Shown in pieces: positions 1-39,464 of a DNA stretch of 39,464 bases (position 1 is the stretch's first letter; each line of letters begins with the position of its first letter). Both the position numbers and the translations under genes were made by a program. The notes below the pieces were generated by a model. That model did no database searches. It worked only from the letters and a program-made list of their open reading frames with translations, and was not told the DNA's origin. Source of the stretch: an uncultured Flavobacteriales bacterium. Lineage in GTDB: Bacteria > Bacteroidota > Bacteroidia > Flavobacteriales_D > CAJJDF01. The stretch spans positions 1-39,464 of the forward strand of contig CAJJDF010000032.1 of NCBI GenBank assembly GCA_905182785.1, in the 5' to 3' direction.

Positions 1-1
1 A

Positions 2-634
2 TATACGTTTCAAGTTCAGAATAAAAAGTACGATTCTTTGATTCAGTTGTTGTTAAGAAATAACGAAGGTATTTTTGATAGTTACATGAAAATTTCGCCT
101 TTTACCGTTTCTAATAATTTAAAAATAAGCGAAACGGAAGCTGTAAAACAACTGACTTACTTAACTGAGGTTTCTATTCTTGATTTTAAACCTGCTTCTG
201 ATGTACCCATTCTTAGTTATTCAAAGGATAGAGTGCATGAAGACAGGATTATTTTGCCAAAAGAGATATACTTAGACAGAAAAAAAGTAAAGAAGCAGCA
301 ACTGGATTTCATGATAAAATTATGTGAATCTAAGCACATTTGCCGAAGCAAGTTATTGCTTTCTTATTTTGACGAAACAGAATTCAAGAATTGTGGAGTT
401 TGCGACATTTGTATCGAAAACAAAAAGAAACAGTTATCCGTTTCTGTTTTCAATAAAATAAATTCAATTGTAGCCTTAGTGGTAAGTGAAAATGAATGGA
501 ACATAAAACAATTGGTGAATCACATTCCTGGATTTGATGAAAAAGAAATCTTAGAGGTTATTCAATGGAAATTAGATAATAATGAGCTGACCTACAATAA
601 GAATCATAAAATTATAGGCACAAAAAAGGAGTAA
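2..634 (+). CDS. recQ: RecQ-family ATP-dependent DNA helicase, C-terminal part (gene cut by window start)
   Basis: The reading frame is open from base 2 and runs to a TAA at 632-634, so the gene begins upstream of the window; the TTG at 38 is not a real start. What remains is the region after the helicase core: a zinc-binding segment with the Cys-x(n)-Cys-x2-Cys-x2-Cys pattern typical of RecQ (ICRSKLL, then NCGVCDIC) preceded by a winged-helix-like stretch, and a further C-terminal helical domain. RecQ helicases unwind 3'-5' during recombination and fork repair. The helicase motifs themselves lie outside the window, so the assignment rests on the zinc-binding region and the flanking sequence. 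The last codons sit inside a long inverted repeat. Confidence 0.8.
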   Translation, partial: YTFQVQNKKYDSLIQLLLRNNEGIFDSYMKISPFTVSNNLKISETEAVKQLTYLTEVSILDFKPASDVPILSYSKDRVHEDRIILPKEIYLDRKKVKKQQLDFMIKLCESKHICRSKLLLSYFDETEFKNCGVCDICIENKKKQLSVSVFNKINSIVALVVSENEWNIKQLVNHIPGFDEKEILEVIQWKLDNNELTYNKNHKIIGTKKE

Positions 635-658
635 ATTTACTCCTGTTTTGTGCCTATA
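613..658 (+). terminator. Long hairpin overlapping the recQ stop codon
   Basis: Bases 613-625 and 646-658 are perfect 13-bp complements. After one mismatch (626/645), bases 627-644 form a further palindrome, giving a near-perfect 46-base inverted repeat. The recQ TAA lies inside it. It sits between the converging ends of recQ and the LytTR gene, where a bidirectional terminator is expected, but the U-tract on either side is weak. Confidence 0.55.
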
Positions 659-729
659 TTCGCCAAATTCACTCAAAAATCATTATCAGTTCCTGCTTTT
701 AAGCACTAATTAATCATTAAATGAAATTT

Positions 730-1464
730 CTAATTTATTTCTTTCATAAAGCCTGACAATCTTCTTCGTGCTATTGGAATATTATCTCCGTTACTCATTA
801 CAGCAAAATTACCCATTTGGCGAGATAATTCTGATAGATGATTGTGCTTATTAATGATGTACGATTTATGAACTCTTGAAAACATATGTGGATTTACTTT
901 CTCTTCATATCGTTTTATAGTTTTGCTACTCACTACTTTTTTTCCATTGTCCAAGTATATTTCTGTGTAGTTTTCACTTGCTTTGAAATAGATGATATTC
1001 TTATTTTCAATAAAAATAAACCCACTTCTTGTTGGGATAGAAATTTTTTCTATCTCATCCTCAGTTGTAACTTGTTCTGAATCTTCGTCACTGAGAGAAT
1101 AAGTCGTGTATTTTAATGCTTTGTTTGATGCTTTTTGCAAATCGTTAATGTCAATCGGTTTTTGAATGTAATCTATTGCATCTGCTTTATAAGCTTTTAG
1201 TGCATGTTGGGAATGAGCTGTCGTAAATACTACCGAAAAATCTCTATCCTCATAGCTATTCAATAATGAAAAACCATCTCCTCCCGGCATCGCAATATCC
1301 AAAAAAACTAAATCTGGGCTAAGTTGCTTAATCATTATTTTCGCTTGACTCACATTACTTGCTAATCCGACTATAGTTAGATTGGGACAATACTCATTTA
1401 TCAATATTTGTAAATTTTCTCTAGCGTTGGGTTCGTCATCTATAATAAGTGTATTGAGTTTCAT
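730..1464 (-). CDS. LytTR-family response regulator
   Basis: This is a DNA-binding response regulator of the LytR/AlgR type, about 244 residues from the Met at 1464. The N-terminal receiver domain has the acidic pair in LIIDDEPNA, the phospho-acceptor Asp in FLDIAMPG (about residue 56), the Thr in VVFTTAHS and the Lys in YIQKPID. The C-terminal half is a LytTR domain ending in the typical FSRVHKSYIIN and PIARRR segments. An earlier Met at 1485 is in frame, but family members usually begin at the MKLNTLIIDDE Met, which I prefer. No histidine kinase is adjacent. Two 15-bp direct repeats upstream, spaced like LytTR-type operator half-sites, suggest autoregulation or control of the divergent gene. 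Confidence 0.9.
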   Translation of the reverse strand: MKLNTLIIDDEPNARENLQILINEYCPNLTIVGLASNVSQAKIMIKQLSPDLVFLDIAMPGGDGFSLLNSYEDRDFSVVFTTAHSQHALKAYKADAIDYIQKPIDINDLQKASNKALKYTTYSLSDEDSEQVTTEDEIEKISIPTRSGFIFIENKNIIYFKASENYTEIYLDNGKKVVSSKTIKRYEEKVNPHMFSRVHKSYIINKHNHLSELSRQMGNFAVMSNGDNIPIARRRLSGFMKEIN

Positions 1465-1552
1465 AGAAAGTTGTTTTTTAATCATTTATTATAAAATAAT
1501 ATACGAAAATGAGAATGAATTGTTACTGCGTTTTTGTGAAATCATCCAACTG

Positions 1553-1588
1553 TTGAGTTATCTGTTTGTTTGATTGAGTTATCTGTTT
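1553..1588. promoter_or_regulatory. Two direct repeats 21 bp apart (candidate LytTR operator)
   Basis: The 15-mer TTGAGTTATCTGTTT occurs at 1553-1567 and again, identical, at 1574-1588. The start-to-start spacing is 21 bp, two turns of the helix. It lies between the divergent LytTR regulator and DUF4268 genes. Several LytTR regulators, for example AgrA, bind two direct half-sites of about 9 bp separated by about 12 bp, the same periodicity. The second copy overlaps a possible -33 TTG for the rightward gene. That a regulator binds here is inference. Confidence 0.5.
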
Positions 1589-1645
1589 TGACAATCCTTA
1601 AATTTTGATAAAAATTTAGTTTCTTTACAAAAAGAAATTTATCCT

Positions 1646-2107
1646 ATGTATTCAAAAGAAGAATCAAAATCATTGAGAAAAGAATTTTGGACAACCTTTG
1701 GTGTGTATATGAAAAAATACAACAAGGTATATCATAACAAAATAAGGTGGGTAAATTACAATACCAGATGCAAAGACATTTACCTTAGGTTAGATATAGA
1801 CAAAAAAAAAGCGTTTTTCTCGTTTGATATTCAGCACAAAGACGAAGGAATGCGAGCAATTTTTTACGAGCAATTTCAAGAATTAAAAGCTGTAATTACC
1901 GAAAGTTTTGAATACAAATTAACTTGGGAACCCCTCTATGCCAATGAATTTGGTGAACTCTCAAGGATTTATGTTGAACTTCCTAATGTTTCTGTATTTA
2001 ATAAAAATACCTGGCAAGAATCATTTCAATTCATGGAAAAGAATATTGTTTCTGGCCACGACTTCTGGGAAGATTTTGGTGAGATTTTCTTGAATTTGGC
2101 AGATTAA
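1646..2107 (+). CDS. DUF4268-like protein
   Basis: This is a 153-residue soluble protein without signal peptide or membrane segment. Its layout matches DUF4268: an N-terminal FWTTFGVYM helix, a central RLDIDKKKAFFSFDIQH strand region, and a WQESFQFMEKNIVSGHDFWEDF helix near the end. Such domains also occur fused to endonuclease-like proteins, but here it stands alone and no catalytic motif is visible; the function is unknown. It is divergent from the LytTR regulator and shares the intergenic region with the 21-bp phased repeats. Its stop overlaps the stop of the converging TonB-receptor gene by four bases, leaving no room for a separate terminator. Confidence 0.75.
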   Translation: MYSKEESKSLRKEFWTTFGVYMKKYNKVYHNKIRWVNYNTRCKDIYLRLDIDKKKAFFSFDIQHKDEGMRAIFYEQFQELKAVITESFEYKLTWEPLYANEFGELSRIYVELPNVSVFNKNTWQESFQFMEKNIVSGHDFWEDFGEIFLNLAD

Positions 2108-4419
2108 AAAGCAATCGCCATTCCAAAACTTGGTAATATTGGCAATTGATATACTTTCTCTGCAGAGATTCTATCTACATAAAAAATGTTTTCTCTGTTG
2201 TAGATATTAGTAATTCCAAAGTTAAGATCCATTGTTAATTTCTTGAATTCGATTGTTTTTTTAATGTTTACATCAAACCTGTGGTAGGTTGGCAATCTAC
2301 CTTCGTTAAGCCCTGCGTATACAGCCGTTAACTCATCTGCATTGGATTGAGTAATGTCAGTTCCAGAACCATCTTGAAAAGTAATATTTTGATAATAACC
2401 CTGAGTTTGAGTAAATGGCAGTCCAGATCCAAAATTCCATCTAGCATTTACTTGCCAATCTTGTTTTTTTCCAAATTTGTATGTTCCAATTAAGTTTACA
2501 GAATGCCTTCTATCAAATACAGGTGCATAAGTTCTAACACCATCCCATCTTGTCACTTTCCCTAAGGAATAAACTGCATACAAATAGGTTTTCTTACCCG
2601 AATATTTGGCTACAAAATCTACTCCGTAAGCATCTCCTGTTTCTACGATATAATCTTTCTTAAGAATTTCTGGTGCATCAATGTCACTGTCCTCGTTAAA
2701 AATTTTATTCCTATTAATGTTGGTCAATTGAGTAAATCTCTTGTAATAACCTTCTACATTAATATGTATCTTTTTGGTTACATCATATTCAAAACCTGCA
2801 ATTAAGTGATTAGCCTTTTGCAAAGAATGAGTTACGTCTCTCACGTTTCCTTCTTCGTCTGTAAACTCTGTTTGTAAGTTATCTGGCCCTGAAAGAAACC
2901 CATAAAACAAGTTTACAACATCTCTATCAGAACTTGCGCTAATCAAGTTTTGAGAATAAATCCCTGCCGCAAACTTAACTCTAAAGTTTTCGTCAATGTT
3001 GTATTTCAATCCCAACCTTGGCTCAGGAGAAAGTGTCTTTAGTGTAGCATAATATTGCATTCTTAAACTTGGTTCAATTACCAACCTTGGCTTTACAATT
3101 CTGTAAGAAAAATAGGTTCCTAATTCGGTTGTATTTTCATTTTGTGATATCTTAGCTTTAGTAGAATTCACATAACTAAAGTCTGTACTAAAACCAGACA
3201 CCTCGATTCCGTATTTCAATTCATTTTCTTTAATAAAATATTTGAAATCAAACCCAAAATTAAAATTATTAATTCCACTTTTTCTTATTTGTCCGTTATC
3301 TTCAATTAACTGTAATTTATAATCCGACAAGGATAATTTCCCTTCAATTAACACCTTTGAAGTTCCTGGTACTAATAAAAAATTAGAACCAACTCCATAA
3401 GAATTCCAACTCAAATCAGAAACTGCTTTGTAATTTACATGGTCTTTAAAGTTAAATCCAAACAAATTAAATTTACTCCCATTACTTCCTTTAAATGATA
3501 TTTTTCCATACAAATCTGTAAATCCAAATGGCAATCCTTCTCCTGTTGTATCAATGTAAGGATAAAGCACTTTTGAAGTTTGATCCAAATAAGAATGTTT
3601 TCCAGTTAAGATATATGAAATACTACCATCTCCTAGCTCCTTTGGTTTCATCAGTGGACCTTCTAATAATAATTTTGCCATAAAAGGCGAAACAGAAGCT
3701 CTTCCTTTTATTCCTCCAGTATTACCATCTCTGGTTGTAATATCCATAATAGAAGAAATTCTCCCTCCGTATTCTGCATTAAATCCTCCTGTGTAAATAT
3801 CTGCGTTTCTAATAATCTCTGTTTCAAAAACGGAGAAGAAACCAATGGAGTGAAATGGATTGTAAATTGTCATTCCATCCAACAATACTTTGTTTTGAAT
3901 AGGCGATCCCCCACGCACATACATTTGTCCACCCTGATCTCCTGTTGTTACAACTCCAGGTACAGTTTGAAAATAAGTAGCAATGTCTGCATCTCCACCA
4001 ATAGATGGTATCGATTTTATATCTTCTCCAGTCGCTTTAGTTACCGACATTCTAATAGTTGTCTTAGCATCTTCTGCCTCTGCACTTACTTCAAATTGTT
4101 TTAATTTTTTTATATCTTCTGCCAAATAAATATTCCTTGTAATTACTCTATTCGACTTTATTACAATACTTTTCTCAAATTTTTCATACATCAGATTAGA
4201 AACTGACAGAACATATTCTCCCGGTTTTATTTTTGTAATACTATAATAGCCATTTACATCTGTTTGAATCCCTATGGAAGTTCCTTTCAATATTACATTG
4301 GTGAAAATTATTGGCTCTCCTGACTCCTTATCATAAACAAAACCTTTTACGGTACCAGTTTGAGCATAACTAGATAATGAAATTAAAAGAGTAAGTATAA
4401 ACGAAAATAGCTGTTTCAT
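2104..4419 (-). CDS. TonB-dependent outer-membrane receptor with CarboxypepD_reg-like domain
   Basis: A 771-residue outer-membrane receptor. It has a signal peptide ending near SSYAQ; a carboxypeptidase-regulatory-like beta domain at about residues 23-105 (GTVKGFVYDKESGEPI...); a plug domain at about 125-230 with TVPGVVTTGDQGG, MYVRGGSP and LLDGMTIYNPFH; and a beta-barrel running to the C-terminal Phe. The N-terminal extension is characteristic of Bacteroidota receptors. No SusD-like partner lies alongside, and the substrate cannot be told from the sequence. It is followed only by the converging DUF4268 gene, and 111 bp separate its start from the end of waaA, so it probably has its own promoter. 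Confidence 0.9.
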   Translation of the reverse strand: MKQLFSFILTLLISLSSYAQTGTVKGFVYDKESGEPIIFTNVILKGTSIGIQTDVNGYYSITKIKPGEYVLSVSNLMYEKFEKSIVIKSNRVITRNIYLAEDIKKLKQFEVSAEAEDAKTTIRMSVTKATGEDIKSIPSIGGDADIATYFQTVPGVVTTGDQGGQMYVRGGSPIQNKVLLDGMTIYNPFHSIGFFSVFETEIIRNADIYTGGFNAEYGGRISSIMDITTRDGNTGGIKGRASVSPFMAKLLLEGPLMKPKELGDGSISYILTGKHSYLDQTSKVLYPYIDTTGEGLPFGFTDLYGKISFKGSNGSKFNLFGFNFKDHVNYKAVSDLSWNSYGVGSNFLLVPGTSKVLIEGKLSLSDYKLQLIEDNGQIRKSGINNFNFGFDFKYFIKENELKYGIEVSGFSTDFSYVNSTKAKISQNENTTELGTYFSYRIVKPRLVIEPSLRMQYYATLKTLSPEPRLGLKYNIDENFRVKFAAGIYSQNLISASSDRDVVNLFYGFLSGPDNLQTEFTDEEGNVRDVTHSLQKANHLIAGFEYDVTKKIHINVEGYYKRFTQLTNINRNKIFNEDSDIDAPEILKKDYIVETGDAYGVDFVAKYSGKKTYLYAVYSLGKVTRWDGVRTYAPVFDRRHSVNLIGTYKFGKKQDWQVNARWNFGSGLPFTQTQGYYQNITFQDGSGTDITQSNADELTAVYAGLNEGRLPTYHRFDVNIKKTIEFKKLTMDLNFGITNIYNRENIFYVDRISAEKVYQLPILPSFGMAIAF

Positions 4420-4530
4420 GAATGGTTTTTCTGCTTAATAATTTGTGAAAGTATGAAAGTTTACTTGATTAATAAAGGGAATAATTCTAAATTATTATAC
4501 AACTAAGTCGCTAAAATAAAACATCTATTC

Positions 4531-5763
4531 TTAACATGTCTGATTATATATCAAATCTGTTGCTCCAACTCGCGTTTCTACAAACAATTTGTTAGCTATC
4601 GATTTACTATTTAGCTCCTCAATATCTGTTATTAATTTCTGTAATATTTGCTCAAAATCTTGTTGGTTTTTCACTTCAATTCCCCCGCCCAATTTTACCA
4701 TTTCTTTAGCTTCTGGAAATTTTAAATTATTCTCTCCATACAAAACTGGAATCCCAAAAGTGGCTGGTTCCAAAATATTATGTAATGCATTGGTGAATCC
4801 TCCTCCCACAAATGCAACCGAAGCATATTGGTATAAATTAGACAACATTCCAATATTATCAATCACCAATACTTCCCAATTTCTTAATTTAGTTTTGTCT
4901 GTTATTTCCGAAAATTTAATAGCTTTTACTTCACTCCCCAATGCATCAAAAATTCCTTTAATGTGCGAAGCAGAAACGTCATGTGGAGCAAAAATAATTT
5001 TTATTTCTTCTTTATTTTGTTTCATAAACTCTGAAACCATTTTTTCTTCCTTCTCCCAAGAACTACCTGCTAAAATGGTAAATTTACTGCTTGAAAAGGT
5101 TTCAATAATAGAAATAGGTATTGCTTTTTTCGAATTTTCTATCACTTTATCGTAACGAGTGTCTCCTGCTAAAATTGAATTTACTCTATATTGTTGCAAT
5201 AGGTTTTTTGAATCTTCATCTTGCACAAAAATATCAGTTGGAAGTGTCAATAAATTTAGAAACCATTTACCTGTGTTTTTAAAGTAAATTTGACCCGGAC
5301 GAAAGGTTGCAGAAATTAAATAAAAAGGAATTACCTTCTTTTTTATCTCTTTAAAAAAATTGGGCCACACCTCGTATTTTACAAAATATGCTTTTTCAAT
5401 CTGAACTGCTAAGAGGAATTGCTGCGCATTTTTTTTCGTATCAATTGGCAAATAACAAATGTAATCTGCAAACGGATACTCTTTTCTTATTTCATATCCT
5501 GAAGGCGAAAAAAAAGAAAGTAGAATTGAAACTTCTGGCGATTGTTTTTTTATTTTCTCAATCAAAGGTCTAGCTTGCTCAAACTCCCCAAGCGAAGCAC
5601 AATGGAACCAATAAACATTCGTCATGAATTTTGTTCCCTCCTTTAGTTTAGATTCCCAATTTTTACGTCCAGCTTTCCATTGCTTGGCTTTAGGATTCCA
5701 AAGAGAAACAACTCCAACTATAAAACTATAGAAACGGATAGATATGGTGTATAAAAAATTCAT
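4531..5763 (-). CDS. waaA: 3-deoxy-D-manno-octulosonic acid (Kdo) transferase
   Basis: This 410-residue protein is a GT-B fold glycosyltransferase of the WaaA/KdtA family, which adds Kdo from CMP-Kdo to lipid A precursors at the cytoplasmic face of the inner membrane. It has a short N-terminal membrane-anchor segment (about residues 4-22), the family segment WFHCASLGEFEQARPLI with the catalytic-type Glu at about residue 60, and a C-terminal nucleotide-binding half with FVGGGFTNALHNILEPA. Length is normal for the family. The gene appears monocistronic: a terminator of the preceding small gene lies upstream, and 111 bp separate it from the downstream receptor gene. It shows the organism makes a Kdo-containing lipopolysaccharide core. 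Confidence 0.93.
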   Translation of the reverse strand: MNFLYTISIRFYSFIVGVVSLWNPKAKQWKAGRKNWESKLKEGTKFMTNVYWFHCASLGEFEQARPLIEKIKKQSPEVSILLSFFSPSGYEIRKEYPFADYICYLPIDTKKNAQQFLLAVQIEKAYFVKYEVWPNFFKEIKKKVIPFYLISATFRPGQIYFKNTGKWFLNLLTLPTDIFVQDEDSKNLLQQYRVNSILAGDTRYDKVIENSKKAIPISIIETFSSSKFTILAGSSWEKEEKMVSEFMKQNKEEIKIIFAPHDVSASHIKGIFDALGSEVKAIKFSEITDKTKLRNWEVLVIDNIGMLSNLYQYASVAFVGGGFTNALHNILEPATFGIPVLYGENNLKFPEAKEMVKLGGGIEVKNQQDFEQILQKLITDIEELNSKSIANKLFVETRVGATDLIYNQTC

Positions 5764-5870
5764 CTACTACAAGAATACGAAAAAAAGGTAATTATTAAGC
5801 CATTCAAAAAACACTTCCTTATTTTATTAAAAATATCCAAGTGAAAATTAGTTGCTAATTCAAGTTAAAA

Positions 5871-5905
5871 AAATGAGTGTATTGAAAATATCAATACACT
5901 CATTT
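5871..5905 (-). terminator. Intrinsic terminator of the 68-residue gene
   Basis: A perfect 15-bp stem (5871-5885 with 5891-5905) closes a 5-base loop. On the minus strand it is followed by a run of seven T. It lies 21 bp beyond the stop of the small minus-strand gene and before waaA, so it ends that gene's transcript. Confidence 0.8.
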
Positions 5906-5925
5906 AAGTAGAATGGAAAAGACAA

Positions 5926-6132
5926 TTAATTCAAAATGAAATCAATTTTCCCAATATTTTTTGTGTTTCTAACACTCAATACTTTTGAGAAAGCTAGTAT
6001 ATTAGAAACCGTGACGTCACTTACCTTGTCAAAAAAATAATTAGAATCTTGCATATCCACTAAGAATTGAGACAGTTTCTTTTCATTTTTATAAAATTGC
6101 GATAAGTTGTTTAGAGTAATTTTTTTATTCAT
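5926..6132 (-). CDS. Small hypothetical protein, 68 residues
   Basis: A short lysine- and asparagine-rich protein with no membrane segment, signal peptide or cysteine. It appears mostly helical, with an N-terminal part (NNLSQFYKNEKKLSQFLVDM) and a C-terminal part around VSNILAFSKVLSVR. I do not recognise a family. Support for a real gene comes from context: an ATG start, a strong intrinsic terminator just beyond the stop, and no larger competing frame on either strand. An antitoxin-like or regulatory role is possible, but nothing in the sequence shows it. Confidence 0.55.
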   Translation of the reverse strand: MNKKITLNNLSQFYKNEKKLSQFLVDMQDSNYFFDKVSDVTVSNILAFSKVLSVRNTKNIGKIDFILN

Positions 6133-6199
6133 ATAATTAGGTTAGTTATGTCTCTATAACGAGGATGTTTTTCGTTTAGTATATAAAGTTATTGTTTTT

Positions 6200-6242
6200 C
6201 CCCTTCTGACAGATATACTTGTCGGAAGGGATTTTCTTTTTT
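6200..6242 (+). terminator. Terminator-like hairpin in the leader of the aminotransferase gene
   Basis: Bases 6201-6211 pair with 6220-6230 (11 bp, one G-U) around an 8-base loop and are followed directly by the T-rich tract 6231-6242. No plus-strand gene ends upstream, so it would act within the aminotransferase leader or end a short leader RNA. Confidence 0.55.
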
Positions 6243-6257
6243 AAAAGAAAATCCCTT
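6226..6257 (+). promoter_or_regulatory. Alternative hairpin competing with the leader terminator
   Basis: Bases 6226-6240 and 6243-6257 are a perfect 15-bp inverted repeat with a 2-base loop. The 5' arm contains the AAGGG of the terminator's 3' arm plus its whole T-tract, so the two structures cannot form together. This is the geometry of an attenuator with an antiterminator. The 3' end of the arm touches a TACTTTTG (6257-6264) that resembles a Bacteroidota -7 element only a few bases before the ATG. Confidence 0.5.
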
Positions 6258-6267
6258 ACTTTTGAGG

Positions 6268-7452
6268 ATGAATAACAAAGAAATTTTCTTTAATTACCAA
6301 GCACAAACAACTCCTTTTCCGATAGGATTGGAAATAGAACGTGCCGAAGGTTTATTTATTTATGATACGAATGGAAAAGCGTATTACGATATGGTTTCTG
6401 GATTAGCAGTTACCAACATTGGTCATAGGCATCCTAAGGTATTGAATGCAATTAAAAAACAGCTTGATACACATTTACATGTGATGCCTTACGGGGAATT
6501 TATTCAAGGTCCACAAATAAAATTAGCCGAGAAGTTAAACTCTATTTTACCGGATAATTTAACTACTAGTTATTTTGTAAATTCTGGTGCCGAATCAGTT
6601 GAAGGTGCATTAAAACTAGCAAAAAGATATACGGGAAGGCAAGAAATTATTGCGTGTCACAAATCGTATCACGGAAGTACTCACGGAGCTTTAAGTGTTT
6701 CGGGGAACCTGTTGAAACAGTCAGCTTTTAAACCTTTGTTACCTAATGTGAATTTTATTCATTTTGATGAAATGGATGATTTATCAAACATTACTGAGAA
6801 AACTGCTTGTGTAATTATAGAAACTGTGCAAGGTGATGCAGGCGTAAGAATTGCTTCTCAAGCTTACATGAAAGCTTTGAGAGAAAAGTGTACAGAAACT
6901 GGAACTCTTTTAATCTTAGATGAAATACAAACAGGATTTGGACGAACAGGAACATTTTTTGCCTTTGAGCAATACAATATTACTCCCGATATTTTGTGCA
7001 TTGCCAAAGCTCTTGGTGGCGGAATGCCAATAGGTGCATTTGTTTCGAGTAAAGAAATAATGGATTGCTTAACTAACAATCCTATGTTGGGTCACATTAC
7101 CACTTTTGGTGGGCATCCCGTAAATTGTGCTGCTGCTGTTGCTAATATTGAAGTAATTGAAGAAGAAAACTTAATTGAAGGAGTAAAAGAAAAAGGAGAA
7201 TTGATGAAACAATTACTTTCTCACAAAATTGTAAAAGAAATTCGCCAAATAGGATTAATGCTAGCTATTGATCTAGAAAGTGATGAAATAACTCAACAGG
7301 TTGTAGAAGGCTGTATGAAAAAAGGAATTATTACCTTTTGGTTTTTGTCTTGTCCAGCGAGTTTTAGATTGGCTCCACCTCTTACAATTACTACTAAAGA
7401 AATTGAATTAGTTTGTAAAGGGATTAATGAAGTTTTTGATTCTGTGAAATAG
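6268..7452 (+). CDS. Class III PLP-dependent aminotransferase (ornithine/acetylornithine type)
   Basis: A cytosolic 394-residue fold-type I PLP enzyme of the class III family. It has the NSGAES phosphate-binding loop (about 105-110), LILDEIQTGFGR with the cofactor-ring Asp (about 218), CIAKALGGGMPIG with the Schiff-base Lys (about 247) and HITTFGGHPVNCAA. Family members use acetylornithine, ornithine, GABA or related amines. The exact substrate cannot be fixed from sequence and no arginine-biosynthesis genes lie nearby, so I give no symbol. A TTG two codons earlier is in frame, but the ATG at 6268 matches the usual N-terminus. It is a single-gene unit behind a structured leader, which suggests regulation by attenuation. 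Confidence 0.88.
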   Translation: MNNKEIFFNYQAQTTPFPIGLEIERAEGLFIYDTNGKAYYDMVSGLAVTNIGHRHPKVLNAIKKQLDTHLHVMPYGEFIQGPQIKLAEKLNSILPDNLTTSYFVNSGAESVEGALKLAKRYTGRQEIIACHKSYHGSTHGALSVSGNLLKQSAFKPLLPNVNFIHFDEMDDLSNITEKTACVIIETVQGDAGVRIASQAYMKALREKCTETGTLLILDEIQTGFGRTGTFFAFEQYNITPDILCIAKALGGGMPIGAFVSSKEIMDCLTNNPMLGHITTFGGHPVNCAAAVANIEVIEEENLIEGVKEKGELMKQLLSHKIVKEIRQIGLMLAIDLESDEITQQVVEGCMKKGIITFWFLSCPASFRLAPPLTITTKEIELVCKGINEVFDSVK

Positions 7453-7468
7453 ATTTCTTCTGGATTAA

Positions 7469-7510
7469 CAGTTTCAACCCTGAACTCAATTAAACTGGCA
7501 AAGATTTTTT
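7469..7510 (+). terminator. Weak terminator candidate after the aminotransferase gene
   Basis: CAGTTT at 7469-7474 pairs with AAACTG at 7492-7497, enclosing a loop with a small inner hairpin (TTCA/TGAA), and a run of T follows at 7505-7510. It lies in the short gap between two converging genes. Confidence 0.35.
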
Positions 7511-7517
7511 AATTACT

Positions 7518-8924
7518 CTACTTTCTTTTTAAGAACTGAATAAACACTTTATTCTGCTCAAATTCTTGAATTAATTCCCACTCGTTATGTAAAGCATCTA
7601 CGATAGAATCTGACACATTGAAAGTATTGGAATATAAAATATAGTCGGTTTCGTTCTCTGTTGCTTTTTGATATGAAATGCTATTTTTTGGCTTCAATTG
7701 GTAGTTTTTCATCAATTTATAATGAGGAAAAAAGGTTCCAATCTTTGCCCTGTCCATTTCTGTTCTTGTCAAATAATCTTCCATTTCGTCTGATACCTCA
7801 AAGAAATTCCAGTGCATTGTTGTCGCATCCCAGCCTTGACTTACTTTCTCGGGATACAACCAAAAATGACCGCTTGCTAGAGAAATAAAGCACAAAGAAA
7901 GCCATAACCAGGGTCTCCTTAAATAAGTGGAAATCCAATAGACGGTCACAATAATAATTGGAATCATGATTGGGATTAAATACCTGTGACCAAAAGGGTT
8001 TCGGAAAATAATTATGATTGCGAAAAACAGAATAAACTGTGTCATTGCAATCAGGAACAAAGTCTGAATTATGTGATCCTTGAATCTCCATTTTCTTAAA
8101 CTTTGCATAGAAAGGAACGCAAATAAAAGAAAGATAAAGACTCTACCAAAATCGATTAATCTCCACCCAAAAACACCAATGTTTCGTGCTATTTCATTCA
8201 CAGAAGCCAATTCTCCCGATTCTTTCCAGTTGTTAGAAACTGTATTGGCAATCACCCAACCTTTGTGCACTTTGAAGAGCACCAAAAACAGTACGATAGA
8301 AATTAATCCAGGAATGTAAACTAGGTAGTTTTTATAACTAAATTTTGTTTTGTTGGCGTACTGATATAAAAACTGAAACCCCATGATTCCACCTGCCGAA
8401 ATAGTTCCTCTGAGACTTGTTTGAGCCAATAAAACAAAGGCAATCATTAGTAAAAAATTTCGCTTTTCTAGAGTTGCATTGATACACAATAAGAAAAAGA
8501 AAAGATGAAACACTTCGAATGTTAATCCTGATAATTGTGACAAAACAGTGGCATCTATCAGGATGAAAATTAGGATAAAAATGCGAGTAGCAAGAACTTT
8601 AATCTGGAGATTAATCAATAATTTATGCAATTGATATAGGAATCCGAAAACAAAAGGGAGCATTAACAAATGACTCACCAACAGTGTTCTGCCAAATATT
8701 TTCCAAACTCCAGCAAACAACATCCCAACAAAAGTTTGGTGTCCTGTTGCTAACTCATCTGGCACATAAAAATAATTGAAATTGGTTTCGTAATACCAGT
8801 TTGCTGGTACTGAAATTTGAACCACATTATCCCAGTAGAAAGGAAAGTCTAACCCATTAAAAACAATTAATAGTGAGATTAGAAATAATATTAAATCTAT
8901 TCGTGAAAGTCTATTTAACATCAT
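7518..8924 (-). CDS. Polytopic membrane protein, GT39/ArnT-like
   Basis: This 468-residue protein starts with a transmembrane helix (about 10-25) followed by a loop with an acidic residue (FPFYWDNVVQ), then a series of hydrophobic helices to about residue 370 and a soluble C-terminal tail. This is the layout of GT-C fold polyprenyl-phosphate-sugar glycosyltransferases (GT39/ArnT/PMT type), where an Asp in the first periplasmic loop is catalytic. The match is in architecture and the WDN loop only, so glycosyltransferase activity is inferred. It starts 14 bp after yebC ends and is probably cotranscribed with it. The start is the first or second of two adjacent Met codons. Confidence 0.6.
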   Translation of the reverse strand: MMLNRLSRIDLILFLISLLIVFNGLDFPFYWDNVVQISVPANWYYETNFNYFYVPDELATGHQTFVGMLFAGVWKIFGRTLLVSHLLMLPFVFGFLYQLHKLLINLQIKVLATRIFILIFILIDATVLSQLSGLTFEVFHLFFFLLCINATLEKRNFLLMIAFVLLAQTSLRGTISAGGIMGFQFLYQYANKTKFSYKNYLVYIPGLISIVLFLVLFKVHKGWVIANTVSNNWKESGELASVNEIARNIGVFGWRLIDFGRVFIFLLFAFLSMQSLRKWRFKDHIIQTLFLIAMTQFILFFAIIIIFRNPFGHRYLIPIMIPIIIVTVYWISTYLRRPWLWLSLCFISLASGHFWLYPEKVSQGWDATTMHWNFFEVSDEMEDYLTRTEMDRAKIGTFFPHYKLMKNYQLKPKNSISYQKATENETDYILYSNTFNVSDSIVDALHNEWELIQEFEQNKVFIQFLKRK

Positions 8925-8938
8925 CCTCTTTTAAAAAT

Positions 8939-9703
8939 TTAGTCCTCTTCTTCTAATGCGGCAGCTAATTCATCCGTCATTTCAAGTGTATGATACACAA
9001 CATTCACATCATCATCTTCTTCCATTTTATCAATCAATCTAAGAACTGATTTTGCTTTATCAACTTCCAATGCTTTTGTTGTCGTAGGAATTCTTTGAAG
9101 CTCTACACTCTTCGCTTCAATCTTCATTTCATCCAATTTTTTCTGCATGTCGCCATAGCTATCAAATGAAGCGTAAACGATTACTTCTTCCTCCTCCACT
9201 TCAATTTCTTCCAATCCTGCGTCAATCAATTCAAATTCAAATTCTTCTAATTCCCAATCTTTTAATAACTCTCTCTCGATTGTAAAAACACCTTTCCTAT
9301 CGAACATAAATGACAAAGAACCATTTATTCCCAATTCTCCTCCATACTTATTAAAAATCATACGAACATTTGCCACAACCCTATTTTTATTGTCAGAAGT
9401 TGCTTCTACAAATACCGCTATTCCGTTACTTCCATATCCTTCAAACGTATATTCCTGAAGATTTGCTGCTTCCTCACCAGAGCCTTTCTTAACTGCTCTC
9501 TCAATATTATCTTTGGGCATGTTGGCACCCTTAGCATTATTTATTGCTAACCTTAAAGAAGGATTCATTTCAGGATCTGGACTACCTCCATCTCTGGCTG
9601 CAATCGTAATTTCCTTTATTATTCTTGTGAATATTTTTCCTCTTTTTGCATCCTTTGCTCCTTTTTTGTGTTTAATGGATGACCATTTACTATGTCCTGA
9701 CAT
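8939..9703 (-). CDS. yebC: YebC/PmpR-family protein
   Basis: A 254-residue cytosolic protein with the unmistakable family start MSGHSKWSSIKHKKGAKDAKRGK, then ITIAARDGG, NMPKDNIERAVKKG and YEGYGSNG-like (FEGYGSNGIAVFVE) segments. The family has long been described as DNA-binding regulators, and recent work connects members to relief of ribosome stalling in translation. Length is normal, with an acidic C-terminal tail (ALEEED). The gene is divergent from purN across 120 bp, and the GT39-like gene follows it by 14 bp. Confidence 0.95.
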   Translation of the reverse strand: MSGHSKWSSIKHKKGAKDAKRGKIFTRIIKEITIAARDGGSPDPEMNPSLRLAINNAKGANMPKDNIERAVKKGSGEEAANLQEYTFEGYGSNGIAVFVEATSDNKNRVVANVRMIFNKYGGELGINGSLSFMFDRKGVFTIERELLKDWELEEFEFELIDAGLEEIEVEEEEVIVYASFDSYGDMQKKLDEMKIEAKSVELQRIPTTTKALEVDKAKSVLRLIDKMEEDDDVNVVYHTLEMTDELAAALEEED

Positions 9704-9754
9704 ATTGGTTTTGTATTTATGCTTTGCGGTTAGGCAAAAATGTGATTATTCGAT

Positions 9755-9762
9755 TATCTTTG
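9755..9762 (+). promoter_or_regulatory. Candidate -7 element for purN-rnhA
   Basis: TATCTTTG matches the Bacteroidota TAnnTTTG -7 consensus and lies about 60 bp before the purN ATG. A TTG at a normal -33 spacing is not clear, so confidence is modest. Confidence 0.35.
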
Positions 9763-9823
9763 AACCGTAAAGTTAAAAAATAAAGAGAGAACCTAAAAAC
9801 TTGTTTTTTAGAAAGTATTTTAA

Positions 9824-10396
9824 ATGGAAAAAGTAAAGAAAATAGTCGTTTTTGTTTCAGGTAATGGAACCAACATGAGTAATATTATTACTCACTTCAA
9901 GGAGGATAAAACCGTTTCTGTATCTCATGTTTTTTCTAATAAAAAAGGCTGCTTGGGAATTGAAAATGCAAAAAAAGCAGGGATTGAAACAATTACATTT
10001 TCCAAAAAAGAAATGGAAAACGGCAAAATAAATGCAGTCTTAACCGAAATTGACCCAGAATTAATTGTTTTAGCTGGTTTTTTGCTAAAAGTGTCAGATT
10101 CTATTACCTCAGCTTTTGAAAACAAAATCATAAATATTCACCCCGCCTTATTGCCAAAATTTGGAGGAAAAGGAATGTACGGAACTAACGTGCACAAAGC
10201 TGTGATTGAAGCCAAAGAAACCAAATCAGGAATTACATTTCATTATGTGAATGAAAATTATGATGAAGGGAATATTATAGAACAATACGATTGTGAAGTA
10301 CTATCAACCGACACTTGGAAAGATTTACAACAAAAAATACAAAAATTAGAGCACAATAATTTTTGTGCTGTCATAGAAAAACTACTACTCAACTAA
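9824..10396 (+). CDS. purN: Phosphoribosylglycinamide formyltransferase
   Basis: A 190-residue enzyme of purine synthesis that transfers a formyl group from 10-formyl-tetrahydrofolate to GAR. Visible motifs are the phosphate-binding VSGNGTNMSN (about 11-20), the catalytic INIHPALLPKFGGKGMYG with Asn and His at about 104 and 106, and NYDEGNII with the catalytic-type Asp at about 147. Length is typical of the monofunctional enzyme. Its TAA shares one base with the ATG of the RNase H gene (TAATG at 10394-10398), so the two are translationally coupled. No other pur gene is in the window. Confidence 0.95.
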   Translation: MEKVKKIVVFVSGNGTNMSNIITHFKEDKTVSVSHVFSNKKGCLGIENAKKAGIETITFSKKEMENGKINAVLTEIDPELIVLAGFLLKVSDSITSAFENKIINIHPALLPKFGGKGMYGTNVHKAVIEAKETKSGITFHYVNENYDEGNIIEQYDCEVLSTDTWKDLQQKIQKLEHNNFCAVIEKLLLN

Positions 10397-10872
10397 TGGA
10401 TATTAAAGTATATACTGACGGTTCTGCACTAGGAAATCCAGGTCCTGGAGGATACGGAATTGTGCTTATGGCTAAAGGGAAATATAAGGAAGTAAAAGAA
10501 GGTTTTCGATTTACTACAAACAACCGAATGGAGCTAATGAGTGTGATTGTTGCACTCGAAATGCTAAAAAAACCAGGAATGAGTGTTACCATTTATTCCG
10601 ATAGCAAATATGTAGTGGATTCTGTGGTAAAGAAATGGGTTTTTGGTTGGGTAAAGAAAGGTTTTAAAGGCAAAAAAAATGTGGATTTATGGAAACGTTT
10701 TTTAGTTATTTATCCAAAACATACCGTAAATTTTGTGTGGGTAAAAGGGCATGCAGGAAATAAATACAATGAAGTGTGTGACCAGCTAGCTGTGGCTGGT
10801 GCCAATGCGAAAAATCAAAAAATTGATGAAGGATACGAAAAAGAGAATGGTAAAATGGGTGGAATGTTTTAG
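10396..10872 (+). CDS. rnhA: Ribonuclease HI
   Basis: A 158-residue RNase HI that cuts the RNA of RNA-DNA hybrids. The four metal-binding acidic residues are all present: VYTDGSALGNPG (Asp 8), NRMELM (Glu 46), YSDSKYV (Asp 69) and CDQLA (Asp 129), with the catalytic His in VKGHAGN (about 119). An upstream in-frame Met lies within purN. The ATG at 10396, overlapping the purN stop, gives the standard N-terminus MDIKVYTDGS and is chosen. The last 20 residues form a polar, glycine-ended tail of no obvious function. Confidence 0.95.
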   Translation: MDIKVYTDGSALGNPGPGGYGIVLMAKGKYKEVKEGFRFTTNNRMELMSVIVALEMLKKPGMSVTIYSDSKYVVDSVVKKWVFGWVKKGFKGKKNVDLWKRFLVIYPKHTVNFVWVKGHAGNKYNEVCDQLAVAGANAKNQKIDEGYEKENGKMGGMF

Positions 10873-10901
10873 TTTTGTTCTAAAATAAAAACCCTCGTCA
10901 C

Positions 10902-10918
10902 CCTGAACTTGTTTCAGG
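10902..10918. repeat. Small palindromic element, CCTGAA/TTCAGG
   Basis: CCTGAA (10902-10907) and TTCAGG (10913-10918) flank a 5-base loop inside GTCACCCTGAACTTG..., a sequence resembling interspersed CCTGAA...TTCAGG palindromes I recall from many bacterial genomes. Lying between converging genes, it may also contribute to termination of rnhA. Only one copy is present here. Confidence 0.4.
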
Positions 10919-10929
10919 ATTTGTTTGCT

Positions 10930-10950
10930 ATTAATGTATTCTCCATTAAT
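10930..10950. terminator. Hairpin between converging genes
   Basis: ATTAATG (10930-10936) pairs with CATTAAT (10944-10950) around a 7-base loop. It lies between the rnhA stop and the stop of the minus-strand 91-residue gene, but the stem is AT-only and the flanking T-tracts are short. Confidence 0.3.
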
Positions 10951-10957
10951 TTCCCTT

Positions 10958-11233
10958 TCACACCTCTATATCATCAAACAATATTGCATCTTTTTCAGGA
11001 CAAAACCCTTCTATTCTGCAAAAAATTTCTCCAAGAACATCATCTTTATTTTTATCCTTTTCATTACGTAAACACAACTCAAAAAAGAATTTGTGAAGTG
11101 GTTTTCCCAACCCTCCTGAAGACTGATACTGCATAATTTCGGCAGCTATTTTATCAATGTACTGACCGGTATTTTCCTTATTAATTTCGAATGTCAATTC
11201 CTCCAGCCTATTCGTTAATACTTCTATTTCCAT
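10958..11233 (-). CDS. Hypothetical protein, 91 residues
   Basis: A small acidic soluble protein. The N-terminal half is probably helical (MEIEVLTNRLEELTFEINKE), a glycine-rich turn (SSGGLGKPL) follows, and two cysteines lie in the second half (ELCLRNE, IFCRIEGFCP gives a third). I do not recognise the family. It starts 12 bp after the trpS stop on the same strand and is very likely cotranscribed with it. Nothing indicates a role in tRNA charging. Confidence 0.6.
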   Translation of the reverse strand: MEIEVLTNRLEELTFEINKENTGQYIDKIAAEIMQYQSSGGLGKPLHKFFFELCLRNEKDKNKDDVLGEIFCRIEGFCPEKDAILFDDIEV

Positions 11234-11245
11234 TCTTTTTAAGAA

Positions 11246-12214
11246 TTAATACCCCAATTTAGTTCTTACTTTAGCCAAAACTTTTTCGGCAACTGCTCTT
11301 GCTTTGTCTGCTCCTATTTTTAGTTTTTCCTCAATCAATTCTGGATTTTCAATGTAATGGTTGAATGTCTCTCTTTCGGTTGCAAATTTTTCTACAGTTA
11401 ATTCGTATAAAGCTTGCTTTGCATGTCCATAACCATAGTTCCCTCCTTCGTAATTTGCTCTCATTTCTGCAATTTGAGCTTCGTTAGCCATTATTTTGTA
11501 CAAAGCGAACACATTACATGTGTCAGGATTTTTTGGCTCTTCCATAGGTGTGCTATCCGTTTCAATGGACATCATCACTTTTCTTAGTTTCTTATCTGGC
11601 AAGAAAATATTGATTGTATTCCCTTTCGATTTACTCATTTTACTTCCGTCTGTACCTGGAATCAACATGGTATCTTCATTTACTTTTCCTTGTGGTAAAA
11701 CCAAAGTTTCTCCCATTTGGTTGTTAAATCTACTTGCCACATCTCTTGTCATTTCTATATGTTGCATTTGGTCTTTTCCGACAGGAATTATCTCCGATTC
11801 GTATAACAAAATATCGGCTGCCATTAACATTGGGTAAGAAAAAAGTCCTGCATTTACATCATTTAGTCTATCGGCCTTATCTTTAAATGAATGCGCAAGA
11901 GTTAACCTTTGATAAGGAAAAAAACAACTTAAATACCAAGTAAGCTCGGTTACTTGAGGAATATCACTTTGCCTATAAAAAACAGATTTATTTACATCAA
12001 GACCGCATGCAAGCCAAGCTGCAGCAGTTTGTAAAGTGTTGTTCTTTAATTCTTCTGCGTCTTTTATTTGAGTAAGAGTGTGAAGGTTAGCTATGAATAA
12101 AAACGATTCATTCTTTTTATCTTTTGAAATCTCAATAGCAGGAATTATTGCACCTAGCAAATTTCCTAAGTGAGGCGTTCCTGTACTTTGTATTCCGGTA
12201 AGTATTCTTGACAT
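11246..12214 (-). CDS. trpS: Tryptophanyl-tRNA synthetase
   Basis: A 322-residue class I aminoacyl-tRNA synthetase charging tRNA-Trp. The HIGH-type signature reads TGTPHLGN (about 11-18), the second signature is KMSKS (about 192-196), and the AAAWLACGLD, MAADILLY and VGKDQMQHIEMTRD segments are those of bacterial TrpRS. Length is normal. It forms a short unit with the 91-residue gene downstream and is separated by 74 bp from the Hpt gene upstream. Confidence 0.97.
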   Translation of the reverse strand: MSRILTGIQSTGTPHLGNLLGAIIPAIEISKDKKNESFLFIANLHTLTQIKDAEELKNNTLQTAAAWLACGLDVNKSVFYRQSDIPQVTELTWYLSCFFPYQRLTLAHSFKDKADRLNDVNAGLFSYPMLMAADILLYESEIIPVGKDQMQHIEMTRDVASRFNNQMGETLVLPQGKVNEDTMLIPGTDGSKMSKSKGNTINIFLPDKKLRKVMMSIETDSTPMEEPKNPDTCNVFALYKIMANEAQIAEMRANYEGGNYGYGHAKQALYELTVEKFATERETFNHYIENPELIEEKLKIGADKARAVAEKVLAKVRTKLGY

Positions 12215-12288
12215 TAGTAAAATTATTTACTTCAAAGTAACTAATTTTTTAGATTCTAAAAGAGATTTTAAGCTTCAATTTCAAGATT

Positions 12289-12597
12289 CTATTCTTGTTG
12301 CACATAAGATTTAAGCTCTTCGTACATCGTATTAATCTCAAGTAAATCATTTGGATTATAATACCTCTTTTTCAAATCCTCATCTAATTTTCTTAGTAGA
12401 GTAGGTATTTTTTTTATTCCAATGGCTAAGCAAGAACCTATTAGTTTATGGCTTGTAGATTTTGCATTGGTGTAATCTTTAGATTCTGTATACAAATTAA
12501 GAAGCATAAAATCTTTCTTGGCACTTTTCATGAAAATGTCCAATGCTTGCGAAAAAACTTCTTCGCCAAGTTCATTTTTTACTCTTTTATTTATCAC
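12289..12597 (-). CDS. Stand-alone Hpt (histidine phosphotransfer) protein
   Basis: A 102-residue all-helical protein with the Hpt signature STSHKLIGSCLAIG, phospho-accepting His at about residue 50, followed by a second helix IPTLLRKLDEDL. Such proteins relay phosphate between receivers in multistep phosphorelays. Its start overlaps the end of the receiver gene by 11 bp, so the two are translationally coupled. A receiver immediately upstream makes a pair that could exchange phosphate. No kinase is present in the window. Confidence 0.8.
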   Translation of the reverse strand: MINKRVKNELGEEVFSQALDIFMKSAKKDFMLLNLYTESKDYTNAKSTSHKLIGSCLAIGIKKIPTLLRKLDEDLKKRYYNPNDLLEINTMYEELKSYVQQE

Positions 12598-12946
12598 TTG
12601 TAATTAAGTCTATTATTTCTTTAGTAAGTGGCTTTTTTAAGATTTGAGATAATTCATATTTCTCTTTAAAATCCTCCACAACATTTTGTTCCACAAACAA
12701 AAATATCCTTTTAATCTTCAAATGTTTTTCTAGTTTTGAATGTTTTTTTAAAAACTCTAACCCATTCATTACCGGCATGTTCATGTCTAACAATGCAACA
12801 TCTAACTTATTCCCTTCTAACAAAAAATCCATTGTTTCTTTGCCATTTCCAAAAGTAAATACTTCGCAATTTTTAACTTCTTTTTTTAATTTATTCTTAT
12901 TAATAAAATTAGTTGTCAAATCATCATCAATTAGAGCTATTTTCAT
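12587..12946 (-). CDS. Stand-alone response-regulator receiver domain
   Basis: A 119-residue single-domain receiver. It has the acidic cluster in ALIDDDLTT (residues 7-9), the phospho-acceptor Asp in LLDMNMPVMNG (about 54) and the conserved Lys in LKKPLT. The usual Thr/Ser switch residue after the fourth strand is not apparent: that region reads RIFLFVEQN. It has no output domain, so it probably acts as a phosphate shuttle or by protein contact. It overlaps the LytTR gene upstream by 20 bp and the Hpt gene downstream by 11 bp. Confidence 0.85.
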   Translation of the reverse strand: MKIALIDDDLTTNFINKNKLKKEVKNCEVFTFGNGKETMDFLLEGNKLDVALLDMNMPVMNGLEFLKKHSKLEKHLKIKRIFLFVEQNVVEDFKEKYELSQILKKPLTKEIIDLITSDK

Positions 12947-13664
12947 ATACTTTATTTGATAGGTTTTTAAAAATCTCTAAAACACCTTTTTTATACTTAC
13001 GCGAAAGCGGAAGTTCTGTATTTCTTATTACTACTTCTTGCGAAGAAATTCTGTCTATTTTATTAAGATTAACAATAAATGACCTATGTATCCGAACAAA
13101 TACACTTGGATTTAGAGTTTCTTCTACTTGTTTTAAGATTCCTGTAGTTGTTATTTTTCCTGAAGTTGTAGAATAAGTAACATAGCTGCTTGATCCTTCA
13201 ATGTAATCAACCGAACTATAAGGAAATTTATGAGTTTCTCTGTTTTTCTTAATCATCATGTATTCCTCATTCGTATCAGGAACAACTTCTTGAGGCACTC
13301 CAAAAATTCTTCTTTTAGCTTTTTCTACTGCTTCATTTAATCTTTCTAAATCTATTGGTTTCACAATATAATCTATGGCATCAAATTCAAAAGCTTTAAT
13401 TGCATGTCTTGTTTGGGAAGTAATAAAAATTACATTAGGTTTTTTATCTAATTTTGTCAGCATATCAACCCCATTTTCATAAGGCATTTCTATATCTAAT
13501 AACATTAATTCCACATCTTGGTTTTCAATTACATCTCTTGCTTCCCTTGCATTGGAACAAGCTTTTATAAATTGTAAATCCTCATTTTTATTTACTAAAT
13601 TGGTTAAAATAAACCTAGATGTTTCATCATCATCTACTATAATACAGGGTATTTTTCTAGACAT
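12927..13664 (-). CDS. LytTR-family response regulator
   Basis: A 245-residue regulator. The receiver domain has CIIVDDDET, phospho-acceptor Asp in LLDIEMPYENG (about 57), VIFITSQT and YIVKPIDL. A LytTR DNA-binding domain follows (YIEGSSSYVTY, FVRIHRSFIVN, LPLSRKYK). It is the same type as the regulator at 730-1464 but not a close duplicate. It is the first gene of an overlapping trio with the receiver and Hpt genes and lies 116 bp downstream of porZ on the same strand. No direct repeat like that at 1553-1588 was seen in its upstream region. Confidence 0.92.
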   Translation of the reverse strand: MSRKIPCIIVDDDETSRFILTNLVNKNEDLQFIKACSNAREARDVIENQDVELMLLDIEMPYENGVDMLTKLDKKPNVIFITSQTRHAIKAFEFDAIDYIVKPIDLERLNEAVEKAKRRIFGVPQEVVPDTNEEYMMIKKNRETHKFPYSSVDYIEGSSSYVTYSTTSGKITTTGILKQVEETLNPSVFVRIHRSFIVNLNKIDRISSQEVVIRNTELPLSRKYKKGVLEIFKNLSNKVYENSSN

Positions 13665-13741
13665 AATTAGCTATTTGATTTTCTTTAGGAAGCTCAATAT
13701 ACTTAAAAATCTCAATTTTGGCAAAAACACCTGTTATAAAG

Positions 13742-13757
13742 GCCTATTATATTAGGC
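13742..13757 (-). terminator. Short hairpin between porZ and the LytTR trio
   Basis: GCCTA (13742-13746) pairs with TAGGC (13753-13757) around a 6-base loop, extendable by a G-U pair. It lies 24 bp past the porZ stop on the minus strand and may end the porZ transcript. The downstream T-tract is weak. Confidence 0.3.
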
Positions 13758-13780
13758 TAAGCATTATAAAAAAAAGGCGT

Positions 13781-16129
13781 TTATTTCATAAACAGAATCT
13801 TGGTCACCTCTTTTGCGGTTCCATTTTCATTTACCATAAAAACTAAATAAACTCCTGAACTTGCCCTTGTCCCATCCAGTTTATTTCCATCCCATATAGC
13901 TTGACCTCCCAATGATTTTGTTGCAAAAACAGTGTTCCCAGAGATGTCAGTAATTCTAATGTCAGAATTGTACATAAGTCCTCTTATTCCTATTAATCCT
14001 GAATATCCTGGAGGGACTGGGTTTGGGTATGAATATACATCTATAAATGCTTCTTGAGGAGCAGTAGCAATTCCTTTATAAGAAATCAATCCTTTATCGG
14101 TAGAAAAGAAAACTTCTCCCGTTTCGTCATCGATATCAATGTCGTTAATTGTGTTGGATAACAAAGGGCTGTTTTCTAATGTAAATTGATGAATTTGATT
14201 AATTCCATCAGAAGACAAAACAAACACTCCCGAAGATTGAGTTCCTATCCATTTTCTATTTCCTCCATCTATTGCAATGGCTGTAATAAATTCATTTTCT
14301 AGTAAATATTCTATATTTCCGTCTTGTTCAATTTTTATTCTTTGCGCTTCAAAATCTCCATATTCTTCAAAAATATCTTCTGGGTTATAAATTACAAATA
14401 TTCCTCTTTCTGTTCCTATCCATACCTCCTCATCTAGGTCCTCGGCAATTGCGGTGGGAATGTATTCTAAATTTCCGTTTTGTTCTGCATTATTTATTAC
14501 TTGATATTCATCATCACTATCATCTAATGGCGTTTCATTATCGTTGTATACAACAATATTTAAATCTTTAAATATCATCCATTTATATCCTAAATTATTA
14601 TTTATTATAAGTTTAGAAACAATATTTTTATTACTTAAAGACCCACAATCAAAAGAATTCCATGTTCCACCTTGTGTTTTTACTAATAAAGGTTTTTCTG
14701 CCCAGGAATTAATTGCCCATAAATTTCCGTCACTATCATATTCGGCATCTGTAATCGCAAACCTATCTCCATGCGTTAAACTTAATTGCATAGAAGAGTT
14801 GGAGGAATCGTAAGCCTTACCTACATCATTATTGGCTAATTCTATCATTCCTTTTACAGCATAGGCGCATCCTATAGCTTGTTTTGGGCTTTTAGGGTTA
14901 ACAGCTACTCCTATAAAATCAGTTATACATTCCGAACCGAAACAAAACTTATTTGTCAAATATTCCAGTCCATAAATCGTCCATATATTTTCTCTTAAAT
15001 CGTAATGATAAACTCCATCATTATTATATTGCTTGTTCCATCCACTTCCTGCAACACTTCCTGAGGAAATCCATAATTGCCCTCCTTCAACATCAACATC
15101 CAAAACACTGTTAGAATACATTCTTACCTCTCTGCTAAATTCTGTATTCAAGTTGCTAGTAAATTGGACAACAGAGTTTACATCATCTCCAATGAAGTAA
15201 TTGATCCCGTCATAAATTACACAGTTAGCTTTTGGTTTCCAATAAGAATCGTATTGATTAAGAATATCAATTATCGCATAATTCGTATCCAAAACATAAA
15301 TAGAATCATAATGACTTACGATCAGTCGGTCTCCATAAGGATATAAATTTTCTGTTTTTACATTAGGTAACGTATTCATTCTAATCCAATTGGATCCATT
15401 GAGGATAAATAATGAATCTGATGTTAAATCATTGATTGAATTAACTATCAACTTTCCGTTAAATCCTATTATTTCATCAATTTGATTTGCTGGATTAGGA
15501 ATAGATATAGATTTTGCCCAAGAATTATAATCTGTTAAAAATAAACTAGTTTCACTTGCCGAGTATAATCCACTTTCTGTTCCTGCGTATATTATTCCTT
15601 CTTTAATGAACACACTATTCACTCTTATTTGCGAGCTTCCTGCGCCAATAATATAGGTGTCCTTTACTTCTTTTTTTTTCACATCAAACACTACAATTCC
15701 AAATCCACATGAAAGATAAGCTAGGTTTTCTTTGCAATAAACATCATAAACTTGTTTGTCCCCAATTATTAAACTCGATTTTATTTGGAACATATTGGTG
15801 GTAACATTATCTGTGATAATATCTACATTTCCATTTGTGTAACCTACAACTAGTGCTCTATTCACACTATTTATTCCAATGGCAGAAATTCCATTGTCCG
15901 ACAAAGCGTTTACTTCAGTCAATTTCTCTACGGTTCCTTCTTTGTAATTATGAATTACTATTCCGTTCTCTGTTGCACCATAAATTTCATCTCCCAATTT
16001 TTCAATGTCAATCACACTCTTAAATGGAAAATAACTTTTCCATTTACCTATTACACTCCCGTCTTGAGAGAAAGAAGCTACTACAAAACAAATTGAGAGT
16101 ACAGTTAATATGACTTTTTTTATCATCAA
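13781..16129 (-). CDS. porZ: PorZ-like type IX secretion system protein
   Basis: A 782-residue exported protein with a signal peptide ending near VASFSQ, two beta-propeller-type regions made of repeated strands (GDEIYGATENGIVIHN, VFDVKKKEV, EEVWIGTERGIFVIYNP, NRKWIGTQSSGVFVL) and a T9SS-type C-terminal domain from about residue 690 (YSYPNPVPPG, ITDISGN, GTRASSGVYLVFM, ending VTKILFMK). This order and length match PorZ, the surface member of the PorU-PorV-PorQ-PorZ attachment complex that links T9SS cargo to anionic LPS in Porphyromonas. It is the last gene of a run on the minus strand, 37 bp after the M20 hydrolase gene. Other propeller proteins with a T9SS tail are an alternative, but the N-terminus is PorZ-like. 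Confidence 0.8.
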   Translation of the reverse strand: MMIKKVILTVLSICFVVASFSQDGSVIGKWKSYFPFKSVIDIEKLGDEIYGATENGIVIHNYKEGTVEKLTEVNALSDNGISAIGINSVNRALVVGYTNGNVDIITDNVTTNMFQIKSSLIIGDKQVYDVYCKENLAYLSCGFGIVVFDVKKKEVKDTYIIGAGSSQIRVNSVFIKEGIIYAGTESGLYSASETSLFLTDYNSWAKSISIPNPANQIDEIIGFNGKLIVNSINDLTSDSLFILNGSNWIRMNTLPNVKTENLYPYGDRLIVSHYDSIYVLDTNYAIIDILNQYDSYWKPKANCVIYDGINYFIGDDVNSVVQFTSNLNTEFSREVRMYSNSVLDVDVEGGQLWISSGSVAGSGWNKQYNNDGVYHYDLRENIWTIYGLEYLTNKFCFGSECITDFIGVAVNPKSPKQAIGCAYAVKGMIELANNDVGKAYDSSNSSMQLSLTHGDRFAITDAEYDSDGNLWAINSWAEKPLLVKTQGGTWNSFDCGSLSNKNIVSKLIINNNLGYKWMIFKDLNIVVYNDNETPLDDSDDEYQVINNAEQNGNLEYIPTAIAEDLDEEVWIGTERGIFVIYNPEDIFEEYGDFEAQRIKIEQDGNIEYLLENEFITAIAIDGGNRKWIGTQSSGVFVLSSDGINQIHQFTLENSPLLSNTINDIDIDDETGEVFFSTDKGLISYKGIATAPQEAFIDVYSYPNPVPPGYSGLIGIRGLMYNSDIRITDISGNTVFATKSLGGQAIWDGNKLDGTRASSGVYLVFMVNENGTAKEVTKILFMK

Positions 16130-16166
16130 AATTTTATTTGATTTTTAAACGAATGAAATCCGTTTT

Positions 16167-17354
16167 CTATTGTTCTAATATCGATTTTATTGCAATCCAA
16201 CTCATGAGTCCCATTCCAATCTCTAGCGATTTTTCATCTACATTAAAAGTTGAGGAATGTAACCCACTACTTTCACCTGTTCCTAATCTGTAAAAACAAC
16301 CTGGAATTTTTTGTGTATAATAAGAAAAATCTTCTCCTGTCATTCTTAAATCAAGGTCTATTACATTCTCTTCTCCAAGGTACAATTGAGCCATTTTTTT
16401 TGCGAAATGAGTTGTTTTCTCATCATTTTTTAAAAATGGATATCCTTTTCTCACTTCAAACTCACAGGTTCCTCCCATACTTTTTGCAATATCTTGAGCC
16501 ATATTTACCATTAGAGAATGGGCTTCATTTCTCCATTCTTCACACATGGTTCTAAATGTTCCTTCTATTTTTACTTCATCAGGAATAATATTGGTAGCTC
16601 CTCCAGTAGAATTTATTTTTCCAAAAGAAAGTACACTAGGGACATCTGGTTTTGCTTTTCTACTCACAATTTGCTGAAGTGAGTTTATTATTTGACAAGA
16701 AATTAATACGGTATCAATAAATTTATGTGGCAAGGCAGCATGTCCTCCTTTTCCTTTTACGGTTAAATATAATTCATCACAAGATGCCATGTACATTCCT
16801 CCTCTAAATCCTACTTTTCCGTAAGGTAAATCTGGAAATACGTGTTGCCCAATTATTGCTGTTGGCGCAGGATTTTCTAACACTCCTTCTTTTATCATTA
16901 AGCTAGCTCCTCCGGGTAATTTTTCTTCTCCTGGTTGAAAAATAAGCTTTATTGTTCCCTCAAATTCTTCTTTAAGCCCTGATAATATTTTAGCCACACC
17001 TAATAAGGATGAAGAATGGACATCATGACCACAAGCATGCATTAAACCTGTGTTTTGAGATATATAATCTACTTCATTTTCTTCTTGAATTGGAAGAGCA
17101 TCCATGTCTGCTCGTAAAGCAATGGTTTTAGATTCTGGATTCTTCCCTTTTATTAAAGCAACAATTCCTGTCTTCACATATCCCGATTTATATTCTACTC
17201 CGTATTCTTCTAATTTAGACTGAATGTATTCGGATGTTTTAAATTCCTGAAATGATAATTCTGGATTTTTATGAATATGACGCCTTACAGACAGAATTTC
17301 ATCAAAATTTGCTTTAGCTAATTGCTTTATTCTTGTAATTATTTGACTTTCCAT
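16167..17354 (-). CDS. M20D-family amidohydrolase (N-acyl-amino-acid hydrolase type)
   Basis: A 395-residue cytosolic metallohydrolase of the M20D/IAA-amino-acid hydrolase group. It has RRHIHKNPELSFQEF near the N-terminus, ALRADMDALPI, the metal-binding MHACGHDVH (Cys and His at about 108-113), FQPGEEKLPGGA with the catalytic Glu, IGQHVFPDLP and a late SSGLHSSTF. These enzymes remove acyl groups from N-acyl amino acids or related amides; the true substrate is unknown. Its ATG shares a base with the stop of the upstream TauE-like gene (TAATG), so the two are translationally coupled. Confidence 0.9.
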   Translation of the reverse strand: MESQIITRIKQLAKANFDEILSVRRHIHKNPELSFQEFKTSEYIQSKLEEYGVEYKSGYVKTGIVALIKGKNPESKTIALRADMDALPIQEENEVDYISQNTGLMHACGHDVHSSSLLGVAKILSGLKEEFEGTIKLIFQPGEEKLPGGASLMIKEGVLENPAPTAIIGQHVFPDLPYGKVGFRGGMYMASCDELYLTVKGKGGHAALPHKFIDTVLISCQIINSLQQIVSRKAKPDVPSVLSFGKINSTGGATNIIPDEVKIEGTFRTMCEEWRNEAHSLMVNMAQDIAKSMGGTCEFEVRKGYPFLKNDEKTTHFAKKMAQLYLGEENVIDLDLRMTGEDFSYYTQKIPGCFYRLGTGESSGLHSSTFNVDEKSLEIGMGLMSWIAIKSILEQ

Positions 17355-17749
17355 TATTTTTCAAAATAAAATTTTACTCCACTAAAAATCATCTTAATTG
17401 CTATGAGCAACATCAATACTCCAAATATTATTTTAACTATGTTTTGATCAATTTTGTGCGCTAGTTTTGCTCCAAAAAAGCCTCCAATGATAAATGTAAC
17501 TGCTACAATTCCTGCTACTTTGAGGTCTACATTTCCTTGTTTGTAGTAATGCATAAATGCTAAAATTCCGATTGGCGGTAACATCAGAGCTAAACTTGTG
17601 CCTTGTGCTTGTATTTGTGTAAGCCCGGCCAGATAAATTAAGCCTGGAACAATTATTATCCCTCCTCCAATACCTATAAAACCAGAAACAATTCCTGCTA
17701 GTACTCCTATAAGAATAAGATAAACTATGGTTTGAAAATCTAATATCAT
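17354..17749 (-). CDS. Half-length TauE/SafE-family membrane protein
   Basis: A 131-residue protein with about four hydrophobic helices and the family pattern GVLAGIVSGFIGIGGGIIIVPGL at the start. TauE/SafE permeases normally have about 250 residues made of two such halves; this gene codes for one half and has intact start and stop codons, so it may work as a dimer. Short versions are known in the family. Substrate is unknown (sulfite, sulfoacetate or others in characterised members). It lies 15 bp after the giant barrel gene and overlaps the M20 gene by one base. Confidence 0.85.
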   Translation of the reverse strand: MILDFQTIVYLILIGVLAGIVSGFIGIGGGIIIVPGLIYLAGLTQIQAQGTSLALMLPPIGILAFMHYYKQGNVDLKVAGIVAVTFIIGGFFGAKLAHKIDQNIVKIIFGVLMLLIAIKMIFSGVKFYFEK

Positions 17750-17764
17750 AATTGTGTGTTTGTT

Positions 17765-20700
17765 TTAAAAATCTAAAGATAAAGAAAAGTAATTTACACG
17801 TCCTTTTCCAACTCCATCTTCTATACCCCATGCCCAATCATACCTAACAAAATAACCAAATAATTCGGCTCTTAATCCAAATCCATATCCAAAAATAATA
17901 GGTTCTCTTTGGTTTTGTAAAGTCACAACAATTGGCTTTTGGCTAACTTCTCTTGTATTGAATGAGTTTTCTAATGAATATGGATTTACTCCTGTCCAAG
18001 CTGTTCCCATGTCTCCAAAGCCTACTATTTGAAAGGTAGAAAGAAAATTACTTTGAATTGGATATTCACTAAAATATCTAAATACAGGCCATCTAATTTC
18101 TGTATTTACTACTGCGAAGCTATTTCCAAATCTTGTGTTTTGAATAAATCCTCGCATTGGTGTTGCAATGGTTTGAAAAGCAAATTTTTTGTCTGTTGGG
18201 ATAATTGTTTCTTTATTAAATCTTGGTCCAAACCACCCATCTACACCTCCTAAATAATAAACTAACTTTCTGTTCCCAAAAGAAGTACTGGTTGCAAATC
18301 TTCCTGCAAACGTCAATTCTCTGTGAATTTTTTGATAATGCCTGATGTCTGCACCCAAAACAAAGAAATCTGTTTCCTTTTCAAAAATCTCTTGATAGTA
18401 TTCCCCAAATAGTTTGAGTCTTGTCCCTTCATAAAGATTTAACCCTCTATCAAAAGTATTGTCAAGTACATATTCCAATTTTGTTCCTGCCATATTCCTA
18501 GATGCACCTTCAGCAGCCAAACTAAATCTATCAACCGAAGAAAAAATGGTGTTATCATTTCTTAGATTTAAAGTTAACGCTAGTGAAGATATCTCACTAA
18601 ACGGATATTTTAATCTGTATTTAAACTCATGAATTCTTGTCCTCACAGGAGAAAATTCGCCCATGGTATAAGCTTGTCTAATAAACATGTATTTTTTATC
18701 AAACCTTTGTGAAAGATCTTCAAAAACAAGTACATAATCATTATCCTGAAGATTAAACGACAGATTTACCCCCCCCATCAATCTATAATCTTCCATCAAA
18801 TCTTTCATTTGAACAATGGTGAAAATATTGATATTTGGGTTGTTAAAAACAGGTTGACTTGGGTTAAAAACCTGATAAGTATTATTCAATAAATTATTAT
18901 CCAGCTTGGAAGTTATTTCGTCCAGAGTAAAGTTTGTTTTGTATAATTTTCTATTCGGAAGAAGAAATTCATCATTAAAAAGACTTGTTGTAGCGTCTGT
19001 AGAACTATTTGGATTCATGAAAATCATTTCATTTTCATCCTTTTCCTTTTTAGGTTTTTCCGATTCAAATTTATATTTAGTTGTCTTTATTATGGATTTA
19101 TCCTCTATGATTGGATTCACATCTAATATTTCTACCGTGCTTTTTTTCTTGGTATAGGTTTTTTCCTCAAAACTAGAATCATCTCCTGGAGAATTTATCA
19201 TTTTATCTAATCCTATGCCTCCAAGATAAATTTTGTATTCGTCCTCGTGCAACATTAACATACCTATTTTTTTCGAAGCAGAAGAATAATCAAAATCCAA
19301 AACACTTCTTTTATAATCAGTCAAAGTAGAAGTTTTGGAGAAATATCGATAAGAAATAACTGTATCAACTGCACTTATCGTACTGTCAAATACAGCTGTA
19401 TGCCTATTGAAAGAACCCCCTTCATCAGAAATATAAACATATTCGAATCTTGATTTCTCAAAAGGTTTATCCTCGTTAATGGAAGGTGTATTTGTTACTC
19501 TTTTCAAAGTTCTTTGGAACTTTTTATTTATTTCCAAAATATAAATGTCGTAGTTATAGTCAAATGGTTTTAATTCAGTTTTTAAAAACAAGGAGTCATT
19601 TTTTCGATTAGATGAAAAGATAATCTTTGAAGAATTTTCTATAAAACTAGGGTTTCTTTCATCAAAAATATCATTGGTCAATTTCTTATATCCATTTCCG
19701 ACAATAGTATATAAAAACAAGTCTATACTCCCTTTTTGGACTCCTGTAAATACAAATTGAGTTCCCAGATGATTGTAACTAAAACTAGTTATTTTTGATA
19801 TCCTTGGCACTTCAATCTTATTTGTATTCTTAGAGTCTAAATAATAAAAATTGAAATTAACAGCTCCTCGTCTTTCTTCTACATAAGCCAATATATTTCC
19901 ATTGGGATGCCAATCTAATAAAGGATATGTTTCGTCTATTTCTCTTTCTACTTTAAATCCTCTTCGTAAGACTCGGGTATACTTCTCAGTTGCAATGTCA
20001 TAAATCCAAATAAAATATTTCCCCAATTCATTTGTAGAATAGGCTACTTTGGTTCCATCTGGACTTATTTTAAATTGAGTTATTTTCCCTTTTTTCTTCC
20101 TGTATTTTAAAGGGATCTCGTTTTGAAGAGGCATTTTCTTAATCTCCTCTTCTTTCTTGTATAGTTTTTTATAATAATTTACAAAATCTTGATTAAGGCC
20201 TTTAGATGTTTTTCCAATTACAAATCTAAAACTGGATTCAAAACTTTTGGAGACACTAACTAAATAAATGATTTGGGGAATCACTTCTTCTCCATAAACT
20301 TGAGCTATATAATTCCACATTGCATGTCCAGCAAATAGTGCATCTTCATTGGAAAGTCTTCCTAGTTTATCATACTTGTGAGATAAAATACCATCCTTAA
20401 TAATATTATTTATCTTTACATTCCATTGGGTAGATTTGTAAGAATAAAGTCCTTTAGAAAACCAATCTGGCAACTTCACTGTTGACGAACTTTTAACTAC
20501 TTTCTTCCAATCTCCTCTTCGAACCATTTTATTAACCAAAACCTCTGTTAATGAAGATCTAATTTGTTCATCAAAAGATGTATGATCGGTCCCAAAATAG
20601 ACAAACATTTTATTTCCAACAATAGCGTTCTTTCCGCCTACATTAGAGGTTATTTCATTGGTCAACCCAATGTTACTCTGCTTAAAATCTGATTGTCTAT

Positions 20701-20992
20701 TAAAAACCAAAATATCTAATTTTGAATCCAATTCTGTTTCAAAAAACAATTCAAGTTCGTGAAGATTTTTATGAAGGGAACGGGAAACAAATTCAGCATG
20801 TTCTTTTCCATCTCCATAGAAAAAAATTCTAAATCTTTCGTAATCGTAATATTGCCAAAAAAAGGTGACTTCTTGCACTCTATTTTTACCAAACTCCTGA
20901 TGAGAACCTGAATAAAACTGTGCTTTTCCTTCTGAAGAAAACAAAAGAAAACATACAGAAATAAGAAATATATTTTTATAAAAACTATTCAT
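17765..20992 (-). CDS. Giant exported protein: inactive-looking peptidase-MA domain, TolB-like propeller, outer-membrane barrel
   Basis: A 1075-residue protein with a signal peptide ending near EGKAQ. Residues about 35-280 resemble the peptidase-MA (gluzincin) fold, including LPDWFSKGLYSY (174-185) and a trailing AMWNYIAQVYGEE, but the HExxH position reads TEVLVN (149-154), so the zinc site appears lost. Residues about 295-620 carry propeller repeats like TolB/PD40 (ISPDGTKVAYSTNE, DWHPNGNILAYVEE, FSYNHLGTQFVFTG). From about 720 a series of amphipathic strands runs to the C-terminal Phe, as in outer-membrane barrels (RDNTIFSSVD, VVNTEIRWPVFRYF). The gene lies 30 bp after cvpA and 15 bp before the TauE-like gene. 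Function is unknown; surface assembly or envelope maintenance is plausible. Confidence 0.75.
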   Translation of the reverse strand: MNSFYKNIFLISVCFLLFSSEGKAQFYSGSHQEFGKNRVQEVTFFWQYYDYERFRIFFYGDGKEHAEFVSRSLHKNLHELELFFETELDSKLDILVFNRQSDFKQSNIGLTNEITSNVGGKNAIVGNKMFVYFGTDHTSFDEQIRSSLTEVLVNKMVRRGDWKKVVKSSSTVKLPDWFSKGLYSYKSTQWNVKINNIIKDGILSHKYDKLGRLSNEDALFAGHAMWNYIAQVYGEEVIPQIIYLVSVSKSFESSFRFVIGKTSKGLNQDFVNYYKKLYKKEEEIKKMPLQNEIPLKYRKKKGKITQFKISPDGTKVAYSTNELGKYFIWIYDIATEKYTRVLRRGFKVEREIDETYPLLDWHPNGNILAYVEERRGAVNFNFYYLDSKNTNKIEVPRISKITSFSYNHLGTQFVFTGVQKGSIDLFLYTIVGNGYKKLTNDIFDERNPSFIENSSKIIFSSNRKNDSLFLKTELKPFDYNYDIYILEINKKFQRTLKRVTNTPSINEDKPFEKSRFEYVYISDEGGSFNRHTAVFDSTISAVDTVISYRYFSKTSTLTDYKRSVLDFDYSSASKKIGMLMLHEDEYKIYLGGIGLDKMINSPGDDSSFEEKTYTKKKSTVEILDVNPIIEDKSIIKTTKYKFESEKPKKEKDENEMIFMNPNSSTDATTSLFNDEFLLPNRKLYKTNFTLDEITSKLDNNLLNNTYQVFNPSQPVFNNPNINIFTIVQMKDLMEDYRLMGGVNLSFNLQDNDYVLVFEDLSQRFDKKYMFIRQAYTMGEFSPVRTRIHEFKYRLKYPFSEISSLALTLNLRNDNTIFSSVDRFSLAAEGASRNMAGTKLEYVLDNTFDRGLNLYEGTRLKLFGEYYQEIFEKETDFFVLGADIRHYQKIHRELTFAGRFATSTSFGNRKLVYYLGGVDGWFGPRFNKETIIPTDKKFAFQTIATPMRGFIQNTRFGNSFAVVNTEIRWPVFRYFSEYPIQSNFLSTFQIVGFGDMGTAWTGVNPYSLENSFNTREVSQKPIVVTLQNQREPIIFGYGFGLRAELFGYFVRYDWAWGIEDGVGKGRVNYFSLSLDF

Positions 20993-21022
20993 TGAAAGTA
21001 AAAATACAAAATTAGGATTTAC

Positions 21023-21544
21023 TTATTCGATTTCATTCAAAGAAGTTGACTTAATTTGTTGAAATAAATTGTTTTTTTCTATTTCAGGAAGAATTTGAGT
21101 TGCAGCATTTAATAGTGGATTATACAATATTGACTGTTCCTTAATCTCCTTAGGTAAAAATCTTATTTTACTGTCGTAGGACTCTACAATTGTGATTAAA
21201 ACGCCTAAGATTAATGCCATTTTTAATATTCCAAAAAAAGCTCCTAATAATTTATTAATCAGTTTTAAAGCAACAAGATTTATGATTTTTTCGATTACTT
21301 TACCCACAGTAAAAACCAATAAAAGAATCACTAGAAAAGTAACGGTAAAAGATGCTACATTTAAGTACTCATAATCTACATATTTGGTTAAATACTCAGC
21401 AGTTCTATCAGAAAATTTCAATCCTCCATATACGCCTAAAGCCAATGCAATGATACTAACTAATTCAAAGATTAATCCTTTGCGAAAGCCTTTATATCCA
21501 AACCAAATAAGGATTGCTACTATAATTAAATCTATAAAATTCAT
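21023..21544 (-). CDS. cvpA: CvpA-family membrane protein
   Basis: A 173-residue protein with four hydrophobic helices, beginning with the family pattern NFIDLIIVAILIWFGYKGFRKG, then ELVSIIALALGVYGG, VASFTVTFLVILLLVF and KMALILGVLITIVE, and a soluble C-terminal tail. CvpA proteins are inner-membrane proteins first known for colicin V production and linked to envelope stress resistance. The gene heads the minus-strand run that ends with porZ and is divergent from sdhC across 128 bp. Confidence 0.88.
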   Translation of the reverse strand: MNFIDLIIVAILIWFGYKGFRKGLIFELVSIIALALGVYGGLKFSDRTAEYLTKYVDYEYLNVASFTVTFLVILLLVFTVGKVIEKIINLVALKLINKLLGAFFGILKMALILGVLITIVESYDSKIRFLPKEIKEQSILYNPLLNAATQILPEIEKNNLFQQIKSTSLNEIE

Positions 21545-21608
21545 CGCGATAAAGATAGAATCTTTTTATCAAGAACTTTTATAAATAAGGTATTTTTGTT
21601 CCGTTTAC

Positions 21609-21639
21609 TTGCTTAAAAATGTTGTTAGGTTTACATTTG
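21609..21639 (+). promoter_or_regulatory. Promoter for the sdhCAB operon
   Basis: TTG at 21609-21611 and TACATTTG at 21632-21639 are separated by 20 bp. This matches the Bacteroidota promoter pattern (TTG, 17-23 bp, TAnnTTTG). The -7 element ends 33 bp before the sdhC ATG, giving a short leader. Confidence 0.65.
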
Positions 21640-21672
21640 CGTCAACTAAAAGAAAAAAACTAATTTCAAACT

Positions 21673-22344
21673 ATGTCCCAATCAAAATTTACAACAATCG
21701 GAAGAAAAGTCTTAATGGCACTTTCTGGATTCTTTTTAATGTTCTTTTTACTGCAGCATCTTACCATCAATATGTTGTCGGTTGTAGACCCTGATTCGTT
21801 TAATAGTGTTTCACACTTTATGGGTTATAATCCTGTAATACAGTTTTTGATGCAACCTATCTTGATATTTGCAGTGGTTTTTCACTTTGTTATGGGAATG
21901 TATCTTGAATACAAGAATAACAAAGCTAGATCAGTAAAATATGCTTATAACAAGCCAGGAACAAATTCTAATTGGATGTCAAGAAATATGATTTATTCTG
22001 GACTAGTAGTTCTTGCATTTTTAGGCTTACATTTTTATGATTTTTGGATTCCAGAAATGGACTTCAAATATATTTCTGGTCATGAAGAAGAGCCTACAAG
22101 ATACTTAGTAGAATTAAATCATAAATTTCAAAATCCAATTAAAGTTGGGTTATATGTTTTAGCATTTATTGCTTTAGCTCTTCACCTTTTACATGGATTT
22201 CAATCGTCATTTCAATCCGTAGGATTCAACAATAACAAATATACACCTACGATAAAAAAACTAGGAAATATATTCGCTATTGTAGTTCCAGCATTATTTG
22301 CATTTGTAGCGATCTACCATTTTTTAAATCCATTACACCAATAA
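21673..22344 (+). CDS. sdhC: Succinate dehydrogenase cytochrome b558 subunit
   Basis: A 223-residue integral membrane protein with five hydrophobic helices, the single-subunit b558 anchor used in Bacteroidota SDH/fumarate reductase. Histidines inside or beside helices that could bind the two hemes lie at about 29, 71, 120, 171 and 174. It carries electrons between the SdhB iron-sulfur clusters and menaquinone. It is the first gene of sdhC-sdhA-sdhB, with 12 bp before sdhA and a well-formed promoter upstream. Confidence 0.95.
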   Translation: MSQSKFTTIGRKVLMALSGFFLMFFLLQHLTINMLSVVDPDSFNSVSHFMGYNPVIQFLMQPILIFAVVFHFVMGMYLEYKNNKARSVKYAYNKPGTNSNWMSRNMIYSGLVVLAFLGLHFYDFWIPEMDFKYISGHEEEPTRYLVELNHKFQNPIKVGLYVLAFIALALHLLHGFQSSFQSVGFNNNKYTPTIKKLGNIFAIVVPALFAFVAIYHFLNPLHQ

Positions 22345-22356
22345 ACTATTTCAAGT

Positions 22357-24372
22357 ATGAGCACTTTAGATTCAAAAGTTCCAGAAGGCCCTATTAAGGA
22401 CAAATGGACAACCTACAAGGACAACATTAATTTAGTAAATCCTGCCAATAAGAGGAAAATTGATATTATAGTTATTGGAACTGGTTTAGCTGGTGGTTCT
22501 GCTGCAGCAACTCTTGCAGAGCAGGGTTATAATGTAAAAGCATTTTGTTATCAAGATTCACCAAGAAGAGCCCATTCAATTGCAGCTCAAGGAGGAATTA
22601 ATGCAGCAAAAAATTACCAAGGTGATGGCGATTCTAATTACCGATTGTTTTACGATACCGTAAAAGGAGGTGATTACAGATCAAGAGAAGCAAACGTATA
22701 TCGCTTAGCAGAGGTTTCAGCAAATATAATTGATCAATGTGTAGCTCAAGGAGTTCCTTTTGCTAGAGATTATGGAGGATTATTAGACAATCGTTCATTT
22801 GGTGGAGTTTTAGTTTCTAGGACTTTTTATGCCAAAGGACAAACAGGGCAACAATTATTACTTGGAGCATATTCTGCCATGAACAGACAAATTGCTCGTG
22901 GAAAAATAGAAATGTACAACCGTCATGAAATGCTTGACGTAGTAAAAGTAGACGGAAAAGCAAGAGGAATTATTGCAAGAAATCTAATAACTGGCGAATT
23001 AGAAAGGCACTCGGCACATGCAGTTGTAATTGCATCTGGAGGTTATGGAAATGTTTATTTCTTATCTACCAATGCAATGGGAAGTAACGTAACTGCGGCA
23101 TGGAAAACTCACAAAAAAGGAGCTTATTTTGCAAATCCTTGCTTTACACAGATTCACCCAACTTGTATTCCAAGATCTGGGGACTATCAATCAAAGCTGA
23201 CATTGATGTCTGAGTCCTTGAGAAATGACGGAAGAATTTGGGTTCCAAAGAATCTAGAAGATGCTGTAGCAATTCAAGAAGGAAAGAAGAAACCTACAGA
23301 ATTATCAGAAGACGAAAGAGATTATTACTTGGAAAGAAGGTATCCTGCATTTGGAAACCTAGTCCCAAGAGATGTTGCTTCAAGAGCAGCTAAAGAGAGA
23401 TGTGATGCAGGTTTTGGTGTAAATAAAACTGGAGAAGCGGTATACCTTGATTTTAAATCGGCAATCGAAAGATACGGAAAAGAACAAGCAAAAATTCATA
23501 ACGAAGAAAATGCTTCTTCTGCAAGAATTTATGAATTAGGTAAAGGAATTGTAGAAGCAAAATATGGTAACTTATTCCAAATGTATGAGAAGATTGTGGA
23601 TGAAAATCCATACAAAACTCCAATGATGATTTACCCAGCAACTCATTACACAATGGGTGGGCTTTGGGTGGATTACAACTTGATGACAAATATTGAAGGC
23701 TGTTATGCAATTGGAGAGGCTAATTTTTCTGATCATGGAGCAAATAGATTGGGAGCTTCTGCCCTTATGCAGGGGTTAGCAGATGGATACTTCGTATTGC
23801 CTTACACAATAGGAGATTACTTATCTAATGACATTAGAACAGGAGAAATAGCTACTGATACATCTGAATTTAGCGAAGCAGAAAATTCTGTGAAAGAAAT
23901 TTTAGAAAAACTAGTGAACACAAATGGAACTAAGCCAGTGGATTATTTCCATAAGAAGTTAGGTAAGATTATGTGGGATAAGGTAGGAATGTCAAGAAAT
24001 GCAACAGGATTGAAAGAAGCAATTGCCGAAATTCAAGAATTAAGAGCAGACTTTTGGAAAGACGTGAGAGTCCCTGGAGGAATTAATGAGGTAAATAGAG
24101 AGCTTGAGAAAGCAGGGCGAGTTGCTGATTTCTTAGAGCTAGGAGAGTTGTTTGCTAAAGATGCCTTGGTAAGAGAAGAATCTTGTGGAGGTCACTTTAG
24201 AGAAGAATCTGTGGAAATAGATGGCGAACAAAAGGGAGAAGCCAAACGAGATGATGTAAACTACAAATTTGTTTCTGCATGGGAGTACAAAGGAGTTCCC
24301 TCTGATGCTCAGCTGCATAAAGAACAGTTGATATACGAAAATATTGAATTAAAACAGAGGTCATACAAATAA
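22357..24372 (+). CDS. sdhA: Succinate dehydrogenase/fumarate reductase flavoprotein subunit
   Basis: A 671-residue FAD enzyme. It has the dinucleotide-binding [10 protein letters not shown] (about 41-50), the covalent FAD-attachment His in [14 protein letters not shown] (about 73), HPTCIP, and the substrate-site Arg regions in [19 protein letters not shown] and [18 protein letters not shown]. It oxidises succinate to fumarate on the cytoplasmic side as part of the SdhCAB complex in the TCA cycle. Length matches the longer Bacteroidota/Wolinella form. It is followed by sdhB after 98 bp containing a heptad repeat. Confidence 0.97.
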
Positions 24373-24432
24373 AATTGATTTTGTTTAGGAATAGAAAATT
24401 ATAGATAAAACAGTTAAATTGATTTAGTAGAT

Positions 24433-24465
24433 ACTAAGTACTATTTACTAAAAACTAAAGACTAA
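24433..24465 (+). repeat. Five-unit heptad repeat before sdhB
   Basis: ACTAA or ACTAT begins at 24433, 24440, 24447, 24454 and 24461, an exact 7-base period over five units, ending five bases before the sdhB ATG at 24471. It occupies the ribosome-loading region of sdhB in the sdhA-sdhB gap. The rest of this 98-bp gap holds nothing else I can identify. Confidence 0.7.
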
Positions 24466-24470
24466 AATAT

Positions 24471-25211
24471 ATGGATTTAACATTAAAAATATGGCGTCAG
24501 AAAGATGCTAAGTCAACAGGTAAAATGGTAACATACCCAATTTCTGGGATTGAAGGACATATGTCATTTCTTGAAATGATGGATATCCTGAATGATGAAT
24601 TAATTGAAAAAGGGGAAGAGCCTGTGGCGTTTGATCACGATTGTCGTGAGGGAATTTGTGGTATGTGCTCTATGTTTATCAATGGAGAAGCTCATGGACC
24701 AGATAGAAAAGTAACAACTTGTCAATTGCACATGAGAATGTTCGAAGACGGAGAGACTATTCATATTGAACCATTTAGAGCAAATGCATTTCCGGTTCTT
24801 AAAGATTTAATGATTGACAGAAGTTCTTTTGATAGAATTCAGCAATCTGGAGGATACATTTCAGTGAACACTTCCGGAAACACACAAGATGCAAATGCAT
24901 TACCCATTCCTAAAAAGGATGCAGATTTAGCTATGGATGCTGCAACTTGCATTGGATGTGGAGCTTGTGTAGCTACTTGCAAAAACTCTTCTGCTATGTT
25001 ATTTGTTTCGGCCAAAGTGTCACAATATGCTTTACTGCCTCAAGGGCAAGTAGAAGCAAAAGATAGAGTGCTAAACATGGTGAACCAAATGGACGTAGAA
25101 GGATTTGGAAGTTGCACAAACACAGGAGCTTGCGAAGTAGAATGCCCTAAAGGAATTTCCATAGAAAACATTGCAAGAATGAACAGAGAACTAATGAAAG
25201 CAACTGTTTAA
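24471..25211 (+). CDS. sdhB: Succinate dehydrogenase iron-sulfur subunit
   Basis: A 246-residue protein with all three cluster-binding sets: [2Fe-2S] cysteines at about 58, 63, 66 and 84 (CREGICGMC ... TTC), the CxxCxxCxxxC at about 160-170 ([11 protein letters not shown]), and cysteines at about 215, 221 and 225 ([11 protein letters not shown]). It passes electrons from SdhA to the heme subunit. It is last in sdhCAB. Its start region is preceded by a heptad repeat rather than a Shine-Dalgarno sequence. Confidence 0.97.
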
Positions 25212-25255
25212 AAACTTTTGGAACGAACTTTGTTAAAAAAGTAGTGTGCGAATAC

Positions 25256-25286
25256 TTGTTTAATAGGAATTAATTAATTTTATTTG
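25256..25286 (+). promoter_or_regulatory. Candidate promoter for acpP-fabF
   Basis: TTG at 25256-25258 and TTTATTTG at 25279-25286 are 20 bp apart, one mismatch from the TAnnTTTG consensus. The -7 element lies 30 bp before the acpP ATG. Confidence 0.5.
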
Positions 25287-25316
25287 CACAATCTAAACAT
25301 TAAAAATTAAAATAAA

Positions 25317-25550
25317 ATGGCAGAAATACAAGATAAAGTAGTAGCAATTATAGTAGATAAATTAGGTGTGGATGCATCTGAGGTTACTTTAGAATCAAAC
25401 TTCACAAACGATTTAGGAGCAGATTCATTAGATACTGTTGAATTAATCATGGAATTTGAAAAAGAATTTAACATTGCAATACCGGACGATCAAGCAGAAA
25501 AAATTGCGACAGTTGGAGATGCAGTTACATTTATTAATGACGCTAAATAA
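25317..25550 (+). CDS. acpP: Acyl carrier protein
   Basis: A 77-residue acidic helical protein with the phosphopantetheine-attachment motif [11 protein letters not shown] (Ser at about 37). It carries growing acyl chains in type II fatty acid synthesis. It lies 13 bp before fabF and has a promoter-like element upstream. Confidence 0.98.
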
Positions 25551-25563
25551 AAATTAGCTCCTC

Positions 25564-26814
25564 ATGGAATTAAAAAGAGTTGTAATAACTGGAATCGGAG
25601 CACTAACCCCTATTGGGAATAGTGCTTCAGATTATTTTGATTCACTTAAAAAAGGTGTCTCTGGATCAGCACCTATAACAAGATTTGATGCATCCAAGTT
25701 TAAAACACAATTTGCTTGCGAAGTAAAAAACTTTAATGTGGAAGATCATCTTCACAGAAAAGAGGCAAGGAAAATGGATATTTTCTCTCAGTATGCTGTT
25801 GTTACAGCTGAAGAGGCTGTTTTAGATTCAGGAATGAATCTTGATGAAGTAGATACTGATAGAATAGGTGTAATTTGGGGAGCAGGAATTGGTGGACTTA
25901 AAACTTTACAGGATGAGTGTGAAAACTTTTTCAATGGAGATGGAACACCTAAATTCAATCCTTTCTTTATACCAAAAATGATTGCAGATATTGCTGCTGG
26001 TCATATTTCAATTAAATACGGTTTTATGGGGCCAAATTTTGCTACGGTTTCGGCATGTGCTTCATCAACTAATGCCTTAATTGATGCTTTCAATTATATA
26101 CGTTTAGGAAAAGCCAATGCAATACTTGCAGGAGGATCTGAAGCTGCTGTAACTGAAACAGGAATTGGTGGATTTAATGCTATGCACGCATTATCTCAAA
26201 ACAATGATTCTCCTGAAACTGCCTCAAGGCCTTTTGACAAAAACAGAAATGGATTTGTACTGGGTGAAGGTTCTGGAGCAATGATGCTTGAAGAATATGA
26301 TCATGCAATTGCTCGTGGAGCAAAAATATATGCAGAGGTCGTTGGAGGAGGTGCTTCTGGAGACGCACATCACATAACTGCACCACATCCTGAGGGATTA
26401 GGAGCACGTAACGCCATGAATGAAGCTTTGAGAGAAGCGAACATTGAACCAAGCGATATTGATTACATCAATGTGCATGGTACATCTACTCCACTTGGAG
26501 ATATTGCAGAATCTAAAGCAATACAAAAAGTATTTGGAGATCATGCTTACAAATTGAACATTAGTTCTACAAAATCTATGACAGGTCACTTATTGGGAGC
26601 TGCGGGTGTAATAGAAGCTTTAGCTTGTGTGTTAGCAGTTACTGAAGACATTATTCCTCCGACAATAAATCACACAGAAATAGACCCTGAATTGGATGAG
26701 AAATTAAATTTCACTTTCAATAAGGCACAAAAAAGAACCGTAAATTATGCTTTATCCAATACTTTTGGATTTGGAGGGCATAATGCAACTCTTATTATCA
26801 AAAAGTATTCTTAA
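25564..26814 (+). CDS. fabF: 3-oxoacyl-ACP synthase II
   Basis: A 416-residue condensing enzyme that elongates acyl-ACP with malonyl-ACP. The active-site Cys is in VSACASSTNA (about 165), the catalytic His residues are in NVHGTSTPLGD (about 305) and TGHLLGAAG (about 342), with the conserved Lys in STKSMTG (about 337). It is cotranscribed with acpP. In many Bacteroidota rnc follows fabF; here a CPBP-family gene follows after 29 bp. Confidence 0.97.
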   Translation: MELKRVVITGIGALTPIGNSASDYFDSLKKGVSGSAPITRFDASKFKTQFACEVKNFNVEDHLHRKEARKMDIFSQYAVVTAEEAVLDSGMNLDEVDTDRIGVIWGAGIGGLKTLQDECENFFNGDGTPKFNPFFIPKMIADIAAGHISIKYGFMGPNFATVSACASSTNALIDAFNYIRLGKANAILAGGSEAAVTETGIGGFNAMHALSQNNDSPETASRPFDKNRNGFVLGEGSGAMMLEEYDHAIARGAKIYAEVVGGGASGDAHHITAPHPEGLGARNAMNEALREANIEPSDIDYINVHGTSTPLGDIAESKAIQKVFGDHAYKLNISSTKSMTGHLLGAAGVIEALACVLAVTEDIIPPTINHTEIDPELDEKLNFTFNKAQKRTVNYALSNTFGFGGHNATLIIKKYS

Positions 26815-26843
26815 AACATTTTTATTATTTGTAATTTCAAGTA

Positions 26844-27776
26844 ATGAAAATTTTCCTATCCTATTTTAAAGATTATTTCAAGGACAACTTTAGCCTAAAG
26901 GCACATCTATTGATTGGTCTTTTTATTGCAATTTGCATTTATGCGAATTATCAATATGAAGTTTATCCAAAGTATTTTAGAGTAAAAAACTACAGTGAAT
27001 TAGGTGTTATAAAACTTTGGGGGATGTTTGCTTTTGCATTCATTGTTCCACTTTTAATTATGGCTGTTTTTCAAAAAGAAAAAAAAACAATTCTCAATAA
27101 ACATTATTTGATATTTGGTCTCTTAGGACTATTTTTTGTTTCATTAGACTCCTCCTACTACACTTTAAAATTTGTAAAACAATTAATCCCTTATGACATT
27201 GAAGGTTTTAGTTTTTATCAATCTTGCCTGTCCAATGTAAATAGTTTGTTTACAATAATGATCCCTGTTTTTATTGTCTATTATATTGTCAGCTATTTTA
27301 AACCCGAACTATATGGACTAAAGCTCAATGGCGTCAATATAAAACCGTACTTAGTATTAGTCGCAATTATGTTACCTATTGTATACATTTCAGCAGTAAC
27401 ACAAGAAGATTTTACAAAATACTATCCTTCCTATAGCTTCAATAGGTTTCAAGAAGCAAACTTATCCGAAGTGTCCAAAATTGCACTGTTCGAGTTTTGT
27501 TATGGATTCGATTTTATCTCAGTAGAGTTAATGTTTAGAGGATTTATGGTGGTTGCACTTTCTCGATTTGTTGGAAAAGATGCTATTTTACCTATGGTCG
27601 CTTGTTATGCATTTTTACATTTCGGAAAACCTATGGTAGAAACAATTGGCTCAGTATTTGGAGGTTTTGGGTTAGGGATTTTAGCCTATAAATCACGAAA
27701 TATCTATGGGGGATTAATTGTTCATTTGGCTGTGGCTTGGGGAATGGAACTCTCTGCTTTTATTCTAATATCATAA
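26844..27776 (+). CDS. CPBP-family intramembrane protease-like protein
   Basis: A 310-residue polytopic membrane protein with about eight hydrophobic helices. The C-terminal part matches the CPBP (CAAX protease/bacteriocin-processing) pattern: SVELMFRGF for motif 1, FLHFGKP for motif 2 and GLIVHLAVAWGMEL for motif 3. The usual EExxxR reads VExxxR, so one of the two glutamates is absent. I believe related sequences with a single Glu (WEFFFRG-like) exist, so this may be a subfamily trait. Activity is uncertain. It follows fabF by 29 bp and its stop overlaps the stop of the converging radical SAM gene by six bases. Confidence 0.75.
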   Translation: MKIFLSYFKDYFKDNFSLKAHLLIGLFIAICIYANYQYEVYPKYFRVKNYSELGVIKLWGMFAFAFIVPLLIMAVFQKEKKTILNKHYLIFGLLGLFFVSLDSSYYTLKFVKQLIPYDIEGFSFYQSCLSNVNSLFTIMIPVFIVYYIVSYFKPELYGLKLNGVNIKPYLVLVAIMLPIVYISAVTQEDFTKYYPSYSFNRFQEANLSEVSKIALFEFCYGFDFISVELMFRGFMVVALSRFVGKDAILPMVACYAFLHFGKPMVETIGSVFGGFGLGILAYKSRNIYGGLIVHLAVAWGMELSAFILIS

Positions 27777-29237
27777 CTTATATAAATTCCTCATTTTCTT
27801 TAATTCTAAATTTTCCTTTTTACTTAGTACATAATAAATTGGCATTTTAGCAATCTGTTTTAATTGAGAGACAGAAGTTTTAAAAGGCTTTGTACACAAT
27901 CTTTTTAGTGCAACTCTTCCTTTGGTTACCTGAAAGGTTTTGTGTGTGTATCTGTGTAATTTCTTGTAAAATTGCTGATTAAAAGTCCCCTTAAATAACA
28001 TAGCCAATTCATCCGAATCTGTCCAGTTTTGCTTTCCTTCCAATTCATCTTTTACCTTGTCATAAAACTTTGTCCCTGGAAGAGGGTAAGAAACTGATAT
28101 CCCAATATCATCTGGTTTTAATCTTTTTATTAAAGCTATCGTTTTGTCGATATCCTCTTTTTCCTCTCCCAAATATCCGTACTGAATAAAAAAAGCAACC
28201 CTCACTTCTTTTTGCTGAAGCAACTTGGTAGAGTCTTCTATTTGCTTAATTGTTGTTCCTTTATCCATTGCATCTAAAATCCCTTGAGATCCGCTTTCTG
28301 CTCCTATCCAGACTTCTTTTAACCCAGAACTAACCAAAGAGTCAATGTTGTTTTCTTTCAATAATAAATCAGCTCTACTTTGAATTTTGTAAGCTATTTC
28401 TAACCCCTCTTTCTTTAATTCTTTATCAAATTCTTGAACCCAATTTGGCTTTAATCCGAATATATCATCACACATCCAAAAATTAGTAACACCATAAGTA
28501 GTAGATAAAAAACTAATTTCTTCGACTACCCTTTTGGGTGATCTAGAATTATATCTATTTCCATAAATTGGTTTTGCACACCAATTGCATTTATAAGGGC
28601 AGCCTCTAGTTGTTGCAATATTCAAAGCAAAGGGATGAAGCTTGCTTTTCCAAGCTTTTTTATAGCTTTCCACGTTAATTAAATCCCAAGCTGGCTGAGG
28701 CAAGAAATCCAAATCCCTCAAGACTTCTCTTCTCCCATTATTAATTGTTTTTCCTTCTTTGGTAAAACAAATTCCTTTTACAGAGTCTAATGCGTCATTG
28801 TTCTCTAATGCTTTTAAGGTCTCGAGTAAGGTGACCTCTCCTTCTCCAAGAATTACAAAATCAGCTCCTTTCTCCAAATATTTTTTAAAATGATCCGTTG
28901 AATCTGAACTGGATACAATCACTTTACAGCCTTCTTGTTTAGCCAATTTAATCATTTCAAAAGCTGCTTCACGCATGTTGATTAAACACATTTTAGTCAA
29001 ATAATTAAACCCATCATCATACAATACAAAGTAATTGGGTTTTGTCGTCTTTAACAGTCCCTGTATTTCTTGTGCAGATTCTTTTAAACCCACATCAAAT
29101 AACGATACATCAAAACCATTATCTCTTAAAAAAGAAGCTGCATAAATTGTTCCTAAGGGAGGATAGGGAGTTCCAGTTTCCCATTGTTTGGAATCCATCT
29201 GATAAAAATAACTGTGGCTAAATAATATGCTAGACAT
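27771..29237 (-). CDS. B12-binding-domain-type radical SAM protein
   Basis: A 488-residue protein. The N-terminal part (YPPLGTIYAASFLRDNGFDVSLFD, then VILGEGE) resembles the cobalamin-binding-type Rossmann domain that precedes many class B radical SAM enzymes, though a DxHxxG cobalamin motif is not apparent. The radical SAM core has the cluster-binding CPYKCNWC (Cys at about 213, 217 and 220), WMCDDIFG, EVWIGAESGSQGILDAM and FFIQYGYLGE. The C-terminal 100 residues are basic. The substrate is unknown. It is the last gene of a polysaccharide operon, overlapping the nucleotidyltransferase gene by 8 bp, so a modification of a glycan or lipid carrier is plausible but unproven. Confidence 0.85.
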   Translation of the reverse strand: MSSILFSHSYFYQMDSKQWETGTPYPPLGTIYAASFLRDNGFDVSLFDVGLKESAQEIQGLLKTTKPNYFVLYDDGFNYLTKMCLINMREAAFEMIKLAKQEGCKVIVSSSDSTDHFKKYLEKGADFVILGEGEVTLLETLKALENNDALDSVKGICFTKEGKTINNGRREVLRDLDFLPQPAWDLINVESYKKAWKSKLHPFALNIATTRGCPYKCNWCAKPIYGNRYNSRSPKRVVEEISFLSTTYGVTNFWMCDDIFGLKPNWVQEFDKELKKEGLEIAYKIQSRADLLLKENNIDSLVSSGLKEVWIGAESGSQGILDAMDKGTTIKQIEDSTKLLQQKEVRVAFFIQYGYLGEEKEDIDKTIALIKRLKPDDIGISVSYPLPGTKFYDKVKDELEGKQNWTDSDELAMLFKGTFNQQFYKKLHRYTHKTFQVTKGRVALKRLCTKPFKTSVSQLKQIAKMPIYYVLSKKENLELKKMRNLYKL

Positions 29238-30129
29238 TTCTCAAATTATTAATTGTTTTATTATAGGAGTCCAACACTTTTTTCTGAAAATTGCTGGGGT
29301 GATGTTTGGATACATTTCGGGTAGATTTAAAAGCAATATTAAAATCTATTTTTGGTAAATCAGGAAATTTTCTTTCCCATCTCTTTAGTGTTAGTTTCAT
29401 GCAATATAAATCTAATTTTTCACCAATTTTATTATTAAAAAATGACTCCAATATAGTTTGAAAAAAAGTACTTTTGTATTCAATTATATCCTGGTTTTTG
29501 ATTTTATTGAAATCATAATACTCTTCAGCCCATTGATTTTCTTCTATTAAAACTTTATATACCTTTTTATTAATAATGGGCATTAAAGTGAAAATTTCGG
29601 TTGCAGTAAAAATATTATTCTGATCAATTTTTAAGTCTTTTTCACCTAGGAAATAATTAACACAAAAGAATTTTCTGGAATTAAATAAAAACACTTTTTT
29701 GTATAAAATAAGTACGGTTCTTGCAAACCACATTCTATTGTGTTTGGTGATTACAAAATAATCTATATCGCCATCTAATGTTACATATCCTTTAGAAAAA
29801 GAACCAGAGATAAAAACGGCTCTCACATATGGAAATTTACTTATTAACTTAGCTCTTTTGATTGCTTTTCTTGTAAAAACCTTGGCCCTTTTGTTTCCTT
29901 GCTCTCTATTAATTACTCTTTCAGTATCATTTTTTAAACTATAAAAATTCCTCACTTTATACACAACAGAATCTTCTGTAAGTTTTTTCAATTCAGTAGC
30001 TACTTGATCTTCAGAAAATCCTTGAGAAAATATAAAAACTTCATCAAAAGTAAGCGGATAATCAAACACATCATAATAAGCCAATACTTTGAGTACAGCA
30101 GAAATATCTATGTCTTTGTTGTTTTTCAT
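29230..30129 (-). CDS. Winged-helix plus nucleotidyltransferase-domain protein
   Basis: A 299-residue soluble protein. The first 75 residues form a winged-helix-like domain (VLAYYDVFDYPLTFDEVFIF ... VVYKVRNFYSL). A pol-beta-type nucleotidyltransferase motif follows, with ISGSFSKG (about 107-114) and the metal-binding pair in LDGDIDYFVI (about 118-127). The C-terminal half is helical and of unknown role. Such proteins occur next to radical SAM genes in polysaccharide loci, and their reaction is not known to me. It overlaps the ligase gene by 4 bp (ATGA-type) and the radical SAM gene by 8 bp. Confidence 0.8.
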   Translation of the reverse strand: MKNNKDIDISAVLKVLAYYDVFDYPLTFDEVFIFSQGFSEDQVATELKKLTEDSVVYKVRNFYSLKNDTERVINREQGNKRAKVFTRKAIKRAKLISKFPYVRAVFISGSFSKGYVTLDGDIDYFVITKHNRMWFARTVLILYKKVFLFNSRKFFCVNYFLGEKDLKIDQNNIFTATEIFTLMPIINKKVYKVLIEENQWAEEYYDFNKIKNQDIIEYKSTFFQTILESFFNNKIGEKLDLYCMKLTLKRWERKFPDLPKIDFNIAFKSTRNVSKHHPSNFQKKVLDSYNKTINNLRNV

Positions 30130-31580
30130 TTGGTGGAGTAAGATACTAAGTTTTTTTTAGGTCCTTGGTTTAAATCTATTCTTACTAAGATGGCTAAACT
30201 TGACATAAATAGGATTGCCATTTTTTGAGAATCAATAAAAGAATTGAATAAACCGTGAATGTAAAACGTGATTAATCCTAAAATTGAAGCATAAACCAAG
30301 AGCTTTGTTGATTTATCTAATCCCGAATACAAAAGCTTTATTGATAAATAAATAGAATAAAATAATAGAGATAAAAACACAAGAAAGCCTACAATTCCAG
30401 TTTCGGATAAATAAGTAAAATACTCGGAATGCGCATTCCCTTTGTCGCCCATGTGAGTGCTTATTCTGGTAGTAAATTCATTGGTTTGGTAGTTCCCATA
30501 ATTAAACTGATAAGTCCCAGGTCCAAATCCTAAAATTGGTTTTTCCTCGAACATTCGCACAGCACACACCCATCTATTTATCCGTTCCATGTTAGATGCA
30601 TCATTCTGTAAATTTGTTATTGAAACGATATGAGTAGAAAAATTATCTCCATACTTTAATGAATTCTCTTTTAAGGTTCCATAAATTGAATTGAAATTGA
30701 AATAAATGACTCCGAATAAAACCAATACTATCCCTACAAAATGATAAAATCTTAATCTTAATCTTGTGAAAATGAAAAATAACATGGCTACAACCACACT
30801 GATCCAAGCTGCTCTGGAATAGGATAAAAATAATGCGATAAGTACCAGGGAAAGAAAAATAAGTTTAGGAATAACCTTCCATTTTAATTCCTTTTTATTC
30901 GTTATGTCTAACACAAGAAAGGGGACAATAAAAGCAAGACAAGCTCCATAAATAGTGTGCTCATCATAAAAAGGAAGCGAAGCATAAACAGAAGCTGGCT
31001 GAACAAACTCCCATTGAGAATGGTCAATTATTGTATAAATTATTGGTGCTATTAATCCAATTCCATACAGCCAATATACTTTTTTTAATTGCTCTTTTTT
31101 TGTCAAAAATTGAATTAAAAAGAAGTAAAAAACAACATAAAAAATCGATTGAGATATTGTTCTTTTAATTGAAATGGAGGGGTCTACAGAGGTAACTGTT
31201 GAAAACACCAAACTAGCGATTAACAATAAAATTAAGACACTCATGGGATGTGTAATTATTCTTTTCTCAAATTTTAATCCTCCCAAAAACTTTAACACAA
31301 CAATTCCCACAACTAGCAACATCATAATTTCTGAAGGGGCAGATAACTTAAAACCATCACCTATTGTTAAATCAATAGATAGAGGTGTTAAAAATACGAT
31401 TGCCAACAATAAGTTTGACGTGTGATTGAATAGAAATGGAGCTGCAATAAGCGCACTCATACCTACTAGGATTAACGTTACTTTTTCTACGTCTTCTTTG
31501 AATAAATAATAGACACAAGCACATAAAAGTATTCCTGTAGCTAATAGAAAAAACGATTTATTTTTTCTGCTCTTATTCAT
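30126..31580 (-). CDS. O-antigen ligase-like (Wzy_C) membrane protein
   Basis: A 484-residue protein with about a dozen hydrophobic helices and a large periplasmic loop at about 310-400. That loop carries ILGFGPGTYQFNYG and GNAHSEYFTYLSETGIVGF, the conserved H-S-E-Y and E-x-G-x-x-G elements of the O-antigen ligase/polymerase family. These proteins join or polymerise undecaprenyl-linked glycans at the periplasmic face. It cannot be decided from sequence whether this one is a ligase or a polymerase. It overlaps the Wzz-like gene by 8 bp and the nucleotidyltransferase gene by 4 bp. Confidence 0.85.
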   Translation of the reverse strand: MNKSRKNKSFFLLATGILLCACVYYLFKEDVEKVTLILVGMSALIAAPFLFNHTSNLLLAIVFLTPLSIDLTIGDGFKLSAPSEIMMLLVVGIVVLKFLGGLKFEKRIITHPMSVLILLLIASLVFSTVTSVDPSISIKRTISQSIFYVVFYFFLIQFLTKKEQLKKVYWLYGIGLIAPIIYTIIDHSQWEFVQPASVYASLPFYDEHTIYGACLAFIVPFLVLDITNKKELKWKVIPKLIFLSLVLIALFLSYSRAAWISVVVAMLFFIFTRLRLRFYHFVGIVLVLFGVIYFNFNSIYGTLKENSLKYGDNFSTHIVSITNLQNDASNMERINRWVCAVRMFEEKPILGFGPGTYQFNYGNYQTNEFTTRISTHMGDKGNAHSEYFTYLSETGIVGFLVFLSLLFYSIYLSIKLLYSGLDKSTKLLVYASILGLITFYIHGLFNSFIDSQKMAILFMSSLAILVRIDLNQGPKKNLVSYSTK

Positions 31581-32547
31581 TTGCTATTGATTCTGAAAAA
31601 TTGCTCCAATGAATTTTCAATGAATAAAAAAGTATGCTCCCAATCGCACCAATCAAAAATCCTAAAATAATATTAAGCAAAAATGAAGGGGAAGTTTTTT
31701 TATAATCTGCAATTGCATTTTGCACTCTATAAATTCTTGGGAAAGGCACACTTGTCTTTTCTTTAAGCACTACTAGTTCTCTCTTTAAGTTAGATAAAAT
31801 AGAAAGTTGATGGTAATATTCATTTATTGCTTTTGCAGTTTTAAACGTATAATTATTCTTTGCCGCATTAATTATAATTTCATCTCCCAGTCCAAGGTTT
31901 CCATTCTTATTGTTTTCCTCTAGTTTTGAGACTATATTCTGTGCTAACTGATTCGGTTTTGTCGTCTTTTTTTCATTTGAAAGGAGAAACAACAAGCTAT
32001 CAACAATAATTTGATGATTGTATACTTTGTGTGATAAATCGTCTTGTAATGCATATACATTTTCATATAAGATTTCTTTTCTAATCGTATCAATATAAGA
32101 CATCATTGTATTGGCAATCTTACTCGCCAATTCTGGTGATTTCATGATTACATTGAGTTTTACCGAAATAAATTTTGTTCTTTTAAAACTAATGTCTTCA
32201 ATGTAGTACTTGTTTAAGTAATACCTCCAGTTTTTAGAGTTTGTATCTATTTCGTAATAATTAATTAGGTCGTATCTTTTTATAATGGTTTCTTTCATTT
32301 TTTGAGATTCAAACAGTTGAATCAATCTGTCTGCCTGGAACTCATATCCAAAAAAATTGCTGTTCGCTACATCCTTCATAGAATTGGAATTGGTGGGAAA
32401 TACAATCCCTGAAGCTGTATATTTTTTGGGAATAAAAAACGTAACTCCGACTGCTATAATTGCAAACACAATAGAAAATAATAAAATCTTAACTCTGTTT
32501 TTAAATAAAGTCTCCAAAACTCTTTTGTTAGCTGTTTTCTCTTCCAT
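31573..32547 (-). CDS. Wzz-like chain-length determinant protein
   Basis: A 324-residue inner-membrane protein with one helix near each end (about 16-36 and 290-310) and a long periplasmic helical region between, the Wzz/PCP layout. It has GVTFFIPKKYTASGIVFPT after the first helix and no C-terminal tyrosine-kinase domain, so it resembles PCP-1-type proteins. Such proteins set glycan chain length together with a polymerase, here presumably the next gene. It is the first gene of a four-gene operon, with a possible -7 element 54 bp upstream. Confidence 0.85.
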   Translation of the reverse strand: MEEKTANKRVLETLFKNRVKILLFSIVFAIIAVGVTFFIPKKYTASGIVFPTNSNSMKDVANSNFFGYEFQADRLIQLFESQKMKETIIKRYDLINYYEIDTNSKNWRYYLNKYYIEDISFKRTKFISVKLNVIMKSPELASKIANTMMSYIDTIRKEILYENVYALQDDLSHKVYNHQIIVDSLLFLLSNEKKTTKPNQLAQNIVSKLEENNKNGNLGLGDEIIINAAKNNYTFKTAKAINEYYHQLSILSNLKRELVVLKEKTSVPFPRIYRVQNAIADYKKTSPSFLLNIILGFLIGAIGSILFYSLKIHWSNFSESIANE

Positions 32548-32600
32548 TTTTACCTCTCTTTATGATTGTATGAATAAAAATACGATAATTTTTGTACCTA

Positions 32601-32608
32601 CAAATATA
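32601..32608 (-). promoter_or_regulatory. Candidate -7 element for the polysaccharide operon
   Basis: On the minus strand TATATTTG matches TAnnTTTG exactly and lies 54 bp before the Wzz-like ATG. A TTG at the usual -33 spacing was not found, so the call is tentative. Confidence 0.4.
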
Positions 32609-32692
32609 AGATGACTATTCAAAGGAGTTTAGTCCGCTTTAGAAAGAAAATGGTTAAATTATTTCCCGATTATGCAATTGTCTAAAATTTAA

Positions 32693-32728
32693 ACAAAAAA
32701 AAATGAGGTAACAAAGTCACCTCATTTT
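32693..32728 (-). terminator. Intrinsic terminator of the dipeptidase gene
   Basis: AAAATGAGGT (32700-32709) pairs with ACCTCATTTT (32719-32728), with a further partial stem inside. On the minus strand a run of T follows directly. It lies 26 bp past the dipeptidase stop. Confidence 0.8.
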
Positions 32729-32754
32729 AAATTTATCATTTATTAACTCAGTTC

Positions 32755-34128
32755 TTATTTCCCAAACTCTTCAGTGAAATATTGATAGAAATAAGGAATA
32801 GTTTCAATTCCTTTTAGGTAATTAAAAATTCCATAATGTTCGTCTGGCGAATGAATGTCATCTGTTGCCAATCCGAATCCCATCAATACAGATTTAAGTC
32901 CTAACTCAGCCTCAAACATAGAAGTAATAGGAATACTTCCTCCTCCTCTAACTGGAATTGGTGTTACTCCAAATGTTGTTTCCATTGCTTTACTTGCTGC
33001 TTGATAAGCAGGAAAGTTTGTTGGAATTAAAAATGGCTCTCCTCCGTGATGTGGAGTTACTTTCACTCTCACAGCATCTGGTGCAATGGATTCAAAATGT
33101 GATCGGAATTTTTCTGTAATCTCATCAGAACTCTGACCAGGAACTAATCTCATAGAGATTTTTGCATAAGCTTTAGAAGGTAAAACTGTTTTAGCTCCTT
33201 CTCCAATATATCCTCCCCATATTCCATTTACATCCAAAGTTGGACGAATAGAAGTTCTTTCGTTTGTTGAATATCCTTTCTCTCCAAATCCTTCTTTTAT
33301 TTTCAATTCAGCATTATAATCATCTTGATTAAAAGGTGCTTTTGCCATTTCTGCTCTGTCTTCATCAGAAACTATCTCTACATTATCGTAAAATCCTTTT
33401 ACTGTGATGTGATTATTTTCGTCTGTTAACGAAGCAATCATGTTACACAAAATATTAATTGGATTCCCAACTGCTCCTCCGTACAATCCTGAGTGCAAAT
33501 CACGGTTTGGTCCAGTTACCTCAACCTCCATATAACTCAACCCTCTTAAACCAACTGCAATAGATGGCGTTTCATTTGAAATCATAGAAGTATCAGAAAT
33601 CACAATCGTATCGGCTGCTAATTTCTCTTTGTTCGCTTTTACAAAAATCCCTAGGTTTTCAGAACCAACTTCTTCTTCTCCCTCAATCATAAACTTAGCG
33701 TTACAAGGCAAAGAGTTTGTCTTTATCATGTATTCAAATGCTTTTACGTGCATGTAAAATTGTCCTTTGTCATCTGCAGAACCTCTTGCATAAATATATC
33801 CGTCTTTTATTACAGGTTCAAACGGTGGACTTGTCCATAATTCAATAGGATCTGCTGGTTGCACATCATAATGTCCGTAAACCAAAACAGTTGGTAATTT
33901 AGGGTCAATGATTTTTTCTCCATACACAATTGGATGACCTGCTGTTTCACAAATTTCTGCAAAATCTACTCCTGCATCAATCAAACTTTGTTTCACGTGC
34001 TTAGCACATCTATTTACTTCACTTTTATATGCTGGATCAGCACTTACAGAAGGTATTTTTAATAAATCTACTATTTCATCTATGAATCTGTCTTTGTGTT
34101 CTTCAATGTATTTTTTTACGTCTGCCAT
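32755..34128 (-). CDS. M20-family dipeptidase (CNDP-like)
   Basis: A 457-residue metallopeptidase of the M20 carnosine-dipeptidase-like group. It has VLVYGHYDVQPADP (metal His at about 86 and Asp at about 88), YARGSADDKGQ (bridging Asp near 119), MIEGEEEVGS (catalytic and metal Glu at about 151-152) and a dimerisation-type insert at about 205-325 with DLHSGLYGGAVGNP. A late PDEHYG supplies the final metal His. No signal peptide is seen, so it is cytosolic. It is monocistronic, with a clear terminator and 163 bp to the divergent FBPase gene. That upstream gap shows no further feature I can support. Confidence 0.92.
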   Translation of the reverse strand: MADVKKYIEEHKDRFIDEIVDLLKIPSVSADPAYKSEVNRCAKHVKQSLIDAGVDFAEICETAGHPIVYGEKIIDPKLPTVLVYGHYDVQPADPIELWTSPPFEPVIKDGYIYARGSADDKGQFYMHVKAFEYMIKTNSLPCNAKFMIEGEEEVGSENLGIFVKANKEKLAADTIVISDTSMISNETPSIAVGLRGLSYMEVEVTGPNRDLHSGLYGGAVGNPINILCNMIASLTDENNHITVKGFYDNVEIVSDEDRAEMAKAPFNQDDYNAELKIKEGFGEKGYSTNERTSIRPTLDVNGIWGGYIGEGAKTVLPSKAYAKISMRLVPGQSSDEITEKFRSHFESIAPDAVRVKVTPHHGGEPFLIPTNFPAYQAASKAMETTFGVTPIPVRGGGSIPITSMFEAELGLKSVLMGFGLATDDIHSPDEHYGIFNYLKGIETIPYFYQYFTEEFGK

Positions 34129-34291
34129 ATATTAATTTTTGTATTGAATTGAGATGATTTCCATCCGTGAACTATCTATTTCCTATTTCCATAAAATTAC
34201 CTAAACCAAGAGAGAAAGTAAAATCTTACCCTCATTATTTTTAACAATCATTTAATAAGCGTATTTTTACAAAATATCAATTTACAATTTC

Positions 34292-35290
34292 ATGCAATCA
34301 ATCACTTTAGGCGAGTTTATTATTGAAAACCAACAACACTTTAAATATTCTACAGGAGAATTATCTAGTATATTAAGTTCTATTCGTTTGGCTTCAAAAA
34401 TTGTACACCATGAAATAAACAAAGCTGGATTAGCTAAACATATTTTGGGTGCTGTGGGAACTGAGAATATTCAAGGGGAAGAGCAACAAAAATTGGATTT
34501 ATATGCTAATGATGTTTTTATTAAAGCATTAAAAAACAGAGGTATTATTTGTGGGATTGCTTCCGAAGAGGATGATGATTTTATCGCTTTTGATGGAGAT
34601 TCTATGAAAGGAAATTATATAGTTGCAATGGATCCTCTTGATGGTTCGTCTAACATTGATGTAAATGTATCGGTAGGAACAATTTTTTCTATTTACAGAA
34701 GAATTTCTCCGGCAGGGACTCCTGTAACTTTAGAAGATTTTTTACAACCAGGAACGGAGCAAGTTGCTGCAGGTTATGTTTTATACGGCTCTTCTACTAT
34801 GTTAATTTATACAACTGGGAATGGTACAAATGGATTTACTTATGATTCTTCTTTAGGTGTATTTTACTTGTCACATCCAGATATGAAAACATCAAAAGAT
34901 GGTAAGATATTCTCAATGAACGAAGGGAATTACAACAGAACTTCGCAAGGATTGAGAGATTATATTGACTACACGAAAGAAGTAGATGATTTTTCAAACA
35001 GACCTTATACTGCAAGATACATTGGTTCTCTGGTAGCAGATTTTCATAGAAATCTATTGAAAGGTGGCGTTTATGTTTACCCAAGTACTGATAATGCACC
35101 AAAAGGAAAACTGAGGCTATTGTACGAATGTAATCCACTTGCATTTGTAATAGAACAAGCTGGAGGAAAAGCAACTGACGGGAAAAATAGAATCATGGAA
35201 TTAAAACCAACTGAACTGCACCAAAGAGTTCCTTATGTGATCGGTTCAAGCAACATGGTGGATAAGGTTCATTCTTTTATGAATAAGTAA
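34292..35290 (+). CDS. fbp: Class 1 fructose-1,6-bisphosphatase
   Basis: A 332-residue enzyme of gluconeogenesis converting fructose-1,6-bisphosphate to fructose-6-phosphate. Metal-binding residues are in ASEEDD (about 90-95) and [23 protein letters not shown] (DPLDGSSN at about 114-121). Substrate-site segments [24 protein letters not shown] and [15 protein letters not shown] are intact. Length is normal for the class I enzyme. The stop lies one base from the stop of the converging exported-protein gene, so no separate terminator fits between them. Confidence 0.97.
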
Positions 35291-35291
35291 A

Positions 35292-36161
35292 CTATAAAGT
35301 AAATTCTTGTTTTACAAGCTCTTTATTTTCATCCGTGAAATAAACTACGAAGTATTTTCCGTGTTCCCAACCTTTTACTTTTACAGTAAAATTTAATGTA
35401 ATGTCATCTGCCTTTGGAATCGTCATCACCTTGCCGAATTCATGGATTAACTCCCCATTATCTCTTATTATTTTACTTCTTATTTTTGTTATTCTTTTTG
35501 TTCCAAATTTTATTTTCCCTTTAATTTCAACTGGTTCTGCCACTATATTTTGATTCTCATCTACCGCAATTTCTCTTCGTGTACTCTGCCAAGGAATTCT
35601 TCCTCCGGTAATGCTCGCAACAGTTTCTTGTAGCTTCGTATCCTCCTCATCATAAATATTACCTATTGATTTATCATCTGTAATGCACCAAATTGATTCT
35701 TGGATTTGGTTATCATCATATTCTTTGGTGTTGAGAAATACAAAAAGCTGTTTCAGCTTAGTGTTTTTAGAATTCCCAACTGTAAAGACACCGCCTTCAC
35801 TTGGACATTTATCACTAGCCTCTGAACAATATCCATTTACTAAGTGCGATTGTATTGACTTCTTATTGATAGTAATCAATTCCATTTTTGGTAAGACCAA
35901 GGTCTGCTCATTCTCATCTTCAGGATAAAAAAGAGTTCCTTGCGGAATTTTCATAGTAACGTTTTTGCTGAATTTAGATTCTATTTCAAGGGACACACTT
36001 CCTCCAGTATAGTTCCCGTTTGAAATAATTTTAACCGAAAACATAGGGTCTTGGATTAATTCCTGCAAGGTAAATATTGATTGTTTATTGTTCGATTTTT
36101 CTACAAATCCATACGAACAATATGCAGCCACAGCTGCTATTAAAATGACTTTATTTTTCAT
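35292..36161 (-). CDS. Exported protein of unknown function, 289 residues
   Basis: It has an N-terminal hydrophobic segment (KVILIAAVAAYCSYGF) that looks like a signal peptide; the Cys there lacks a good lipobox. The middle region is beta-rich: VTMKIPQGTLFYPEDENEQTLVLPK followed by a NGYCSEASDKCPSEGG pair of cysteines that could form a disulfide. The C-terminal 90 residues look like an immunoglobulin-type beta domain (ITLNFTVKVKGWEHGKYFVVYFTDENKELV). I do not recognise a named family. It starts 54 bp after the DUF5686 gene on the same strand and may be in its operon. Confidence 0.7.
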   Translation of the reverse strand: MKNKVILIAAVAAYCSYGFVEKSNNKQSIFTLQELIQDPMFSVKIISNGNYTGGSVSLEIESKFSKNVTMKIPQGTLFYPEDENEQTLVLPKMELITINKKSIQSHLVNGYCSEASDKCPSEGGVFTVGNSKNTKLKQLFVFLNTKEYDDNQIQESIWCITDDKSIGNIYDEEDTKLQETVASITGGRIPWQSTRREIAVDENQNIVAEPVEIKGKIKFGTKRITKIRSKIIRDNGELIHEFGKVMTIPKADDITLNFTVKVKGWEHGKYFVVYFTDENKELVKQEFTL

Positions 36162-36215
36162 GCCTTTCTTTCTTTTATATAAAGTAAGAACGGCATAAAC
36201 TATTATTTTATTTTA

Positions 36216-38738
36216 TCAATATCCCCAATCGTTATTTTTAAAACTATAGAAATTGATTCCGAATTTTATCCTGGGGTCAATGCTGTTGAAGTTTGAAACG
36301 GCTTCTACTCCATAAACTCCTAGCCTAAATCTCACTCTTGAAATCTTGAAAGTTCTTTCTAATCCTAAAAATGCTTCGGCATACCTATACTTACTTTGTG
36401 GAATTAATAAACCACTTGTTCCAACAACAGTATGTATTCCTAATCTTTTGATAAGCGGGACAAAATTTATTATTGCCCCATTAAAATGATGAATGTAATT
36501 GAATTTAAAATAACTGTCATTCACCAATAAAGTAGTATCCTGCAATTGCATGGAAGATAAAAAAGAGGAGAAAAACCACCTGTCACTTCTATTAAATCGT
36601 TTGTAATCTTGAGATTTCAATGCTTTAGTATTCAGAAATTTCCCTGCTGTAAATCGATAAGAAGAAGTCCCTAAAGTTCTTACTTTAAAAGATTGAACTG
36701 TACTAAATTCCAAAAAATCATAATCCACTACACTCTTAAAAATTCCTTTTATTCCCTTTTCATACCTCAATGAAAAAGTGGGCCATTTACTTCCCAATAC
36801 TACTTTTCGTTTGGGTTCCATCATGTATTTTTGAAACGGAGTGAATGATAACCCTAAAGTTAATCGAGAGGTTTGATAGCCATCAAAACCAACTGCAACA
36901 TTTGCTTGACCTTTAAAAATTGTATCTAAAAAAGAAGCTGATTTATAGTTTTCTATGGAAGATCTATTGTCATAAGCATAGCTTAATCTACCGTATAATC
37001 CATTTACTAATTCTCTTCGTGTAGAGATGGAGAAATAACTGGATTCTATGTAATTTCCCCTATCAAATAAAGCTGTTACAGCATCACTTAAAGCCAAGAT
37101 GTCAAAATCTTTTCCAATATCAAAAGAGATTGTTCCTAGGTGTTTGGGGTCATATTTAAACCAAACACCAAAGTCTCCTTTGACATCTTTGTTTAATAAA
37201 CCAATATTCATATCTCCTGAAAGCCTAATTGCATTCTCATTCTCGAATCTTTTGTAATAAGTAGCTCCAGGCCCAAGTCTTAGTATTTGTATTGGGTCAA
37301 TTCCAATAAGTGTGGGTAAAGAACCAAACCACCAAGATTGTTTTTTTACTCTGTTTCTAAACCCTACCCCATTCCACACTACATCCAAAAATGTAACTTT
37401 GTTGTAAACGGAATCTACTGAATCCAAATATGCAGGAGAATTTACATAATCGTAAATACTGTCTTTCACAGACTGGAATCTTTGTTCTTTTTTAGTTAAT
37501 GGCTCTGGTCTTATTCTATCCCAATAACTGGAATCTCTTTCGTAGGCTTCGGCAGTTGTAACTCCTACTTCATTACTAAAATATCGCTTGGGAAACGTAA
37601 CATCCAATTCATAATTGGAATAAACCACGGTAGTTTTACCAGTAAAACTAGTTCTTCCTGATTTTTCTACATAATCAAAAACTTGCTTATAAGTAAGTAA
37701 GACAGAATCTTCATTAAATGCATATTCTTGTTGTATCCTAAATTCATTGTACTTTAACAAACCCCCTTTCTTGAGCGATAAATCTACTTTATCTATGTTA
37801 AATGTATTGTCTCTAATCCAAATGTGTCCCTCCCAAGTTGCATTCCCTTTTTTTCGAGGTGTAACTTCAATTTTCCATACCATTATTCCACTGTCAAATT
37901 TTGTCTCAATCAGTTTGAATTTATAAGTAAGTACTGATAGGGAGTTGAGAGGCGAAACTAAAGGAACGGTATTCAGTTTGTATAAATCCATTAGGTTGTC
38001 GTAAAAATTGAATTCGTTTTCAATGGTGTTTTTAAAAAAAAGACCAAATGTGTTCCCGTACTTTTTGTAGGCAGTTCTTATTTCTTTTACTTTATTTGGG
38101 TATTGAAAATGCCTGTCCATTTTCACCTCCATCATGTTTATGCTGTAAGCAAGTTTGCTTATTTCTCTTTCTTTTTTCTTGGTAGCTTCATCAAACAGTT
38201 CTTCTTCTGTTTTTTCTTTTGCTGCCTCTTCCGATTTTTTTTGTCGTTCTTCTTGTCTTTTTTTTCTCGCCCTTTTTTTCTTTTCTTTTTCGGTTATTAC
38301 TTCTTTTCCTTTTATGTAAACCTCGCATTTACTCGATTTTATTTGAGAGTTCCACTTTTTCTTGTTTTCAATAGCTTTGTTAATAATCCCGTAAGCTGGA
38401 TCCCTTCCTTTGCTTGTTATTATTACTTCTTTCAGTTGTTTTACATCCGTCTTCAGCCAAATGTTTTTTATTACTTCCCCATTATCTTCTAATGAAACCG
38501 TGAATTCTTTTGTTGTAAAACCCACTGAAGTTACAATGATATCATAAATTCCTTGGTTGGTAAATTGATAGGTATATTTTCCTTCTCCATCTGTAGAAGT
38601 TCCTTGTTGACTGGCTTTTACATAAATATTAGCAAAAGGAACTGGCGTATTATTTTCATCAAACACATAACCCGTTACCGATTGTGAGAAAACGGAAAAC
38701 TGGATTAAAATAAATAAAAATATAACTAGGAACTTCAT
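36216..38738 (-). CDS. DUF5686 family outer-membrane protein with CarboxypepD_reg-like domain
   Basis: An 840-residue protein. It has a signal peptide ending near SVFSQ; a carboxypeptidase-regulatory-like domain at about 20-95 (VTGYVFDENNTPVPFANIYV); a segment GRDPAYGIINKAIENKKKWN at about 111-130; and a long region of beta strands to the C-terminus, matching DUF5686. The fold suggests an outer-membrane barrel, but the function of the family is unknown. Residues 151-195 are an extremely charged Lys/Glu/Arg stretch. It is preceded by the adenosyltransferase terminator and probably cotranscribed with the exported-protein gene downstream. Confidence 0.85.
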   Translation of the reverse strand: MKFLVIFLFILIQFSVFSQSVTGYVFDENNTPVPFANIYVKASQQGTSTDGEGKYTYQFTNQGIYDIIVTSVGFTTKEFTVSLEDNGEVIKNIWLKTDVKQLKEVIITSKGRDPAYGIINKAIENKKKWNSQIKSSKCEVYIKGKEVITEKEKKKRARKKRQEERQKKSEEAAKEKTEEELFDEATKKKEREISKLAYSINMMEVKMDRHFQYPNKVKEIRTAYKKYGNTFGLFFKNTIENEFNFYDNLMDLYKLNTVPLVSPLNSLSVLTYKFKLIETKFDSGIMVWKIEVTPRKKGNATWEGHIWIRDNTFNIDKVDLSLKKGGLLKYNEFRIQQEYAFNEDSVLLTYKQVFDYVEKSGRTSFTGKTTVVYSNYELDVTFPKRYFSNEVGVTTAEAYERDSSYWDRIRPEPLTKKEQRFQSVKDSIYDYVNSPAYLDSVDSVYNKVTFLDVVWNGVGFRNRVKKQSWWFGSLPTLIGIDPIQILRLGPGATYYKRFENENAIRLSGDMNIGLLNKDVKGDFGVWFKYDPKHLGTISFDIGKDFDILALSDAVTALFDRGNYIESSYFSISTRRELVNGLYGRLSYAYDNRSSIENYKSASFLDTIFKGQANVAVGFDGYQTSRLTLGLSFTPFQKYMMEPKRKVVLGSKWPTFSLRYEKGIKGIFKSVVDYDFLEFSTVQSFKVRTLGTSSYRFTAGKFLNTKALKSQDYKRFNRSDRWFFSSFLSSMQLQDTTLLVNDSYFKFNYIHHFNGAIINFVPLIKRLGIHTVVGTSGLLIPQSKYRYAEAFLGLERTFKISRVRFRLGVYGVEAVSNFNSIDPRIKFGINFYSFKNNDWGY

Positions 38739-38802
38739 TCTTTCTTTTTGGTATAACCGCTAACACGTGCAATTTGTTACAATTAAAAGTAGTACAATGA
38801 AA

Positions 38803-38836
38803 AAGACCCTGAAACTAAATTTTGTTAAAGGGTCTT
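38803..38836 (-). terminator. Intrinsic terminator of the adenosyltransferase gene
   Basis: AAGACCCT (38803-38810) pairs with AGGGTCTT (38829-38836). On the minus strand the stem runs into a T-tract. It lies 18 bp past the stop of the adenosyltransferase gene. Confidence 0.75.
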
Positions 38837-38854
38837 AAATACTGTTAAGAGGAT

Positions 38855-39403
38855 TTATTTTTTAGAAATCCAAGGAATTTCTTCCGCATTTAAATCTTGT
38901 GTAAATTTACGACTCAAGACAAATAAATAGTCCGATAATCTATTTAGGTATTTTGTAATGATTGGGTCTACTTCGCTTTCATTAGATAAATGAACAGAGA
39001 TTCTTTCTGCTCTTCTACACACACATCTTGCAATGTGACATTGCGAAACTGTTGGGTGACCTCCTGGCAATACAAAGAATTTCATATCTGGTAATTCTTC
39101 GTTATATTGGTCCATTGCATTTTCCAAATCCACAATCATTTCTTCATTTATTGAAGGGATTTTCACTTTATCCTTTCCTGGTTCTTTAGCAAGGTGAGAA
39201 CCTATTACAAATAAATTGTCTTGAATCTGGATTAAAAATTCTTTGGTTTCTTTCTCCATTTCTTGGTCACGAATTAATCCCAAATGCGAGTTTAATTCAT
39301 CTACTGTTCCATAAGCTTCAATTCTTAAATGGTATTTAGGAACTCTTGCTCCTCCCAATAAACTTGTTTCTCCTTTGTCGCCTGTTTTTGTGTAAATTTT
39401 CAT
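38855..39403 (-). CDS. Cob(I)alamin adenosyltransferase, PduO type
   Basis: A 182-residue enzyme that transfers the adenosyl group of ATP to cob(I)alamin, giving coenzyme B12. It has the PduO-family N-terminus MKIYTKTGDKGETSLLGGARVPK (ATP-binding loop), AYGTVDELNSHLG, LPGGHP and RCVCRRAERIS. An in-frame Met 30 bases upstream would lie inside the terminator hairpin of the previous gene, so I chose the Met at 39403, which also gives the standard N-terminus. No cobalamin biosynthesis genes are in the window, and the enzyme may serve salvage. Confidence 0.95.
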   Translation of the reverse strand: MKIYTKTGDKGETSLLGGARVPKYHLRIEAYGTVDELNSHLGLIRDQEMEKETKEFLIQIQDNLFVIGSHLAKEPGKDKVKIPSINEEMIVDLENAMDQYNEELPDMKFFVLPGGHPTVSQCHIARCVCRRAERISVHLSNESEVDPIITKYLNRLSDYLFVLSRKFTQDLNAEEIPWISKK

Positions 39404-39418
39404 AAAACAAAAATACAT

Positions 39419-39448
39419 AAAAAAAGCTCCCAATTTCTTGAGAGCTTT
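39419..39448 (-). terminator. Terminator of a gene just beyond the right end
   Basis: AAAGCTCCC (39423-39431) pairs with GAGAGCTTT (39440-39448, one G-U) around an 8-base loop, and on the minus strand seven T follow. It should end a minus-strand gene lying outside the window. Confidence 0.75.
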
Positions 39449-39464
39449 TGATAATTATTATTTT

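Follow-up and report, generated by a model that had tools for sequence, protein, structure and literature searches.

A winged-helix nucleotidyltransferase and a radical SAM enzyme as a candidate glycan-tailoring pair in Bacteroidota

A four-gene operon built from two modules

The window analysed here, by which we mean the whole stretch of 39,464 nucleotides, carries on one strand four overlapping genes (Table 1) for a Wzz-type chain-length protein, a Wzy_C family membrane protein, a predicted nucleotidyltransferase (NT) and a B12-binding-type radical SAM enzyme (rSAM1). A sequence-only reading of this DNA had described overlaps of 8, 4 and 8 bp and proposed that the four products are probably made together; the ORF coordinates bear out the overlaps (Wzz/Wzy_C 8 bp, Wzy_C/NT 4 bp, NT/rSAM1 8 bp), and joint production is supported. 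Chance overlap can be dismissed because the NT–rSAM1 junction is conserved: with the duplicate locus L020 omitted, 48 of the 102 loci carrying both genes have the identical 8-bp overlap, an approximate count as ORF starts were set mechanically. Orthologues of the CAAX-protease-like gene flank the equivalent site in three related genomes (G001, G002 and G003), and in G002 the M20 peptidase orthologue keeps the same gene order. At its 3′ end the operon runs convergently into the CAAX-protease gene, overlapping it by 6 bp (27776 versus 27771).

Table 1. Genes of the operon and of its variable-site flanks, with positions in the window.
Feature	Coordinates	Strand	Basis
Wzz-type polysaccharide chain-length protein, 324 aa (module 1)	31573..32547	-	ORF + PF02706
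Wzy_C family O-antigen ligase/polymerase-like membrane protein, 484 aa (module 1)	30126..31580	-	ORF + PF04932
NT, winged-helix + KNTase/ANT(4'')-like nucleotidyltransferase, 299 aa (module 2)	29230..30129	-	ORF + predicted structure
rSAM1, B12-binding-type radical SAM enzyme, 488 aa (module 2)	27771..29237	-	ORF + Radical_SAM
CAAX-protease-like membrane protein (flank, outside the system)	26844..27776	+	PF02517
M20 peptidase (other flank, outside the system)	32755..34128	-	PF01546

The operon is two joined modules, Wzz with Wzy_C and NT with rSAM1. Pfam places the first protein among the Wzz chain-length determinants (PF02706, 46.2 bits, cut-off 25.5) and the second in the Wzy_C family (PF04932, 88.9 bits, cut-off 31.7), and these two had been singled out beforehand as a recognisable pair, which holds; the two-gene unit recurs in kin. 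It stands without NT or rSAM1 in six genomes (G016, G026, G004, G005, G002 and G033), and a second such unit lies elsewhere in the window's own genome. Near NT the window-like versions are rare: of 87 loci, just 4 have such a Wzz close by and 9 the ligase (the 87 include one duplicate, L020 and L009 being one contig, G004:C3). Of the earlier reading, co-production stands, but the Wzz–ligase and NT–rSAM1 units are separable. The window-like ligase subfamily does co-occur with NT, in five of its six holders (p 5e-4).

Families and folds of rSAM1 and NT

With a Radical_SAM score of 65.6 bits (Pfam cut-off 29.5), rSAM1 belongs to the radical SAM superfamily, and the CxxxCxxC cluster motif is present in 96/96 relatives. 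The B12-binding domain (PF02310) scores 30.2 bits, slightly below its cut-off of 32.1. The rSAM1 model matches TsrM, MgmA, OxsB and AprD4 (6wte, 9ccb, 5ul3, 6fd2) at E 1e-17 to 1e-19 and 16–18% identity; TsrM and OxsB are cobalamin-bound, whereas AprD4, equally among these matches, is not known to bind cobalamin. Among the NCBIfam equivalogs none fits, and assignment to BchE (156 bits, curated cut-off 481), HpnJ (125.8, 578), TIGR04072 (113.8, 360) or TIGR04295 (84.1, 400) is rejected, every score lying far under its cut-off. In the window neither MT1 nor MT2 adjoins rSAM1, and the window's genome holds no rSAM2 orthologue.

NT falls slightly short of the Pfam cut-off for NTP_transf_2 (20.0 against 21) and further short of that for Polbeta (17.9 against 26.9), and a sequence search of the PDB returned no significant relative; a Foldseek search with its model (pLDDT 93.3) gave nothing below E 0.001, and among viral contigs none of 12 pattern matches was an NT relative. 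The hG[GS] loop and DxD motif nonetheless place it in the pol-beta-type superfamily, as G109, D121 and D123 are present in 111/111 aligned sequences, where the metal-binding aspartates D121 and D123, together with C156 and N158, are invariant. Its likeness to KNTase comes from the predicted structure, in which residues 81–201 resemble ANT(4'')/KNTase (Z 8.3, rmsd 3.1, 113 aligned), and not from sequence search: hhalign of 48 NT sequences against KNTase gave a probability of 1.3% over 32 columns, which does not confirm sequence homology, and we accordingly reject membership of the KNTase family by sequence and keep the likeness to fold only. The third-strand position is taken by the invariant Asn158, with no conserved carboxylate there, so that NT is no more than a predicted nucleotidyltransferase; E178 is near-invariant (106/111). 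In KNTase the base is supplied by a C-terminal helix.

The predicted model also contains a winged helix (residues 3–76) that matches winged-helix transcription factors, and it had been suggested that NT might regulate the glycan operon; its nucleotidyltransferase domain would then sense or modify, not build. We consider this improbable. The winged helix is acidic, with a mean charge of -3.4 over 48 sequences (L020 again omitted), -6 in the window and a mean of -2.0 in the putative recognition helix; the catalytic-domain aspartate pair is invariant; and obligate pairing with one enzyme is untypical of regulators. Moreover, two genomes (L101, L102) encode NT as a fusion with a GT4 glycosyltransferase, and the winged helix appears, on reading the sequences by eye, to be retained within these fusion enzymes.

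A rare but near-perfectly linked pair

In the sampled Bacteroidota NT and rSAM1 are rare but near-perfectly linked. Of 296 near-complete genomes, 27 carry NT and 24 carry rSAM1; every one of the latter also has NT, no more than 5 kb away (in one, G326, across a contig break); the association has a Fisher p of 2e-32, uncorrected for relatedness. Of 40 kin genomes, eight have NT, seven rSAM1 and seven both, including G016 where the genes lie on different contigs.

This constancy also bears on whether NT might be an MNT-type antitoxin or defence protein with the operon as passenger, a reading prompted by weak fold matches to MntA of HEPN-MNT pairs (E 0.02 to 0.03) and by the PADLOC match PDC-M05A (16.1 bits), PADLOC giving weak matches only. 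The partner of NT, however, is rSAM1 in 24 of its 27 genomes, its neighbours here are the genes for Wzy_C and rSAM1, and Pfam finds no HEPN family among the four operon proteins. To our knowledge, neither the winged helix nor the basic C-terminal part is found in MNT proteins, and we regard a toxin–antitoxin or defence role as very improbable indeed.

Glycan genes around the pair

Where flanking sequence was available, glycosyltransferases lie within 10 kb on the downstream side in 40 of 47 loci, against 2 of 47 on the upstream side. One GT2 cluster (22) was counted there on a label given by eye only, while genes labelled Wzx?, SGNH?, SULF? or PMT-like?, which lack Pfam confirmation, were not counted as glycosyltransferases. 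In a phylum-wide sample, NT is labelled in 24 loci (L104 and L123, which have no labelled NT, are not among them), and 16 of these have a glycosyltransferase within 10 kb; NT and GT4–NT fusions were excluded from this count, and two more loci (L101, L102), where the GT4 domain lies inside the NT protein itself, were kept apart. The figure of 16 is weak on its own because chance alone not infrequently places a glycosyltransferase in 20 kb of sequence. In L013, L014 and L119 NT directly follows the gene for an initiating sugar transferase, which is Bac_transf either by itself or as a fusion with Wzy_C, and in L110 and L111 it lies on the strand of the glycosyltransferase/Wzx cassette, opposite rSAM1–MT1.

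These neighbourhoods support the earlier view that an NT–radical SAM pair with no assigned reaction is linked to glycan genes. It had been said that the pair being usually found away from polysaccharide genes would tell against this view; that is so for window-like Wzz and ligase, but not for glycan genes generally. The absence of a glycosyltransferase or flippase, from which an accessory or terminal module had been deduced, is true of this genome only: at the equivalent site two congeners (G001, G003) carry a full locus with Wzx, Wzy_C, two GT4 and Bac_transf, with NT–rSAM1 at its end. Across sister species the site holds either a complete Wzx/Wzy locus ending in NT–rSAM1 or no glycan genes.

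The two genes were compared in trees of 39 or 45 chosen rows, the full NT set having 111 sequences. The rSAM1 tree unites the window with L013 and L014 in one clade (100*), while in the NT tree L013 and L014 group with L119 and L110 (94) and the window's NT with L009, L010 and L049 (95*); an AU test against window, L013 and L014 as a single NT clade is borderline (p 0.0499), the group having been named after the identities were seen. Similarly, NT of the GT4-adjacent loci L099 and L100 groups with the GT4-fused NT of L101 and L102 (100*), and rSAM1 of L099 and L100 falls among ordinary rSAM1. On these sequences the trees disagree, rSAM1 going with congeners and NT with neighbours of similar glycan cassette.

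The main competitor to a glycan role, that the two proteins have a product with no relation to glycans (a small molecule, a lipid or a cofactor) and lie in variable islands that happen to contain glycan genes as well, must be weighed against this evidence. Six of the 24 phylum-sample loci (L112, L114, L118, L120, L121, L124) have an unfused NT next to rSAM1, in some cases also MT1, but show no glycosyltransferase within 10 kb; in G026 the five-gene module is alone on a contig of 9 kb that has no glycan genes; and the extra B12-type radical SAMs and methyltransferases nearby resemble a biosynthetic pathway. Chance residence in such islands would, however, sit poorly with the one-sided, downstream position of the glycosyltransferases, with the existence of the GT4–NT fusion and with an NT subtype that tracks the neighbouring glycan gene and not the species. 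We think it unlikely, though deserving of serious attention.

A proposed role and its relation to known systems

We favour, with a probability of about 0.58, the reading that NT and rSAM1 are an undescribed glycan-tailoring pair. They would form a two-protein unit, obligate in its pairing, that makes a chemical change to a surface glycan or to the lipid-linked precursor of one, with NT on the glycan side and rSAM1 as constant partner. The pair probably makes a glycan change because the partners are inseparable and usually lie in or beside surface-sugar gene clusters. NT, as a KNTase-like nucleotidyltransferase, would recognise a sugar or sugar-lipid from the local assembly machinery and bind a nucleotide on that sugar or transfer one to it, its acidic winged helix perhaps serving as a protein-docking domain; rSAM1 would next alter a carbon of the sugar or carrier, by C-methylation or by a skeletal rearrangement. 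Here the pair has been joined to the Wzz–Wzy_C module, and the modified unit would therefore be polymerised or ligated by products of the same operon. A bolder version, which we offer as speculation, is a two-part system present Bacteroidota-wide: a swappable, cassette-matched NT would attach a nucleotide to a lipid-linked sugar, enabling the one constant B12-type rSAM1 to rebuild that sugar's carbon skeleton, and the surface glycan would thereby gain an undescribed sugar.

If the tailoring reading is correct, radical chemistry decorates surface glycans in cultured genera, among them Flavobacterium, Tenacibaculum, Winogradskyella, Aquimarina and Kordia, which would point to sugars not yet described and give this winged-helix nucleotidyltransferase family its first function; the rare but near-perfect linkage of the two genes makes a sharp genetic test possible.

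Within those parts of the literature that our search reached, we found no paper describing the NT–rSAM pair. Wzx/Wzy-dependent loci share Wzz and Wzy_C with this operon, and we know of none outside those described here with such a pair. OxsB, AprD4, TsrM and MgmA, which act on sugars or small molecules, resemble rSAM1 in fold at low identity, and none of the four is known to have such a nucleotidyltransferase as partner. The ANT(4')/(4'') enzymes (KNTase; 1kny, 6un8) share the fold of the NT catalytic domain and the GS...D-x-[D/E] motif, D121/D123 aligning with KNTase D50/E52. In contrast to these drug-resistance enzymes, NT sits in glycan loci and has an additional N-terminal winged helix and a conserved C-terminal SKHHP-like motif.

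An NT–rSAM1 unit distinct from Wzz–Wzy_C

The sequence-only reading had treated four minus-strand genes of the window as one coupled polysaccharide unit, and the ORF listing confirms their overlaps of 8, 4 and 8 bp, but the products, assigned by Pfam and NCBIfam to the Wzz, Wzy_C, nucleotidyltransferase and radical SAM families, form two modules rather than one: Wzz with the ligase/polymerase-like Wzy_C, and a winged-helix nucleotidyltransferase (NT) with a B12-type radical SAM protein (rSAM1). The nucleotidyltransferase Pfam score of NT and the B12-binding score of rSAM1 both fall narrowly under cut-off. The window is a complete contig of 39,464 bases from a Bacteroidota genome of 2.32 Mb and 73 contigs; it also carries a PduO-type cob(I)alamin adenosyltransferase-like gene (named by eye) and a 289-aa protein that looks secreted and has no Pfam match (see table).

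Wzz–Wzy_C stands alone as a two-gene unit in G016, G026, G004, G005, G002 and G033, and ligase matches occur in 36 of 40 nearer relatives. A second copy in the window's own genome adjoins a sugar nucleotidyltransferase-like gene, a setting shared by the G002 pair. NT–rSAM1 is a unit of its own. Scanning the NT alignment against genome contigs gave 87 loci (seven from nearer relatives plus the best 80 of 254 relatives, one duplicate included), among which rSAM1 is present in 81, the class I methyltransferase MT1 in 70, a second radical SAM gene (rSAM2) in 66, a window-like ligase in nine and a window-like Wzz in only four, with rSAM1 immediately following NT in 76. The four-gene order of the window also occurs in a Crocinitomicaceae contig (L069).

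Across 296 Bacteroidota genomes with a completeness of 90% or more, NT occurs in 27 and rSAM1 (threshold E 1e-60) in 24, all of which also carry NT, at most 5 kb away by coordinates (24/24, including G326, where a contig end interrupts NT). Three NT genomes lack rSAM1: in G149 and G160 NT forms a fusion with a GT4 glycosyltransferase, and in G057 it is broken, with an rSAM1-matching fragment in the same stretch. Among the 40 nearer relatives NT is found in eight, rSAM1 in seven and both in seven, on different contigs in G016; Fisher tests of co-occurrence gave p = 2e-32 and 4e-7, values that ignore relatedness.

Glycan neighbourhood and proposed function

Of the 47 loci that have rSAM1 and complete flanks, 40 have a glycosyltransferase (GT; cluster representatives Pfam-checked, one GT2 cluster excepted) downstream and two have one upstream. 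NT–rSAM1–MT1–rSAM2 is largely constant beside a variable downstream region of GT2, GT4, GT87, PMT-type, ABC exporter and putative flippase genes. Sequence comparison establishes the pairing and its glycan link. A GT lies within 10 kb in 16 of 24 phylum-sample loci with a labelled NT, and the other eight comprise two with GT4-fused NT and six with neither GT nor fusion. The GT4–winged-helix NT fusion occurs without rSAM1 in two genomes of one genus (L102 by Pfam, L101 by similar sequence), and in L013, L014 (via a matching 602-aa ORF) and L119 the gene directly before NT encodes the initiating transferase Bac_transf, either by itself or fused to Wzy_C.

In the predicted structure of NT (pLDDT 93.3), residues 3–76 form a winged helix, whose acidic character disfavours DNA binding, and residues 81–201 resemble ANT(4'')/KNTase, top-ranked at Z 8.2–8.3 yet within the range of chance matches. 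G109, D121, D123, C156 and N158 are identical in 111/111 aligned sequences. The rSAM1 model (pLDDT 85.3; weak at 76–84, 214–226 and 403–408) best matches TsrM, MgmA, OxsB and AprD4. We commit to NT–rSAM1 as a glycan-tailoring pair, for which we infer both reactions and their order: NT would bind or nucleotidylate a sugar or sugar-lipid supplied by local machinery, and rSAM1 would then alter its carbon skeleton. The main rival is that the product is not a glycan and the pair is carried in glycan-rich islands. Every part falls in a known superfamily; literature listings yielded no description of the obligate pairing or of a cassette-matched NT.

Differing histories and a variable site

Identities and trees indicate that NT tracks the cassette and rSAM1 the host. 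The window's rSAM1 is 76% identical to that of G001, 73% to G003 and at most 66% to other nearer relatives; its NT is 39% and 38% identical to those of G001 and G003, and 48–49% to those of G004 and G007. The rSAM1 tree unites the window with L013 and L014 (support 100), and constraining L013, L014 and L119 together is rejected (p 1e-68). The NT tree places L013/L014 with L119/L110 (94) and groups the window's NT with those of L009, L010 and L049 (95, or 83 in a tree that also contains L052); the AU test is borderline (p 0.0499) against uniting the window, L013 and L014 in one NT clade. GT4-adjacent L099/L100 join GT4-fused L101/L102 at 100, with long branches involved. In L110 and L111, NT shares a strand with a GT/Wzx run, and rSAM1–MT1 lies on the opposite strand.

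The window's genus has a fixed site with exchangeable content, flanked by an M20 peptidase on one side and CAAX-protease/fabF/acpP/sdh genes on the other. The window carries Wzz–ligase–NT–rSAM1 there; in G003 a Wzx/Wzy/GT locus comes after the CAAX gene and includes NT–rSAM1–MT1 and a further methyltransferase, MT2, and in G001 the CAAX gene adjoins a locus of the same kind. The sister species G002 has no glycan genes at this site, and two unrelated ones instead, an ORF judged PadR-like by eye and another of 230 aa.

Two further observations concern neighbouring genes. One lipoprotein-like gene has a CMWCH haem-type motif, matches no Pfam family and belongs to a cluster that in 22 loci occupies the +4/+5 position following NT. 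Radical SAM genes rSAM3/rSAM4 with methyltransferase MT4, often with a GT4 or PMT-type transferase, recur near either module.

Coordinates of features discussed in the text
Locus	Positions	Feature
Window	35292-36161	289-aa protein
Window	38855-39433	adenosyltransferase-like gene
L132 (G000:C31, window's genome)	7184-9617	second Wzz–Wzy_C copy
L142 (G002:C25)	7562-8591	PadR-like and 230-aa ORFs at site of window's operon
L101	9419-11425	GT4–NT fusion
L102	8154-10124	GT4–NT fusion
L081	4865-5995	lipoprotein-like gene
L127	12136-16557	rSAM3/rSAM4–MT4 set
L129	11053-17512	rSAM3/rSAM4–MT4 set
L009	6010-8276	rSAM3/rSAM4–MT4 set
L010	11846-15413	rSAM3/rSAM4–MT4 set
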